Position numbers and translations under genes: made by a program
Notes under the pieces: generated by a model
Databases searched by the model: none
Told to the model about the DNA's origin: nothing
The model's input: the letters and a program-made list of their open reading frames with translations, nothing else
Shown here: positions 1-64,000 of the stretch, one piece after another
Numbering within the stretch: position 1 is the stretch's first letter
Layout: each line of letters begins with the position of its first letter
From: Massilia aquatica
GTDB lineage: Bacteria > Pseudomonadota > Gammaproteobacteria > Burkholderiales > Burkholderiaceae_D
Assembly: GCF_011682045.1 (NCBI RefSeq)
Contig: NZ_VVIW01000014.1
Location: 62,001 to 126,000, forward strand
Direction of reading: 5' to 3'
Length of the DNA: 64,000 nt

Positions 1-693
1 GCGCGCGCGCACCTTGCCGGCGGCGGTGGTCACGATCCAGCCCTCGCCGTCGGCGGCGATGCTGGTGGCCGCGCTGTGTTCATGCACGCGCACGCCGCCC
101 TGCGCCAGCACGCGGGCCAGCCCCTGGGCATACTTAAGGGGATGAAAATGAAAGGCGGCCGGCTCGAACAGGCCGCCGAAATAGCGTTTCGACGCGAGTT
201 TGCCGGCCAGCTGCGCGCTTGAGACGCGCTGCCATTCGACGCCCATGGCGTCCATCATGAAGCGCTGCTGGTCGTCGAGCAGGCGCGCATCGTCGAACCA
301 GTTGGCAAGATACACCCCTTCGTGGCGGGCGTCGCAGTCGATGCCGTATTGGTCGATGCGGCGGCGGATGCGTTCGACCGCATCGAGCGTCATGCGGTAC
401 AGGCTGCGCGCGGCATCGACGCCGATGGCAGCCGCCATGCTGCGCTCACCGCGCGAAAAGCCGCCGAAAACAAAACCGCCGTTGCGTCCCGAGGCCCCGT
501 GGCCGACGCGCCGGGCGTCGAGCAGGACGATGTCGCGCACGCCGCGCTCCATCAGGCCAAGCGCCGTGGCCAGGCCGGCAAAGCCGGCGCCGACGATGCA
601 AACGGCCGCGTCGAGCGGTCCGGCCAGCGGCGCATACGTGTCGCCCGGCGAGGTGGCCCGATAGTAGTCGTGCGCCGCCCGGGCCTCAGGCAT
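1..693 (-). CDS. FAD-dependent oxidoreductase, DAO type (partial)
   Basis: The N-terminal 231 codons of a D-amino-acid-oxidase-type flavoprotein, read from the minus strand; the C-terminus lies outside the window. About 30 residues in comes the Rossmann fingerprint 'VCIVGAGFAGLATALGL' with an acidic residue closing the ADP-binding unit ('LLDARRVG'), followed by 'GASGRNGGFV', a motif typical of puuB/ordL-like oxidoreductases. Such enzymes oxidise amino acids or polyamine derivatives; the substrate cannot be told here. The ATG at 691-693 overlaps the last 8 bases of the LD-carboxypeptidase gene, so the two are probably translationally coupled. Confidence 0.85.
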   Translation of the reverse strand, partial: MPEARAAHDYYRATSPGDTYAPLAGPLDAAVCIVGAGFAGLATALGLMERGVRDIVLLDARRVGHGASGRNGGFVFGGFSRGERSMAAAIGVDAARSLYRMTLDAVERIRRRIDQYGIDCDARHEGVYLANWFDDARLLDDQQRFMMDAMGVEWQRVSSAQLAGKLASKRYFGGLFEPAAFHFHPLKYAQGLARVLAQGGVRVHEHSAATSIAADGEGWIVTTAAGKVRAR

Positions 694-1603
694 GCGCGAT
701 GGTCGGATAGCCGCTCATGGTCAGCGTGAAGCCGGCGCAGTCGGAGACCAGCTGCGCCTGCGCGCCGAAGGGAATCGTCACGCGCTGCGCCATGTGCCCG
801 AACTGCAGGCCCGTAAGCACGGGAATCGGCAGATTGGCGCGCAGGTAGGCCAGCATGGCGGCAAAATCGTAGCCATTGTCGGCCGGCGTGAGGCGGTAGC
901 CCGAAAAGTCGCCCAGGACCAGGGCCTTCTGGCGCGCCAGCACGCCCGACTGCAGCAGTTGCAGCAGCATGCGTTCGACCCGGTAGGGGTGCTCGTTGAT
1001 GTCTTCCACAAAAACGATGCCGTCGTCGATGTGCGCGAACCACTCGGTGCCCATGAGCGAAATGAGCATGGCCAGGTTGCCGCCCCAGATCGTGCCATCG
1101 ACCTCCAGATCGGGATTATCGGGCGCGCAGGCGCGGATGACATGGCGCGGGCCTTGCAGGCAGCGCCAGAAATCGTGCTGCGTGAAGGCCACCGGTTCGG
1201 CGGCGCCGAAGTCGCTGTAGAGCATCGGCCCGGCATAGCTTTGCGCGCCGGTCTGCGCCATCAGGCCCATATGGAAGGCGGTAAAGTCGCTGTAGCCGAC
1301 AAAGATCTTGCCGCTGTCAGCCATGCGCGCGAAATCGATGCGCGGCAGCAGGCGCGTGAGGCCGTACTGGCCGCGCAGCGCCATCACCACCTGTATCTGC
1401 GGGTCGCTGGCGGCGGCGTTGAGCTGGGCCAGGCGCGCGTCGTCGGTGCCGCCGAAGCGCTGGAACACCTTGTCGGCCTCGAAGTAGTTGTGCACCGTGT
1501 GGCCCTGCGCGACGAGGGAGCCGATGCCGCGTTCGATGGCGGCGTTGTCGCTGCCAAAGCCGCTTGGCGCAACGATGGCGATGCCGATGGGGGGTATGTT
1601 CAC
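686..1603 (-). CDS. ldcA: LD-carboxypeptidase (muramoyltetrapeptide carboxypeptidase), S66 family
   Basis: A 305-aa cytoplasmic serine peptidase that removes the terminal D-Ala from recycled murein tetrapeptides. The S66 catalytic triad is readable: Ser105 in 'FVGYSDFTAF', Glu200 in 'IVFVEDINEH' and His270 in 'LQFGHMAQRV', positions that match the E. coli LdcA triad almost exactly. The start is a GTG at 1603 that overlaps the stop of the upstream hydrolase (GTGA), and its own end overlaps the FAD oxidoreductase start. The three genes therefore form a tight minus-strand operon. Length is normal for the family. Confidence 0.93.
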   Translation of the reverse strand: MNIPPIGIAIVAPSGFGSDNAAIERGIGSLVAQGHTVHNYFEADKVFQRFGGTDDARLAQLNAAASDPQIQVVMALRGQYGLTRLLPRIDFARMADSGKIFVGYSDFTAFHMGLMAQTGAQSYAGPMLYSDFGAAEPVAFTQHDFWRCLQGPRHVIRACAPDNPDLEVDGTIWGGNLAMLISLMGTEWFAHIDDGIVFVEDINEHPYRVERMLLQLLQSGVLARQKALVLGDFSGYRLTPADNGYDFAAMLAYLRANLPIPVLTGLQFGHMAQRVTIPFGAQAQLVSDCAGFTLTMSGYPTIAHA

Positions 1604-2526
1604 TGTTTTTCGAAAAGCCGCGCTGTGGAGTCGGGGCTTATCTTACCGTGCGCGTGCTCATCGATCAAGGCGAGCAGGCGCTCGATCAGCTGCGGCGGCA
1701 GGTCGTGGCCCATGCCTTCGATGACTTCGAGGCGCGCGCCGGGCACCAGGCGCGCCGTGTCTTCGCCGCAGGCCGGCGGCACCAGCGGATCGGCCGCGCC
1801 GTGAATGACCAGCGTGCGCGCGCGGATCGATTTGAGCAGTTCGCTGCGGTCGCCCGTGGCCACGATGGCGATCAGCTGGCGCGCCAGCCCGCCCGGCGAC
1901 AGGTTGCGCTTGATCGAGCGCGCGATGCGTTCGCGCAGCAGGCGTTCGGGAGTGGGATAGGCGGGGCTGCCGATGACGCGCATGGTGTGCACCATGTGGT
2001 TGATCAGGCTCTCCAGATCGCGCAGCTTGCGCGGTGGGCGCATCAGCAGCGCGCGCGCTTCCTTGCTCGGGCCGCTCTGGCCGCGCCGTCCGCTGTCGGA
2101 CATGATGGAGGTCAGGCTCCGGACGCGGTCGGGATGCCGCGCCGCCAGGATCTGCGCGATCATGCCGCCCATGGAGGCGCCCACTACATGGGCGCGCGCG
2201 ATGCCGAGGGTATTGAGCAGGCCGAGCGCGTCGGCGGCCATGTCGGACAAGGTGTAGCTGCTGCGCTGCGGCCAGCGCAGCAGGCGCTTGAGCCAGGCCA
2301 GCGGCAGGCTGGGCGTACCGGCGTGGTCGAATTTGGTGGACAGGCCGCTGTCGCGGTTGTCAAAGCGGATGACGTAGAAACCGAGGTCGACCAGGCCTTC
2401 GACGAAGTCGTCGGGCCAGGCGGTCAGTTGCATGCCCAGGCCCATGATCAGCAGCAGCGGCGTGTCCTTGGGGTCGCCTGCTGTTTCGTAGGCGATCCGG
2501 ATCCCGTTGGCGGTCAGAATAGGCAT
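1600..2526 (-). CDS. alpha/beta hydrolase
   Basis: A 308-aa alpha/beta-hydrolase-fold protein. The lid-less core is recognisable: 'LLLIMGLGMQ' oxyanion region, nucleophile elbow 'VVGASMGGMIAQ' (G-x-S-x-G), acid in 'VIHGAADPLVPP' and His in 'EGMGHDLPPQ'. The region 'FDNRDSGLS' is typical of hydrolases annotated as aclacinomycin methylesterase-like; the substrate is unknown. The frame is open further upstream to 2748, but that extension runs through a dispersed repeat and encodes unconserved sequence, so the ATG at 2526 is preferred. It is the first gene of a three-gene overlapping operon with ldcA. Confidence 0.88.
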   Translation of the reverse strand: MPILTANGIRIAYETAGDPKDTPLLLIMGLGMQLTAWPDDFVEGLVDLGFYVIRFDNRDSGLSTKFDHAGTPSLPLAWLKRLLRWPQRSSYTLSDMAADALGLLNTLGIARAHVVGASMGGMIAQILAARHPDRVRSLTSIMSDSGRRGQSGPSKEARALLMRPPRKLRDLESLINHMVHTMRVIGSPAYPTPERLLRERIARSIKRNLSPGGLARQLIAIVATGDRSELLKSIRARTLVIHGAADPLVPPACGEDTARLVPGARLEVIEGMGHDLPPQLIERLLALIDEHAHGKISPDSTARLFEKQ

Positions 2527-2708
2527 GCTCAGGCTGGAGACGAGTAATTGGTTAAGTCGCGCGATACGCGCCATGCATGCGCAACAACAAGACCGCATGC
2601 ACTGACCCGATTGAGCATACCATTTTTGCGGGACGACAGGCATACCGTGCGTGCGGGCATGCCGGGGGCCGTCGTTCGCGCCCAGGGCTGACTGCCGCAC
2701 ATTGAACC

Positions 2709-2737
2709 TGGGTTCCCGCCTGCGCGGGAAAGATGGC
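2709..2737. repeat. dispersed palindromic repeat remnant
   Basis: Contains the palindrome 'TTCCCGCCTGCGCGGGAA' with the usual AAGATGG-type flank. In translation such elements give 'FPRRREP' or 'SRLRGKDG', a hallmark of short intergenic repeats scattered in many beta- and gammaproteobacteria. It lies between the hydrolase and tadA and could also act as a weak transcript hairpin. Only one copy was noticed in this window. Confidence 0.55.
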
Positions 2738-2778
2738 TTTCCGGCCATTCGTGCTGCCTGCTACCGGTTGGCGAGGCG

Positions 2779-3727
<949 letters not shown>

Positions 3728-3735
3728 GAAGTGCT

Positions 3736-4371
3736 TTAAGGTATCTGTAAAAGTTTATGGGTTTGCAAGCTCAGCTTCCACTTGGGATTGCGCTTGCAGG
3801 TCTCGATGGCGAGACGGGTGTTGTGTTCGCCCAGCGGGCCGTCCATCGGCTGCACGAAGAAATTCTCGAAATCGAGCTTTTCATAGGCGCCCAGGTCCTG
3901 GTGGGTCTGGGGAATGACCACTTTGAGCTCATTGCCCTTTTCCACCACCAGCTTGGACCCCATCTTGGGGCTGACGCAGATCCAGTCGACCCCGGGCGGC
4001 ACCGCCAAGGTGCCGTTGGTTTCGATGGCGATCTCGAAGCCGACGCCATGCATCGCGTCGATCAGCGCGGCGTCGAGCTGCAACAGCGGCTCGCCGCCGG
4101 TGAAGACCACGTACTTGCTTTGCGGGTAGGAAGCCGGCCACAGGCTGTCGATCAGCGCGGCCAGGGCCGCGCCATTGGCAAACTTGCCACCACGTTCGCC
4201 ATCGGTGCCGACAAAATCGGTGTCGCAGAAGGTGCAGGTGGCGCTGGCGCGGTCGCTTTCGCGTCCGGTCCACAGGTTGCAACCCGAGAAACGGCAAAAC
4301 ACGGCGGGACGGCCCGCATGCGCGCCCTCTCCCTGCAGGGTGTAGAAAATCTCTTTAATGCTGTAAGTCAC
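3736..4371 (-). CDS. queE: 7-carboxy-7-deazaguanine synthase QueE (radical SAM)
   Basis: A 211-aa radical SAM enzyme forming 7-carboxy-7-deazaguanine from 6-carboxytetrahydropterin. The N-terminus 'EIFYTLQGEGAHAGRPAVF' is diagnostic. The Fe-S cysteines are Cys31, Cys46 and Cys49, giving CX14CX2C rather than the classical CX3CX2C; this enlarged cluster loop is known from Burkholderia QueE. Downstream 'FTGGEPLLQ' binds SAM. It is the first gene of queE-queD-tadA; queC and queF are not in the window. No preQ1 riboswitch-like structure was apparent upstream. Confidence 0.95.
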   Translation of the reverse strand: MTYSIKEIFYTLQGEGAHAGRPAVFCRFSGCNLWTGRESDRASATCTFCDTDFVGTDGERGGKFANGAALAALIDSLWPASYPQSKYVVFTGGEPLLQLDAALIDAMHGVGFEIAIETNGTLAVPPGVDWICVSPKMGSKLVVEKGNELKVVIPQTHQDLGAYEKLDFENFFVQPMDGPLGEHNTRLAIETCKRNPKWKLSLQTHKLLQIP

Positions 4372-4591
4372 TTGATTGTCCTAATCGTCAACCCTCCATT
4401 ATAGCAAGGTCGCGTGGGGCACCTGGAAATCACTAAAAATGATGCCGATACTACAGATAAATTCCCGAATGAAATAGAGTTGATCCGTGACAATATCGTT
4501 AGTGATGACGGGGAGTAACTTGATCAAGGTCAGCTTGCACTTGCCAGCTTGTCTTATCGGCTTGTCTTATCAGTTTACTCGGAAGGACCTC

Positions 4592-5434
4592 ATGCAAATT
4601 ACGCCCACCGCCCTCCTCGCCCTGTTCTGGATGCTGTTCATCGGCTGGGGATTTTATGCCTTGCTGCAACGCCATCTGCGCCTGGACGACCAGCTGGTCG
4701 ACACCGAAGCGCAGCTGGCCGTCGAACGCCACGCGCGCGCCGTGGCCGAACTGGCGCTTGCCAACACCCATTTGTCGCTGTGCCAGGCCACCAAGCAGCA
4801 GGAAACCGTGCGCGAAAGCGAACGCCAGCGCATCGCGCGCGACATTCACGACGACCTTGGGCAGAATCTGCTGGCGCTCAAGATCGACCTGCAGTTGATG
4901 CACGTGAGCACCACCGGCGCCCATCCGCTGATCACGAAAAAAATCGACGGCATGATCGGCAATCTCGACAACACCATCAAATCCTTGCGCGCCATTATTT
5001 ACGATCTGCGCCCGATCGTGCTGGAAGCGGGCTTCCAGAGCGCGATGGAGTGGCAACTGAGCGAATTTACCCGCATGCACGGCATCCGCCATGCCTTCAC
5101 CGCCGACCCCGACGCGCTGCATGCGCCCGAGGACGCCGAACGCGACGCAATGCTGTACCGCATCGCGCAGGAAGCGCTGTCGAACGTGGCGCGCCATGCC
5201 CATGCCACCGAGGTCGACATCAAGCTGCAACGCTTCGGCAACATGCTGACCCTGCGCGTGCAGGACAACGGGGTCGGCATGGTGGAAATTGGCAACGGGC
5301 GCGGCTGCGGCCTGCCCGGCATGCGCGAGCGGGTGCGCGCCATCGGCGGCTGCTTCGCCATCGACAGCCTGCCCGGCAGCGGCGTGGTGCTGTCGGTGTC
5401 CATCCCCTTGACGGTTGCGTTTGCCGCACACTGA
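4592..5434 (+). CDS. sensor histidine kinase, NarL/DegS type (HisKA_3)
   Basis: A 280-aa membrane-tethered histidine kinase. One N-terminal transmembrane segment (about residues 5-25) is followed by a coiled-coil linker, the HisKA_3 dimerisation domain with phosphoacceptor His86 in 'RIARDIHDDLGQNLLA', and an HATPase_c domain with 'AQEALSNVARHA' (N box), 'VQDNGVGM' and 'GCGLPGMRERV'. There is no obvious periplasmic sensor, so it probably senses in or near the membrane. The ATG at 4592 has GGAAGGA 4 nt upstream and was preferred to the in-frame start at 4487. No cognate LuxR-type regulator is adjacent. Confidence 0.88.
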   Translation: MQITPTALLALFWMLFIGWGFYALLQRHLRLDDQLVDTEAQLAVERHARAVAELALANTHLSLCQATKQQETVRESERQRIARDIHDDLGQNLLALKIDLQLMHVSTTGAHPLITKKIDGMIGNLDNTIKSLRAIIYDLRPIVLEAGFQSAMEWQLSEFTRMHGIRHAFTADPDALHAPEDAERDAMLYRIAQEALSNVARHAHATEVDIKLQRFGNMLTLRVQDNGVGMVEIGNGRGCGLPGMRERVRAIGGCFAIDSLPGSGVVLSVSIPLTVAFAAH

Positions 5435-5563
5435 AGACCGATCACGCTCACCCTTGTGCTTTATCAATAGAAGCGCCGTGCCCCACGGGCAAAATTAAGT
5501 CTTGTCGGCAGTCAATATTTTGCCTTCAAGATATTGTCAGGAACTATTTCACAGGGGCGGCAC

Positions 5564-6607
5564 ATGATGAGCACGATGACAGTCCAGGGCGCAAGCGCGC
5601 AGGCCGCACCGGAACAGGGCCACGCGTTTGCCTACAAGCTCATGGAGATGCTGGCCGTTCCCGCATTTGTGCTGGATAAGGAGCGGCGGGTGATCATCTG
5701 GAACCGGGCCTGCGAGCGCCTGACCGGCGTGGCGGCGGAGGAAGTGCTGGGTACGCGCGACCACTGGCAGAGTTTTTACCAGGAAGCGCGGCCGACCCTG
5801 GCCGACCTGGTGGTGCAGGATCGCGGCGACGAGCTCGATTCGCTGTATCCGCAGGTGGCCAAGAGCTGCCATGTGGCCGGCCAGCTCGGGGCGGAAAGCT
5901 GGTGCGACATGCCGCGTTTCGGGCAGCGGCGCTACCTGGCCGTCGATGCCATCCCCATCCTTGGCGAGCACGGCAGGCTGGAAGCGGTGGTGCAGACCCT
6001 GCGCGACATCACCGACGAAAAGGCGGCCCAGGTCGCGCTGGAACAACTGGCCACGCTCGACGGCCTGACCGGGCTGGCCAACCGGCGCTGTTTCGACAAC
6101 ACCCTGGGCGCCGAGTGGTCGCGCGCGCTGCGCCAGCAGCAGCCGCTGTCCTTGCTGATGGTCGATGTCGACAATTTCAAGGCGTACAACGATGCCAACG
6201 GGCATCTGGGCGGTGACGAATGCCTGAAGCGCATCGCCATTGCCGTATCGAGCGAAATGCGGGCCAACGACCTGGTGGCGCGCTATGGCGGCGAGGAATT
6301 CGCGGTGATCTTGCCGAACCAGTCGCTCAAGGGCGCGGCCATCGTGGCCGAGCGCATCCGGTGCCGGGTCGAGCGGCTCAAGGTGCCGAACGGACGCGGC
6401 GACAATGAGCATGTCACGGTGAGCATCGGCGCGGCCACTGCGATTGCCTCGTCCGACACCAGCGCCTGCCAGCTGGTGGCGACGGCGGACGCGGCCCTGT
6501 ACCGCGCCAAGCACATGGGCCGCAACCGCATCAGCCTGCCGGCGACCGAGGCCGACATCATCGCCAGCGCGCGTCCGGACAGCCATTCCGCCATCAACGC
6601 CGGCTGA
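5564..6607 (+). CDS. PAS domain diguanylate cyclase
   Basis: A 347-aa cytoplasmic protein with a PAS domain (about residues 25-150) and a GGDEF domain (about 160-330). The active-site signature is GGEEF (242-246), a catalytically competent variant. RAND at 233-236, five residues before it, matches the RxxD allosteric product-binding I-site. The protein should therefore make c-di-GMP from two GTP under feedback control. The ATG at 5564 follows a GGGGCGG Shine-Dalgarno; the frame is open from a TTG at 5534. The gene is monocistronic, followed by a repeat-bearing hairpin. Confidence 0.92.
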   Translation: MMSTMTVQGASAQAAPEQGHAFAYKLMEMLAVPAFVLDKERRVIIWNRACERLTGVAAEEVLGTRDHWQSFYQEARPTLADLVVQDRGDELDSLYPQVAKSCHVAGQLGAESWCDMPRFGQRRYLAVDAIPILGEHGRLEAVVQTLRDITDEKAAQVALEQLATLDGLTGLANRRCFDNTLGAEWSRALRQQQPLSLLMVDVDNFKAYNDANGHLGGDECLKRIAIAVSSEMRANDLVARYGGEEFAVILPNQSLKGAAIVAERIRCRVERLKVPNGRGDNEHVTVSIGAATAIASSDTSACQLVATADAALYRAKHMGRNRISLPATEADIIASARPDSHSAINAG

Positions 6608-6612
6608 GTTCG

Positions 6613-6681
6613 TGTCCACTGCGGTGCCTACCGCCGTGCCTACCGCCGTGCCTACCGCCGTGCCTGTCACCGCAGTGGACA
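6613..6681. repeat. 14-bp inverted repeat enclosing three 12-bp tandem repeats
   Basis: Perfect inverted arms at 6613-6626 (TGTCCACTGCGGTG) and 6668-6681 enclose three exact copies of CCTACCGCCGTG (6627-6662) and a 5-nt tail. The structure starts a few bases after the diguanylate cyclase stop codon. It could act as a transcript-end hairpin, although there is no U-tract, or as a mobile-repeat relic. The 12-bp period suggests replication slippage within the loop. Confidence 0.85.
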
Positions 6682-6772
6682 TGTCAAAGCAGGTGTATGC
6701 ACAAATTTCCGCTGTTCTTTCTGGTCCGATTCTTTTATCCTGCGGCTACTATTTTTAGCCTCAGGAGACAAT

Positions 6773-9688
6773 GTGTCGAAACTCATCCCGATCAGCCTGC
6801 TTGCCCTGCCCGCGTTCGCCATGAACGCGCTGGCGGCCGCACCAGCGGCGCCAGCCGGCAAAGCCGATGTGCTTCCGTTTAAAGCCACCGAAAAAACCCT
6901 GGCCAACGGCCTGAAAATCATCGTCGTCCCGACCGGTTTTCCGAACCTGGTGTCCGTGCAGATTCCCGTGCAGACCGGTTCGCGCAACGAGATCGAACCC
7001 GGCAAATCGGGCTTTGCGCACTTTTTCGAGCACATGATGTTTCGCGGCACCAAAGCCTATCCGCCTGAAAAATACCAGGACGTGATCACCAAGTCGGGCG
7101 CGCGCCAGAATGCCTACACCAGCGACGACCTGACCAATTACCACACCACCTTCGCCAAGGAAGACCTGGAAACCATCCTCAAGGTCGAGGCCGACCGTTT
7201 CCAGAGCCTGTCGTATGGCGAAGATGCGTTCAAGACCGAATCGCGCGCCGTGCTGGGCGAGTACAACAAGAACAGCGCCAATCCGATGTCCAAGCTGTTC
7301 GAAGTGCAGCGCGACGCCGCCTATACCACGCATACGTACAAGCACACCACCATGGGTTTCATCAAGGACATCGAGGACATGCCAAACCAGTATGCCTACT
7401 CGAAAGTGTTTTTCGACCGCTGGTATCGCCCGGAACGCACCACCTTGATCATCGCCGGCGACGTCGAGCCGCAAAAAGCCATCGCCCTGGTCGAGAAATA
7501 CTGGAGCAAATGGCAGAAAGGCAGTTACAAGAGCGAGGTACCGGTGGAGCCGGCCGCGCGCGGGGCGCTCTACAAGCACGTACCATGGCCGACCCAGACG
7601 CTGCCGTTCGTCACCGTGGGTTTTCGCGCACCGGCGTTTTCCGCCACCGCCAAGGATCACGCCGCCCTGTCGATGCTGCTCTCGCTCTCGTTCGGCCGCA
7701 CCTCGCCGCTCTACAAGCGGCTGGTGCAGGATGAACAGAGGGTCGACCAGTTCAGCGACTACACCCCTGGCCGGGTCGACCCGAGCCTGGCGACCATCAT
7801 CGCGCGCGTGAAAAAGATGGAAGACACCGTCTATGTGCGCGACCAGATCATGCAAACCATCGCGCATCTGCGCACCGTGCAGGTGACCGAGCAGGCACTG
7901 GCGGACGCCAAGTCGGCCCAGAAATACGGCCTGATCCGCTCGCTCGACAATACCGAGCAGATCGCCGGCACCCTGGCGTCGTATGTGCACTACAACCGTT
8001 CCTACGGCACGCTCAACCAGTTCTACCGCGTCATGGACAGCCTGACCCCGGCCGACCTGCTGGCGGCTGCCCGTCAATACCTGGTCGATGACGGCATGAT
8101 CGTCACCACCCTGTCGAACCAGCCCCTGCCGGAAACGATGGCCAGCTTGCCCAAGCTGACCACCCTGGCCGCGAACACCACCGTGATGCCGGCAGTGAAC
8201 GCTGCGCCGCAAGCGACGCCAGCCCGGACCACGCCGGCGCCAGCGACCGGCGCCGAAGCCAAGGTCGAGGTACTGGTGCAAAAATCGGCCTTGCCGCAAA
8301 TCCGCTTCAAGCTGTTGTTCGCGGCCGGTTCCGCGCACGATCCAAAAGGCAAGGAAGGCCTGGCGGCGCTGACCGCCATGATGGTGGCCTCGGCCGGATC
8401 GAGCGAGCGCAAGATCGACGAAGTGACCAAGGCCCTGTTCCCGCTGGCCGGCTCGTTCAGCGAGCAGACCGACAAGGAAATGACCACCTTCACCGGTTCG
8501 ATCCACAAGGATAACTGGAGCAAGTACATGGCTGTGGCCATGCCGCAGCTGGTCGCGCCGGGCTTTCGCGAGGAAGATTTCCGCCGCCTCAAGGATTCCC
8601 TCAAAAACGCCCTGCTGGTGGACTTGAAGGACAATAACGAGGAAGAACTGGGCAAGGAACGCCTGCAAACCAATGTGTTTGCCGGCACGGCCTACGACCA
8701 TCCTGTGCTCGGCACCGCCAGGGGCATCGACGCGATCACCCTGGACGACGTGAAGGATTTCTACAAGAAAGCCTACACCCAGGGCTCGGTGCGGGTTGGC
8801 ATCTCGGGCGATGTATCGGATGAGATGACGGCCGCGCTCAAGCAGGCGCTGGCGAAGCTGCCGGCCGGCCCGGGCTTGCCCGTCACCACCGCGCCGCTGG
8901 CAAAGATGCCGAACGGCCTGGAAGTGGAGATCATCGAGAAAAACACGCGCGCAACCGCCCTCTCGTTCGGCTTGCCGATCGAGGTGCGCCGTGGCCATCC
9001 GGACTTCCCGGCACTGTGGCTGGCCAAGACCTTCCTCGGCGAACACCGCGCCTCGAATGCCTACCTGTACCAGCGCATCCGCGAACTGCGCGGCATGAAC
9101 TATGGCGATTACACCTATATCGAAGCTTTCCCGCGCGGCATGTTCCAGTTCTTCCCGAACCCGAACGTCGGCCGCAAGGGCCAGTTGTTCGAAGTGTGGA
9201 TTCGCCCGGTCGCGCCGGACAATGCCCATATGGCGCTGCGTATCGCGCTCACCGAGCTCGACAAGGTAATCCAGCAGGGACTGACCCAGGAACAGTTCGA
9301 GATCACGCGCGGCTACCTGATGAAAAACGTGTTCGTGATGACCGCCACGCAGGACCAGTACCTTGGTTACGCGCTCGACTCGCAGTGGTACGGCACGCCC
9401 GAGTTCACCAGGATGATGCGTGACGGCCTGGGCAAGCTGACCCTGGCCGACCTGAACGCCGCTATCAAAAAGCACCTGTCGACCAAGAACCTGTCGCTCG
9501 TGTTCATTACCAAGGATGCCGCCGGGCTGAAAGAAAAACTGGTGAGCGATGCAGTGTCGACGATCAAGTATGACGGCAACAAGCCGCAGAGCTTGCTCGA
9601 TGAAGACAAGGTCATCGGCAGCATGAAGCTCAACATCAAGCCGGAGGCGGTCAGGATTACGCCAGCCAGCGCGGTGTTTGCCGAATAA
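6773..9688 (+). CDS. secreted M16 family zinc metallopeptidase (two-domain)
   Basis: A 971-aa insulinase/pitrilysin-family peptidase. A signal peptide ending near residue 22 ('NALAAAPA') points to the periplasm. The N-terminal M16 half has the inverted zinc motif His83-Phe-Phe-Glu86-His87 and the distal zinc Glu in 'TESRAVLGEYNK'. The second half (about 490-930, starting 'VLVQKSALPQIRFKLLF') lacks HxxEH and is the usual non-catalytic partner. Active and inactive subunits are thus fused, as in pitrilysin-like and PqqL-like proteins. The start is GTG at 6773 with AGGAG 5 nt upstream; an ATG at 6771 is out of frame. Confidence 0.92.
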   Translation: MSKLIPISLLALPAFAMNALAAAPAAPAGKADVLPFKATEKTLANGLKIIVVPTGFPNLVSVQIPVQTGSRNEIEPGKSGFAHFFEHMMFRGTKAYPPEKYQDVITKSGARQNAYTSDDLTNYHTTFAKEDLETILKVEADRFQSLSYGEDAFKTESRAVLGEYNKNSANPMSKLFEVQRDAAYTTHTYKHTTMGFIKDIEDMPNQYAYSKVFFDRWYRPERTTLIIAGDVEPQKAIALVEKYWSKWQKGSYKSEVPVEPAARGALYKHVPWPTQTLPFVTVGFRAPAFSATAKDHAALSMLLSLSFGRTSPLYKRLVQDEQRVDQFSDYTPGRVDPSLATIIARVKKMEDTVYVRDQIMQTIAHLRTVQVTEQALADAKSAQKYGLIRSLDNTEQIAGTLASYVHYNRSYGTLNQFYRVMDSLTPADLLAAARQYLVDDGMIVTTLSNQPLPETMASLPKLTTLAANTTVMPAVNAAPQATPARTTPAPATGAEAKVEVLVQKSALPQIRFKLLFAAGSAHDPKGKEGLAALTAMMVASAGSSERKIDEVTKALFPLAGSFSEQTDKEMTTFTGSIHKDNWSKYMAVAMPQLVAPGFREEDFRRLKDSLKNALLVDLKDNNEEELGKERLQTNVFAGTAYDHPVLGTARGIDAITLDDVKDFYKKAYTQGSVRVGISGDVSDEMTAALKQALAKLPAGPGLPVTTAPLAKMPNGLEVEIIEKNTRATALSFGLPIEVRRGHPDFPALWLAKTFLGEHRASNAYLYQRIRELRGMNYGDYTYIEAFPRGMFQFFPNPNVGRKGQLFEVWIRPVAPDNAHMALRIALTELDKVIQQGLTQEQFEITRGYLMKNVFVMTATQDQYLGYALDSQWYGTPEFTRMMRDGLGKLTLADLNAAIKKHLSTKNLSLVFITKDAAGLKEKLVSDAVSTIKYDGNKPQSLLDEDKVIGSMKLNIKPEAVRITPASAVFAE

Positions 9689-10155
9689 AAGCAGTCACAG
9701 GGCGTATGCTGGCGCGGATCGTTAAGGAAGCACTGATCCATGCGTGTTTTCGGCGGTTTCGCCAGCTATTGCCGACATGACCATCGCGCAAAGTTGATCG
9801 CCTTTTTTCAGGCTGACAGCGGCCGATTTTCAAGAAGATTTACTGGGTCCCTGGCGCCTTGCGGCGCTCAGGGCACGCTTCGGGTTCGGTTGTCAGCGCC
9901 CGCATTTCATATCCACCGCCACTAGCGGCGATTCATTTCAACCTCGCTTGTCCGCTGCTGTCATGCTGCCAGATGCTGACCTGCCGCCACGCACCTGGCC
10001 GGCCTATCGCGCAGGTTTCATGTCGGGAAACCTTACACAAGACGCAACATCAATGATCGCAATCCCGGTTAAGGCGTTGATCTATATCGTTTGTTTTGAA
10101 GCGGCATGGAAATTGCTCAAGTGGTAAGCATTCCAACCACTTTCCGATACCCGCC
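9689..10155. other. intergenic stretch, no gene supported
   Basis: This 467-bp gap contains only short open frames (for example 9740-9925 and 9859-10056) without Shine-Dalgarno sequences or recognisable motifs. Composition is less GC-rich than the flanks near 10,030-10,130, which fits a promoter region for the PEP-CTERM gene. No terminator-like hairpin with a U-tract was found. Confidence 0.5.
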
Positions 10156-10794
10156 ATGATCAAGAAACTGTTCGTCCTCGCCGCCACGGTACTGTGCTCG
10201 TTCAACGCTTGGGCCGGTTACACGCAATATAACTTCGAAGCAACAAGCTGGGGGAACATCTTCGGGTACATCATTCAACACGATGACGGGTCGATCGCCA
10301 TGTTTGATTTCAGGCTGGAAGATGACGACCCTGCCATAGCAACCCAGTTTTACCCCTTCACCAGCATGGGCTGTGTCTGCCTAACAAGTGCAAGCACCAA
10401 TTTCACCAATACCAGCGTCGATCTTGGGCCGAGTAACTTCTCTATCCGCGATGACTACGACGGACACCGCAGGGCAGAGTTCAACATCAGCTTTATCGAG
10501 CACCCCTCCGGCATGTTCATCTACACCGCAACGAACTCGTTCACCCGTAGCGAGGATCCTGATGCGATCATTTATTCGGATACGTACACCGGAATCCTCG
10601 AGGGAACCAGCATCGATCCCGAACTGGCGGCCTATTTGGATGCCAACAATGGCTACCATCCCGGCGTTCCCCGCATCGTCCCGAACTATGTCGGACGCGC
10701 TAACAATGTACCCGAGCCAGCAAGCCTGGCCCTGTTTGCCATCGGCGCGCTCGGCCTGGCGGGTATGACTCGCCGCCGCAAAGCGGCGCCGTAA
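10156..10794 (+). CDS. PEP-CTERM sorting domain protein
   Basis: A 212-aa exported protein of unknown function. It begins with a classic signal peptide ('MIKKLFVLAATVLCSFNAWA', cleavage before Gly21) and ends with the PEP-CTERM tripartite signal: 'VPEPASLALFAIGALGLAG' followed by 'RRRKAAP'. Such proteins are processed by an exosortase/archaeosortase-type enzyme (not in this window) and usually become surface or matrix components with exopolysaccharide. The middle is acidic, Thr/Ser/Asn-rich and probably beta-structured. The ATG at 10156 was chosen for its signal peptide; the upstream extension starts with TTG and has no support. Confidence 0.9.
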   Translation: MIKKLFVLAATVLCSFNAWAGYTQYNFEATSWGNIFGYIIQHDDGSIAMFDFRLEDDDPAIATQFYPFTSMGCVCLTSASTNFTNTSVDLGPSNFSIRDDYDGHRRAEFNISFIEHPSGMFIYTATNSFTRSEDPDAIIYSDTYTGILEGTSIDPELAAYLDANNGYHPGVPRIVPNYVGRANNVPEPASLALFAIGALGLAGMTRRRKAAP

Positions 10795-10835
10795 CGCGCT
10801 ATCGGCGTCAGCGATCACGCGGCGGCGCGCCTTTC

Positions 10836-11930
10836 CTACGTAGTCATGCGCTCCCAGCCATGCCTGATCGCGGCCTTCATCTTGTCCCAGGTCGAACCGG
10901 GATTGCGCGCCTCCCAATCGGTGCGCAGCCCGGGTTCGATTTGTTCCCACGGACGTCCCCGATACAGCTCGCTGCTGGCCAGGCTGCTGCCGTAGCGGTA
11001 GGCCGGCGCATAATCGTCGTAGCTGCCGCCCTCGCGCGAGAAATTGCTGGTCCAGTGGCCCCGGAAGTAGGCGTCGTCGTCCGGTGCAAGCTGCTCGATG
11101 TCGACTTCGGTATGGCGCAGCGTGTCGTTGATCTGCTCCTGGCGCTGCGTTACTTCCTTGCCGACAATGACCTCTTCGACCATCCGCGCGGATTTTTCGA
11201 CGACCGCTTCTTCCGCCGTTTCGCGCAGCTCGATCGTGGTTTCCTGGAAGGCGGCAATGTCGGCCGGGTCAACCAGCCTGTCCACCACGCGCCGCTGCAC
11301 ATTGACACGCTCTTCGCGCAGGCCGATGCTTTCGCTCACCGGCGTTTCCACGATGCGCTGGTAAATCCGCACGCCGCCGCGCTGCACCTCGCGCTTGCCG
11401 ACCTTGAGTTCTTCCTGGATCACGGGAATGGTGGTGTCGGCGGCGCGCTGCTGCGAATCGCCCATGGCCGATCCCTGCGCGCTGCCACCCATGCCGCCCT
11501 GCGCCGAGCCCAGGGTCGACTGCCGCGACACCGCCTGCGCGCGCATGGCGTCGCCGCCCTGCATGGCGCCCTGCCACTGGCCGGCATGCTCGTCGATATC
11601 CACCGGTCCATGCCGCTCGACGATGTCGGCGGCGCGCTCGACCTCGTGCTCGCTCGTGGTGGTTACGCTCAACACGTAGTGCCCGCGCTCCATCGCTTCG
11701 GAATACATGCGCGCATGCTCGCTGCGCTCACCGCCGAACAGGTCGGTGAAAAAATGCTTGATGCTCGATCCGAGCGATTCGTCGCCGCCTTCGACCGGGT
11801 TGCCGGATGCGTCCGGATCGCCATCGCTCAAACGCACGTCCTGGCGTGCGTAACCCGACCCGATCAGGTCGTCAAGCGCCTGCACGGCATCGCCGCGATT
11901 GTCAAATACCGCTACCAGCGTGTGTTCCAT
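10836..11930 (-). CDS. stress protein with N-terminal 17M-like domain and DUF2382 (YsnF/AvaK) domain
   Basis: A 364-aa soluble protein. The N-terminal ~100 residues ('VAVFDNRGDAVQALDDLI', then 'HYVLSVTTTSEHEVERAADI') look like the general-stress-protein 17M/YflT-type domain. A Gly/Gln/Ala-rich linker follows, then a DUF2382 (YsnF/AvaK) domain with 'IPVIQEELKVGKREVQRGGV' and repeated Glu/Val beta-strands ('EEVIVGKEV'). The C-terminus has 'RYGSSLASSELYRGRPWEQ', often seen in this group. Biochemical function is unknown; relatives are stress-induced. The ATG at 11930 has GGAG at a good distance. It lies 29 nt after a second DUF2382 gene, so the pair probably forms an operon. Confidence 0.8.
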   Translation of the reverse strand: MEHTLVAVFDNRGDAVQALDDLIGSGYARQDVRLSDGDPDASGNPVEGGDESLGSSIKHFFTDLFGGERSEHARMYSEAMERGHYVLSVTTTSEHEVERAADIVERHGPVDIDEHAGQWQGAMQGGDAMRAQAVSRQSTLGSAQGGMGGSAQGSAMGDSQQRAADTTIPVIQEELKVGKREVQRGGVRIYQRIVETPVSESIGLREERVNVQRRVVDRLVDPADIAAFQETTIELRETAEEAVVEKSARMVEEVIVGKEVTQRQEQINDTLRHTEVDIEQLAPDDDAYFRGHWTSNFSREGGSYDDYAPAYRYGSSLASSELYRGRPWEQIEPGLRTDWEARNPGSTWDKMKAAIRHGWERMTT

Positions 11931-11959
11931 GATGAGTAACTCCATGTTATTGAACGTGC

Positions 11960-12385
11960 TTACTTGTGAGGGCCTTCGTCGAACCGTTCGACGACAACGT
12001 CTTCCTCGCGCAGCATGACAGTCCCGGTCTGGGTGCGGGTCCGCCGGGTGCGCGTGATGTGGACTTCTTCCTTGATGCGCAGGCGCCGTTCGGTCACCAG
12101 CACTTCTTCGACCACCGGCACGATCAGCGTGTCGCCTTCCTGGCGCGTCGCCGGCGCCGCGGACAGGGGCACGATTTTGTCGACGATGACATGCCTGACG
12201 TCGAGCTCGTCGTACAGCAGGGTTTCGTCGATGTGCCGGGGATGTTCGCTGACCGTCTTGTGAATCCGCACGCCGCGCCCGGTATCGACGACGCGCGTTT
12301 CCACCCGCAGCTCTTCGCGGTGCAGCGGCACGGTGAGCGTGTCGCCGCCGGATTCGGCATAGGATTCAGCAATGTCTGTTGCCAT
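11960..12385 (-). CDS. DUF2382 (YsnF/AvaK) domain protein
   Basis: A 141-aa protein made almost wholly of the DUF2382 domain: 'LTVPLHREELRVETRVVDTG', 'VRIHKTVSEHPRHID', then a second half 'LIVPVVEEVLVTERRLRIKE' with the same strand pattern, ending in 'MLREEDVVVERFDEG'. The internal similarity suggests a duplicated unit. GGGGAGC precedes the ATG at 12385 by 8 nt; the upstream extension to 12460 is Cys-rich and unconserved. It is the first gene of a pair with the larger YsnF-like protein. Confidence 0.82.
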   Translation of the reverse strand: MATDIAESYAESGGDTLTVPLHREELRVETRVVDTGRGVRIHKTVSEHPRHIDETLLYDELDVRHVIVDKIVPLSAAPATRQEGDTLIVPVVEEVLVTERRLRIKEEVHITRTRRTRTQTGTVMLREEDVVVERFDEGPHK

Positions 12386-12572
12386 GAAGTTCGCTCCCCG
12401 AAAGACGCCGCAGCAGGAGCCGTTGAGAGTACCGCAAAGCGCGCCGACCCTGCGCACCATTGACCTTTCTCAAGTTTCGAGCGTCGGCGCGCTGCGGCAG
12501 GCCTTCCTGCTCCATCACCCAAAGCAGCACTACCAGCGGTTTCAACGACGCTGCGTTTTTCCAGAGTGCGCC

Positions 12573-12794
12573 CTACATTGCGCAAAACCAGTCATGCTTC
12601 TCAAGCTCAAGGATGAGACTGTCAAACGCCTTACCAGGTACCGTACAGCGCACCCGGTAGCCCCCCTTCGGGTGCATACCGTCGATCGCTGCCGTCACGC
12701 CGCCAAAGCGGCTGAGCAGTGCCAACAGGGCGTTTTGCTCGCTGTCGGTGTAGACCATCCCGGCCTGGCGCCGCATTAATCGCAAGTATCCCAT
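12573..12794 (-). CDS. small hypothetical protein
   Basis: A 73-aa protein of unknown function. It looks like a folded alpha/beta unit: an amphipathic N-terminal helix ('SEQNALLALLSRFGGV'), then 'GGYRVRCTVPGKAFDSL' and 'LILELEKHDWFCAM' at the C-terminus. A GGGACGG Shine-Dalgarno precedes the ATG at 12794. No family was recognised. It sits alone on the minus strand beside a decayed propeller gene. Confidence 0.5.
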   Translation of the reverse strand: MGYLRLMRRQAGMVYTDSEQNALLALLSRFGGVTAAIDGMHPKGGYRVRCTVPGKAFDSLILELEKHDWFCAM

Positions 12795-12815
12795 TGCCGT
12801 CCCTGTTCCGATGGT

Positions 12816-13270
12816 TCACCTCGTATATTGGAGCTCAAAACCCACTGTAGTCGATGATCCGCTGCCATTGTTGCCCGTCATGCCGCGCCGCGCCGCGCGC
12901 CCCTTGAAAACCGTACCCGACCCGGCACCGATGTACACCACGCCGTCGGGCGCGCAACAAACGCTCGATAGGTTCATCTCGCTCGGGAACGGCAACTGCG
13001 TCCACTGCTGCCCGTCGACATGCCACACATCGCCTTTTCCGCCGACGGCGTAGATGTCCTCCGGCGAGAAGCCGTCGATGTCCTGAAAACCGGACGCGTC
13101 CAGATCATCTGTCTTTTTCGGCAAGCTCAGATGATAGTTCCACACGTCTTTGCCGACCCGGTCGATCACAGTCCTGTTGCTACCGCAGGCGTAGAGGCGT
13201 CCGCCGATCGTCCGCAGATGTATGACCGAACCGCGCAGCAGGTAGGCACTGTCAGACCTGACACCGGGTT
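12816..13270 (-). pseudogene. remnant of a WD/propeller-like protein
   Basis: Minus-strand coding remnant that starts without an initiation signal right at a dispersed palindrome (13250-13270) and continues open, giving 'LRTIGGRLYACGSNRTV' and 'GFQDIDGFSPEDIYAVGGKG' then 'GDVWHVDGQQWTQLPFPSE'. This is the repeat pattern of a widespread uncharacterised beta-propeller family of about 300-350 aa often seen near polymorphic toxins and T6SS genes. Near 12,890 the sensible reading ('HDGQQWQRIIDYSGF') moves into another frame, so a frameshift has occurred. N-terminus and at least half the propeller are missing. An expressed ORF from a GTG at 13169 remains possible. Confidence 0.65.
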
Positions 13271-13271
13271 G
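13250..13271 (+). repeat. dispersed palindrome, copy 1 (imperfect)
   Basis: 'TGTCAGACCTGACA' with the right flank CCGGG. The left arm is interrupted at the seventh base. The same core and right flank recur at 41960 and, inverted, at 34769. It borders the truncated end of the propeller remnant. Confidence 0.75.
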
Positions 13272-13279
13272 GCACCGGC

Positions 13280-13540
13280 TTAGTTGAAGGGATTGTCCAC
13301 TTCGCCCACCGCCGGCGGCGGCAACTCGGCCGGCAAGCTCATCCCTTCCAGCGTGGCGACGATCCCGCCAAGCAGCGCCTGCAGCTTGCGCGCGTGCGCC
13401 AGGCCGGCCTTGTCGGCGGTCAGGTCGACATCGCCGCTGATGGTGATCCGGTCGAGCCGGTTTTCGATCATCAGCTTGCCGACCGCGACCACGTCGGCCT
13501 CGTTCGCGTACGGTACAAAACCCTGTTTCTTGTCGCTCAT
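13280..13540 (-). CDS. small hypothetical protein downstream of secreted nuclease
   Basis: An 86-aa acidic protein starting 'MSDKKQGFVPYANEADVV' with a strong AGGAGAC Shine-Dalgarno before the ATG at 13540. The sequence 'GKLMIENRLDRITISGDVDL' followed by 'AGLAHARKLQALLGGIVATL' suggests a beta-strand and a long helix. The C-terminus 'AVGEVDNPFN' is Pro-rich and flexible. It is 17 nt downstream of the secreted nuclease and probably co-transcribed. Whether it protects against the nuclease is only a guess from position. No family was recognised. Confidence 0.7.
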   Translation of the reverse strand: MSDKKQGFVPYANEADVVAVGKLMIENRLDRITISGDVDLTADKAGLAHARKLQALLGGIVATLEGMSLPAELPPPAVGEVDNPFN

Positions 13541-13557
13541 TGCGTCTCCTTTGATGG

Positions 13558-14343
13558 TTAAAACGGCCAGCGGCGCGATTTCTTCTGCTTCGGCTGCGGC
13601 AGGTCCAGCATCGCGGACTTTTGCCGCGCGCTCAGCGAGGGCATGAGGTTGATGCCGATCTTTTCTTCCAGCTCGGCGATCGTCATCACGTCCAGCTGGT
13701 CCGCCGAACGGTTTTCCACGATCCACGCCGCGCCCGCCTTCTGGCTCGGACTATACACGGCCTTGTACAAATGACTCGGCACCAGTACGTTGCCGACCTT
13801 TTGCAAACGCCCGCCAATGAACGCCGGCCCGGTGATCACATATAAGGTACCTTCCTTGCGGACCATGTCGCGCACGCGGCCTTCCAGCCCCGCCCACAAA
13901 TGGCGGTTGTTGTCGGCATCCTGCGGCACCATGTTCGCCAGCGTAAAACTCTCGTGCTGGGTCTGGCGGTCCGGCATGTTGCCGTTGGGCGCCATGTGGC
14001 CGCGGTCGAAGCCGCTGCGGGCATAATCGGACAGCTCGGCGCGCTGCGACGGCGACAGGCGTTCTTCGGCGTGGAAGGAGTCGTCGCGCGAGAGTTTCTT
14101 GGCCAGTTTCAGGTTGGCCGGCAGCAGGCGTTCGGCCGACCACAGCGGCGTGCGGGTGACCCCGGAGTGCATCACGCCGAACACGCCGTAGCACAATTCG
14201 GTGGTCGCTTTGGCGAGTTTGGGGTTGCGGATTTCGGGCAGGCGCCCATCCATATAGTGTGCGGGACAGCCGCCGGCAAAGGCGCTGCCGGCCGCCAGCA
14301 AGGTCCATCCGAGGACGATGCCGGCCAGGGTTTTCTGAATCAT
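13558..14343 (-). CDS. secreted DNA/RNA non-specific endonuclease
   Basis: A 261-aa beta-beta-alpha-metal nuclease of the Serratia/NucA family. A signal peptide ('MIQKTLAGIVLGWTLLAAGS', Ala-X-Ala cleavage site near 'AFAGG') directs it out of the cytoplasm. The catalytic box 'DRGHMAPNGNM' (D-R-G-H) and the metal-binding Asn in 'VPQDADNNRHLWAGLE' are intact. The C-terminus 'KKSRRWPF' is basic. A TTG 9 nt upstream of the ATG at 14343 is in frame but less likely. It shares the minus strand with the 86-aa protein. Confidence 0.92.
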   Translation of the reverse strand: MIQKTLAGIVLGWTLLAAGSAFAGGCPAHYMDGRLPEIRNPKLAKATTELCYGVFGVMHSGVTRTPLWSAERLLPANLKLAKKLSRDDSFHAEERLSPSQRAELSDYARSGFDRGHMAPNGNMPDRQTQHESFTLANMVPQDADNNRHLWAGLEGRVRDMVRKEGTLYVITGPAFIGGRLQKVGNVLVPSHLYKAVYSPSQKAGAAWIVENRSADQLDVMTIAELEEKIGINLMPSLSARQKSAMLDLPQPKQKKSRRWPF

Positions 14344-14378
14344 GTTTTCCAAAACAAAAAATAGTTGAGCGACGCATT

Positions 14379-15335
14379 CTAGCGGAGCGTGCGCGTCATG
14401 CGAAGCAGTCGTTCAGCTAATTTTGCAAGACTGGTGCGCAGCTGCTCCGGCGCGCGCACGGCGAAGTCGAACGGCAGGCCCGCGAGGTAGCCGGCGAACC
14501 AGTCGATGTCGTCGGCGGTGCAGCGCAGCAGCACGCCATCGGCCACCTGTTCGAACACCCCGAGCGCCCCATGGAAGTGCGCGCTGGCTGTTTTCAGGTC
14601 GGTGTGCAGCAGCACTTCCACCGCGTGCTCGCGTGCCATCAGGGCCAGCGACTGGTTCAGGTAACCGAGCGCGTCAAACCCGGCCGGACGCGCAAACGAG
14701 ACCGGGCGCGGTTCGGCCCTGACGATGCGGTCGATCCTGAACGAACGCATCCCGGCGCGCAGATGGCACATGCCGATCACGTACCAGCAGCCGCCGCGAA
14801 ACGCCAGGCCATAGGCGTCGAAATCGCGCTCGGTCTCGCCGCCGTCGGGCGCGCGGTAACGCAGGCACACCCGCTGCTGCGCCAGCGCCGCCGAACTGAG
14901 CGTGACGAGCGCGTCGTTGTCCTGCGGCGCCACCGCGCGGATCATGTCGAGCCGCACCGTTTCGTCGATGGCGCGCACACGCCGCTTGAGGTTGGCCGGC
15001 ATGATGCGTTCAAGCTTGGCCTGGGCACTGGCCACCGCCGGCGCGGCTTCGGCAAAGCCGAGGCTGCGCGCGGCAAGCAGGCCGATCGCCAGGGCCAGCG
15101 CTTCATCGTTGGTAAACATCATCGGCGGCAGCTTGAAGCCGGCCATCAGCGCATAGCCGCCATGGCGCCCGCGCTCGGTGGTGATGGGAATGCCCATCTC
15201 GTCGAGCGTGACGATGTAGCGGCGCAAGGTGCGCGTATCGACGGCGAGCCGTGCCGCCATCTCGGCGCCGCTCAGGCGGCCATGGGTTTGCAGCAGTTCG
15301 AGCACTGCCAGCACGCGGGTGGTTGGATGGTACAT
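14379..15335 (-). CDS. YafY-family transcriptional regulator (HTH-WYL)
   Basis: A 318-aa regulator with an N-terminal winged helix ('RVLAVLELLQTHGRLSGAEM', then 'DTRTLRRYIVTLDEMGIPI') and a WYL ligand-binding domain ('FRGGCWYVIGMCHLRAGMRS', 'FRIDRIVRAE'), followed by a C-terminal WCX-type extension. Members often control the divergent neighbour, here a LysE-type exporter starting at 15485. A perfect 8-bp inverted repeat lies 20 nt upstream of its start codon and is a plausible operator. Confidence 0.9.
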   Translation of the reverse strand: MYHPTTRVLAVLELLQTHGRLSGAEMAARLAVDTRTLRRYIVTLDEMGIPITTERGRHGGYALMAGFKLPPMMFTNDEALALAIGLLAARSLGFAEAAPAVASAQAKLERIMPANLKRRVRAIDETVRLDMIRAVAPQDNDALVTLSSAALAQQRVCLRYRAPDGGETERDFDAYGLAFRGGCWYVIGMCHLRAGMRSFRIDRIVRAEPRPVSFARPAGFDALGYLNQSLALMAREHAVEVLLHTDLKTASAHFHGALGVFEQVADGVLLRCTADDIDWFAGYLAGLPFDFAVRAPEQLRTSLAKLAERLLRMTRTLR

Positions 15336-15354
15336 GGCGCAACCATAGCAGACA

Positions 15355-15377
15355 ATCAGGGCGCAATCTGCCCTGAT
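15355..15377. promoter_or_regulatory. inverted repeat in divergent intergenic region (candidate operator)
   Basis: Perfect arms ATCAGGGC (15355-15362) and GCCCTGAT (15370-15377) with a 7-nt spacer, centred in the 149-bp gap between the WYL regulator and the LysE exporter. Size and placement suit a dimeric winged-helix regulator controlling both genes. Binding is inferred, not shown. Confidence 0.5.
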
Positions 15378-15484
15378 GCACCTTTAATCTGCACCCTTTC
15401 GATGCACCACCACCAAGCGAAAGCGAGCCCTGCCATGCCATTTCCCACCCCGAAGCATGCCTTTCACCTGCCGCCGGTACCGGC

Positions 15485-16123
15485 ATGAGCGCGCACGCCA
15501 ACCTGTGGCTGTATTTTGTGGTCGTGTTCGGCATCATCGCCCTGCCCGGCCTCGACATGGCCTTCGTCATGGGCAGCGCCGTGCTGGGCGGCCGGCGCGC
15601 CGGCCTGGCGGCGGTGGCCGGCATCGTCTGCGGCGGCTTCTGCCACCTGGCGATGAGTGCGCTGGGGGTGGCCACGCTACTGCGGCTGTGGCCGTTTCTA
15701 TTCCATGCGATGCTGGCCGCCGGCGCCGTGTACACCGCGTGGATCGGCTGGAGTTGCCTGCGCAGCAGCAGCACGTTTGCGCAGCGCCTGCCGTCCGGCG
15801 CGTGCAGCACCGGCGCCACCTTGCGCCGCGCGCTGGTCACCAGCCTGCTCAATCCCAAAGCCTACCTGTTCATGCTGGCGATCTTTCCGCAGTTCCTCAG
15901 GCCCGGCCCCGAGCCGCTGTGGGCCCAGGCCGCTTTGCTGGGCGCCATCACCGCGCTGACCCAGGCCGGCATCTACGGCGCGCTGGCCTGGCTGGGCGGC
16001 GGCGCCGGGAGCTGGGTGGAACAGCGTCCGGGCGCGGCCACCCTGCTCGCGCGCGCCATGGGAGTACTGCTGATTCTGGTGGCGGCGCTGAGCGCGGCGC
16101 AAGGGGTGCGCAGCCTGTTGTAA
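15485..16123 (+). CDS. LysE/RhtB family amino-acid exporter
   Basis: A 212-aa inner-membrane protein with about six hydrophobic segments. The family signature is clear: 'IIALPGLDMAFVMGSAVLGG' at the N-terminus, 'GIVCGGFCHLAMSALGVATL', and 'LVTSLLNPKAYLFMLAIFPQ' in the middle. LysE/RhtB proteins export amino acids such as lysine, threonine or homoserine lactone; the substrate is unknown. It diverges from the WYL regulator, which is its likely controller. No strong Shine-Dalgarno precedes the ATG. Confidence 0.9.
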   Translation: MSAHANLWLYFVVVFGIIALPGLDMAFVMGSAVLGGRRAGLAAVAGIVCGGFCHLAMSALGVATLLRLWPFLFHAMLAAGAVYTAWIGWSCLRSSSTFAQRLPSGACSTGATLRRALVTSLLNPKAYLFMLAIFPQFLRPGPEPLWAQAALLGAITALTQAGIYGALAWLGGGAGSWVEQRPGAATLLARAMGVLLILVAALSAAQGVRSLL

Positions 16124-16260
16124 GCCGTCGCGGCGCTCCAGGTATTGACGGATTAACACGTAAACACACAACAATGATGCATGGTTGATAAGCAAAATCG
16201 ACTAGAATACGGCTTTTGGACCGCGTTGGCTTAGCTTGGCGCAATGGATTCTCGTACATC

Positions 16261-16656
16261 ATGGTGCCCCAACCGATTCCCGAAGACCTGCGCCGTTTCC
16301 TGCTGACCAGCATTGCCTCCGTTCCCCACCTGGAGGCGCTACTGCTTTTGCGCAACAGCGTGCATCAGGACTGGACTGTGCAGAAAGTAGCCGAACGTCT
16401 CTACATTGGCGACAAGCTGGCCGCGACTGTGCTGGCGGACCTGTCGCGCGCGGGCATGACGGTGACCCTGCGCCACGAAGGCAGTGAGCCGGTGTTCCGC
16501 TACCAGCCGGCCACGGCGGCGCTGGGCCAGGTGATCGACGCGCTGGCCGACCTGTATGCGCGGCGCCTGGTCGATGTGACCCATCTGATTCACTCGAAAC
16601 TCGAGCGCAAGGCGCAACAGTTTGCCGACGCGTTCACCTGGCGAAAGGAACCGTAA
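16261..16656 (+). CDS. hypothetical protein, winged-helix-like
   Basis: A 131-aa protein with 'LTSIASVPHLEALLLLRNS', then 'WTVQKVAERLYIGDKLAATV' and 'LADLSRAGMTVTLRHEGSEP', which looks like a winged helix with a beta-wing. The second half is helical ('ALADLYARRLVDVTHLIHSK'). A DNA-binding role is inferred from pattern only. Its stop overlaps the start of the next gene (TAATG), so it is the first gene of a three-gene operon with two small membrane proteins. Confidence 0.75.
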   Translation: MVPQPIPEDLRRFLLTSIASVPHLEALLLLRNSVHQDWTVQKVAERLYIGDKLAATVLADLSRAGMTVTLRHEGSEPVFRYQPATAALGQVIDALADLYARRLVDVTHLIHSKLERKAQQFADAFTWRKEP

Positions 16657-16913
16657 TGGCGGCAGCGATTTATGGCCTTTGCATGCTCACCTCGTTTGCC
16701 TGCGCCTGGCTGCTGCTGGCCAGCTACGCGCGCACCCGGCACCGCCTGCTGTTCTGGAGCGGCCTGTGTTTTTGCGGCATGACCCTGAACAATCTGCTGC
16801 TGGTCCTCGACAAGCTGGTGTTCCCGCAGGTCGACCTGCTGACCCTGCGCCTGGCGACGGCGCTGATCTCGGTTGCCCTGCTGCTGTACGGGCTGGTCTA
16901 CGAGAAGGAGTGA
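16656..16913 (+). CDS. small membrane protein, DUF5985-like
   Basis: An 85-aa protein with three hydrophobic segments: 'AAIYGLCMLTSFACAWLLLA', 'FWSGLCFCGMTLNNLLLVLD' and 'LATALISVALLLYGLVYEKE'. The pattern resembles the DUF5985 family; the assignment is from memory. The start overlaps the previous stop by one base. The next gene is a paralogue of similar size, so the two may form a hetero-oligomeric membrane unit. Function is unknown. Confidence 0.75.
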   Translation: MAAAIYGLCMLTSFACAWLLLASYARTRHRLLFWSGLCFCGMTLNNLLLVLDKLVFPQVDLLTLRLATALISVALLLYGLVYEKE

Positions 16914-16951
16914 CAGGTGAACAAAACCGGGAGCAACAGAGGGAGCAATGT

Positions 16952-17221
16952 ATGGATCTGATGCTGGCCGGCGCCGGCGCCATGGGCTCGATGGTCATCG
17001 GCCTGTTTTTCCTGCGCTTCTGGCGCAACTCGGGCGACCGTTTCTTCCTGTATTTCGCGCTCTCTTTCCTGATCGAAGGCGGGCATCGCGTGTATGCCAG
17101 CCTGAGCCCCGGCATGAGCGAGGATTCGCCCTTCCACTTCCTGCTGCGCTTGCTGTCCTACTGCCTGATCTTGTGGGCGATTGCTTGCAAGAACTGGCCA
17201 CGCAAAAAGGCGCCCGAATAA
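16952..17221 (+). CDS. small membrane protein, DUF5985-like paralogue
   Basis: An 89-aa membrane protein with segments 'AGAMGSMVIGLFFLRFWRNS', 'FLYFALSFLIEGGHRVYASL' and 'LRLLSYCLILWAIACKNW'. It resembles the preceding 85-aa protein in size and topology. AGGGAGC precedes the ATG at 16952 by 6 nt; the gap to the previous gene is 38 nt. Function is unknown, and co-transcription with the winged-helix-like protein suggests that protein regulates or depends on the membrane pair. Confidence 0.75.
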   Translation: MDLMLAGAGAMGSMVIGLFFLRFWRNSGDRFFLYFALSFLIEGGHRVYASLSPGMSEDSPFHFLLRLLSYCLILWAIACKNWPRKKAPE

Positions 17222-17290
17222 GACGGGATGGGCTGAACTTTCGGTAGCGCGAGGTCTCCAACTGACATCAAGCCAACCGAAGGAGCCATC

Positions 17291-17605
17291 ATGCCAGCGA
17301 CCGCCAATGACAGCGACAGCGACAAGCCGGGCGCGGCGGCGCACCCGCCACCGGGGGCCGCTCCCGGCGCGGCGCAGGTCCGCTCCGAATCCTTGCTGCC
17401 GGCCGGGGAAGACGAGGCAGACGGCCGCTATGCGGTCGCCGAAGAAGTCAGCCTCGACCAGCAATCGGACCAGGCGCGCCGGGTCGGGGCCTTGCCGCCC
17501 GATCCCCCACTCCAGGCAGACCTGGCCGGTGCGGTGGCCGGTACGCTCGCGCCAGACGAGACCGCACAGCCCCCGCCGGCCGATCCGAAGCACGCCACGC
17601 CCTGA
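17291..17605 (+). CDS. hypothetical disordered protein
   Basis: A 104-aa protein of low complexity, rich in Ala, Pro, Asp and Gln, with no hydrophobic core ('PGAAAHPPPGAAPGAAQVRS'). A strong GAAGGAG Shine-Dalgarno 6 nt before the ATG argues that it is translated. No domain was recognised. It stands between the membrane operon and a hybrid kinase; the next 288 bp hold no convincing gene. Confidence 0.55.
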   Translation: MPATANDSDSDKPGAAAHPPPGAAPGAAQVRSESLLPAGEDEADGRYAVAEEVSLDQQSDQARRVGALPPDPPLQADLAGAVAGTLAPDETAQPPPADPKHATP

Positions 17606-17893
17606 ACCCGCAGCGCCGCAGCGAGGCCATGTCTTGACGGCGCAAATGCGGTATCCGTACCGCCCGCGTACAGACAAGCGGCAGCCGCAAGCGGGTCGAT
17701 TGCCTGCGCCGCCTTACCCACGGCCGGCCGCCTGCCTGCGGGTTTGCTGTCGCCCCGCCACATCAAGCTGTGTTCGATTGACTTTCGGAGGGTGACCCGC
17801 CACCATTAACAAACTGTCTTCCACCACCGAAAAGCACGCAATGCCGATACTCTCCGCTCCCGACACCACCATCGCCACGGGGCGGATTGCACG

Positions 17894-20359
17894 ATGAGGG
17901 CAAGCAATGCTGCGAGCATCTTGCTGGTTGAACAGCAAGATGCCGCCAGTGAAGTGCTGGCGCAACTTTTAAGCGAGCTGGGCCACACGCCTTTGCGGCT
18001 CGACGCGCAAACCGCGATCGCCCATGCCGCCAGTCCCGAACTGGCCCTGATCGTCGTTGATGCCAGCATGACTGCTGCCGGTTCTCGTGCCGATGCCGGT
18101 TCTCGTGCCGATGCCGGGCCCGGTTCTGGTGCCGGTTCCGGTTCTGGCACTGGTGGCGGCGCGGGTTCTGGCGCCGCCAGTGCGCATGGTACCGATGTCA
18201 TCGCCCTCATTGCCCGCCTGCGCGCCGCGCCCGGCCTTTCCGGCCTGGCCCTGATCGTCATCGCGCCCGAAGGCGCCCCGTCCTTCCCGCTCGCGCAAGC
18301 CTACGCGGCCGGCGCCATCGACGTGCTGCCCAGCCCGGTGCTGGCCGTGGCGCTCAAGGCCAAGCTGGCCTTCCTGATCGACGCGCACCAGACCGCCACG
18401 CGCCAGCGCCGCAGCGACAGCGACCTGCGCGACACCCGCGCCCGCCTCGAAATCACCCTGGCCGCGGCCGAGCTGGCCACCTGGACCTGGGATGTCGCGG
18501 CCAACCGCGTCATCGCCGACGCCGCCATGGCGCGCCTGTTCAACGTCCCGCCCGAGATTGCCGCCGGCGGTCCGGTGCAGCATTACCTGAACGCGATCCA
18601 CCCGGATGACCTGCCCCATACCACGGCCCTGATCGACAGCGCGCTCGCCAGCGGCCAGCCGTACGATGTCGAATACCGCGTGCGCGGCAGCGACAAGCTG
18701 TACCACAACGTGATCGCGCGCGGCCAGGTGGTGGGCGACGCCGCCGCGCCGGGCCAGCAGCTGCGCGGCGTGGTGATCGACATCACGCGCCAGAAACAGG
18801 CCGAGGCCCGGCTCGGCGCCAGCGAAGAGCGCTACCGCACCCTGTTCGAGTCGGTCGACACCGGCGTATGCATCATCGAAGTGCTGTTCGAGGGCGACAC
18901 CGCCTTCGACTACCGCTTCATCGAGCTCAACCCGGCGTTCGTCAAGCACACCGGGCTGGTCGACGCGGTCGGCAAGACCGTGCTCGAGATGGTTCCCGGC
19001 CACGACAGCCACTGGTTTTCGACCTATGGCCGGGTCGTCACCAGCGGCGTGCCGGTGCGCCTGGTCGAGGAAGCGCGCGCCATGGGGCGCTGGTTCGATG
19101 TGTACGCCACCCGCGTGGGCGGTCCCGGCAGCCGGCTGGTGGCGGTGTTGTTCACCGACATCAGCGAGCGCGTCGCGGCCGACGCCGAACTGCGCCGCCT
19201 GGCGGCCGACCTGTCCGAAGCCGACCGCCGCAAGACCGAATTCCTGGCTACCCTGGCGCACGAACTGCGCAATCCGCTCGCGCCGATCCGCAGCGGCCTG
19301 CAAGTGCTGCGCCTGAACGCCGGCAACGCCGCCGTGTCCGCGCGCGTGCAAGACATCATGGACCGCCAGCTCGACCACCTGGTGGCGCTGGTGGACGACC
19401 TGCTCGACGTGGCGCGCATCACGCGCGGCCAGATCGCGCTCAAGCCGGAGTGGACCAGCGTGCAGCAGGTCGTCACCGACGCGGTCGACACCAGCCGCCC
19501 GCTGATCGATGGCGCCGGGCACCAGTTGCGCGTCGACCTGCCGGCGCAGCCGCTGGCGCTGTATGCCGATCCGACCCGGATCCGCCAGGTCATCAACAAC
19601 CTGCTCAACAACGCCGCCAGGTACACCCCGCAGGGCGGGCGCATCACCCTGTCGGCGCGCCAGGACGGCGCCGACGTGCTGATCTCGGTCACTGACAACG
19701 GGATCGGCATCGCCGCCGACAAGCTCGCGGCCGTGTTCGACATGTTTACCCAGGTCGGGCGCAGCGCGCATCAGGCGGGCGGGCTGGGCATCGGCCTGTC
19801 GCTGGTGCGCAGCCTGGCCGAACAGCACGGCGGCCAGGTCGGCGCCGCCAGCGCCGGACTGGGCCACGGCAGCGTGTTCAGCGTGCGCCTGCCGCTCGCT
19901 CCCCCCGGCGCGCCGCCCGCCATCCCGGCGCCAGGCAAGAGCGACGCCGCCGCGCCCGCCGCCAGCGCCCTGCGCGTGATCGTTGTCGATGACAATGTGG
20001 ACGCCGCCGCCACCCTGGCCGAACTGCTGACCCTGATCGGCCACGCGGCCGAGGTTGCCAACGACGGCCCGGCGGCGCTGGCCATGGCGGCCCGGCTGCG
20101 CCCGCAAGTGATGTTCCTCGACATCGGCATGCCCGGCATGGATGGCTACGCGCTGGCGCGCGCGCTGCGCCAGGATGGCCGCCACGCCGGGGTGCTGCTG
20201 GTGGCGCTGACCGGCTGGGGCAGCGGCGAGGACCGCGAGCGCACCCGCGCCGCCGGCTTCGATGTGCACCTGACCAAGCCGGTCGACCTTTCCGCCCTGG
20301 CCGATTTGCTGGCCGAACACGCCCGGCGGGCAGGCGCCACGGCGCTTGCGGCATCATGA
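17894..20359 (+). CDS. hybrid sensor histidine kinase with degenerate N-terminal receiver
   Basis: An 821-aa soluble kinase. Order: a receiver-like domain (1-150) interrupted by a Gly/Ser/Ala insert (about 59-95), two PAS domains (about 175-300 and 310-440), HisKA with His ~456 in 'LATLAHELRNPLAPI', HATPase_c ('NNLLNNAARYTP', 'VTDNGIGI', 'GGLGIGLSLV') and a C-terminal receiver ('VIVVDDNVDAAATL', phospho-Asp in 'VMFLDIGMPGMDG', Lys in 'LTKPVDL'). In the N-terminal receiver the acidic pair is altered ('LLVEQQDA') and the Lys is absent, so it is probably not phosphorylated. The stop overlaps the start of a broken second kinase gene (ATGA). Confidence 0.9.
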   Translation: MRASNAASILLVEQQDAASEVLAQLLSELGHTPLRLDAQTAIAHAASPELALIVVDASMTAAGSRADAGSRADAGPGSGAGSGSGTGGGAGSGAASAHGTDVIALIARLRAAPGLSGLALIVIAPEGAPSFPLAQAYAAGAIDVLPSPVLAVALKAKLAFLIDAHQTATRQRRSDSDLRDTRARLEITLAAAELATWTWDVAANRVIADAAMARLFNVPPEIAAGGPVQHYLNAIHPDDLPHTTALIDSALASGQPYDVEYRVRGSDKLYHNVIARGQVVGDAAAPGQQLRGVVIDITRQKQAEARLGASEERYRTLFESVDTGVCIIEVLFEGDTAFDYRFIELNPAFVKHTGLVDAVGKTVLEMVPGHDSHWFSTYGRVVTSGVPVRLVEEARAMGRWFDVYATRVGGPGSRLVAVLFTDISERVAADAELRRLAADLSEADRRKTEFLATLAHELRNPLAPIRSGLQVLRLNAGNAAVSARVQDIMDRQLDHLVALVDDLLDVARITRGQIALKPEWTSVQQVVTDAVDTSRPLIDGAGHQLRVDLPAQPLALYADPTRIRQVINNLLNNAARYTPQGGRITLSARQDGADVLISVTDNGIGIAADKLAAVFDMFTQVGRSAHQAGGLGIGLSLVRSLAEQHGGQVGAASAGLGHGSVFSVRLPLAPPGAPPAIPAPGKSDAAAPAASALRVIVVDDNVDAAATLAELLTLIGHAAEVANDGPAALAMAARLRPQVMFLDIGMPGMDGYALARALRQDGRHAGVLLVALTGWGSGEDRERTRAAGFDVHLTKPVDLSALADLLAEHARRAGATALAAS
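18080..18115 (+). repeat. 18-bp tandem duplication inside coding sequence
   Basis: Two exact copies of GGTTCTCGTGCCGATGCC (18080-18097 and 18098-18115), followed by further GGTTCTGG-like units to about 18,178. It encodes 'GSRADAGSRADAG' and a Gly/Ser run inserted in the receiver-like domain of the hybrid kinase. The length is a multiple of three, so the frame is preserved. Confidence 0.9.
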
Positions 20360-20958
20360 ACCATCACGAGCCACAGCGCCGCGAACAAGAACGCAGCCAG
20401 CGCATCCTGGCCTGCCTTCCCCAGGGTTTTCTGTATATGCATGCCGATTTCCGGGTGCTCCAGATCAATGACGAGGGACTGCGCATCGACGGCCGGCGCG
20501 CGTGAAAGCCATGTTCGGCATTGCGCCCGAGTGCCCGGTCACCCTGGACGATTTTTATGACGGCGTTCATCCCGACGACCGCGCGCGGGCGCGGCCTGCG
20601 CATCATGCTGGTGGACGACAACGTCGATGCGGCCGACATGCTGTCCATGCTGCCCGGACAATCGGGCCATCAGGTGTGGGTGGAACACACGGCACAGGCG
20701 GCGCTGGAACGCACGCGGCACGACCGCCCGCATGTCTGCCTGCTCGACCTCGGCCTGCCGGACGCCAGCGGCTACGAGCTGGCGCAACAGCTGCGCGCGA
20801 TGGACGCCAGCGCCGGCGCGCGACTGGTGGCGGTAACCGGTTACGGCCAAGAAAAAGACCGGGCGCAATCGCTGGCGGCGGGATTCGACTATCATCTGGT
20901 CAAGCCGGTCGATATCGCCGCGCTGGGGTCGATCCTGGCAGCTACCAGTCCAGCGTGA
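20356..20958 (+). pseudogene. internally deleted hybrid histidine kinase; receiver domain remains
   Basis: The ATG at 20356 overlaps the previous stop and opens a PAS-kinase N-terminus ('QRILACLPQGFLYMHADFRV', 'LQINDEGLRIDGRRA') that ends at TGA 20503-20505. The PAS sense continues in another frame ('FGIAPECPVTLDDFYDGVHP', from 20511) and then jumps back, near 20,585, to a complete receiver: 'LRIMLVDDNVDAADML', phospho-Asp in 'VCLLDLGLPDASG', Lys in 'LVKPVDIAALG'. The HisKA and ATPase domains are gone. A stand-alone receiver could still be made from the ATG at 20605. It converges with and overlaps the NUDIX gene by 17 nt. Confidence 0.8.
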
Positions 20959-21379
20959 CCAGCAACTTGCCCATCCTCGGCCAGCACAGGCGCCTCAGTT
21001 CGCTGCGCGCAGCCCAGCGAAAGCCATCGGTTTCCGGGGTCGGCTGGCCGGTCACGGGGTGGGGAAAGAAGCTGGTGCAGACCAGGTGCGCCAGGCTGCT
21101 CAATTCGTCGCCGGCGCGCACCCGGTACAGGTGCAGGCGCTTGTCGCTGCGGTAGGCAAATCCGCCCAGGTCCTCGAAGCGCCCGGGCGCAAACGCAATG
21201 CCGGCTTCCTCGCGCAGCTCGCGCATGGCCGACTCGAGCGTGCTCTCGCCCGGGTCCTGCATGCCTTTGGGGATGTCCCAACTCGGCGTGTTGGTCACGT
21301 GGCACAGCAGCAACTGGCCGGCCGGATTGACCACCAAGGTGCCGCACGAGACGGTCTGTATTTTTTTCGGCGTGCTCAT
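20942..21379 (-). CDS. NUDIX hydrolase
   Basis: A 145-aa NUDIX pyrophosphohydrolase. The Nudix box GX5EX7REUXEEXGU is fully present: 'GMQDPGESTLESAMRELREE' and then AGI. The N-terminus 'VSCGTLVVNPAGQLLLCHVT' and 'SWDIPKGMQDPGE' resemble house-cleaning Ap4A/NUDIX enzymes rather than MutT. The substrate is unknown. It is the last gene of a minus-strand operon after the hybrid kinase and the beta-solenoid-like protein (4-nt gap). The ATG at 21379 was chosen; upstream sequence in frame is unconserved. Confidence 0.9.
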   Translation of the reverse strand: MSTPKKIQTVSCGTLVVNPAGQLLLCHVTNTPSWDIPKGMQDPGESTLESAMRELREEAGIAFAPGRFEDLGGFAYRSDKRLHLYRVRAGDELSSLAHLVCTSFFPHPVTGQPTPETDGFRWAARSELRRLCWPRMGKLLVTLDW

Positions 21380-21383
21380 CGGC

Positions 21384-22046
21384 TCAGCGCAGCAGGGACA
21401 GGCCATCGTTGACCGCATCCAGGATGCGGTCGTCGATGGGATCGCCGTCGGCGTCAAGGAAACGCGGCGCCAGGATCTGCCCAAGCGCGTCGCCGCTGAA
21501 GTGGGCCGGAATATTCAGGTGGCCAAGCGCGCTGATCACGTGCGGGCACGCCACCTCGCCATGGAAGGTCATCTCGAAATCATTGCTGAGGATAGTGTCG
21601 GCGCGGGTGTCGCCACCGACCTCGAGCGAGCCGTGGTTGTATTTGCCGTAAATCGTGGACTGGACCGCCAGGTCGCCCACCACCTGGGTCGCGCCGCCGC
21701 CCAGGCACAGGCTGTGCACGGCCAGCTTGCCGCCCACAATCAGGGACGGCGCCCAGTCGGTGTCGCGATCGACCAGGATCGCGGCGGGCGCGTCCAGGTT
21801 GCCAGTGACCACGACCGCGCAGACGATCTTGTCGGCAGGCACTTGCGCCAGCAGGCCGGCGAACAGGTCTTCCATGTGCATCGGCCCGGCCCCGGCGCAG
21901 GACCAGTCGCCCGCGACAAACAGGGCCAGCATTTCCTCCTCCTTCATGGCGTGCGCGCCGAGCGCCCCGTTGAGGTCATCGAGGGGACCGAACACGGCGG
22001 TCACCGCCACGCGCGCGGGGACGATCACGGGAATACTGCTGTTCAT
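21384..22046 (-). CDS. hypothetical protein, beta-solenoid-like
   Basis: A 220-aa acidic protein. Its centre carries short periodic strands with Gly/Val turns: 'VCAVVVTGNLDAPAAILVD', 'SLIVGGKLAVHSLCLGGGAT', 'QVVGDLAVQSTIYGKYNHGS', 'LEVGGDTRADTILSNDFEM'. This is the look of a bactofilin or polymer-forming beta-solenoid, although length and termini differ from bactofilins. No catalytic motif was seen. The ATG overlaps the stop of the upstream hybrid kinase (ATGA), so it is co-translated with it. Function is unknown. Confidence 0.75.
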   Translation of the reverse strand: MNSSIPVIVPARVAVTAVFGPLDDLNGALGAHAMKEEEMLALFVAGDWSCAGAGPMHMEDLFAGLLAQVPADKIVCAVVVTGNLDAPAAILVDRDTDWAPSLIVGGKLAVHSLCLGGGATQVVGDLAVQSTIYGKYNHGSLEVGGDTRADTILSNDFEMTFHGEVACPHVISALGHLNIPAHFSGDALGQILAPRFLDADGDPIDDRILDAVNDGLSLLR

Positions 22047-24511
22047 GACTGCTCCTTGGCAAGGGATGGATCGGAAAACAAGGCGGAGGCGGCGGCCGCC
22101 GCCAGCACGCTGGTGAGGGCGTTCATGTCGACCGGCTTGGTCAGGTGGCGGTCGAACCCGGCCTGCTGCGACATGAGCACGTCGGCGCGCGCGCCCCAGC
22201 CGGTCAGGGCCACCAGCAACACGCCATCGAGCTCGCCGCTGGCGCGGATCGCGCGCGCCAGCTGGTGGCCACTCATGCCGGGCAGGCCGATGTCGAGAAA
22301 GGCCAGGTGCGGGCGGAACGCGCAGGCCAGCAGCAGGCCCTGCTCGCCGTCGGGCGCCACCCGGGTGCTGTGGCCGAGCGCCTCGAGCAGGGTCGAGAGG
22401 GTCGCGCCGGCGTCGACGTTATCGTCCACCACCAGCACCCGCAGCGCGCCGGCCGCGCTGGCGCCGGACGGCGGCGGCGCCAGCGCCGCAGGATTGCCGA
22501 GGTGCAGCGGCAGGCGCACGGTGAAGGTGCTGCCCTGGTCGCGTCCGGCGCTGGCGGCGCTGACGCTGCCCCCATGCAGCTCGACCAGGCGGCGCACCAG
22601 CGACAGCCCGATTCCCAGCCCGCCCTGCGAGCGCTCCAGGCTGCGCCCGACCTGGGTAAACATGTCGAACAGGGTGCCCATGTCTTCTTGCGAAATGCCA
22701 ACCCCGTTGTCCAGCACCGACAGTACCGCCTCATCGCCCTCGCGCAGCGCGCGCAGCACGATGCGCCCGCCCGCCGGGGTGTACTTGGCGGCGTTGTTGA
22801 GCAGGTTGCTGAGCACCTGCACGATGCGGGTCACGTCGACGTCGAGCGGCAAGGTGTCGGCCGCCATTTCGACGGTGAACGCATGGCGGCCGGCGTTCAG
22901 CGCCGCCGTGCTCGTTTCGATGGCCATCGCGGCCAGGGTGGCGACATCGCTCGCTTCCCGCTTGAGTTCGATCTTGCCGCGCGTGATGCGCGCCACATCC
23001 AGCAAATCGTTGACCAGGTGAATCAAATGGCCGAGCTGGCGGTCCATCATCTCGTGCACCTTGGCCAGCTTGGGGGCGCCGGACGCCGCCATGCGGATCA
23101 GGTCGAGCCCGGTGCGGATCGGCGCCAGCGGGTTGCGCAGCTCGTGCGCCAGGGTGGCCAGGAACTCGGACTTGCGCCGGTCGGCCTCGGCCAGGTCGGC
23201 CGCCACCCGGCGCAGCTCGTTTTCGGCCTGCTTTTGCGCGGTAATGTCGCGCATGATCGAGGCCAGGCCGATATTCTGTCCTTCGTCGTCGAACACGGCA
23301 AAACCCTTGTAATAGATGGGCAGGATGGCGCCGCTTTCAAAGTTGCGCATGCGCAGTTCGCCTTCCCAGCGCGCCTGCGGGCCGCGCACGGCCGGCAATA
23401 CCACCGCCTCGACAAAGGCCTGGCACTCGGGCGCAAAAAAGTCGCCCAGGCGGTAGTTGCCCAAGGCGTCGCCCAAGGCCGCATCCGGGGCCAGCCCCGC
23501 CAGGCGGCGCCCGGCCGGGTTGACGTAGCTGGTGCGCGCCTCCGAACTGGCGATGCCGATGAAGTCGGACGATTGCGCCGCCACCGCGGCCAGGCGCCGC
23601 ATGCCTTCCTCGGCGCGCTGGGAACGCTGGCGCGATTCGCCCAGTTGCAGCTCGGACATTTCGAGCTGCTCGGCGGCCAGGCGCTCGGCCGTGGCGTCGC
23701 GAAAAATCTTGGCGTAGCCGCGCAGCTTGCCGGTGTCGTCCCACAGCGGCACCATCACACCATCGGCGAAAAAGCGGGCGCCGTCGCGCCGCAGGTGCCA
23801 GCGCTTGTCGTCGGCGCGCCCGGTCTCGCGCGCCATGCGCATTTCGCGCTGCGGTACGCCGGCGGCGCGGTCTTCCGGCGTGAAAATGATGGCGTTCGGC
23901 TCGCCGCAGGCCTTGGCCGCGAACCAGCCCGTGATGGTTTCGGCGCCGCCTTCCCATTCGGTGACGATGCCGTCGGTATCGGTGCCGATGAAGGCGTAAT
24001 CGCGGGTGTTGTCGAGAATCAGGCGAATCCGCTCGTCCCGTGTGCGCAGCGCCGCCAGGTGGCTGGCCTGCGCATGCAGGGCGATCTCGGCGGTTTTGCG
24101 GTACAGGTCGATGAACACGGCCACCTTGGCGCGCAGGATCACCGGACTGATCGGCTTGGTCAGGTAATCGACCGCGCCCAGCGCGTACGCCTGCTCCACG
24201 TGGGCGCGGTCGTCGCCGGCGGCGGTCAGGAAGATGATCGGCACGGTGCGCGAACGCGGGTGGCTGCGGATCAGCGCGGCCGCTTCGAAGCCGCTCATGG
24301 TCGGCATGTGCACGTCCATCAGCACCACCGCGAATTCGCGCACCAGCAACTCGCGCAGCGCCTGCTCGCCGGAGGTCACACTGACCAGCACTTCGTCGAG
24401 CTCGGCCAGCACCGCCTGGAGCACCTGCAGGTTGGCGTCCTGGTCGTCCACCAGCAGGATATTGATTCTGCCGTTGATCTGGGCCTGGGGCGTGCTGTTC
24501 TCGTTGAGCAT
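22043..24511 (-). CDS. hybrid sensor histidine kinase (REC-PAS-PAS-HisKA-HATPase-REC)
   Basis: An 822-aa soluble kinase. An intact N-terminal receiver ('ILLVDDQDANLQVLQ', phospho-Asp in 'VVLMDVHMPTMSG', Lys in 'YLTKPISP') is followed by two PAS domains ('DYAFIGTDTDGIVTEWEGGA' and a second near residue 310), HisKA with His ~455 in 'LATLAHELRNPLAPIRTG', HATPase_c ('NNAAKYTPAGGRI', 'VLDNGVGI', 'GLGIGLSLVRRL') and a C-terminal receiver ('VLVVDDNVDAGATL', 'LTKPVDMNAL'). The frame stays open far upstream only because GC-rich antisense lacks stops; the ATG at 24511 is the start of homology. First gene of an operon with the solenoid-like and NUDIX genes. Confidence 0.9.
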   Translation of the reverse strand: MLNENSTPQAQINGRINILLVDDQDANLQVLQAVLAELDEVLVSVTSGEQALRELLVREFAVVLMDVHMPTMSGFEAAALIRSHPRSRTVPIIFLTAAGDDRAHVEQAYALGAVDYLTKPISPVILRAKVAVFIDLYRKTAEIALHAQASHLAALRTRDERIRLILDNTRDYAFIGTDTDGIVTEWEGGAETITGWFAAKACGEPNAIIFTPEDRAAGVPQREMRMARETGRADDKRWHLRRDGARFFADGVMVPLWDDTGKLRGYAKIFRDATAERLAAEQLEMSELQLGESRQRSQRAEEGMRRLAAVAAQSSDFIGIASSEARTSYVNPAGRRLAGLAPDAALGDALGNYRLGDFFAPECQAFVEAVVLPAVRGPQARWEGELRMRNFESGAILPIYYKGFAVFDDEGQNIGLASIMRDITAQKQAENELRRVAADLAEADRRKSEFLATLAHELRNPLAPIRTGLDLIRMAASGAPKLAKVHEMMDRQLGHLIHLVNDLLDVARITRGKIELKREASDVATLAAMAIETSTAALNAGRHAFTVEMAADTLPLDVDVTRIVQVLSNLLNNAAKYTPAGGRIVLRALREGDEAVLSVLDNGVGISQEDMGTLFDMFTQVGRSLERSQGGLGIGLSLVRRLVELHGGSVSAASAGRDQGSTFTVRLPLHLGNPAALAPPPSGASAAGALRVLVVDDNVDAGATLSTLLEALGHSTRVAPDGEQGLLLACAFRPHLAFLDIGLPGMSGHQLARAIRASGELDGVLLVALTGWGARADVLMSQQAGFDRHLTKPVDMNALTSVLAAAAASALFSDPSLAKEQS

Positions 24512-24682
24512 GGGGTATCCGATGTGCCTCGTGGCGATCGCCCAGGTCAAGAGCGCAATGTAGGCCGAAGATGAAAAAAAGTCAATTGTGCAAGAATCAA
24601 AGAATATTTTTAAAGTTTGGGAACTTACAGCAGTCACGCCCTCTCCAAAGCTGTTTGCACCTTTGCAAGGTGGGGGTATCGC

Positions 24683-27580
24683 ATGCCTGAACGATTCCTG
24701 GCGTCCGCATTGCCGCAACATGAAGCCGCCGAACTGTACCGGCTGATGGTGGTCGGCATCCGCGAGGTGGCCGTGTTCCTGATGGACCCCGGCGGTTATA
24801 TTACCGTCTGGAGCCGCGGCACCCAGGACATGAAAGGCTATACGGCGGACGAAGCGATCGGCAGCCATCTCGCGCGCCTGTACACCGACGAGGATCGCGA
24901 ACGCGGCTGGCCGCAGCACAACCTCGCCAAGGCCGCGGAGACCGGCTTTTACAGCGAGGAAACGTGGCGCAAGCGCAAGGACGGCAGCCTGTTCTGGGCG
25001 CGCATCGCCCTCACCGCCCTGCGCGGGGACGATGGCCAACTGCTGGGTTTTTCCAAGATCACCATGGACCTGACCCACCACAAGCTGCTCGAAGCATGCA
25101 CGAAAGAAAAACAGGAAATCGACCTGATCCTTCGCGCGGCCCAGGCCGGCACCTGGAAGTGGCATGTCGACAGCGGCCAGATCGACCTGTCGCGCCACCT
25201 GCGTGAACTGCTCGGCTACGATGGCGAGCCGGAACAGCTCGACTTTGACGCCTGGCTGGCGCTGGTGCACGAAGACGAGCGCGCGCGCTTTCGCACCTTG
25301 CTCGAAGACACCTGCCGCGATCCCCTGACGGCGCCCATCGAAACCGAACTGCGTTTTCTGCGCAGCGACGGCCGCAGCCAGTGGTTTTTCCTGCGCGCCA
25401 ACTGGCACCGCAGCATCGAGGACGGGCCGATGCAGTTCCTCGGCGTGTGCGTCGGCATCGACAGCCTCAAGACAGCCGAGCAAGACAAGGAACGCCTGCT
25501 GTCGCAGCTGCGCCAGGAACGCTCGCGCTTTTCCGATATTCTCGAGCAGATGCCCTCGGGCGTGGTGCTGGCCGACGTGCCCTCCGGCCGCCTGACCTAC
25601 CAGAACCGGGCCGCCGCCAGCATGATGGGGCGCGATTTTTCCGGGGTCGACAGCTATCACGATTACCGCGACTATGTGTTCGTCGACGCCCAGGGCGCGC
25701 GCATCGCCCTGGAAGACTTGCCGCTCGCGCGCACCGTGCGCGGCCATGACGTGGCGCGCACCGAAGGGCTGATCTACGAACGCGCCGATGGCGAACGCCT
25801 GCATATCGATGTCACCACCGCCGCGATCGTCGACAGCGATGGCGTGGCGCGGGTCGCCATTGCTGTGCTGCACGATGTCAGCCAGCTGAAACACACGGAA
25901 ATGGCCGCCGCCGCCGAAAAGGAGCGCGCCCTGGTGACCCTGGCGGCGCTCACCGACGGTGTGGTCACGGCCGACCGCGACGGCGCCATCATGACCGTCA
26001 ATCCGGCCGCCGAGCGCATGATTGGCGTGCTTGAGCAGGCTGCGCGCGGGCTGCGCTTTCGCGACCTGCTGCACATCGATGAGCCGGCCGCCGCCGAGGC
26101 CACCTTCGGCGCCATCGAGCGCTGCCTGGGCCAGCACCAGACCACCGACGCTCTGCCGCACGCCACCCTGGTATCCCAGGACGGCACCCGTTTCGCGGTC
26201 GAGAACGCCGTGGCCCCGGTGATCCTCGATAGCGGCGAGCTGATCGGCGCGGTGCTGATCATGCACGACGTCACCGAATCGAAGCGCCTGCTGCGCCGCC
26301 TCGGCTTCGAGGCCAGCCACGACGCCCTCACCGGCCTGGTCAACCGGCGCGAGTTCGAACTGCGCCTGCAGCGCGCCATCGAGCGGGCCCAGCATCCGGG
26401 CGGGGCCTGCGCAGCCTTGCTGTACATGGACCTGGACCAGTTCAAGGTGGTCAACGATACCTGCGGACACCAGGCTGGCGATGAGCTGCTCAAGCGCCTG
26501 GCCACTACCTACAGCGAGCACGTGCGCGAGCGCGATACCCTGGCGCGCATCGGCGGCGACGAGTTTGCGCTCATCATCGAACACTGCGGCGTCGACGAAG
26601 CGATGGCGGTGGCGCAAAAGATCCTCGACGCCACCCGCTCGTTTCGCTACGTGTGCAAGGGGCGCGTGTTCCAGCTCGGCGTCTCGATCGGGCTGACCCC
26701 GATCGACGCCGGCACCATCAGCGTCGAAGAAGCCATGCGGCGCGCCGACCACGCCTGCTACATCGCCAAGGACCGCGGGCGCAACCGCATATACGTGCAC
26801 TACAAGGGCGACCTCGACTTTGCCCAGCGGCGCAGCGACATGCACTGGGTCACGCGCCTGACGCACGCCTTCCAGAACGAGCAGTTGCAGCTGTACTACC
26901 AGCCGATCCTGCCGCTCGACGATGACGACGGGCCGCGCCACTACGAAATCCTGCTGCGCATGCGCAACGGCCGCAACGGGCCGATCGCGCCGGGCGTGTT
27001 CCTGCCGGCCGCCGAGCGCTACGATGTGATCGTCAAGATCGACCGCTGGGTGCTGACGCGCACTTTGGAGTGGCTTGCGAGCAACCCGGAGCATATGGAT
27101 GCGCTCGAAATGTGCAGCATCAACCTGTCGCGCCGTTCGCTGGGCGACCCCAGCTTTCACAAATTCGCGGCCGATCTGATCGATGCCTCCGAGGTAGCGG
27201 CCGACAAGCTGTGTTTCGAGATCACCGAAAACGGTGCGATTGCCGATATGCAAAAGACGATTTCCTTCATCGAAGCGCTGTCGGCGCGCGGCTGCCGCTT
27301 TTCGCTGGACGATTTCGGCACCGGGATGACCTCCTTTGCGTATCTGAAGCAATTACCGGTCAATTACATCAAGATCGATGGCTCGTTCATCCAGATGATG
27401 TCGTCCAGCCAGGTCGATTTCGAGATGGTGCGTTTCACCAACGACATCAGCCACATGATGGGGCGCAAGACGATTGCCGAATACGTGACCGACTCGGCCA
27501 TCCTGGCGAGCCTGAAAGCGATCGGGGTCGACTTTGCGCAAGGCTACTGGGTCGGCAAGCCGCGCCCGCTGACGCCCTGA
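24683..27580 (+). CDS. PAS-GGDEF-EAL protein (c-di-GMP metabolism)
   Basis: A 965-aa cytoplasmic protein with four PAS domains (about 10-130, 140-260, 280-400, 420-540), a GGDEF domain and an EAL domain. GGDEF is canonical ('RIGGDEFALIIEH', about 623-628), with RERD five residues upstream as an I-site. The EAL motif reads 'YEILLRMR', but the metal and catalytic residues are kept: Asn in 'CSINLSRRS', Glu in 'FEITENGAI', 'LDDFGTGMTSFAYL', Lys in 'YIKIDGSF', Glu in 'TIAEYVTD', Gln in 'DFAQGYWVG'. It may therefore be bifunctional. The ATG at 24683 follows GGTGGGGG; it diverges from the hybrid kinase. Confidence 0.92.
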   Translation: MPERFLASALPQHEAAELYRLMVVGIREVAVFLMDPGGYITVWSRGTQDMKGYTADEAIGSHLARLYTDEDRERGWPQHNLAKAAETGFYSEETWRKRKDGSLFWARIALTALRGDDGQLLGFSKITMDLTHHKLLEACTKEKQEIDLILRAAQAGTWKWHVDSGQIDLSRHLRELLGYDGEPEQLDFDAWLALVHEDERARFRTLLEDTCRDPLTAPIETELRFLRSDGRSQWFFLRANWHRSIEDGPMQFLGVCVGIDSLKTAEQDKERLLSQLRQERSRFSDILEQMPSGVVLADVPSGRLTYQNRAAASMMGRDFSGVDSYHDYRDYVFVDAQGARIALEDLPLARTVRGHDVARTEGLIYERADGERLHIDVTTAAIVDSDGVARVAIAVLHDVSQLKHTEMAAAAEKERALVTLAALTDGVVTADRDGAIMTVNPAAERMIGVLEQAARGLRFRDLLHIDEPAAAEATFGAIERCLGQHQTTDALPHATLVSQDGTRFAVENAVAPVILDSGELIGAVLIMHDVTESKRLLRRLGFEASHDALTGLVNRREFELRLQRAIERAQHPGGACAALLYMDLDQFKVVNDTCGHQAGDELLKRLATTYSEHVRERDTLARIGGDEFALIIEHCGVDEAMAVAQKILDATRSFRYVCKGRVFQLGVSIGLTPIDAGTISVEEAMRRADHACYIAKDRGRNRIYVHYKGDLDFAQRRSDMHWVTRLTHAFQNEQLQLYYQPILPLDDDDGPRHYEILLRMRNGRNGPIAPGVFLPAAERYDVIVKIDRWVLTRTLEWLASNPEHMDALEMCSINLSRRSLGDPSFHKFAADLIDASEVAADKLCFEITENGAIADMQKTISFIEALSARGCRFSLDDFGTGMTSFAYLKQLPVNYIKIDGSFIQMMSSSQVDFEMVRFTNDISHMMGRKTIAEYVTDSAILASLKAIGVDFAQGYWVGKPRPLTP

Positions 27581-27665
27581 GCTGGCGCGCACCGGAGCGG
27601 AAAGGATGGGTATATAGTCGGGGAACCCCGGTCCGCCGCGTCGACCGTCCAGTAAAGGCCCCACC

Positions 27666-28022
27666 ATGGCAACTACGCCCACCTCCGAGCATGGCGCCGA
27701 CGGCGAACTGCCCTTCCTGACGCTGTGGTATCGATTCCTGTTCTTCGACTGGCTGTTCGCCGACCTGGGCGCGGCGCGCAATGTCTACGAGCGCCACGCG
27801 GCGCTGCAGCACAACCGCGCCATGTGCCGCTATTTCCCGACCTACCTGCGGCGCTGGTCGGTGCTGACCCTGTTCGGTTTCGGCATGGGGTCCCTGTTCG
27901 AACGCTTGATGCAGGCCAGCCTGTGGCCGGCCTGGTTTTTCACCTGCGCCTGCCTTACCATGAGCGGCATGGTGGTGATGCTGGTCGCCTGGGCGTTCCT
28001 GGCGAACGCCCGGATGCAATAA
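27666..28022 (+). CDS. hypothetical membrane protein
   Basis: A 118-aa protein with two likely transmembrane segments, 'WSVLTLFGFGMGSLFERLM' and 'FFTCACLTMSGMVVMLVAWA', after an aromatic N-terminal half ('WYRFLFFDWLFADLGAARNV'). AAGGCCCCACC precedes the ATG. No family was recognised. Its stop lies 2 nt from the convergent end of the DUF2863-like gene. Confidence 0.65.
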   Translation: MATTPTSEHGADGELPFLTLWYRFLFFDWLFADLGAARNVYERHAALQHNRAMCRYFPTYLRRWSVLTLFGFGMGSLFERLMQASLWPAWFFTCACLTMSGMVVMLVAWAFLANARMQ

Positions 28023-28024
28023 GC

Positions 28025-29221
28025 TTACGCTTCCCAGGGTTTCGCGTCCATCGCCTGGCCGTCTTCGCCGAAGCGCAGCGCGACCGAGGTCAAGCTGATC
28101 CCGAGCGAGGCCAGCGCATCGCACACATCGTCCACCTCGCCGCGCAGGTCGGCGGCCACATCCAGCGGCTTTTCGAGCGACGCCAGCAAGACGCCGGCAG
28201 GATCGCTCAGGTTCACGCGCATCACCATCTCGTCTTCCACCGCGGCCGGGCCGACCACGGCGCGCACCTCGGCGGCCGCCACGCCGCCCTCTTCCAGCGC
28301 GGCATTGACGTCGCTGATCATTTGCAGCATCGCCAGTTCGGCCACGCCCTGCTCCTTGGCGCCGTAGAACAGGTCCTGGTACAGGAAGTGCAGCTCGACC
28401 GAGGACGGATCTTGCGCCAGGCAGCGCTTGACCAGCGGCCCGGCCGCCACGGTCCAGGCCCGATAGCGCTCCATGCGCGCCTCGAACCAGGCGTCGGCCG
28501 CCGCTTCGCCGTCGGGCGCGGCATAAAACGGGTCGTCGGCGCGCTTCATCGCAAAGCCGAGCAAAAAGCGCAGTTCGACCGCCGTGTCGGCCGGGCCGAA
28601 ATGGGTTTCAGCCCAGCCGGTCATGCTGCGTTCGAGCGCCGGGCGCGCCACCAGTTTTTTCTCGGTCATCGAGCCGGCCGCGTCGCGCACCATGTCGTTC
28701 AGGTGGCTGTAGGTGATGGCGTCGACTTCGTCCAGGTCGTAGGCGTGGCTGATCATGACCACCGTGGCCTGGGGGCTTTCGAGCCCGCCCTGCTTGATGC
28801 TCTCGACCAGTTGTTCGAAGGCATCGCCGTCGTTGAAGCCTTCCGCCTCTTTCAGCCCGCCCGTGCTGTGCACGAAGACCGGCAGCGCAAACGCGTTGAT
28901 TTCCATCTCCGGACCGTTTTCGCGCCGCGAACTGACCGTGCCGGCCGCTTCTTCGACCCGCTCGCGCAGCAACTGATAGGCGACCGGGTCGGTGTAGCGC
29001 GCGCGCTCGATGGCGCCGTACAGGACGTCGTCGTTCTTCTTGCGCAAGGAGTTGCGGATCAGGCGGCCGAATTCGAGGTCGCGCAGGGCGATCGCGGCGG
29101 CGTCGCCCTCTTCATTGGCAATGGCCAGCGCGGCGTCGGCCAGTTGCTGGGCCAGCACATCGTCATCCTCCTGCGGCGGGACGGCGGATTTGCGGGGGAC
29201 GGGGCGCTTGTTTTTGGGCAT
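28025..29221 (-). CDS. DUF2863 family protein
   Basis: A 398-aa soluble protein that I assign to DUF2863, a family of about 400 aa largely confined to betaproteobacteria. Seen: a basic N-terminus ('KNKRPVPRKSAVPPQEDDD'), helical first third ('QQLADAALAIANEEGDAAAI'), then 'ALPVFVHSTGGLKEAEGFND' and a C-terminal alpha/beta region ending 'LRFGEDGQAMDAKPWEA'. Function is unknown. The ATG at 29221 is preferred over an in-frame start at 29254. The gene stands alone downstream of a divergent-facing hybrid kinase gene on the same strand. Confidence 0.75.
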   Translation of the reverse strand: MPKNKRPVPRKSAVPPQEDDDVLAQQLADAALAIANEEGDAAAIALRDLEFGRLIRNSLRKKNDDVLYGAIERARYTDPVAYQLLRERVEEAAGTVSSRRENGPEMEINAFALPVFVHSTGGLKEAEGFNDGDAFEQLVESIKQGGLESPQATVVMISHAYDLDEVDAITYSHLNDMVRDAAGSMTEKKLVARPALERSMTGWAETHFGPADTAVELRFLLGFAMKRADDPFYAAPDGEAAADAWFEARMERYRAWTVAAGPLVKRCLAQDPSSVELHFLYQDLFYGAKEQGVAELAMLQMISDVNAALEEGGVAAAEVRAVVGPAAVEDEMVMRVNLSDPAGVLLASLEKPLDVAADLRGEVDDVCDALASLGISLTSVALRFGEDGQAMDAKPWEA

Positions 29222-29278
29222 GGGGAGACGGATCGGTGGCTGATGAGGCCACATGGTAACAAATTGGGCGCGTCGATG

Positions 29279-31528
<2,250 letters not shown>

Positions 31529-31757
31529 TGCGAATTGCCGCCTGTAATTGGAAGTGGTTGCTGAGTCCGCTTATATAAACCATTTTACTTTCCTTATCCG
31601 GCGCATTGTCGCTCAGCCCAAGCGTGCGCCACATTTCGCGCCGGAATAATAATTTCATCCGTGAAAGTTCAATGCAAAAACAACAGCGTGTGGTAACGAA
31701 CAGATAGGGAACGACGAAATGCGCAAAATGGATTCATTCGCAAACAGGAGCACTACC

Positions 31758-32225
31758 ATGATTCACCGAGCCCTCACCCGCAGCATGTTCTTCGCCGGAC
31801 TGATGTTGTCATCGACCGTGTTTGCCGACGCCGAGATCGTCAAATGCATCGGCAGCGACGGCGCAGTAACGCTGACCGACGCGCGCTGCCCGGCCTCGAC
31901 GCAGGCGGTGGCGGTGGTTGCCGCCAGTGCGCAGCCGTCCACGGCCGACGATACAGCGGGCGCTGGAGCGGAGGAAGACTACGCGCTGGCGCTCGGCGGC
32001 GACGCTGCGAAGCCGCAGGCAGCGGTTGCGGTGAGCGCGCCCACGGTCGAGCGCTACAACAGCGCGGCGGTGTGGACCAAGCGCGACTTGCCGGGTGTGC
32101 GCAAGTATGCGAGCGGCACGCTGGCGCGCGACGTGACCACGCTCAAGGCGGCCCGCCACAGCCTGATGCTGCAAGACAGCGCCGCCCAGGCAGCCCGTTC
32201 GCAGCGCCTCGCCGGCTTGCAATAA
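31758..32225 (+). CDS. exported DUF4124-like protein
   Basis: A 155-aa protein with a signal peptide ('TRSMFFAGLMLSSTVFADA') followed by 'EIVKCIGSDGAVTLTDARCP', which matches the short DUF4124 motif (usually 'YRWVDAQGVVHYSD'). The remainder is Ala-rich and then basic and helical. Two cysteines of the motif could form a disulfide. CAGGAG precedes the ATG at 31758. Function is unknown; it is probably periplasmic. Confidence 0.7.
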   Translation: MIHRALTRSMFFAGLMLSSTVFADAEIVKCIGSDGAVTLTDARCPASTQAVAVVAASAQPSTADDTAGAGAEEDYALALGGDAAKPQAAVAVSAPTVERYNSAAVWTKRDLPGVRKYASGTLARDVTTLKAARHSLMLQDSAAQAARSQRLAGLQ

Positions 32226-32326
32226 CCCAAGAATTTTCGTGGCGCCGGGCCCGGAACGGTGGCCTGGCGGGCGGACAAAAGCGGGCTCGGTTACAATGCG
32301 GGCAATCTTTCACCCGCATCAAGCTC

Positions 32327-33064
32327 ATGAAACTCTTACCGCTCATCGCACTGGCCCTGGCCTGCGCCCCTGCCCTTGCCAGCGACCGCATCGACGACAG
32401 CTGGCACACCTCCGCCGAACTGGGCGCCATCAGTACCTCCGGCAACACCGCTGGCACCTCCGTCTCCGGCAAGATCGACGCGCGCCAGGAACTCGACGAC
32501 TGGAGCAATCAGTACATCGTGGCCGGCCACTTCAAGGAAGACGAAGTCAGCGACAGCGAGGGCAACCGCAGCTCGGCCCGTTCGGCCGAACGCTATTCGC
32601 TGTCGGCCAAGGCGGCCTACAAACTGGTCAAGGACAACGAAAAACTGTTCGTACTGGCGGCCCACGTGGGCGACAAATTCGGCGCCTACACCACCTACAC
32701 CACCATGGCGGTCGGGCGCAGCACGCGCTGGTACCAGTCGCCGGCGGCCAGCGTGGATGTCGAAATCGGCCCGGGCTACTTCAGCGGCGAACGCGCCACG
32801 GGCGAACCGGAAAGCGGCTTTACGGTGCGCGGCGCGGCCGCCATGCGCTGGCAGGTCAGCCCGAGCGCCCAGTTTTCGCAAGTGGTCAGCGTCGAGCGCG
32901 GCACCTCGAATATCCACTCGATCGCCGAGGCGGCCCTGAGCACCAAGATCAACGGCACCATGCAGATGAAGGCCGCCTTCAGCGCCCGCAACGATACCAA
33001 CGTGCCAGCCGACAAGAAAAACACCGATACCCAGACCTCGCTGACCCTGGTCTATTCGTTCTGA
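32327..33064 (+). CDS. DUF481 outer-membrane protein (YdiY-like)
   Basis: A 245-aa protein with a cleavable signal peptide ('MKLLPLIALALACAPALA') and a chain of alternating amphipathic beta-strands that ends in an aromatic residue ('TQTSLTLVYSF'), the BAM-recognition signal. 'SAELGAISTSGNTAGTSVSG' is the characteristic opening of DUF481 (YdiY, salt-induced outer membrane protein family). A small beta-barrel is expected. The last 13 bases overlap the convergent GFA-family gene. Confidence 0.88.
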   Translation: MKLLPLIALALACAPALASDRIDDSWHTSAELGAISTSGNTAGTSVSGKIDARQELDDWSNQYIVAGHFKEDEVSDSEGNRSSARSAERYSLSAKAAYKLVKDNEKLFVLAAHVGDKFGAYTTYTTMAVGRSTRWYQSPAASVDVEIGPGYFSGERATGEPESGFTVRGAAAMRWQVSPSAQFSQVVSVERGTSNIHSIAEAALSTKINGTMQMKAAFSARNDTNVPADKKNTDTQTSLTLVYSF

Positions 33065-33456
33065 TCGCGCAGGCGCGGGTAGTGCGGCGTGCCATCGTCG
33101 CCACGGTCCCAGCGTAGCCGATACACGCTGAAGGTGTGGTCGCGCGGCGCTACCAGTTCGGGATCGTCCAGGCTGCACGTGGTGACGTCGATCTGGTCCG
33201 GACTGTCGCTGCGCTGGTAGGTCAGCTGGGTGCCGCAGGCACCGCAAAAGCTGCGCGTCACGCCCGCACTGGACGCGAATTGGCCCGGCGTGCCGGCCGT
33301 GACGCGAAAATCGGCGCGCGCCACGCTGAACCAGGCCACGCGCGGCGCCCCGCTGGCGCGGCGGCAGGTCGGACAATGGCAAACGGTTTGATGGAATACC
33401 TTTTCCGACGTTGCGTAGCGCACCGCGCCGCAGCAGCATCCTCCCTGCAAGCTCAT
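33052..33456 (-). CDS. GFA family (CENP-V/glutathione-dependent formaldehyde-activating) protein
   Basis: A 134-aa zinc protein of the GFA fold. Zinc cysteines are in place: 'GGCCCGAVRYAT', 'CHCPTCRRASGAP' and 'SFCGACGTQL'. Family members bind S-hydroxymethylglutathione or act in related thiol chemistry, though many have unknown substrates. GGAGAAG precedes the ATG at 33456; the upstream open frame is unconserved. It converges on the DUF481 gene with a 13-bp overlap. Confidence 0.9.
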   Translation of the reverse strand: MSLQGGCCCGAVRYATSEKVFHQTVCHCPTCRRASGAPRVAWFSVARADFRVTAGTPGQFASSAGVTRSFCGACGTQLTYQRSDSPDQIDVTTCSLDDPELVAPRDHTFSVYRLRWDRGDDGTPHYPRLRDQNE

Positions 33457-33572
33457 CTTCTCCTCCACCGGTCCGGTCCTCGTGCGTAGCAGTCTAGCGC
33501 CACGCCGCAGTGCGATGCAAGCACGTCCGATTGGGTGGATAATTGCACATTTGAAATAGAAGCTGCTGGCCG

Positions 33573-34760
33573 ATGCCCCAACCCTCTCCGATTCCCGCCA
33601 GCGCCGTGCCGCTGCTGTCGCTGGCCGCCTTCGGCAGCGGTATCTCGATGCGCGCCGCCGACCCGCTGCTGCCCTTGCTGTCGAGCGAGTTCGGGGTGCC
33701 GCTGGGCGACGCGTCACTGGTCATCACCGTGTTCTCGATTGCCTATGGATTTGCGCAACTGGGCTTCGGCCCGCTGGGCGACCGCTACGGTAAATACCTG
33801 GTGATCGCGCTGGCTGCGCTGGCCAGTTGCGGCACCGCCCTGCTGTGCGCGGCCGCCACCAGCCTGCCGCTGCTGCTGGCGGTGCGCCTGCTGGCCGGCG
33901 CCACCGCCGCCGCCATCATTCCGCTGTCGATGGCGTGGATCGGCGACGTGATCGACTACGAACACCGCCAGCCGGTGCTGGCGCGCTTTTTGATCGGCCA
34001 GATCCTGGGCGTCTCGGCCGGCGTGCTGGTGGGCGGCTTTGCGGCCGACGCCTATCAGTGGCGCCTGCCGTTCCTGCTGGTGGCGGCGATTTTCCTGCTG
34101 GTGGGCGCCGGTTTGCTGGCGCTGAACCGGCGCCTGCCGCCGCACGCCAAAAGCGTGCGCCCGATCGCCGGCAGCGCCGTGCGCCACATGCTGGCCGAGT
34201 TCCGCCACATCGCCGCCCTGCCCTGGGCCCGGCTGGTGCTGCTGACGGCCTTCCTGGAAGGCGGCTTGCTGTACGGGCCGTTTGCCTTCATCGCCAGCCA
34301 CCTGCACCACCGGCACGGCATCTCGCTGGCCCTCGCCGGCGCGGTGATCATGCTGTTCGGATTTGGCGGCTTTGCCTTTGCCATGGGCTCGAAAGCGCTG
34401 CTGGCGCGCCTCGGCGAAGGCGGCCTGTCGCGCTGGGGCGGCGTGCTGCTGGCCGTCTCGCTGGCCGCGGTCGGCCTGGCGCCGCTGTGGTGGCTGGCCA
34501 TGCCGGCCAGCTTTTGCGCCGGCCTCGGCTTTTACATGCTGCACAACACCTTGCAGACCAATGCGACCCAGATGGCGCCGGAACGGCGTGGCGCGGCGGT
34601 ATCGGCTTTTGCCTCGTGCTTTTTCATGGGCCAGGCCATGGGTGTGGGCGTGGCCGGACTGCTGCTGGCGCACGTGGGAACGGCGGCGCTGCTGCTCGGC
34701 GGCGCGCTCGGGCTGCTGGCCGTGGCGCTGAATTTTTCACGCCGCGTGCGCATGCGATGA
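33573..34760 (+). CDS. MFS transporter
   Basis: A 395-aa major facilitator with twelve predicted helices. The loop 2-3 signature is 'GFGPLGDRYGKYLVIALAAL' (G-x-L-x-D-R-x-G-x-x). 'GATAAAIIPLSMAWIGDVID' and 'RFLIGQILGVSAGVLVGGFA' resemble drug/H+ antiporter-type permeases. The substrate cannot be inferred. No regulator is adjacent; a dispersed palindrome follows 9 nt after the stop. Confidence 0.9.
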   Translation: MPQPSPIPASAVPLLSLAAFGSGISMRAADPLLPLLSSEFGVPLGDASLVITVFSIAYGFAQLGFGPLGDRYGKYLVIALAALASCGTALLCAAATSLPLLLAVRLLAGATAAAIIPLSMAWIGDVIDYEHRQPVLARFLIGQILGVSAGVLVGGFAADAYQWRLPFLLVAAIFLLVGAGLLALNRRLPPHAKSVRPIAGSAVRHMLAEFRHIAALPWARLVLLTAFLEGGLLYGPFAFIASHLHHRHGISLALAGAVIMLFGFGGFAFAMGSKALLARLGEGGLSRWGGVLLAVSLAAVGLAPLWWLAMPASFCAGLGFYMLHNTLQTNATQMAPERRGAAVSAFASCFFMGQAMGVGVAGLLLAHVGTAALLLGGALGLLAVALNFSRRVRMR

Positions 34761-34768
34761 GCGGCAAT

Positions 34769-34790
34769 CCGGTGTCAGGTCTGACACCGG
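34769..34790 (-). repeat. dispersed palindrome, copy 2 (perfect)
   Basis: Perfect 10-bp arms CCGGTGTCAG and CTGACACCGG around a 2-bp centre. It shares the core with copies at 13250 and 41960 but in the opposite orientation. It lies between the MFS gene and the HD-like gene, which converge here, so the hairpin may double as a bidirectional transcript end. Confidence 0.85.
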
Positions 34791-34799
34791 CGCGACACC

Positions 34800-35321
34800 C
34801 TATGCAGCGGACGAGACGCGCTCGCATAATTGCGCGTAGCGCTCGTCCGACACGCCGAGCCGGCGCAGCCAGTTGCCGAAATACAGCGCCAGGACATCGC
34901 TGCGCGCATGCGTGCCGCGATGAAACCGCTCGAAATCCTTGCGGTTCTGGATCTTATCGGCGATCAGCATCTGGTTGACCTCGTCCACGCAGCTCAGCGC
35001 GATCGCATCATTCTCGCCTTCGCAGTGGTGCGACAGGTAATCGTTGGCCACGCGCCGGTATTCCATTGCCAGCAACACCACCAGCGGGTCGGGCCGGGAC
35101 GCGGCGAACATCGAGTCCGGCGCCAGCGCGCTCATTAACGCAGCGTCGTCCTGAAGCAGCGGATGCAGGCAAAACGCTTCCTTGGCCCGTTGCGGCGCGC
35201 CGATGGCGTCGAGCAGCGCCAGGCCTTCGTCGATATGCGCGATCAGCGGCACGCCCGAGCGCTCGGCGCGTTTATCGCCATAAAACCGGCAAATCGCCGC
35301 GTAGTGTTTATTGTCTTTCAT
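34800..35321 (-). CDS. hypothetical protein, HD-like
   Basis: A 173-aa protein of a widespread uncharacterised family: 'YGDKRAERSGVPLIAHIDEG' then 'AFCLHPLLQDDAALMSAL', and later 'YRRVANDYLSHHCEGENDAI'. The spaced His and Asp residues recall a compact HD-type metal fold, but a full HD pair is not evident, so catalysis is uncertain. It overlaps the acpH gene by 14 nt and is probably co-transcribed with it. Confidence 0.7.
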   Translation of the reverse strand: MKDNKHYAAICRFYGDKRAERSGVPLIAHIDEGLALLDAIGAPQRAKEAFCLHPLLQDDAALMSALAPDSMFAASRPDPLVVLLAMEYRRVANDYLSHHCEGENDAIALSCVDEVNQMLIADKIQNRKDFERFHRGTHARSDVLALYFGNWLRRLGVSDERYAQLCERVSSAA

Positions 35322-35898
35322 GGCGCTGGCTTTCTACAAAAGTGATTAATTCGGGGAAGAACGCGTCGAAGCCGCCGGCAATCGCCGCCGCATGCCGCTC
35401 CAGGTCGTCCAGCGCGGCGCGCATCACGTCGCCGTTTTTCGACAGCCGGGTCGAAATGCGCCGCACCGCCCGGTCCACGCCGGCATAGCTTTGATAGGAG
35501 CCGAGCCAGTCCTGTTCGATCATATAAGGCGCCAGCTCGGCCAGCTTGGGCGGCAGCACCGCCGCATGCCGCCCCAGGGTGGCGTAAAAGCCGGCGATAA
35601 ACTCGGCCAGCGGCACCTCGGAATAGCGCGCCCATCGCCGCGCCAGTACATGGTCGTAAAACACGTCGAGCAAAATGCCGGAATAGCGCCGCCCCGGTCC
35701 ATCGAACAGGCTTTTGGCGGCCAACACCACAGGGTGACTGTCGGTAAAGGTATCGACCTTGCGGTGAATCAAGATTTCGGCTTGCGTGACGGCGCTGAAC
35801 TGGCCGTCCGCGCCCGGTTTGACAAAGTCGCCCAGCAAGGCGCCGAGCATGGCCTCGTCGCTGTAGCGGGCCAGGTAAATATGGGCGAGGTAATTCAT
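35308..35898 (-). CDS. acpH: acyl carrier protein phosphodiesterase AcpH
   Basis: A 196-aa protein matching AcpH (DUF479): 'MNYLAHIYLARYSDEAMLGA', 'LLGDFVKP', 'HRKVDTFTDSHPVVLAAK' and 'RYSGILLDVFYDHVLARRWA'. AcpH removes 4'-phosphopantetheine from holo-ACP, a metal-dependent HD-related reaction; the Asp and His residues of these motifs are intact. Length equals E. coli AcpH. The ATG at 35898 is preferred over an in-frame codon at 35934. Its 3' end overlaps the HD-like hypothetical gene. Confidence 0.9.
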   Translation of the reverse strand: MNYLAHIYLARYSDEAMLGALLGDFVKPGADGQFSAVTQAEILIHRKVDTFTDSHPVVLAAKSLFDGPGRRYSGILLDVFYDHVLARRWARYSEVPLAEFIAGFYATLGRHAAVLPPKLAELAPYMIEQDWLGSYQSYAGVDRAVRRISTRLSKNGDVMRAALDDLERHAAAIAGGFDAFFPELITFVESQRHERQ

Positions 35899-36005
35899 GG
35901 GGAGCCTGCTAACCGGTGATCGGATTGGCAGCATGCCTGAATATCGAATTTCTTGCAGAAAACATCAGAAATCATTCCGGCTGGATAATCGCTCAATCGC
36001 TGCAT

Positions 36006-38726
36006 TTACTTTACCGAGGTCATCGCATAGCGGTTGCGGCCGGAATCCTTGGCGCGGTACAGGGCGTCGTCGGCATGCTTGAGCAGGGTGTCGACCCCGG
36101 CCAGGCCGTTTTCGGCGGTGGCCACGCCGATGCTGGTGCTGACGATGCGCGCCACGCCGTCGATCTCGAACGGTTTTTCCATGACCTTGATGATCTTGCG
36201 CGCCACCACCGCGCATTCGGCCGCGTTCTGCAAGCCTTCGAGCAGGATCACGAATTCGTCGCCGGCCAAGCGGCCCACCGTGTCGCTCTGGCGCACGCAG
36301 GCGGAGAGGCGGCGGCCGAATTCGATCAGCACCGTGTCGCCGCCGCTGTGGCCGAAGCTGTCGTTGATCGACTTGAACTTGTCGAGGTCGAGATACATGA
36401 CCGCCATCACGCTGCCATTGCGGGCGCTGCGGGTCTGGGCGCGCGCGATGCGCTCGGTCAGGTGGGTGCGGTTCGGCAAACCGGTGAGCGCGTCGAAGCG
36501 GGCCAGCGTGCTCAGTTGCTCTTCGAGCAGCTTGGCGTCGGTGACGTCGTTGACCAGGCCGGTGACGCCGACCGCGTGGCCGGCGCAATCGACCTGCGGG
36601 ATGTAGGTGGCGTGGTAGTGGCGCTTGTCGCCCCCCTGCACGCGCGCGAAATCGAACTTGACCGTCTGCCCGGTCATGGCCTGGTCGAAGGCGCGCTGAT
36701 GGACCTCGGCTTCCGCTTCGGTAAACAGGCTGCTCACCAGGCTGCCGTGGATGCGCGCCAGCGGCACCCCGAACCAGCTTTCGTGATGGCGGTTCACGAA
36801 GCCGAAGCGACCGTCCCGGTCCATGAAGTTGACCAGCGCCGGCAGGTTGTCGGTCACCGTGTGCAACAGGCGCTGCTGCGCGGCCAGGGCCAGCTCGGCC
36901 GCCTTGCGTTCGGTGATGTCCATCACCATGGTGTAGAAGCCGGCCACCTTGCCGTCGAGCCCGATGTCGGGGATGTACTCGGTCTGCAGGTAGCGGTTGC
37001 CCTTGAGCTCGGCGGCGGGCCGCTCGAACGAGACGCGCCGCCCGGCCAGCGCCGCCGCCATCTGCGCCGCCACCGCCGCGAACACCTTGGGCCCGAACAC
37101 CTCGCTGACAGTGCGCCCGACGATCTGCTCCGGCGCGATATCGGTGATGGTGCCGTAGGCGCGGTTGCAGAAGGCGTAGCGGTATTCGGTGTCGACATAG
37201 CCGATCAGCGCCGGCATGTTGTCGGCGATGGTGCGGATGCGCTTTTCGCTCAACGCCAGCACCTGCTGGGTCGCTTTGAGCTCGGTAATGTCGTCGACCA
37301 GCACGAAGTAGCCCTGCACCACGCCGTGCGCGTCGGTGTCGGGATTGTAGGCGACCCGGTCCCACTGGGTCACGCCGTGGCGCTGCACCTGGCGCTCGAA
37401 GCGCACCGCGCGTCCGCTCAGGGCCGCGTCCAGGTAGGGCTTGCTGACATTGTAGACCGCCGCGCCGAGCACGTCGCGCACATGCTTGCCGGGAAGCTGG
37501 GCGGCGGAGATGCCGAAAAAGGCGCTGTAGCGCTCGTTGCCGAAGACGAAGCATTCGTGCTTGTCGACATAGCCGACCAGGGCCGGCACGTTGTCTGCCA
37601 CCATGCGCAGGTTGCGTTCGCTGTCGGCGACGGCGCGCTCGGCCTGGTCGCGCTCGGTCATCAGGGTATCGAAGGCACGCCGCAGTTCGCCGATTTCATC
37701 GTCGGCGTAGGGCGCGCCCGGCGCCACCGCGCCGCGCCCGGCCGCCATTTGCTGGCCCAGGCGCTTGAGCGGGCGCAACTGGCGATCGATCAGCAACCAG
37801 GCCACCGGCCCGATCACCAGCAGCAGCAAGGCGGCGATGATGGCCGCATTCCAGCGCATCTTGTTGGCAAAGGCGAACGCTTCGGCGGTCGGATACACGG
37901 CGCACAGCAGCCAGCCGGTGCTGGCCAGGCGCTTGTACGAGACCAGCGCATCGGCGCCGTTCTCGGCCGTCGTGCGCAGGGTGCCTTCGAAGCCGGCCAT
38001 GGCCTGGTCGACCGAGGGCGCGCGCTGGCCGCTCTCGCCGATGTGTTGCAGGATGCGCCGCTCGTCGGGGTGCGCGACGAACTCGCCTTCGCGGCTGAGG
38101 ATATAGAAGTAACCGGTGTTGCCGACCTGCCCGATCGACAATTCCTTGATGAAGCTGTCCTTGGCCAGGTCGATGGTGCCGAGCAGGATGTGGCTGATCT
38201 GGCCATCCCTGCCGTGGATGGGCGCGGTCATGATCACCACCGGCCGGCCGCTGATCTGGCTGCGCAGCGGCCGCGAAATGATGGGGCCGTCGCTGCGGAT
38301 GGTATCGAGAAAATAGTCGCGCGTGGAAAAGTTGACCTGGCCGCGCGTGTCCGGAAAGTCCATGTTGGCCACGTGCTCGCCCTGGGCGTCGAGCACCGAC
38401 AGGTTGCTGAAAAAGCCATCCATGCTGTGGTGCTCCTCCAGCTTGTCCTGGAAGGCGGACGATGGCAGCGGGCGCCGTTCGAGATCGCGCGCGAGGCGAA
38501 CCAGGGCTTGCTGGCGGATCATGAATTTGTTGTCGAGGCCGCGCGCGACCTGGCTGATCAGCGATGCTTCGCGCTCGCCGACCACTGTTTCGATGCCGCG
38601 CTGCACGATCAGTACCGCGGCGACGGTCAGCACGGTCGCGGTCAGGACGATCAGCATGCCCACCGCCAGCGAAAAACGCGCTTTCAGCGAGACGGGACCA
38701 GAAATCCAGCGGCGACGTTTCAACAT
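36006..38726 (-). CDS. Cache-HAMP-PAS3-GGDEF diguanylate cyclase
   Basis: A 906-aa inner-membrane protein. Two transmembrane helices ('LAVGMLIVLTATVLTVAAVL' and 'NAAIIAALLLLVIGPVAWLL') flank a periplasmic double-Cache sensor (about 45-285). A HAMP segment ('LIDRQLRPLKRLGQQM') leads to three PAS domains (about 370-490, 495-615, 620-740) and a GGDEF domain. The signature reads AGDEF ('GRLAGDEFVILLEG', about 818-822), a variant known to be active in some cyclases. RQSD five residues upstream is an I-site. The ATG at 38726 is chosen; the frame runs on to 38927 without support. Confidence 0.9.
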   Translation of the reverse strand: MLKRRRWISGPVSLKARFSLAVGMLIVLTATVLTVAAVLIVQRGIETVVGEREASLISQVARGLDNKFMIRQQALVRLARDLERRPLPSSAFQDKLEEHHSMDGFFSNLSVLDAQGEHVANMDFPDTRGQVNFSTRDYFLDTIRSDGPIISRPLRSQISGRPVVIMTAPIHGRDGQISHILLGTIDLAKDSFIKELSIGQVGNTGYFYILSREGEFVAHPDERRILQHIGESGQRAPSVDQAMAGFEGTLRTTAENGADALVSYKRLASTGWLLCAVYPTAEAFAFANKMRWNAAIIAALLLLVIGPVAWLLIDRQLRPLKRLGQQMAAGRGAVAPGAPYADDEIGELRRAFDTLMTERDQAERAVADSERNLRMVADNVPALVGYVDKHECFVFGNERYSAFFGISAAQLPGKHVRDVLGAAVYNVSKPYLDAALSGRAVRFERQVQRHGVTQWDRVAYNPDTDAHGVVQGYFVLVDDITELKATQQVLALSEKRIRTIADNMPALIGYVDTEYRYAFCNRAYGTITDIAPEQIVGRTVSEVFGPKVFAAVAAQMAAALAGRRVSFERPAAELKGNRYLQTEYIPDIGLDGKVAGFYTMVMDITERKAAELALAAQQRLLHTVTDNLPALVNFMDRDGRFGFVNRHHESWFGVPLARIHGSLVSSLFTEAEAEVHQRAFDQAMTGQTVKFDFARVQGGDKRHYHATYIPQVDCAGHAVGVTGLVNDVTDAKLLEEQLSTLARFDALTGLPNRTHLTERIARAQTRSARNGSVMAVMYLDLDKFKSINDSFGHSGGDTVLIEFGRRLSACVRQSDTVGRLAGDEFVILLEGLQNAAECAVVARKIIKVMEKPFEIDGVARIVSTSIGVATAENGLAGVDTLLKHADDALYRAKDSGRNRYAMTSVK

Positions 38727-38957
38727 GGGCTTGGCGATTGTCGGACGGGTTGGCAGGGACGACGAATCGGCGGGGCTGGGCCGGGGAACCGGGTAGCCGC
38801 CACGCGTGCGCGCGCCCCGGGGCACTGCCGGCGCAAAGGTGTGGCGCCGGAATACTGATGCTCTGGAGTGTACATTATTTCCCATCGAAAATATCACCAT
38901 GGGACACAACAACAACAGTTTCCGCAATGGAGATTGCCTTATCGCAATCTCGAGCGA

Positions 38958-39749
38958 TCAGCGCGTGGCGGATACGGTCTCGACGAACCGGCGCAGGTGG
39001 GCGGGAATGCGCAGCACGTCATGATAATCGTGCGCAATGAACAAGCTTGACCTGGGAAGCAGCCGGTGCAGTTCCTGGGCCGAGGCCAACGGGTGGGATG
39101 CGTCGCCGGCCCACCCGACGATCAGGGCCGGGATGGCCGACAAGGCTGCCAAGGCTGCGCGCGGCGGCAGGTCGGAGTTAGCCGCCCCCTGAAACAGCGC
39201 CAGCATGGCGTCCGGGTCCTGGCCGCTCGCGCCGCCTGCGGCCAGGTGCGGCGCGGCGTCGAGCAGCCACGGCGGCAGCCCGGCTGCCTGGCGCGCGACC
39301 AGCCTGGCGAAGCGCGCCGCGCCCGCCGAGTGCGCCAGGGCAATGGCGCGCCGGTACAGGGCGGCCTGGGCCACGCGCGCCTCCCACAGACTTGGCGGCA
39401 GGACCAGCACCAGGCCGGCGACGCGCGCCGGTTGTTGCAGCGCCGCGTACAGCGCGCCGGCGGCGCCCATCGACCAGCCGCCGGCGATGAAGTGCTGCTC
39501 GCCCATGGCGTCGGCCAGCGCCAGCATGTCGTGCCCGTGATCGCGCCAGGTGGCCGGCGCGCTTGCCGGGCTGGCGCCGTGGCCGCGCGCGTCGTAGCGC
39601 ACCAGCTTGGACGAGGCGGGAAACTCGCGCCAGCGCAGCAGATCGTGCGCGTCTTCCGCCGCCATGGACGAGAGCATGCCGTGCGCCCACAGGAAGGGCG
39701 CACCGCTGCCCACCGGGCGGACGTTCAGGTCAAGGTCGCCTACGCGCAT
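38958..39749 (-). CDS. alpha/beta hydrolase
   Basis: A 263-aa alpha/beta hydrolase with the nucleophile elbow 'IAGGWSMGAAGALY' (G-x-S-x-G), 'LVRYDARGHGASPASAPATW' before it, an acid in 'GWAGDASHPLASAQELHRLL' and a C-terminal His in 'HDYHDVLRIP'. It resembles 3-oxoadipate enol-lactonase-like hydrolases; the substrate is unknown. The ATG at 39749 is preferred over the GTG two codons upstream. It diverges from topoisomerase IB (172 bp between starts). Confidence 0.85.
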   Translation of the reverse strand: MRVGDLDLNVRPVGSGAPFLWAHGMLSSMAAEDAHDLLRWREFPASSKLVRYDARGHGASPASAPATWRDHGHDMLALADAMGEQHFIAGGWSMGAAGALYAALQQPARVAGLVLVLPPSLWEARVAQAALYRRAIALAHSAGAARFARLVARQAAGLPPWLLDAAPHLAAGGASGQDPDAMLALFQGAANSDLPPRAALAALSAIPALIVGWAGDASHPLASAQELHRLLPRSSLFIAHDYHDVLRIPAHLRRFVETVSATR

Positions 39750-39921
39750 GCGCACACTTCACAAAAAGAGGGGGAAGCAATGTAGCACAGCGGGGAGAAC
39801 GGCGCCGCGACGGCGGGCCGCGCACGGCTGCCAAGCGAAGCGCTTGTCCAAGGCAGCGGCGTGTAGTATTTGGCATGCTGCCACAGCGCTTTTGCATGTT
39901 CCAACCACAACCGAGTCAACC

Positions 39922-41034
39922 ATGAAAAGAGACGAACCCAGCGCCGCGAGTCCGGCGCCATCCGGCGATGTGCTCGCCGCCGCCAAATCCGCCGGCTTGC
40001 GCTATGTCAGCGACAGCGCGCCCGGCCTCACGCGCACGGCGCGCGGCAAGAGCGTTGTCTATCTCGATGCCGCCGGCGAGCCGGTGACGGACGAAGACAC
40101 CTTGGCGCGCATCCGTTCGCTCGCCATTCCGCCGGCCTGGACCGATGTGTGGATCTGCAAATCGGCCAACGGCCACCTGCAGGCGACCGGGCGCGACGCC
40201 AAGAACCGCAAGCAATACCGCTACCATGCCAAGTGGCGCAACCTGCGCGACGAAGTCAAATACGAACGCATGATCAGTTTCGGCAAGGCCCTGCCCGCCA
40301 TCCGGCGCACGGTTGACGCCGACCTCAAGCGGACCGGCCTGCCGCGCGAAAAGGTGCTCGCCACCATCGTGTATCTGCTGGAAGCGACCATGATGCGGAT
40401 CGGTAACGAGGAATATGCGCGCACCAACAAATCCTTCGGCCTGACCACCTTGCGCGACCGCCATGTGCGCATCGACGGCAAGGCGGTCGAGTTCCGCTTC
40501 CGGGGCAAGAGTGGCGTGTTCCATAACGTCAAGGTGGAAGACAAGCGCCTGGCGCGCATCATCAGCCGCATCCGCGACCTGCCGGGGCAGGAACTGTTTC
40601 ATTACGAAGATGACGACGGCAATGCGCACACGGTCGATTCATCCGACGTGAACGATTACCTGCGCGAGATCACCGGCGAGGACTACACCGCCAAGGATTT
40701 CCGCACCTGGTCGGGCACGGTGCTGGCCGCGCTCGCGTTGCAGGAATTCGAAAAATTCGACTCCGAGGCGCAGGCCAAGAAGAATATCGTGCGCGCCATC
40801 GAATCGGTGGCCGAAAAGCTGGGCAACACGCCGTCGATCTGCCGCAAGTGCTATGTGCATCCGGCCATTCTGGAAGCGTATCTGGATGGCACCGTGTTAG
40901 AGGCGATGCGCGAGAGCACCCGGCGCGAGCTGGTGGAAGAGTTGCACGAGTTGCAGCCGGAAGAAGCGGCCGTGGTGGCGTTCTTGCAGCAGCGTTTGCA
41001 GGAGCCGCCGGCCAAGGCCAAGGCGACGCGCTAA
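39922..41034 (+). CDS. DNA topoisomerase IB
   Basis: A 370-aa bacterial (poxvirus-like) type IB topoisomerase, relaxing supercoils through a 3'-phosphotyrosyl intermediate. The N-terminal domain has 'LARIRSLAIPPAWTDVWIC' and 'TGRDAKNRKQYRYHAKWRN'. Catalytic residues are visible: Arg in 'MMRIGNEEYARTNKSFGLTT', Lys in 'FRFRGKSGV', Arg in 'KDFRTWSGTVLA' and the nucleophile Tyr in 'SICRKCYVHPAI'. The frame is open upstream to 39607, but the ATG at 39922 fits the family length. The stop overlaps the convergent DUF2809-like gene by 4 nt. Confidence 0.94.
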   Translation: MKRDEPSAASPAPSGDVLAAAKSAGLRYVSDSAPGLTRTARGKSVVYLDAAGEPVTDEDTLARIRSLAIPPAWTDVWICKSANGHLQATGRDAKNRKQYRYHAKWRNLRDEVKYERMISFGKALPAIRRTVDADLKRTGLPREKVLATIVYLLEATMMRIGNEEYARTNKSFGLTTLRDRHVRIDGKAVEFRFRGKSGVFHNVKVEDKRLARIISRIRDLPGQELFHYEDDDGNAHTVDSSDVNDYLREITGEDYTAKDFRTWSGTVLAALALQEFEKFDSEAQAKKNIVRAIESVAEKLGNTPSICRKCYVHPAILEAYLDGTVLEAMRESTRRELVEELHELQPEEAAVVAFLQQRLQEPPAKAKATR

Positions 41035-41414
41035 CGCAGCATGCCGCGCACCCGGTCCAGCAAGCCGCCGATGCCCACGCCCACCGTGTAGGCGACCAGG
41101 TCGCGCCAGTCGAAGCCGCTGCCCAGGACCAGGTAGCCCGCCCTGGTGGCGCGCAGCTGCCTGATCCACGGCGCCTGATACAGCTGCAAGAACTCGACCG
41201 CGAAAGCGGTGCCCAGCGCCAGCATGAGCAGGGTGCCGGTTTTGGCGCGCGGCAGGCAGAACGCCCACAGCAAAAACACCAGCAAGGCCCACAGCGCATC
41301 GCCCGGATAGTTGCCGAAGTAATGCGACAACACCGACGGATATGTACGCGTCGCCATGCCGCACGCAATCACGATCACACATCCCGCGGCGATCCAGGGT
41401 CTGTCACGCACCAT
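41031..41414 (-). CDS. DUF2809-like membrane protein
   Basis: A 127-aa membrane protein with four hydrophobic stretches ('AAGCVIVIACGMATRTYPS', 'GDALWALLVFLLWAFCLP', 'LLMLALGTAFAVEFLQLYQA', 'LVAYTVGVGIGGLLDRV'). 'FGNYPGDALWALLVFLLW' and 'FAVEFLQLYQAPWIRQLRAT' are the DUF2809 landmarks, a family distantly similar to VanZ. Function is unknown. It converges on topoisomerase IB. Confidence 0.8.
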   Translation of the reverse strand: MVRDRPWIAAGCVIVIACGMATRTYPSVLSHYFGNYPGDALWALLVFLLWAFCLPRAKTGTLLMLALGTAFAVEFLQLYQAPWIRQLRATRAGYLVLGSGFDWRDLVAYTVGVGIGGLLDRVRGMLR

Positions 41415-41450
41415 TCGAGGCTTCCTCTTCCTGTCAGATTGTTCGGTCGG

Positions 41451-41858
41451 TCAGCAGCAGCCTGGCTGTTTGGACAGCGTGCAGCCGGCGCAGAACGAAC
41501 GGTTTTTCAGATGGGCGGCAAAGATGAACAAGCCGCCGATGCTGGTCAGGACGGCCTCGGCGCCATGGCCGTAGAGCGGACCGGCTACCAGCACCGCCGC
41601 GCAGCAACAGGCGAATCCGCAGGCGCCCAGGGCCAGGACCAGCGAGCGCCGGTGCTGGCGAAAGCCGGCTACCAGCGCCACCAGCGCCGGCAGCGCAACG
41701 AGGATCAGCAGCCACGCGTGCAGGCCATCGTCATGCGGGAACCAGTTAACCAGGGGAAAAGCGGCCAGCAACAGCGGCGGACCGAGGCAGTGCAGCAGGC
41801 ACAATGCGGCTGCCGTCATTCCGGCGTAGTCCGCCACTCCAATTACGCGTTTTATCAT
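41451..41858 (-). CDS. MerC domain membrane protein
   Basis: A 135-aa protein with four hydrophobic helices and the MerC-type cysteine pair in the first helix ('MTAAALCLLHCLGPPLLLAA'). MerC proteins move mercury in mer operons, but many stand-alone homologues lie in zinc-responsive regulons. There are no mer genes here, so a general metal role is more likely. Extra cysteines occur at 'CGFACCCAAVLV' and at the C-terminus ('SFCAGCTLSKQPGCC'), a possible metal-binding tail. A palindrome 31 nt upstream may be its operator. Confidence 0.85.
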   Translation of the reverse strand: MIKRVIGVADYAGMTAAALCLLHCLGPPLLLAAFPLVNWFPHDDGLHAWLLILVALPALVALVAGFRQHRRSLVLALGACGFACCCAAVLVAGPLYGHGAEAVLTSIGGLFIFAAHLKNRSFCAGCTLSKQPGCC

Positions 41859-41888
41859 CGACCTGACCAGCCTTGCGCTGCCGCTTGG

Positions 41889-41903
41889 TGCAACTGTGTT
41901 GCA
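41889..41903. promoter_or_regulatory. palindrome upstream of MerC-like gene (candidate metal-responsive operator)
   Basis: TGCAAC-TGT-GTTGCA, perfect 6-bp arms around a 3-bp centre, 31 bp upstream of the MerC-like ATG. Position and symmetry suit a dimeric regulator such as Zur or a MerR/ArsR-type protein. The sequence does not match the classical AT-rich Zur box, so the assignment is inference. Confidence 0.4.
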
Positions 41904-41959
41904 AAACAGGATGATAGCCCAAGCCGGACTCAAATGCAACCGGATTGCATATACCACCA

Positions 41960-41979
41960 CGGTGTCAGACCTGACACCG
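41960..41979 (+). repeat. dispersed palindrome, copy 3
   Basis: Arms CGGTGTCAG and CTGACACCG (9 bp) around AC, with right flank GGTG. It has the same core and orientation as the copy at 13250 and is inverted relative to the copy at 34769. It lies in the gap between the MerC-like gene and the 3' end of the Sel1-repeat gene. Confidence 0.85.
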
Positions 41980-42018
41980 GGTGTATCGGCGTGGCGCCGG
42001 CCGGGCCGGGCCGTCAGC

Positions 42019-43203
42019 TCAATTGCGGCCCTTGACCCGCCGGTTGAGCAGGTACTCGCCCAGCGGCGCGTCGCTGTCGCACGGGGCGTTTGCGTTGTTC
42101 GCCGCTTCCTGCAGGCGGTTGGCCTGGGCCGGATTACGCGTCACGCCGTCGCCGTGGCGCAGCGCCTGCGCATAGCGGCAGCGTCCCGCCGGATGACCGG
42201 CATCGGCCGCAGCCTTGTACAGCTCCGCCGCCCCGGTCTTGTTGGCACGCACGCCCCAGCCTTTGAAGGTCATGTCGGCCAGGTTGACCGTGGCCTGCAT
42301 GTTGCCCGCGTCATGCGCCTGCTTGAACATGTCATGCGCCTTTTTCTGGTCTTTCGGAACGCCTTCGCCGAAGCGATACGCGGCGCCGAGGTTGTTCAGG
42401 GCCATCGGCTCGCCTTGCCGGGCGGCGCGCTGGTACAGCCCCAGCGCCTTGCGTTTGTCGGCCTTGACGCCATACCCGTTGCTGTAGATCAGGGCCAGGT
42501 TGTACTGGGCCTGGGCATCGTTACCGGCAGCGGCCTGCTCGAGCCACTGGCGCGCCTTGACGAAGTCGCGTTCCTTGTTGTCTTGCAGGTACATCTTGCC
42601 CAGTTCGGACTGCGCGGACACGAGCGCGCCCGCACCGCTGCCTGCCTCGGCAAACAAAATCCGCGCCGCCGCTTCATCCTGCGCCACGCCCAGGCCGCCC
42701 GCCAGCGCCACGCCGGCGTTGAACGCGCAGCGTTTTTCGCCCAGCGCCGCGCATTTGCGCCAGTACAGCAAGGCCTTGGGGACATCCTTGGCCACGCCAT
42801 CGCCCTTGTTGTAGCGCTGCGCCAGCTGGAACTGGGCTTCGGGATAGTTGCCGTCGGCTGCCTTGTGCAGCCACACCAGCGCTCTGGCCACGTTCGGCGT
42901 GCCGGTGTCGCCATCGCTGTCCATCACACTGATGTTAAATTGCGACTCGCTATAGCCTTGCTCGGCAAGCCCCAGCCACTCGGAGTACGCCAGCGCCTTG
43001 TTCCCCGCCTGATAAGCCTTGAACGCGCGCTCGCGGCGCGCCTCGCCTTCCGTGGTCAGTTTGCCGTTGGCGACCAGGCTGCCGGGTGCGGCGCCGCTGG
43101 CGCCCGCCGCCGCGTCGGCAGTGCCGGTTTCCTGCGTGGCGCAGGCGGAAAGCAGTACCAGGGCGATCAGGCCGCTCGCGCAGCGGCTGGTAAGGGTGTT
43201 CAT
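42019..43203 (-). CDS. Sel1-repeat lipoprotein
   Basis: A 394-aa lipoprotein with lipobox 'LVLLSAC' (Cys21) and a low-complexity linker, then about eight Sel1-like (TPR-like) repeats from residue 60 onward, for example 'AFKAYQAGNKALAYSEWLGL', 'GNDAQAQYNLALIYSNGYGV' and 'GEPMALNNLGAAYRFGEGVP'. The repeats form an alpha-solenoid for protein contacts, probably on the periplasmic face of a membrane. The ATG at 43203 follows AGGA. A role in envelope stress or secretion assembly is possible but unproven. Confidence 0.9.
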   Translation of the reverse strand: MNTLTSRCASGLIALVLLSACATQETGTADAAAGASGAAPGSLVANGKLTTEGEARRERAFKAYQAGNKALAYSEWLGLAEQGYSESQFNISVMDSDGDTGTPNVARALVWLHKAADGNYPEAQFQLAQRYNKGDGVAKDVPKALLYWRKCAALGEKRCAFNAGVALAGGLGVAQDEAAARILFAEAGSGAGALVSAQSELGKMYLQDNKERDFVKARQWLEQAAAGNDAQAQYNLALIYSNGYGVKADKRKALGLYQRAARQGEPMALNNLGAAYRFGEGVPKDQKKAHDMFKQAHDAGNMQATVNLADMTFKGWGVRANKTGAAELYKAAADAGHPAGRCRYAQALRHGDGVTRNPAQANRLQEAANNANAPCDSDAPLGEYLLNRRVKGRN

Positions 43204-43419
43204 AGTCAAATTCCTGCTCTTTTGTTCTGTGTAATCGGAAACCCGCGCGCCCGCTGCGCGCCAGTCGACATAGTGATTGTGCAACAAGGCGGTATTTTTA
43301 CATCAGTGCCCATGAAAATGTTGGCTAAATTCAATGTTTTACGCAAAATACATGCGGCGGTGCGCCAGAAGCCGGCCCCCAACCTGATGTTCGTGTTAAA
43401 CCAGCAACAAAATAAACGC

Positions 43420-43448
43420 TTGACATTTCTCAAACACCGCCCTAAGCT
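43420..43448 (+). promoter_or_regulatory. sigma-70-type promoter of the EF-G paralogue leader
   Basis: Consensus TTGACA (43420-43425), 17-bp spacer, TAAGCT (43443-43448). Initiation would fall near 43455, at or just before the ATG of the leader ORF, so the leader may be translated from a leaderless or nearly leaderless message. Confidence 0.6.
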
Positions 43449-43455
43449 TGCGGCC

Positions 43456-43530
43456 ATGAACTCAATGGACATCCTCTTTTTTACCTTCGCCCTTCCCGGC
43501 ACGTTGCCACAACGTCCCGGGCCGCGATAG
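43456..43530 (+). CDS. putative leader peptide (24 aa)
   Basis: Short ORF of 24 codons with the Phe-rich stretch 'ILFFTFALPGTLPQRPGPR'. It lies between a consensus promoter and a Rho-independent terminator and has no known protein product, which is the layout of an attenuator peptide. A perfect hairpin (43501-43515) sits in its last third, and GGGCC at 43519-43523 can pair with the left arm of the terminator, so ribosome position could decide termination. There is no obvious Shine-Dalgarno. Leader function is inferred. Confidence 0.5.
   Translation: MNSMDILFFTFALPGTLPQRPGPR
43501..43515 (+). promoter_or_regulatory. hairpin inside leader ORF
   Basis: ACGTTG-CCA-CAACGT, a perfect 6-bp stem with a 3-nt loop, immediately followed by CCCGGGCC, which can compete for the terminator stem at 43567-43587. 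It is part of the proposed attenuator upstream of the EF-G paralogue. Confidence 0.5.
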
Positions 43531-43566
43531 TGCGCCCTTGATTCGCTCGTAACGAGCACCCATCAC

Positions 43567-43595
43567 AAAGGCCCACTCCGGGCCTTTTTTGTTTT
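43567..43595 (+). terminator. Rho-independent terminator in leader (attenuator)
   Basis: Perfect 8-bp stem AAAGGCCC/GGGCCTTT with loop ACTCC (43575-43579), followed by T-rich sequence (43588-43595). It lies 36 nt after the leader ORF and about 170 nt before the EF-G paralogue start, so it would end transcription before the structural gene unless antitermination occurs. Confidence 0.85.
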
Positions 43596-43643
43596 TGCAA
43601 TTCCGCTTTTCCCACTTAATAGTTGCTTAGGAGCATATATATC

Positions 43644-43682
43644 ATGAAGTTTGCCGACGAAGAACGCGCGCGGGATCACTGA
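43644..43682 (+). CDS. second upstream short ORF (12 aa)
   Basis: ATG at 43644 preceded by TTAGGAG (spacing 10) encodes '[12 protein letters not shown]' and a stop. The Shine-Dalgarno is better than that of the EF-G paralogue itself. It could be a second regulatory uORF or the start of a decayed N-terminal extension. It is followed by a small hairpin, TTGTCT-CAA-AGACAA, at 43713-43727. Confidence 0.35.
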
Positions 43683-43712
43683 ACAAGGGTGGTCGCATGG
43701 CTCCCGCGGCGC

Positions 43713-43727
43713 TTGTCTCAAAGACAA
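43713..43727 (+). promoter_or_regulatory. hairpin upstream of EF-G paralogue start
   Basis: TTGTCT-CAA-AGACAA, a perfect 6-bp stem ending 35 nt before the preferred ATG at 43763. It may affect translation initiation or mark the end of the leader. Confidence 0.4.
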
Positions 43728-43762
43728 TTAACGACCGCCCGCTATGTTTAGAAAGCACCATC

Positions 43763-45805
43763 ATGACTGCGACAGTCCTTCGCGCCAACTCGCGCAACTT
43801 CGGTATCATTGCCCACATCGACGCTGGCAAAACCACCCTGTCCGAACGCATCCTCCTGAAAACCGGCGAAATCCACCGCTCCGGCGAAGTCCATGAGGGC
43901 ACCGCCACCATGGACAGCATGGACCTGGAAAAAGAACGCGGCATCACCATTGGCGCGGCCGCCACCCGCGTCTCGTGGAACGAGCACGCCTTCACCCTGA
44001 TCGACACCCCCGGCCACATCGACTTCGCCATCGAAGTCGAACGTTCGCTGCGCGTGCTCGATGGCGCCGTGACGGTGCTGTGCGGCGTGGCCGGCATCCA
44101 GCCCCAGACCGAAACCGTCTGGCGCCAGGCGCAAAAGCACGGCGTGCCGACCATCGTGTTCGTCAACAAGATGGACCGCGCCGGCGCCGATTTTACCCGC
44201 GTGGTGGGTCAGATCGCCTCGCGCCTGAACGCCCTGGCCGTGCCTTTGACCATTCCGGTCGGCGCCGGCGACGCCTTCGAGGGCGTCATCGACGTGCTCG
44301 GCCAGCGTTTCCTGGCGTGGAATCCGGCCGGGCTGATGAGCGCGGCCGCCCTGCCCGCGCAGCTGCAAGCACAGGCGGGGGCCGCCTACGCCCACGCCGC
44401 CGCGGTGGCGGCCGATGCCAGCGACGCGCTCACGCTCGCCTTCTTGGCCGACGACACGCTGTCGCCGGCGGATGTGCGTGCCGGGCTGCGCGCCATGACC
44501 CTGGCGCGCCGCGCGGTGCCGGTGCTGGCCGGTTCGGCCTACCGCAACGCCGGCATCGAGCCGCTGCTCGACGCTGTCGTCGACTGGCTGCCTTCGCCGG
44601 ACGAGCGCGCCCCTCCCATGGCGCGCCTGGACGACGCCAAGGTGACGGTCGGCACCGGCGACGCCGACCCGCTGGCGGCGCTGGTGTTCAAGGTGGTGCA
44701 TGACGAGCACGGCTCGCTGTCGTATGTGCGGCTGTACGGCGGCACCCTGCGCGAAGGCGACCTGGTGTGGAATGCGTCGCTCGGCGCCAGCGTGCGCGTC
44801 GGTCGCCTGTATGTGATCCATGCGGACCGCCGCACCGGCGTGGCCGAGGCCCGGGCGGGCAGCATCATTGCCATCGCCGGCCTGAAAGAGGCGCTCACCG
44901 GGCATACCCTCTCGACCAGGGCGGTGCCGCTGGTGCTCGAAACCATCCACGCCGGCGAACCGGTGGTGGCGCTGGCGATCGAGCCAGGCAAAGGTGGCGA
45001 GCGTGGCAAGATGCTGGCCGCGTTGGATCGCTTCCGGCGCGAGGATCCGTCCCTGCGCCTGGAAAGCGATCCGCTCAGCGGCGAAACGGTGCTGTGGGGC
45101 ATGGGCGAGCTGCATCTGGAAGTGGTGCTGGAACGTGTGCGCCGTGAAACCGGCGTGGAAGTGACGGTCGGTGCGCCCCAGGTTGCCTACCGCGAAACCA
45201 TTGCCGGACCGGCGGTGGAACTGGAAGGCAAAGTGTCGAAGCAAAACGGCGGCAGCGGGCAGTATGCAAGAGTCGTGTTGCGGGTGGAGCCGTTCGAGGG
45301 CGTGTTTGCGTTCGAGAATGCGATCAAGGGCGGCGTGGTGCCTGCGAATTTCATTCCGGCCATTGAAAAAGGCGTGCGGCATGCGCTGGCGCAAGGTCCT
45401 CTGGGCTACCCGGTCACGGGCGTCAAGGTGACCCTGCTCGATGGCGACTACCACACGGTCGACAGCAACGACATGGCGTTCATGGTCGCGGCCAAGGAAG
45501 GTACGCTGGCCGGGCTCAAGCGAGCGCATCCGCTGATGCTGGAACCCGTCATGACGGTGAGCGTCGACGCGCCGGCCGTGAATGCGGGCGACGTCATCGG
45601 CGACCTGCAGCGCCGTGGCGGCAAGGTGCTCGGCATCGAAGAGCAGACTGGCCGCGTGGAAGTCGTGGCCGACGTGCCGCTGGCCAGACTGTTCGGCCAC
45701 ACCACCAGTTTGCGCTCGCTCTCGCAAGGGCGCGCGTTCGCCAGCGCGGTGTATGCAAGGCACGCGCCGTGCATGCAGCAGCGCACCGAGGCGATGGCGG
45801 CGTAA
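43763..45805 (+). CDS. EF-G paralogue (translation factor GTPase)
   Basis: A 680-aa GTPase with all EF-G domains. G1 is 'AHIDAGKTT' (17-25), G2 'RGITI', G3 'DTPGH' (81-85), G4 'NKMD' (135-138); '[16 protein letters not shown]' is EF-G-like rather than Tet(M)-like. Domain IV (about 474-590) keeps both tip loops: '[14 protein letters not shown]' and '[11 protein letters not shown]' with the conserved His. Domain V ends '[15 protein letters not shown]'. No str-operon neighbours (rpsL, rpsG, tuf) are present, so this is probably not the housekeeping copy. The leader suggests regulated synthesis. The ATG at 43763 is chosen; an ATG at 43697 is in frame. Confidence 0.9.
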
Positions 45806-45826
45806 CGCTGTAGTCAGGTAGGTCGG

Positions 45827-45855
45827 GGCCGGAAAGCGATTTCCGGCCTTTTTTT
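45827..45855 (+). terminator. Rho-independent terminator after EF-G paralogue
   Basis: Perfect 9-bp stem GGCCGGAAA/TTTCCGGCC with a GNRA tetraloop (GCGA, 45836-45839) and seven T residues. It separates the EF-G paralogue from the two domain-IV-like genes, which must rely on read-through or their own promoter. Confidence 0.9.
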
Positions 45856-45881
45856 CAGGTGTTTCATGCCCGGAGATGAAA

Positions 45882-46316
45882 ATGGACATAGCCTTGGTAG
45901 CCAGCGGCGGACGTGGCGTCGGGCTGCACACCGGCGTCAGCGGGCGCGGCGTCTTCATTCGCCAGTCCGGCAGCCCCGGCAGGTATGGCGTCATTACGCT
46001 GGTACTTGAACCGGCGCCATCCCAGCATGGTTGCTCGCTCAGTTGGGAAGTGGCGGAAGACAAAATTCCAGTCATCTTTCTCGATGCGGTTATCGACGCC
46101 ATCACCCGCGTCCTTGCAGAGCAGGCCTTCGATGGCGACTATCTGAGCGGCTGCCGGATTCGCGTGGTCGACGGCGCATATAACCACGTCGATTCAGATG
46201 AGAATTCCTACCGGATGGCAAGCGCCCTCGCCATGCGCGAGGCCCTGAGTGCCGCAGGACTGTACCCGTGCGGCGCGTGCGGCACACCCCCGCTGACATA
46301 CGATTCAAGGAGTTAA
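45882..46316 (+). CDS. stand-alone EF-G domain IV-like protein, copy A
   Basis: A 144-aa protein whose whole length aligns by eye with EF-G domain IV, as in the upstream paralogue. 'FIRQSGSPGRYGVITLVLEP' matches '[18 protein letters not shown]', and 'CRIRVVDGAYNHVDSDENSY' matches '[20 protein letters not shown]'. Tip loop I (27-36) and tip loop II (97-106) are thus kept, though the tip His is replaced by Asn101. GTPase, domain III and domain V are absent. In EF-G this domain enters the decoding site. GGAG at 45872 supports the ATG at 45882. The C-terminus has an unmatched Cys-containing tail. Function is unknown. Confidence 0.72.
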   Translation: MDIALVASGGRGVGLHTGVSGRGVFIRQSGSPGRYGVITLVLEPAPSQHGCSLSWEVAEDKIPVIFLDAVIDAITRVLAEQAFDGDYLSGCRIRVVDGAYNHVDSDENSYRMASALAMREALSAAGLYPCGACGTPPLTYDSRS

Positions 46317-46318
46317 TG

Positions 46319-46726
46319 ATGGAAATTGCATTGGTAACAAGCGGTGGACGTGGCGTGGAGCTGCACGCGACGTGCACCGCCATGGGGGAGTACGTGCGCC
46401 AGAACGGACCGCCTGGCCGCTGCGGCGTGATCGAACTGATTCTCGAACCTGCCGAATCGGACTACGCGGCATGCACGCTGAGCTGGGAAGTGACGGAAGC
46501 ACAAATTCCCGTCCGCTTCCTCGACGCCGTCATCAGCAGCATCAAGCACGTGCTGGCGGAAGAGGCGTTCGACGGCGACTACCTGAGCGGCTGCCGCATT
46601 CGCGTGGTCGGCGGTGAGTATCATCAGACCGACTCCAAAGTCACCTGCTACCAGGTGGCCACCGTGTTGGCCATGCGCGATGCACTACGGTCCGCCGGAC
46701 TGTATCGGCCGCAAGCGCCCGAGTAA
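46319..46726 (+). CDS. stand-alone EF-G domain IV-like protein, copy B
   Basis: A 135-aa tandem paralogue of the preceding protein (same 'SGGRGV', 'EAFDGDYLSGCRIRVV' and C-terminal 'SAGLY' landmarks). Loop I reads 'RQNGPPGRCGVI'; loop II 'GGEYHQTDSKVT' retains the tip His (His102), unlike copy A. AAGGAG lies 6 nt before the ATG at 46319, and the start overlaps the region of the previous stop, so the pair is co-translated. Difference at the tip residue suggests the copies do different jobs or act as a heterodimer. It is followed by a promoter and a tRNA gene. Confidence 0.72.
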   Translation: MEIALVTSGGRGVELHATCTAMGEYVRQNGPPGRCGVIELILEPAESDYAACTLSWEVTEAQIPVRFLDAVISSIKHVLAEEAFDGDYLSGCRIRVVGGEYHQTDSKVTCYQVATVLAMRDALRSAGLYRPQAPE

Positions 46727-46752
46727 GCGTCACCCGCCCCGCCAAAAATAGA

Positions 46753-46781
46753 TTGAGCAATGTTACCAATACTGCTAAGGT
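46753..46781 (+). promoter_or_regulatory. putative promoter for tRNA and 790-aa gene
   Basis: TTGAGC (46753-46758), 17-bp spacer, TAAGGT (46776-46781). Transcription would start near 46788, just before a 9-bp hairpin and the tRNA. Confidence 0.45.
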
Positions 46782-46790
46782 AATCGCCTG

Positions 46791-46812
46791 AGCATTGATC
46801 TTCATCAATGCT
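46791..46812 (+). promoter_or_regulatory. 9-bp hairpin upstream of tRNA
   Basis: AGCATTGAT-CTTC-ATCAATGCT, perfect arms with a 4-nt loop, 30 nt before the tRNA 5' end. No U-tract follows, so it is unlikely to be a terminator. It may be an operator at the start site or a structured 5' part of the precursor. Confidence 0.55.
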
Positions 46813-46842
46813 GCTGGGCGCCGCGTCCATGCAAAGAACAAT

Positions 46843-46917
46843 TCCGGAATAGCTCAATGGCAGAGCACTTGGCTTGAGACTAAGTAGGTGCTGGTTCGAT
46901 TCCAGCTTCTGGACCCA
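46843..46917 (+). tRNA. non-canonical class I tRNA, anticodon UGA, CCA encoded
   Basis: All cloverleaf parts are present. Acceptor TCCGGAA/TTCTGGA (one G-U), T8-A9, D stem GCTC/GAGC with GG in the loop, anticodon stem CTTGG/CTAAG (one G-U), loop CTTGAGA giving UGA (46875-46877) with G37, 5-nt variable loop, T arm GCTGG-TTCGATT-CCAGC, discriminator C, encoded CCA. UGA would read the Ser codon UCA, but Ser tRNAs have a long variable arm and G73. The U1-A72 pair, G37 and C73 are also unusual. It may not take part in normal translation. It lies 23 nt before the 790-aa gene. Confidence 0.85.
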
Positions 46918-46940
46918 ACATCTCATTTCATTGGATACAC

Positions 46941-49313
46941 GTGGATAACGACGATACCGGCTGCAGCCGGATCCGCATTGCGCCCGGCTATGCGACCTTG
47001 CAACTGTCTGCCGCCTTGCGCACCGCGAGCGACCATCCCGACCCGCAAACACGCGCACGCGCCGCGCTCAAGGTCCAGCAATGGGAACAGATCATGGTGG
47101 GCATGTTCACGGGGGCGATCGCGGTCGGCTCGCGTACGCCGCTCGATGGCGCCCCGGCCTGGGTCACGCCCGAGGTCGCCAAGGGCGGTTTTGCGACCGG
47201 CGACTTGAAGGCCGGCGGCCCCCTGCAAGACCATGAACTGGCCACGCTCGCCGCAGCCGGCATGGCGCCCGCGCCCGACGCGCGCCGCTGGCTCAACGCG
47301 CGCCTGCTGACAGACGACGGACTGGCCAGCCTGTACACGCTGCTCGATTCGGGCTGCTATGAGATCAACGCGCCGGAAGAAGGCGCCTTGCTTGTCGTCG
47401 CCTGGCTTACCCGGCACCGCAAGCCTGAGCATGCGCGCGAACTGCTCGATGCGATCGTTCCATGGTTCGCGCACCTGCGCTTCTACCCGCTGCCCGCCGC
47501 GCAGCCGCGCCGCTTCGGCGAACGTGTGTTCCTCACGCCCGTGCGCGCGGTGGTGGACGCCATGCAAGAACGCCAGCGCAAGGTCAACCTGCGCATCCTG
47601 GCGCAGCGCGAGGCCGTGCGCGTGCGCCTGCCGCTGTACGACCGCGTCGTACAACTGTTCCTCGACAGCGTAGACGGCGCGCCACCGTCCATCAATATCG
47701 GCGCCGACGGCGCATGGCGCGACCCGGCAACCGGAAAATTCCGCATTGCCGGCGGCTGGCCGTGCCGCCGTTACCCTGCCCGATGGCGCGAACGCGGAGA
47801 GGCGCTGCTGCACGAATGGCAGCCACACGCCGCCACCGCGCGCAATGACGACAGCATGAAGGAACTGTTCGGCTACCTGCACCTGTGCGTTACGGAACCG
47901 GCCGCGCTGAACGGGCGCGATGTCGGCCGGATTCGCCTGATCCTGGGCCGCTACGTCAGCAAGCGTGGCTTGCCCGGATCGACGCGGCTGGCTGCGCTAC
48001 GCAGCGAACAGGCCAGGCAGGTTGCGGCCATGCCGTATCACTTGCTGGCCGGTGTGCTGGCTGAACGCTTGCGCGCCTTCCCGCAGAACGGCGGCCTGGA
48101 AGACACGGCGCCGCTCGGCGTAGCGGTCAGCGCCGCCGAGGCGGACAGCCTGGGCGAAGCCTCCGGCGCGCAGATCCCCGCAGTCTTGCTGGCCAAGCTT
48201 GATCGGTGCAGCATCGAGACCGTGACCGTGCTGGTCGAGCGCGGCGTTATTGCGTCAGCCGAAGTCCTGGCGGCGGTGCTGCCGCAGCTAAGCGCAGCCA
48301 TCAACGCTGCGGCGATTACGGAAGCATCGCTCAAGCAGCTTTACGGCGCCCTGTACCAGGCATTCCGGCGGCGCCGTTCGCTGCTGCTGCAAAACCTGCA
48401 AAGCCAGGTGCGCCTGGGCGAATTGCCGTGGGTTGCCGCCATCAACGCGCAGCGCGAGCAAGGCCTGGCCCCACGTACGGTGGCGCGCAGCACGCTCGAC
48501 GAATTGACCTTGCTGACACTGACCTCGTTCCCGCAGACGGCCATTCCCAACCCGCTGATTCAAGAACTGAACACCCTGGCCGGCAACGCGGGACTGGACC
48601 TGCCGCTGGTGGAGGAACTGGCGGCCGACATTTTCATGGGCATGTTCGCGCACAAGTTCACCAAGGTCGCGGCGCACGCCACCGCCATGCTCGACGGCAG
48701 TCTGTACAGCCGCTACTACGGCATTGGCGAACATGTGCGTGACCAGTTGCGCCAACTGGCGCAACAAGGCGAGGCAAAGATCCGAACCCCGGAGATCGAA
48801 AGCGGTCTGGCCGGCCTGTGCGAAACCCGCGCGGGTGTGCGCTGCGGCCTCGGTACCGTCATCAACAACGCCATGATTATCGAACAGCAGCAGATCCTCA
48901 CCACGCACAATCTGGCTGCCCTGGTTGCCAGGCTCGATCTGGACGGCCAATTGCAGCCCCACTACGAGCGCATGGCGCAGCAGTGCTTCGAATGGATTTG
49001 CCGCAACCAGCAGAACGCGCTCAACGCATGGCCGGGCGACCTGCGCGCCATCAGGAACGCGGCCTACGCGTGGCGCCAGATGGTATTTTTCCTGTCGATG
49101 GCCGACATGTCGTCGCACGACCGCTTCATCGCCTGGACCCGTGGGCACCTGGCGCAGGAGTCGCCACGGTTGCGGCAACGCCTTGCCCCTGCGCTGGCTG
49201 GACTGGAACTGGCCGCCGCCGGCCATGCGCTGGACGATGCCGCCAGCCGAGCCAGCGGCGCACGCAGGCTACTGGCGTACACCAGCGAGCAGCACTGGAT
49301 GGCAGTGGCGTAA
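46941..49313 (+). CDS. large conserved-looking protein of unknown function next to the tRNA
   Basis: A 790-aa, mostly helical, soluble protein with no signal peptide or membrane segment. Landmarks: 'VGSRTPLDGAPAWVTPEVAK', 'GGFATGDLKAGGPLQDHELA', 'WFAHLRFYPLPAAQP', 'ADIFMGMFAHKFTKVAAHAT', 'LDGSLYSRYYGI'. I remember similar sequences as uncharacterised proteins in several phyla but cannot name a domain; no nucleotide-binding or nuclease motif was seen. The GTG at 46941 has only a weak GGA upstream. Being 23 nt from the encoded CCA of the tRNA, it is probably on the same transcript. A role binding or using that tRNA is an inference. Confidence 0.8.
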   Translation: MDNDDTGCSRIRIAPGYATLQLSAALRTASDHPDPQTRARAALKVQQWEQIMVGMFTGAIAVGSRTPLDGAPAWVTPEVAKGGFATGDLKAGGPLQDHELATLAAAGMAPAPDARRWLNARLLTDDGLASLYTLLDSGCYEINAPEEGALLVVAWLTRHRKPEHARELLDAIVPWFAHLRFYPLPAAQPRRFGERVFLTPVRAVVDAMQERQRKVNLRILAQREAVRVRLPLYDRVVQLFLDSVDGAPPSINIGADGAWRDPATGKFRIAGGWPCRRYPARWRERGEALLHEWQPHAATARNDDSMKELFGYLHLCVTEPAALNGRDVGRIRLILGRYVSKRGLPGSTRLAALRSEQARQVAAMPYHLLAGVLAERLRAFPQNGGLEDTAPLGVAVSAAEADSLGEASGAQIPAVLLAKLDRCSIETVTVLVERGVIASAEVLAAVLPQLSAAINAAAITEASLKQLYGALYQAFRRRRSLLLQNLQSQVRLGELPWVAAINAQREQGLAPRTVARSTLDELTLLTLTSFPQTAIPNPLIQELNTLAGNAGLDLPLVEELAADIFMGMFAHKFTKVAAHATAMLDGSLYSRYYGIGEHVRDQLRQLAQQGEAKIRTPEIESGLAGLCETRAGVRCGLGTVINNAMIIEQQQILTTHNLAALVARLDLDGQLQPHYERMAQQCFEWICRNQQNALNAWPGDLRAIRNAAYAWRQMVFFLSMADMSSHDRFIAWTRGHLAQESPRLRQRLAPALAGLELAAAGHALDDAASRASGARRLLAYTSEQHWMAVA

Positions 49314-49316
49314 TAT

Positions 49317-49772
49317 TCAAGGCTGCCTGATTCGGGCCTTGACCACATCGATGCGTTCGAAAGCGTCGGGCGGCCAGTGCGGCTCGGTGTACCCGCGCGA
49401 CTGGAAATTGCGCACGAAACGCCAGAACGGCAGCAGCACCTGCGCGCGGCTGCCGCTCGTTTCGGCCACCGTGCGTACCCGCGCAGAGGTGCTGTCGCTG
49501 TCGGGGGCGAAGTCGATCCTGAAGTGCACCTGGTCGCCATCCGGCGTAAAGTACATGAAATACCCGTCCGGCTCCATGTGCCACCACACCCGCGACGGCG
49601 TGCCGTAGGTGGCCAGGTCGAGCGCGTCGAGCAGGTCGGCGACCGGGTTGTTGGGCACGTCCGAGGTGTCGATCTCCACCACCTGCGCGCCGACCGTCAG
49701 GGTCACGCCCATCCAGCCATGCCGGGGCGCCTCGCAAGTCATCCTGATGGCAAGCGTCGGTATGGCCGTCAT
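49317..49772 (-). CDS. hypothetical protein in RNA-repair operon
   Basis: A 151-aa protein: 'LAIRMTCEAPRHGWMGVTLT', 'IDTSDVPNNPVADLLDALDL', 'RVWWHMEPDGYFMYFTPDGD', 'VLLPFWRFVRNFQSRGYTEP'. Beta-rich with many aromatics; no known domain. Its ATG overlaps the HD-Pnk stop (ATGA), so it belongs to the ligase/HD-Pnk operon and may be a cofactor. Its 3' end stops 3 nt from the convergent 790-aa gene. Confidence 0.75.
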   Translation of the reverse strand: MTAIPTLAIRMTCEAPRHGWMGVTLTVGAQVVEIDTSDVPNNPVADLLDALDLATYGTPSRVWWHMEPDGYFMYFTPDGDQVHFRIDFAPDSDSTSARVRTVAETSGSRAQVLLPFWRFVRNFQSRGYTEPHWPPDAFERIDVVKARIRQP

Positions 49773-50914
49773 AAGTAACTCACCGCGTGCGCCTCGGTCG
49801 GCAGCGGCACCTCCCACTTGAACAGCATGCGCTCGATCGCCTTGTTGGGCAGGCTGGTGTCGCGCTGGTTGTTGCGCTTGAAGATGACCTGCGGCGGCTG
49901 TTCCAGGTACACCAGTTCGACCTCGGCATCGTAGGCATACAGCAGGTCGAGCGTCTTCTTGCGCATCTGCGCGCTCAGGTGCGTGGTGTTCCACACGAAC
50001 GGCGCTTTTTCGCGCAGCATCTCCTTGGCGAAATCGACCGCCCGGTGCGCCACCGCGCCTTCGTTGGCGCCATGGCGCAGCCCCAGTTCTTCGCGCGCGT
50101 CGTCGATCGACACCACCGGCAGGCGTGCCCGGTTGGCCGCCACCCAGTGGTTCTTGCCCGACGCCGGCAAGCCCGACATGACCGTCACGCGCGAGCCGGC
50201 GTTCTGGTGATGCACGAAGCCGGGCGCAATGCCGGCCCCGCGCATGTACGACAGGCGCGTGTGGGCATCGGCGAAGGCCTTGGGCGTGCCGTAGCAGTTT
50301 TCGTCGCGCGCCATCTCGCGAAACAGGGCGATGTCGACCAGGCAGTCGTCCTTCTTTTCATACGAGCGCCCTTCCATGTCGGCCTGCGCCATCGCCGACA
50401 ACAGGCGCAGGTCCAGTTCGTGCGACAGTTTGCGGATCAGGAATTCGGCCGACTGGCCGTTCTTGTTCCCGCCCAGCGCAAAAAACGGCAGCTGGTGCAC
50501 GGTGATGATGCGGCAAATGTGCTCGCGCAGCGCGAACGGCACGCCCGCGTGCCAGCACAGGATGCGCGCATCGATGGCCCCGCGCCTGGAGTGGCCCGGC
50601 TGGCCGATACGCCCGCTGTCCGGGTCGATCACGGTGGTGGCCGGCTTGGCGATATCGTGCAGCAGCGCCGCGTAGAACAGGATGAAGCGCTCCTCGTCGC
50701 TGCCGTCGACGTACTCGCCGCCGCGCATCAGCGCGTCGACCACCATGCGCGTGTGGATCCAGACGTCGCCTTCGGCGTGGTAGTACGGGTCCTGCGGCGT
50801 CGATGCCAGCAGCACCAGTTCGGGAATCGCATGCAGGAACCAGGCCCAGTCGGGCGCCTGGCCGGGCGCGGGCACGTGCGCGGCCATGGCTTTGTAAGTG
50901 AGTTTGTCCATCAT
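49769..50914 (-). CDS. HD-Pnk: HD phosphoesterase plus polynucleotide 5'-kinase
   Basis: A 381-aa two-domain RNA/DNA end-healing enzyme. The N-terminal HD domain has His54 ('VWIHTRMVVD'), His86-Asp87 ('LLHDIAKPATTV') and His130/His140 region ('EHICRIITVHQLPFF'). The C-terminal kinase has the P-loop 'SGLPASGKNHWV' (Lys254), 'PVVSIDDAREELG' and 'FVWNTTHLSAQMRKKTL'. The fusion matches Runella HD-Pnk, where HD removes 2',3'-phosphate and the kinase phosphorylates 5'-OH ends (established family knowledge). Its start overlaps the ligase stop (ATGA); AAGGAG precedes it. An ATG at 50911 is an alternative start. Confidence 0.9.
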   Translation of the reverse strand: MMDKLTYKAMAAHVPAPGQAPDWAWFLHAIPELVLLASTPQDPYYHAEGDVWIHTRMVVDALMRGGEYVDGSDEERFILFYAALLHDIAKPATTVIDPDSGRIGQPGHSRRGAIDARILCWHAGVPFALREHICRIITVHQLPFFALGGNKNGQSAEFLIRKLSHELDLRLLSAMAQADMEGRSYEKKDDCLVDIALFREMARDENCYGTPKAFADAHTRLSYMRGAGIAPGFVHHQNAGSRVTVMSGLPASGKNHWVAANRARLPVVSIDDAREELGLRHGANEGAVAHRAVDFAKEMLREKAPFVWNTTHLSAQMRKKTLDLLYAYDAEVELVYLEQPPQVIFKRNNQRDTSLPNKAIERMLFKWEVPLPTEAHAVSYL

Positions 50915-51807
50915 GCGGCTCCTTCGGTGACCAGGCCCAGGTCTTCCCATGCGGTTTCCCATGTGGTGCTCAGGCGCGGTGCGTAAATATCGACCCCGGG
51001 CGCCAGCTGGTTCGGCACGTAGGGCTGCTGCGAGTGGTGCATGTTCGAGTCCAGGATGGCCTGCACGAAGTCGCTGCGCACCCATTTGTAGCGCGCCGCG
51101 ACCACGCCGTCTTCCTCGACCTTGATGTACAGGCCTTCGGCCAGGTCGGACTTGTCGGCCTGGGTCCAGCATTTGGCCAGGTCCAGCCCTTCGCGTGCGA
51201 CCGTCGCTTCGAAGTCCTCGCGCCAGCGCGCGGTCTTGGCCAGCGAAAAGCGGATCAGCGCTTTCAGGTCGGCCAGCCGAGGCGGCGCGACGCCGGCGTA
51301 CAGCACCGGCACCGGCAGCACCGGCGCCTGGCCCAGCAAGGCGGCGCGCGCGGCCGTCGACAGGAATACCTGCTTGTCGCGGTCGTAGATATCGAACTCG
51401 CAGAACAGGTGAGGCAGGTGGTTGTAAAAGACGCTGTGCTTCTTGCCCATCCACTCGCCGTACATGACGTAGCGGTCGCCCAGGCGCTCGACCAGCGCGC
51501 TCTCGTGGGCGGCGGCCCAGCGCTTGAAGATGCTGAACTGGCGCTCGCGCCCACCGCCGGCCAGGTAATGGCCGCGGCTTTGCAGCAGCAGTTCGCCGCC
51601 TTCGGAAAAACTCAGGCCCGCATTGGCGCCGTCGAGTTTTTCTTCGACCACGATGGTGCGGCCGGCCAGCGAGGCGTACGCCGCGCGCGGGTCGTTGCGT
51701 TTGCTTGTTTTTGCGTAACCGTCGTCGCCCTGCTGCAGTTGCGAACCCTCCAGATGGCGGGTGGACGGGTATTTTTGTAATTCCAGGTTGTGGACGAAAT
51801 TCGTCAT
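50911..51807 (-). CDS. RNA ligase, Rnl2-like (ATP-dependent)
   Basis: A 298-aa nucleotidyltransferase-fold ligase. The nucleophile motif I is 'VVEEKLDGANAGLSF' (Lys57, K-x-D-G-x-N as in T4 Rnl2). Motif Ia is 'LQSRGHY', motif III 'YVMYGEWMGKKHSV', IIIa 'LFCEFDIYDR', IV 'EGLYIKVEEDG' (Glu224) and V 'RYKWVR' (Lys241). It should seal 3'-OH/5'-phosphate ends that HD-Pnk prepares. GGAG precedes the ATG at 51807. It is the first gene of a minus-strand operon ligase, HD-Pnk, small protein. No rtcR-type regulator is near. Confidence 0.9.
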   Translation of the reverse strand: MTNFVHNLELQKYPSTRHLEGSQLQQGDDGYAKTSKRNDPRAAYASLAGRTIVVEEKLDGANAGLSFSEGGELLLQSRGHYLAGGGRERQFSIFKRWAAAHESALVERLGDRYVMYGEWMGKKHSVFYNHLPHLFCEFDIYDRDKQVFLSTAARAALLGQAPVLPVPVLYAGVAPPRLADLKALIRFSLAKTARWREDFEATVAREGLDLAKCWTQADKSDLAEGLYIKVEEDGVVAARYKWVRSDFVQAILDSNMHHSQQPYVPNQLAPGVDIYAPRLSTTWETAWEDLGLVTEGAA

Positions 51808-52121
51808 GATGCGCTCCATGTTGTAGATGGGAGCCGACGACAAAGGGAGAACTACGCCACCACCGCAAGGGTCGTGGGAAAGCGGCATGCACAGCCTGCC
51901 GGGTGCTGGTTTTAGCTATTTTTAGCTACAGCGCGGGCAGGTCAATCCGATATCGTCAGCAGACAGGTTGGCTGTGGTCAGGCACGTCAGGTTCTCGATT
52001 CAGTAGTGAGTTTTCTTGCGAAGGCACGCAGTCTAACCCGCCTTTTGCAAAAATGTAAAGAATAATCTGAACACGCGGCGCCGGCCGTCGCGCAGGCGCG
52101 CAGCACCGGCGCCGCGCGTGC
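51808..52121. other. intergenic region upstream of RNA-repair operon
   Basis: This 314-bp gap has no supported gene. It holds a TAGCTA-TTTT-TAGCTA inverted repeat (51913-51928), about 105 bp upstream of the ligase ATG, with a TTGACC-like -35 element behind it on the minus strand. The AT-rich patch fits a promoter or operator for the repair operon. No convincing sigma-54 -24/-12 element was found. Confidence 0.5.
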
Positions 52122-53501
52122 TCAGTGCTGGTAGGCGCCGATGTCAAAGCCGGTGAACACGTTGCGTGGACGGCCATTGAAGTCGGTGCTGGCGGCATGC
52201 TGCGGCGTGGCGCGACCGACCGCCGGCGAGCTGGCGCTCAGGCTAAAGTCCGGCAAGGCCACGCTGGTCTCGCCCACGAACAGCGGCGCCGAACTGACCG
52301 TGCCGCTGTGCGTCAGGCCGTTCTTCAGGCGAAAGTCGTAGCTGCTGTTCTTGTAGACCAGGTTGTTCCGGTAGCTGTTGTTGCGGCCCGTGCGGCCCTG
52401 CTCCGAAATGCCCATCTTGTTATCGTAGACGATGTTGTTGTACACCGCCGTGCGGTCGTTCGGGCCGGACGTGTGATAAAAGTCGCCGCCGCCGACGACG
52501 ATGCCGGTGTTCGAACCGGTCACGGTGTTGTTGGCAATGACGACGTCGCGCGCGTCGTGCCACAGGTGAATGCCCGCTTCCGCCACCCGGTACACCACGT
52601 TGTTCTTCACGCTGCCGGTGGTGCTCACGTAAATGCCCTGCACGAAGCGGCAACCGGCCGGGCCGATGTCGTGCACCAGGTTGGCGATGACGTGCGAGTC
52701 CACGCCGCGGTAGTAGCCGTCCACGCCGATGGCGGCGCCGCCGGCGCTGGTGCAGGCGGCTTGCTGCGCGATGTGGTGCACGTGGTTGCTGCGGATGGTG
52801 TCGTGCGAGCCGCCGCTGTAGATGCCGCTGGTCCAGCGCGTGCCTTCCCGATGCGTGGCGCCATCGATGTCGAAGCCGACGATGTCGACGTAGTCGCCGC
52901 GGTTGTCCCAGGCGCTCTTGCCGGCCGAGCGGGCCGGCGGCACGATGCGGGCGCCCCAGCGCTCGGTGGAGACGAAGGCGATGCGGGCATCGGCACGGCC
53001 GCTGGCGCTGGTCCTGATGCCGCCGCTGTAGGTGCCCGGCGCGACGTACACGGTCACGCCCGGCGCCACCGCGCGCGCGGCCCGTGCCAGGCTGCGGAAA
53101 GGCCGCGTGGCGCTGCCGGGATTGTCGTCGTGTCCTTGTGGCGAGACATACAGCGCGGCGCCGGGGCTGGCGGCGGCGCGCGCCTGGTCCTCGGCGCCAG
53201 GCGCCGCCGTGTAGCCGGCCATGGCGAACGATTGGGGCGCCACGTCGGGCAGCTGCGCGGGCGCCGGCGCGGCGTCGGCACTGTCGGCGTCATCCGGCCC
53301 GCCGGCGCCGCTGGTGACGACGGTGCCGGGATCGGGCGGCCTGGCCTGCTGCGGGACCGTTGCGCCGGCGGCGGTCTGGGCCTGGGCCGGCGCGCGCTGC
53401 TCGTCGCCGCCGCCGCCGCAGGCACTTAATAACAAGGCGAAACTGCTGCTGGCAAGTGTCACGGCGCGATGCTCCAAGGTGATCAAGGTAATCTTACTCA
53501 T
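52122..53501 (-). CDS. right-handed beta-helix lipoprotein
   Basis: A 459-aa lipoprotein with lipobox 'FALLLSAC' (Cys28) followed by GGGG and a long Ala/Pro/Gln-rich linker to about residue 115. 'ALYVSPQGHDDNPGSATRPF' opens a DUF1565/pectate-lyase-like parallel beta-helix with many strand turns ('GSVKNNVVYRVAEAGIHLWH', 'DVVIANNTVTGSNTGIVVGG'). The C-terminus 'STDFNGRPRN' plus 'FDIGAYQH' is a choice-of-anchor-Q-type ending. It is probably a surface or periplasmic carbohydrate-binding or degrading protein; catalytic residues could not be assigned. It diverges from the giant hybrid kinase. Confidence 0.85.
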   Translation of the reverse strand: MSKITLITLEHRAVTLASSSFALLLSACGGGGDEQRAPAQAQTAAGATVPQQARPPDPGTVVTSGAGGPDDADSADAAPAPAQLPDVAPQSFAMAGYTAAPGAEDQARAAASPGAALYVSPQGHDDNPGSATRPFRSLARAARAVAPGVTVYVAPGTYSGGIRTSASGRADARIAFVSTERWGARIVPPARSAGKSAWDNRGDYVDIVGFDIDGATHREGTRWTSGIYSGGSHDTIRSNHVHHIAQQAACTSAGGAAIGVDGYYRGVDSHVIANLVHDIGPAGCRFVQGIYVSTTGSVKNNVVYRVAEAGIHLWHDARDVVIANNTVTGSNTGIVVGGGDFYHTSGPNDRTAVYNNIVYDNKMGISEQGRTGRNNSYRNNLVYKNSSYDFRLKNGLTHSGTVSSAPLFVGETSVALPDFSLSASSPAVGRATPQHAASTDFNGRPRNVFTGFDIGAYQH

Positions 53502-53747
53502 TAGAAGTTCCTCTTCCAAAATCGTGAATGGCTAGGTTTGAGGCTGCTCAATAAGCAAGGTTCGGCATTGTTACGAATTTTTTTTCAGCAATAACAAGAG
53601 GCAATTTCGCCGGCCAGGCCGCGTGCCGCTTGCCGTTCCGGCATCCTTTTGGATTATCGCAACAACTTGGGGGCCAAACGCGCGTGCAACATTGCCAAAG
53701 GAATACTGCACGAGTGCACTGAATAGACAGTGTCCGGACAAGTGCGT

Positions 53748-58865
<5,118 letters not shown>

Positions 58866-58967
58866 CTATACTCACTAAAGCTTGATACCGGTCAATAATT
58901 ATCCTACGATGGTTAGGTGCTTCTCTTACGTGACTCGTCATTCTCCTACACGAAAAGGTCCCCCATC

Positions 58968-59234
58968 ATGACTACCCACCTGCATAGCGATCTGGACTCC
59001 CTGCTGCAAAAATTGTCCAGCGATGATGTATTCCGCGCGCGCCTGCTGGGAGATCCGGTGGCAGCCCTGGGCAGCCTTGGCATTGCGCTCGCGCCCGGGC
59101 AAATTCCATCGCAACGTTGCCTTCCGGGCAAGGATGCGATCGCGCTCGACCGCATGACCTTCATGTCCAAGCTCGACAGCGCAGCCGGCGCGATTCCCTT
59201 CTTTTTATCGGGTAGCGCGCCCGGTAACGCGTAA
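58968..59234 (+). CDS. RiPP precursor, NHLP-type putative modified peptide
   Basis: An 88-aa peptide whose first half looks like a nitrile-hydratase-like leader: 'LDSLLQKLSSDDVFRARLLG', then 'DPVAALGSLGIALAP'. The second half (about 46-88) would be the core, with one Cys (Cys51), several Ser/Thr and a hydrophobic Gly/Ser-rich end ('GAIPFFLSGSAPGNA'). AAAAGG precedes the ATG. It converges on a SagB-like dehydrogenase of the family annotated as putative peptide maturation dehydrogenase, which supports the call. The matching cyclase is not in the window. Confidence 0.75.
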   Translation: MTTHLHSDLDSLLQKLSSDDVFRARLLGDPVAALGSLGIALAPGQIPSQRCLPGKDAIALDRMTFMSKLDSAAGAIPFFLSGSAPGNA

Positions 59235-59264
59235 GCGGCGCCGTCCATCTTGCCTCCCCGCCCT

Positions 59265-60425
59265 TCACTCTTCATAACGTAATTCCAGCGTGGCCTGCCC
59301 GGCGGCTGCGACACCGCAGCCGCACACGGCGAGTACCGCATCGGATAAGGGATCGAGCCCGAACACGCGTTCGATCACCTTCTCGTTCACCGCCGCCGTC
59401 ACAAAGGCCGGCATACCCGCTTCGGTGGCCAGCAGATAAAACGTTTGCGACAGATGGCCGGCGTCGAGCATCAGGGCGCGGTAGGCCTTGGCATGGTTGC
59501 GGTACTTCCAGAAATTGCGCGCCACCCGGGCCGCCATCACCACCATCACGGGCGCGTCGACGAACCAGTGCTGGTCGGCCACGAACTGGCGCGCCAGCTC
59601 GCCCGCGTCGGCGGGGTCGAGCTGCGCCATCGGTTCGAGCGCGTGCCTGAGCGCGTGGTAGTGGTACAGCCCGGGCGCGATGCCCGGCACGCGCCGCACC
59701 AGCACATACGCCTCGGTCGGATGCAGGCCGCCGGCCGAAGGACTGGTTTTCTTGAACACCAGCGCTTCCTGCGCCACCATGCTCTGGAGCTGGGCGCCGA
59801 AGGTGCGCTGCAGCAGGCGCGCGAGCACCTCGGGCGGCAGCGGCGCGTCGGGGTCGTAATTGCGGCCGGTATAGCGCCGCAGCAGCTGCGCGTCCAGCGG
59901 GCCGGGCTGCGCGGCCGGCAGTGCGATGGCATGCGCGCTGTCGCCGCGTTCGATGGCCGGCTCCGGTGGCGCGCCATAGGACTGGACCAGTTCCTCGAAA
60001 CTGGGGAAGTGCATGCCCTTGTCGACCAGCATGCCGTCCCAGCGGCTGAACATGTGGGCGGCGGCCGAGAGCGGGCGCCAGTGCTGGGCGCGCAGTACGG
60101 CGTCGCGTTCGCGCGCGGGGTTAGCGCTGGCGGCAGCGTCGCTGCCGTCGTCGAGCAGCAGGCCAAGCGCGAGCAGGCTGTCGACCATGGCGGCGCCGAG
60201 CTGGCGGTCGGCGTCAAGGCGCTCGGTCCAGGCGGTCTGGCCGATGGCGCCGAGCGCGGCCACCTGGGCGCCGTCAATGGTCGTTTCGCGGTCCAGGTGC
60301 GGCGCCAGCGCCACCCAGCGCAGCTGTGCGCTGAGCGCGCCCGCGCCCGAGAATAACGCGGCCCAGTCGATGCCAAGGTCTTCGCGCGGTTCGATGAACA
60401 GCACTGCACAACGCCGTATCTTCAT
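59265..60425 (-). CDS. SagB/ThcOx-like peptide maturation dehydrogenase
   Basis: A 386-aa protein with a C-terminal nitroreductase (FMN) domain: 'RRYTGRNYDPDAPLPPEVLA', 'KKTSPSAGGLHPTEAYVLV', 'GLYHYHALRHALEPM', 'ARNFWKYRNHAKAYRALMLD', 'AGHLSQTFYLLATEAGMPAF'. This is the SagB/ThcOx arrangement; the ~190-aa N-terminal extension fits the 'putative peptide maturation dehydrogenase' family that partners NHLP-type precursors. It probably oxidises azolines to azoles or a similar bond in the neighbouring peptide. The ATG at 60425 is chosen; the frame is open to 60611. Confidence 0.85.
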   Translation of the reverse strand: MKIRRCAVLFIEPREDLGIDWAALFSGAGALSAQLRWVALAPHLDRETTIDGAQVAALGAIGQTAWTERLDADRQLGAAMVDSLLALGLLLDDGSDAAASANPARERDAVLRAQHWRPLSAAAHMFSRWDGMLVDKGMHFPSFEELVQSYGAPPEPAIERGDSAHAIALPAAQPGPLDAQLLRRYTGRNYDPDAPLPPEVLARLLQRTFGAQLQSMVAQEALVFKKTSPSAGGLHPTEAYVLVRRVPGIAPGLYHYHALRHALEPMAQLDPADAGELARQFVADQHWFVDAPVMVVMAARVARNFWKYRNHAKAYRALMLDAGHLSQTFYLLATEAGMPAFVTAAVNEKVIERVFGLDPLSDAVLAVCGCGVAAAGQATLELRYEE

Positions 60426-60676
60426 AAGGGGTCCGCCCTGGTCTGGGCCGGGGCGCTGCCCGGCTGGATGAGTGCTGGAATGCAGACTGATCATAGCCTG
60501 TGGCCAGCATCGACGCACCTCATTTGCGAGCGGAGGTGTTCGCAAACAACGTTGGGAGCACAGTGTCAGGTTGAAGGGCCACAAAGTCCGGGTCGGCTGG
60601 CGACCGATCATGGCTGGTCATCAGCTTGTCATTTCCACTATTTAGAATTCCGCGTTTAATTCACGGAGGCTCGGCA

Positions 60677-61852
60677 ATGGCAATCAAACGGAATCTGGCA
60701 GTGGTCTGCGCGGCAACAGTCGCGCTCGGCGCATGCAACAGCAACGATCCAGTGGTCCTCAACACCCTCGACGGCAAGGCGCCGCTGGTGGTGGCACACC
60801 GCGGCGCCGGCGGCTATCTGCCGGAAGCCACCGTCGAAGCCTACGCCATGGCGATCGAGCAAGGCGCCGATGCGATCGAGCCGGACGTGGTCTCGACCAA
60901 GGATGGCGTACTGATCGCGCGCCACGATCCCAACCTGGTCTACAGCACCGATGTCGCCTCGCATCCCGAGTTTGCCAGCCGCAAGCGCAAGATGAGCGTG
61001 GATGGACTGCTCGAAGAAGGCTGGTTCGCCGGCGACTTTACCCTGGCCGAAATCAAGACCCTGGGCGGCATTTCCACCGACGCCGAGCGGCCGCAGCAAT
61101 TCAACGGGCGCTACAAGATCGCGACGATCCAGGAAATCGTCGACATGATCAAGAAGAGCGGCCGCAACATCATTCTCTACCCCGAGACCAAAAACCCGAC
61201 CTTCCACCGCGACGCCGGCCTGCCGCTCGAAGACAAGCTGCTGACCCTGCTCACAGCGGCCGGCTGGAACAGCCGCACGGCGCCGGTGTTCGTGCAATCG
61301 TTCGAGCCGGGCAGCCTGAAATACATGCGCAGCAAGGGCTCGACCTTGCGCATGGTGCAACTGATCGACGCCGACGATGTCGACCTGAAAACCGGCGCCC
61401 TCACCTACGCCGCGCCGTTCGACCGCCCGTACGACTGGGCCGTGGCGGGCGACAAGCGCCTGTTCAGCGCCATGGTCACGCCGGCCGGCCTGGCCGAGAT
61501 CAAGACCTACGCCGACGGCATCGGCCCATGGAAGCGCTATATCGTCAGCTCCAAGGGCACCGTCGGCGCCGACGGCAAGCTGGTCGACGCCAACGGCGAC
61601 GGCAAGGTCAACGAGGCCGACAGCACCACGACCGCGCCGACCAGCCTGGTGGCGGACGCGCACAAGGCCGGGCTGCTGATCCATCCTTACACCTTCCGCA
61701 ACGAAAAGCGCCGCCTGCCGCTCGACTACAAGGGCGATCCCAAGCTCGAATACAAGCAGTTCTACGCGCTTGGCGTCGATGGCGTGTTTTCGGACTTCGC
61801 CGATACGGCCCTGGCCGCGCGCGCGGATTACCTGAAAGAAATCGGGTACTAG
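60677..61852 (+). CDS. glycerophosphodiester phosphodiesterase (lipoprotein, GlpQ-like)
   Basis: A 391-aa GDPD-family enzyme that hydrolyses glycerophosphodiesters to glycerol-3-phosphate and an alcohol. A lipobox 'VALGAC' (Cys20) tethers it to a membrane. Catalytic residues appear in 'LVVAHRGAGGYLPEATVEAY', 'GADAIEPDVVSTKDGVLIAR' and 'HDPNLVYSTDV'; 'LYPETKNP' and 'GVDGVFSDFADTALAAR' complete the TIM barrel. Near residue 315 'VDANGDGKVNEADS' is an EF-hand/dockerin-like calcium loop. ACGGAGG precedes the ATG at 60677. Confidence 0.92.
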   Translation: MAIKRNLAVVCAATVALGACNSNDPVVLNTLDGKAPLVVAHRGAGGYLPEATVEAYAMAIEQGADAIEPDVVSTKDGVLIARHDPNLVYSTDVASHPEFASRKRKMSVDGLLEEGWFAGDFTLAEIKTLGGISTDAERPQQFNGRYKIATIQEIVDMIKKSGRNIILYPETKNPTFHRDAGLPLEDKLLTLLTAAGWNSRTAPVFVQSFEPGSLKYMRSKGSTLRMVQLIDADDVDLKTGALTYAAPFDRPYDWAVAGDKRLFSAMVTPAGLAEIKTYADGIGPWKRYIVSSKGTVGADGKLVDANGDGKVNEADSTTTAPTSLVADAHKAGLLIHPYTFRNEKRRLPLDYKGDPKLEYKQFYALGVDGVFSDFADTALAARADYLKEIGY

Positions 61853-62538
61853 GCCGCCAGGCTGATTCCATGGTCTAACTGGCAATGGGAGCGAGCGGCA
61901 TGTCCGCCGCCGCTATCCGCATCTGTCAAGAAGCCGATGTACCCTTTTCCAACCGTGCCGGCACCGCTCCGGCCGGAAGCTGTATCCGTCGTCCGAGCGA
62001 ACCTGATCCCGAGGACCGGACGCCGCCCGCCTTCATCGCCCCGGTCGGCCGTGCGGTCTGCATTGGCGACTTCGTCTACACCCGCGAGAACACATCGCAC
62101 TGCGGCGCGGCCTGGCGGCGTTCGAGCACGCCCGCAAACAGGCTCTCCCCGACCTCAAAGGCGAGGTCTTGCTGGCCGAGACGCGCGTTGTTGAGCGACC
62201 GCTTTTTTTCCTGTGCGGTCCCTGAGAGGCCGTCAGCATCCCGTCCCAGAAGAGGTCTGAACGACAACTAAATGCCGTTGCGATAATATTTTACGCGCAA
62301 TCACGATGCCTTCACCGTCGCACCGCCAGCCCATACGGCGGCCGTGGCAAAATGGACGGTGGCCCGCTATTTCAGGCGATACACGCCGTCGCGTCAGCGC
62401 CGAATACCGTCCGACGCTGGCGATCAACGACAGTTTGTTGCGCTGACGCTACCATTTTTATAACTTTTTTGACAACCGTCATGTTATTACCCACCGCTTC
62501 GTTTAAGATGGTCGGATTTTTACTGTCTGGAAACTTAA
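61853..62538. other. gene-poor region with a decayed coding remnant
   Basis: This 686-bp stretch holds no intact gene. On the plus strand at about 62,090-62,226 one frame reads sensibly ('ALRRGLAAFEHARKQALPDL', then 'KGEVLLAETRVVERPLF') and ends at a TGA, but it has no start and the preceding part is broken, so it looks like the C-terminal remnant of a lost gene. The section 62,230-62,538 is AT-richer with TTGACA at 62,468-62,473 and probably contains the promoter of the transpeptidase gene. Confidence 0.5.
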
Positions 62539-64000
62539 ATGATCGTCGGCAAACGAAGCTTCCGCCTTAGCGCCATTGCGCTGGCGCTTGTGGTCTGGCT
62601 TCCCCACGGTGCGGCCAGCGCGGCCGCGCCAGCACTCGCAACGCCCGCGCTAAGCGCTGCCGCCCCGACGCCGACCGGCATCGCGGCCGAGCTGCGCACG
62701 CTGGCGATCAGTGCGGCGGCGGTCGGTACGCGCGGTTCGCGCCCGTACGACGAACGCGACTGGCTGGCCCGCTTCTACGCCGCGCGCGCCTATGCGCCGG
62801 CATGGCAGGACCGCGGCTACAAGCAAGCCAGCGCCGCCCTCTCGCTGCTGCAAAACGCCGGCGTGCATGGCCTCTCGCCGGCCGAGTACAACGTCGATGG
62901 CCTGGCGCGCCAGCTGGCCGATCCGGCCCAGCGCACCGGCGCCCGCTTCGAGGCCGGCATGACGCAAGCCATGCTGCACTACCTGGCCGACCTGCGCGTG
63001 GGCCGGGTCAAGTCCGAGTACCACACTACCCTGCCCGATCCGCGCCTGACCAAGACCGACCCGGTCGAGCAGCTGCGCACAGCGCTCTTGAGCCAGCGGC
63101 TGGACCAGGCGGTGGCCGCGTCGGAGCCGCGCATTCCGCTGTACCGGCGCGTGATGGCGACCCTGGCGACCTACCGCAAGCTGGCCGAACAGCCCTTCAC
63201 GGCGCTGCCGGCGCTGCCCGCCGGCGTCAAGAAGCTCGAACCTGGCACGGCATACAGCGGCGTGGCCGTGCTGCGCGCGCGCCTGGTCCAGCTGGGCGAC
63301 CTGAGCGCCACCGCAGCGGCCGAGCCGCCCGCCCAGGCTGGCATCTATACCGACGCCCTGGCTGAAGGCGTCAAGCGCTTCCAGTTGCGCCACGCGCTCA
63401 ATGACGATGGCGTGATCGGGGCCGGCACCCTGGCGGCGCTGAACGTGCCATTGACGCGCCGCGTGCGCCAGCTCGAACTGGGCCTGGAGCGCCTGCGCTG
63501 GCTGCCCGACTTTCCGGACGGACGCCTGATCGCCGTCAACCTGCCCTCGTTTCGCCTGTGGGCGCTGGAACTCGGTCCGGGCGCGAAGAATCCGCTGATC
63601 GAAATGCGCGTGATCGTCGGGGCGTCGGCCAAGACGCCGACGCCGCTGTTCGTCGGCTCGATGCGCTATGTGGAGTTCAATCCATACTGGAACGTGCCGC
63701 GCAGTATAGAAAAAGGCGAGATCATTCCCAAGCTGGCGCGCGATCCGGGCTACCTGGGCAAGAACGAGATGGAATTGGTGCCGCTCGGCGGCGGCGCGCC
63801 GGTGTCGATGGTCGATGCGGCCACCCTGGACGGCTTGCGCGCCGGCCAGTACCGCGTGCGCCAGCGTCCGGGTCCGCGCAATGCGCTCGGCGCGGTGAAA
63901 TTCGCCATGCCCAATACCGATAATATCTACCTGCACTCGACCTCGGCGCAGGGCTTGTTCAAGCGCGGCCGGCGCGATCTGAGCCACGGTTGCATCCGGG
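62539..64000 (+). CDS. L,D-transpeptidase, YcbB type (partial)
   Basis: The first 487 codons of a periplasmic L,D-transpeptidase that forms 3-3 peptidoglycan crosslinks or anchors proteins; the 3' end is beyond the window. A signal peptide ('AIALALVVWLPHGAASA') is followed by a scaffold domain ('LARFYAARAYAPAWQDRGYK', 'LSPAEYNVDGLARQLADPAQ'), a peptidoglycan-binding domain ('AEGVKRFQLRHALNDDGVIG') and the YkuD domain ('RYVEFNPYWNVPRSIEKGEI', 'MPNTDNIYLHSTSAQGLFKR'). The active site 'LSHGCIR' (His483, Cys485) is present at the very edge. The order is that of E. coli YcbB/LdtD. Confidence 0.93.
   Translation, partial: MIVGKRSFRLSAIALALVVWLPHGAASAAAPALATPALSAAAPTPTGIAAELRTLAISAAAVGTRGSRPYDERDWLARFYAARAYAPAWQDRGYKQASAALSLLQNAGVHGLSPAEYNVDGLARQLADPAQRTGARFEAGMTQAMLHYLADLRVGRVKSEYHTTLPDPRLTKTDPVEQLRTALLSQRLDQAVAASEPRIPLYRRVMATLATYRKLAEQPFTALPALPAGVKKLEPGTAYSGVAVLRARLVQLGDLSATAAAEPPAQAGIYTDALAEGVKRFQLRHALNDDGVIGAGTLAALNVPLTRRVRQLELGLERLRWLPDFPDGRLIAVNLPSFRLWALELGPGAKNPLIEMRVIVGASAKTPTPLFVGSMRYVEFNPYWNVPRSIEKGEIIPKLARDPGYLGKNEMELVPLGGGAPVSMVDAATLDGLRAGQYRVRQRPGPRNALGAVKFAMPNTDNIYLHSTSAQGLFKRGRRDLSHGCIR

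Follow-up and report, generated by a model that had tools for sequence, protein, structure and literature searches.

A tRNA-like element and the gene for a 790-residue protein (P790) directly downstream of it are, by sequence comparison, the conserved unit in this region of Massilia aquatica DNA, rather than the 8.5-kb island in which they lie in the 64,000-nucleotide stretch that was analyzed (the window; Table 1). We identified P790 at 22 loci, 16 proteobacterial and 6 on actinobacterial plasmids, whose homologs are 33–88% identical to P790 of the window. At all 22, the element lies directly upstream of P790 on the same strand, a few to ~100 bases from the gene and read in the same direction, and this constant company rules out chance adjacency. 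A partial match in G011 (E 3.9e-4) was left out of the set, and L008 and L009, which repeat G007 and G005, were counted once. The distribution of P790 is patchy, with some copies borne on plasmids; no match was found among 50,697 phage records, and none was confirmed in a pattern scan of IMG/VR. Integration of the gene at a real tRNA was rejected as an explanation because the element travels with P790; for the element of the window, moreover, no host tRNA in the comparison exceeds 71% identity. A literature search of titles and abstract openings returned no description of the pair, and we know of no tRNA role that fits a tRNA-shaped RNA that invariably accompanies the same protein in two phyla and has its decoding triplet among its least conserved parts.

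Table 1 Features of the region in window coordinates.
Feature	Position	Strand	Basis or remark
Leader ORF, 24 codons, before EF-G paralog	43456..43530	+	
Terminator-like hairpin before EF-G paralog	43567..43587	+	
EF-G paralog, ORF	43697..45805	+	TIGR00484, 759 bits
EF-G domain-IV-only protein a	45876..46316	+	Pfam EFG_IV, 46.7 bits
EF-G domain-IV-only protein b	46319..46726	+	Pfam EFG_IV, 33.1 bits
tRNA-like element, RNA half of unit	46843..46917	+	ARAGORN; Rfam RF00005, 63.9 bits
P790, protein half of unit, 790 aa	46941..49313	+	GTG start
151-aa ORF, tail to tail with P790	49317..49772	-	No significant match
HD-Pnk, end healing	49769..50911	-	PF01966 HD phosphohydrolase and PF13671 (AAA_33) P-loop kinase
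ATP-dependent RNA ligase, end sealing	50911..51888	-	PF09414, 119 bits

A preliminary description of this DNA had grouped the EF-G paralog, the two domain-IV proteins, the tRNA, P790, and the facing RNA ligase, HD-Pnk, and small-protein genes into one island with a suggested shared function in tRNA/rRNA cleavage and repair. Every part that it listed is present in its place, and the link that it drew between the 790-aa protein and the tRNA extends to both phyla. As a conserved unit, however, the island did not hold: when gene neighborhoods were compared beyond the genus, the tRNA and P790 had stayed together, but the EF-G paralog, the domain-IV proteins, and HD-Pnk/ligase were found near P790 only within the genus. 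One same-genus genome (G016) carries the EF-G paralog and ligase/HD-Pnk with neither P790 nor the tRNA between them.

The element has the structure of a tRNA, a cloverleaf with four paired stems, and is recognized at every locus, at 19 by ARAGORN and at the remaining three by a match to RF00005 of 50.7–55.1 bits. That of the window forms a full cloverleaf with the loop CTTGAGA, the anticodon UGA, C at position 73, and an encoded CCA; at 75 nt and without a long variable arm, it is atypical for serine, and the M. aquatica genome also has a normal 90-nt tRNA-Ser(UGA). Among 24 distinct elements, pairing is kept in 99.4% of 504 cells over 21 stem pairs, and stem covariation is 0.572 versus 0.207 in shuffles, none of 500 shuffles being as high, while further pair types are in no excess (28 versus 26.9 in shuffles). 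Judged from this alignment, the stems are maintained by covariation. The anticodon loops, on the other hand, take 17 distinct forms among 25 elements, are 6 nt long in five of these, and in one element read UCA, a stop anticodon; as a set, the elements do not keep to the single anticodon per orthologous gene and the 7-nt loop of decoding tRNAs. Since C32 and U33 are constant in all 25 loops, the loop does not drift entirely freely, and since close relatives share the same loop, it is not fast-changing. Positions in the D loop and variable loop vary too, so that variability is not confined to the anticodon. Tandem elements with different loops occur at two of the 22 loci, three of them at L036 and a pair at L011 that differs at 4 of 7 loop positions versus 5 of 225 elsewhere (Fisher 3.6e-5).

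When pairwise distances were compared over the 22 loci, P790 distance was correlated with the distance between element bodies (Spearman 0.66, p 0.0005) and not with that between loops (0.02, p 0.40); the whole-set figure reflects in part the phylum split. Body and protein distances are uncorrelated in the 6 actinobacterial loci alone (−0.09, p 0.61), and loop and protein distances are weakly correlated in the 16 proteobacterial loci alone (0.21, p 0.038).

P790 of the window starts 27 nt past the end of the 7-bp acceptor stem of the element and has no match in Pfam, NCBIfam, PHROGs, or PADLOC; a Pfam scan of 18 of the 22 members gave nothing better than E 0.1. PrrC/RloC-type nuclease/ABC domains were not found in P790 with Pfam, NCBIfam, or PADLOC, nor was any defense family, and eight proteins neighboring P790 loci yielded one weak PADLOC match. 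GGFAT and AYAWRQ are among the invariant blocks of the alignment. AlphaFold, given three sequences as input, predicted a mostly helical protein with a mean pLDDT of 42.6, too low for the model to be usable, and a PDB sequence search with the P790 profile returned one match, at E 0.1.

RNA-repair genes adjoin P790 at 8 of the 22 loci and lie ~10.6 kb away at a ninth; at the other 13, which include the six plasmid loci, no queried repair protein was found within ~5–10 kb on each side. In the window's genus, the repair genes are the known pair of HD-Pnk and RNA ligase, adjacent to P790 at five of six loci and not found near it outside that genus. Full-length HD-Pnk matches are present in 31 genomes of the family, 24 of which have no P790; put the other way, HD-Pnk occurs in 7 of 11 family genomes with P790 versus 24 of 283 without (n = 294; relatives are clustered). 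The HD-Pnk count excludes HD matches with E values between 1e-6 and 1e-3, as well as a match in G012 that is partial and broken. These comparisons mark HD-Pnk as a separate gene whose adjacency to P790 is lineage-specific, and a regular link of P790 to HD-Pnk and ligase was not found. The 151-aa protein accompanies P790 at four of the six same-genus loci, staying with it even where HD-Pnk/ligase is ~10 kb off, and was not found at the remaining P790 loci searched.

In another genus, the repair genes are those of an rtcBA operon. All three loci there (L027, L028, and L129) have RtcR divergent from the order Ro60–RtcB–RtcA–tRNA-like element–P790–RtcB, which places the unit between rtcA and a second rtcB; RtcR (PF06956) was identified in L028, RtcB (PF01139) and RTC (PF01137) in L027 and L028, and the genes of L129 by similarity. 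Such an operon was found at only these 3 of the 22 loci, whereas neither rtc genes nor Ro60 were found in the stretches taken around the other 19. In the two species that carry L027 and L028, identity is 51% for P790 and mostly 91–96% for the repair proteins around it (Rsr, RtcB, RtcA, RtcR, and the second RtcB), and on this comparison P790 is strongly diverged or replaced within a conserved repair operon. As gene order indicates, P790 has been placed beside RNA-repair genes twice independently. Given the conserved link of element and P790 and this second, independent tie, a theme of tRNA cleavage and repair makes sense, and to that extent the proposed shared function is partly supported; the EF-G-related genes look like neighbors rather than components of a shared system.

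The explanation that we favor, tentatively and with somewhat less than even confidence, is a dedicated ribonucleoprotein in which P790 would hold out the tRNA mimic to anticodon-cutting ribotoxins, as a bait or decoy, and would work together with RNA repair. We infer that P790 binds the element, most likely through its constant body (acceptor stem, D and T arms), that the anticodon arm is presented as bait or decoy to ribotoxins and anticodon nucleases as the opponents, and that repair acts on this bait. By being cut or by titrating the nuclease, the bait would spare cellular tRNAs or signal damage; Rnl and HD-Pnk in the window's genus, or RtcB/RtcA in the other, would reseal the cut RNA; and, from lineage to lineage, the bait would exchange its anticodon along with the nuclease that poses the threat. 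Rather less likely, in our estimate, is a bait-tRNA immunity module, with P790 guarding a non-translating mimic, a swappable loop matched to the ribotoxin of each lineage, and the repair enzymes as partners. In the passages of Hughes et al. drawn on here, tRNA fragments activate the rsr-yrl-rtcBA-type operon, and the tRNA-like part of YrlA is suggested as a possible competitive inhibitor of an anticodon nuclease (PMC7790460). Counted against bait are the 13 loci with no queried repair protein found in the flanks taken, the absence of a defense-family match for P790, the sharing of loops among close relatives, the weak loop–protein correlation in the proteobacterial loci, the Salmonella case, in which the same passages report that YrlA itself is not cut (PMC7790460), and E. 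coli RtcB2-PrfH, which according to the part of the source used gave no protection from tRNA-cutting toxins (PMC9223846).

The pair could instead be a chaperone or RNA-processing ribonucleoprotein akin to Ro60 (Rsr) and Y RNA, in which P790 would handle damaged or misfolded RNA by using the mimic to gate or tether it; the anticodon loop might then vary because its contacts are variable partners or none at all. We consider this reading unlikely. The two systems have in common a tRNA-mimicking RNA beside a dedicated protein, and in three genomes they share the same RtcR-type operon with its Ro60-type gene, YrlA-like RNAs being matched in the two scanned (L027 and L028). YrlA has a tRNA-like domain, as described in the portion of the source cited (PMC7790460); the body of the element is more constrained than its loop, and the weak P790 model is mostly helix. 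P790, however, has no TROVE/vWA match (a scan of 18 of the 22 members, at E up to 1, gave no TROVE domain; probability 0.2%, E 0.37, for its alignment against three Rsr sequences by hhalign), and the element is a full tRNA cloverleaf with a changing anticodon, that of the window matching neither RF02553 nor RF02565 (YrlA/YrlB). In addition, the unit comes on top of an operon that already has its Ro60 gene and YrlA-like matches, the latter apart from the element and below the gathering score; neither Ro60 nor rtc queries found a counterpart at the other 19 loci; and the invariance of C32-U33 speaks against a loop without constraint. The position of the RNA just 5' of the protein gene, the tandem copies, the patchy and partly plasmid-borne distribution, and the divergence of P790 would also suit a toxin, such as a tRNA-targeting enzyme, restrained by the mimic, with the loop reflecting its target. 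In type III toxin–antitoxin systems, RNA elements likewise lie just upstream of the protein gene. Yet P790, at ~690–820 aa across loci, matches no toxin or nuclease family and has no histidine among its invariant columns (18 members), the RNA is a tRNA cloverleaf, and tandem RNA occurs at just 2 of 22 loci; we consider such a pair decidedly unlikely.

We give still less weight to two further readings. Were the element aminoacylated, P790 could be an enzyme that uses the aminoacyl group, with the anticodon setting the amino acid; the full cloverleaf and the CCA encoded in several proteobacterial elements would agree with this, as would the many anticodons for amino acids whose synthetases, we assume, read the anticodon. 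Against it stand actinobacterial elements without CCA or a canonical T loop, 6-nt loops in 5 of 25 elements, and C73 in the window's genus, which by identity rules is presumably unusual for the implied amino acids. About as improbable is a cis-acting leader, in which tRNA processing would determine where the P790 mRNA begins and how it is translated, and the RNA would have no life of its own. In the actinobacterial loci, 2–14 nt separate the end of the element from the next in-frame start codon, so that 3' processing would leave a near-leaderless mRNA; the variable loop, the tandem copies, and the correlation of body with protein are left unexplained.

The bait explanation has a parallel in phage tRNAs, which, in the parts of the two reports used, evade tRNA-cutting immunity (retron, PARIS; PMC11555353, PMC12409363) and so are likewise extra tRNAs countering anticodon nucleases; the element differs from these in its cellular or plasmid location, its non-canonical form, and its link to a single protein. 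Should it be bait, bacteria would have been driven by anticodon nucleases to a counter-system that matches them, and the set of natural loops would record which of these nucleases are important; a true immunity module would be a specificity-switching defense with the anticodon as its variable part. A new member would also be added to the Ro60–Y RNA–RtcBA repair operons; what Ro60 and Y RNA do there was not settled in the passages of Hughes et al. cited (PMC7790460).

The EF-G paralog scores above the TIGR00484 cut-off and has the G2–G4 motifs, found by script, and a G1 motif read by eye as AHIDAGKT; Met at 43763 is a likelier start than the ORF start at 43697. It had been called attenuated, which, if an attenuator was meant, agrees with the leader ORF and terminator-like hairpin upstream, together a probable attenuator of the gene. 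An 11-pair terminator-like hairpin (45825–45850) also separates the paralog from the following genes; such hairpins are no commoner in the stretch than in shuffles (7 versus 7.4). The leader peptide starts with MNSMDILFFTFA and contains QRPGPR at 7 of 7 same-genus loci; in three of these, the middle of the peptide is shifted in frame and the end is longer.

Every part of the translation-stress/RNA-repair island proposed in the preliminary description is present in the window. The plus strand carries an EF-G paralogue, two ORFs of EF-G domain IV only, a 75-nt tRNA with anticodon UGA (the tRNA-like element), and P790, a 790-aa protein; an RNA ligase, HD-Pnk, and a 151-aa protein lie on the opposite strand. 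We rejected this tRNA as the ordinary serine tRNA of the cell, because the long variable arm is missing and a normal 90-nt tRNA-Ser(UGA) is encoded elsewhere in the genome. Its identity to host tRNAs is at most 71% among the 55 distinct sequences called by ARAGORN in stretches around other tRNA matches of this genome.

P790 is rare and patchily distributed. It occurs in 6 of the 17 genomes searched in the window's genus, 12 of 294 of the family (including G011, a weak partial match left out of the locus count), 2 of 369 of the class and 2 of 398 of the phylum (both times the window's own genome and G660), 1 of 250 of the order of G660 (G660 itself), 3 of 43, 1 of 62, and 4 of 74 genomes of three further genera (previously known ones counted in), and, among 72,556 plasmid records, on 6, each of actinobacterial origin. 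At every one of the 22 distinct loci, an element lies just upstream of P790 on the same strand; ARAGORN detects it at 19, and the Rfam tRNA model recovers the others at L034 (55.1 bits), L038 (52.2 bits), and L039 (50.7 bits). L036 has three tandem elements and L011 two, each of the latter followed by a P790 start, with one of these P790s a fragment only. Neither part of the pair belongs to any family tested here, the tRNA structure of the element excepted, and no description of such a pair was found in the portions of the literature that our search returned.

Standard pairs fill 99.4% of 504 cells (21-pair cloverleaf, 24 distinct elements). Covariation is 0.572, as against 0.04–0.17 in slid controls and 0.207 in shuffles, of which 0 of 500 reached the observed value. 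Both sides changed at 12 of 21 pairs (shuffles, 9.9; 8 of 500 as high), and the 28 further pair types were not above shuffles (26.9). Actinobacterial elements lack both a canonical T loop and an encoded CCA, and end 2–14 nt ahead of the nearest in-frame start codon. Upstream of the window element is a perfect 9-bp hairpin (arms AGCATTGAT/ATCAATGCT), which in L012, compared by eye, has one pair changed on both sides and one broken. At L029, an 879-aa ORF that matches no Pfam family, either a gene or chance, overlaps the element and P790 start on the strand of P790. Ten tRNA matches within 1.25 kb at L078, several low-scoring, look like an extra tRNA array.

The anticodon loop is exchanged among elements: 17 distinct loops occur in 25 elements, 5 of them with 6-nt loops, while C32 and U33 are invariant and position 34 is a pyrimidine in 23. 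Column entropy in the 17 proteobacterial elements is highest at loop positions 34–37 (1.4–1.9 bits), followed by D-loop and variable-loop positions; in the 8 actinobacterial elements, D- and T-loop positions are as variable as the anticodon loop or more so. Over the 22 loci, P790 distance correlated with that of the element body outside the loop (0.66, p 0.0005), in part through the split between phyla, and not with loop distance (0.02, p 0.40). The corresponding values were 0.42 (p 0.0005) and 0.21 (p 0.038) at the 16 proteobacterial loci, and neither correlation was positive at the 6 actinobacterial loci. Between the tandem elements of L011, 4 of 7 loop positions are different, versus 5 of 225 others (p 3.6e-5). 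A single element, that of L131 (loop CTTCAGA, anticodon UCA), is called tRNA-SeC by ARAGORN and has the ordinary size of a P790 element.

We propose that P790 binds the element, which may act as bait for a tRNA-cutting nuclease, the putative opponent of the pair. According to PMC9223846, colicin D cleaves tRNA-Arg loops, colicin E5 cleaves Tyr, His, Asn, and Asp tRNAs, and E. coli RtcB2-PrfH gave no protection against the tRNA-cutting toxins tested. Arg anticodons (CCG, UCU, UCG) in 11 of 25 elements agree with the bait idea without proving it.

End-sealing repair genes adjoin P790 at 8 of 22 loci. Three genomes belonging to another genus carry the pair within an operon-like gene row that also includes a Ro60-type gene, RtcB, RtcA, a second RtcB, and RtcR in divergent orientation; these were identified by domain tests at L027 and L028 and by similarity at L129. 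RtcR matches PF06956 (tested in L028), the Ro60-type gene matches vWA_Ro60 and, weakly, TROVE, and YrlA-like Y RNA matches lie within the row of L027 and L028, the two scanned (best 51–63 bits; gathering score, 69). No rtc gene was found at the six loci of the window's genus, and none of the queried repair genes in the neighbourhood of 13 further loci. With Rnl/HD-Pnk neighbours in one genus and the Rtc row in another, the pair is therefore tied to two end-sealing systems that are unrelated to each other. Between L027 and L028, identity is 96% for Rsr, 95% for RtcB, 94% for RtcA, 91% for RtcR, 95% for the second RtcB, 82% for a zinc-finger protein, and 51% for P790, and the element loops differ; these comparisons show a pair that either diverged fast or was replaced inside a conserved row. 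Within the window's genus, P790 is 66–88% identical versus 92–98% for EF-G and 93–97% for HD-Pnk, and a neighbouring beta-helix protein (76–88%) is conserved to roughly the same degree as P790. The Ro60-RtcBA row also includes a zf_Tbcl protein and, at L027 only among the loci compared, DUF6847.

Coordinates of the features discussed
Feature	Sequence	Position	Strand
Leader peptide and hairpin	window	43456-43587	
9-bp hairpin	window	46791-46812	
tRNA-like element	window	46843-46917	+
P790	window	46941-49313	+
151-aa protein	window	49317-49772	-
HD-Pnk	window	49769-50911	-
DUF6847	L027	10505-10960	
zf_Tbcl protein	L027	13853-14230	
zf_Tbcl protein	L028	5632-6009	
879-aa ORF	L029	11193-13832	
tRNA cluster	L078 (G000 C13)	105520-106769	
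620-aa ORF	L117	12192-14054	
Element called tRNA-SeC	L131	11383-11453	

Of the proposed island grouping, the tRNA/P790 link held throughout; the EF-G paralogue, domain-IV proteins, HD-Pnk, and ligase were found near P790 in the window's genus only, the sole exception being a partial GTPase match (25% identical) ~6 kb from P790 at L040. In G016, of the same genus, the order of EF-G paralogue, ligase, and HD-Pnk is unchanged, and neither P790, the tRNA, nor a domain-IV gene was found between the EF-G paralogue and ligase/HD-Pnk. A 620-aa acidic ORF replaces the tRNA and P790 there; no Pfam match was found for it, and it carries the letters HAE...PCATC, which we take to be deaminase-like. P790, the tRNA, and the 151-aa protein occur together in G003; its ligase/HD-Pnk lie ~10.6 kb off, and no domain-IV protein was found. 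Full-length HD-Pnk matches occur in 31 of 294 family genomes; since 7 of the 11 P790 genomes have one (4 lack it) versus 24 of the 283 genomes without P790, P790 genomes are enriched for HD-Pnk, albeit as clustered relatives. All 21 HD-Pnk sequences inspected, the window's and its relatives', have GLPASGKN instead of GK[ST] at the P-loop of the kinase. The EF-G paralogue is preceded by a terminator-like hairpin and, ahead of that, a leader peptide (MNSMDILFFTFA...QRPGPR). This probable translation-sensing attenuator is conserved at 7 of 7 same-genus loci, one of them without P790; the middle of the peptide is frame-shifted in 3 of the 7, yet QRPGPR returns.
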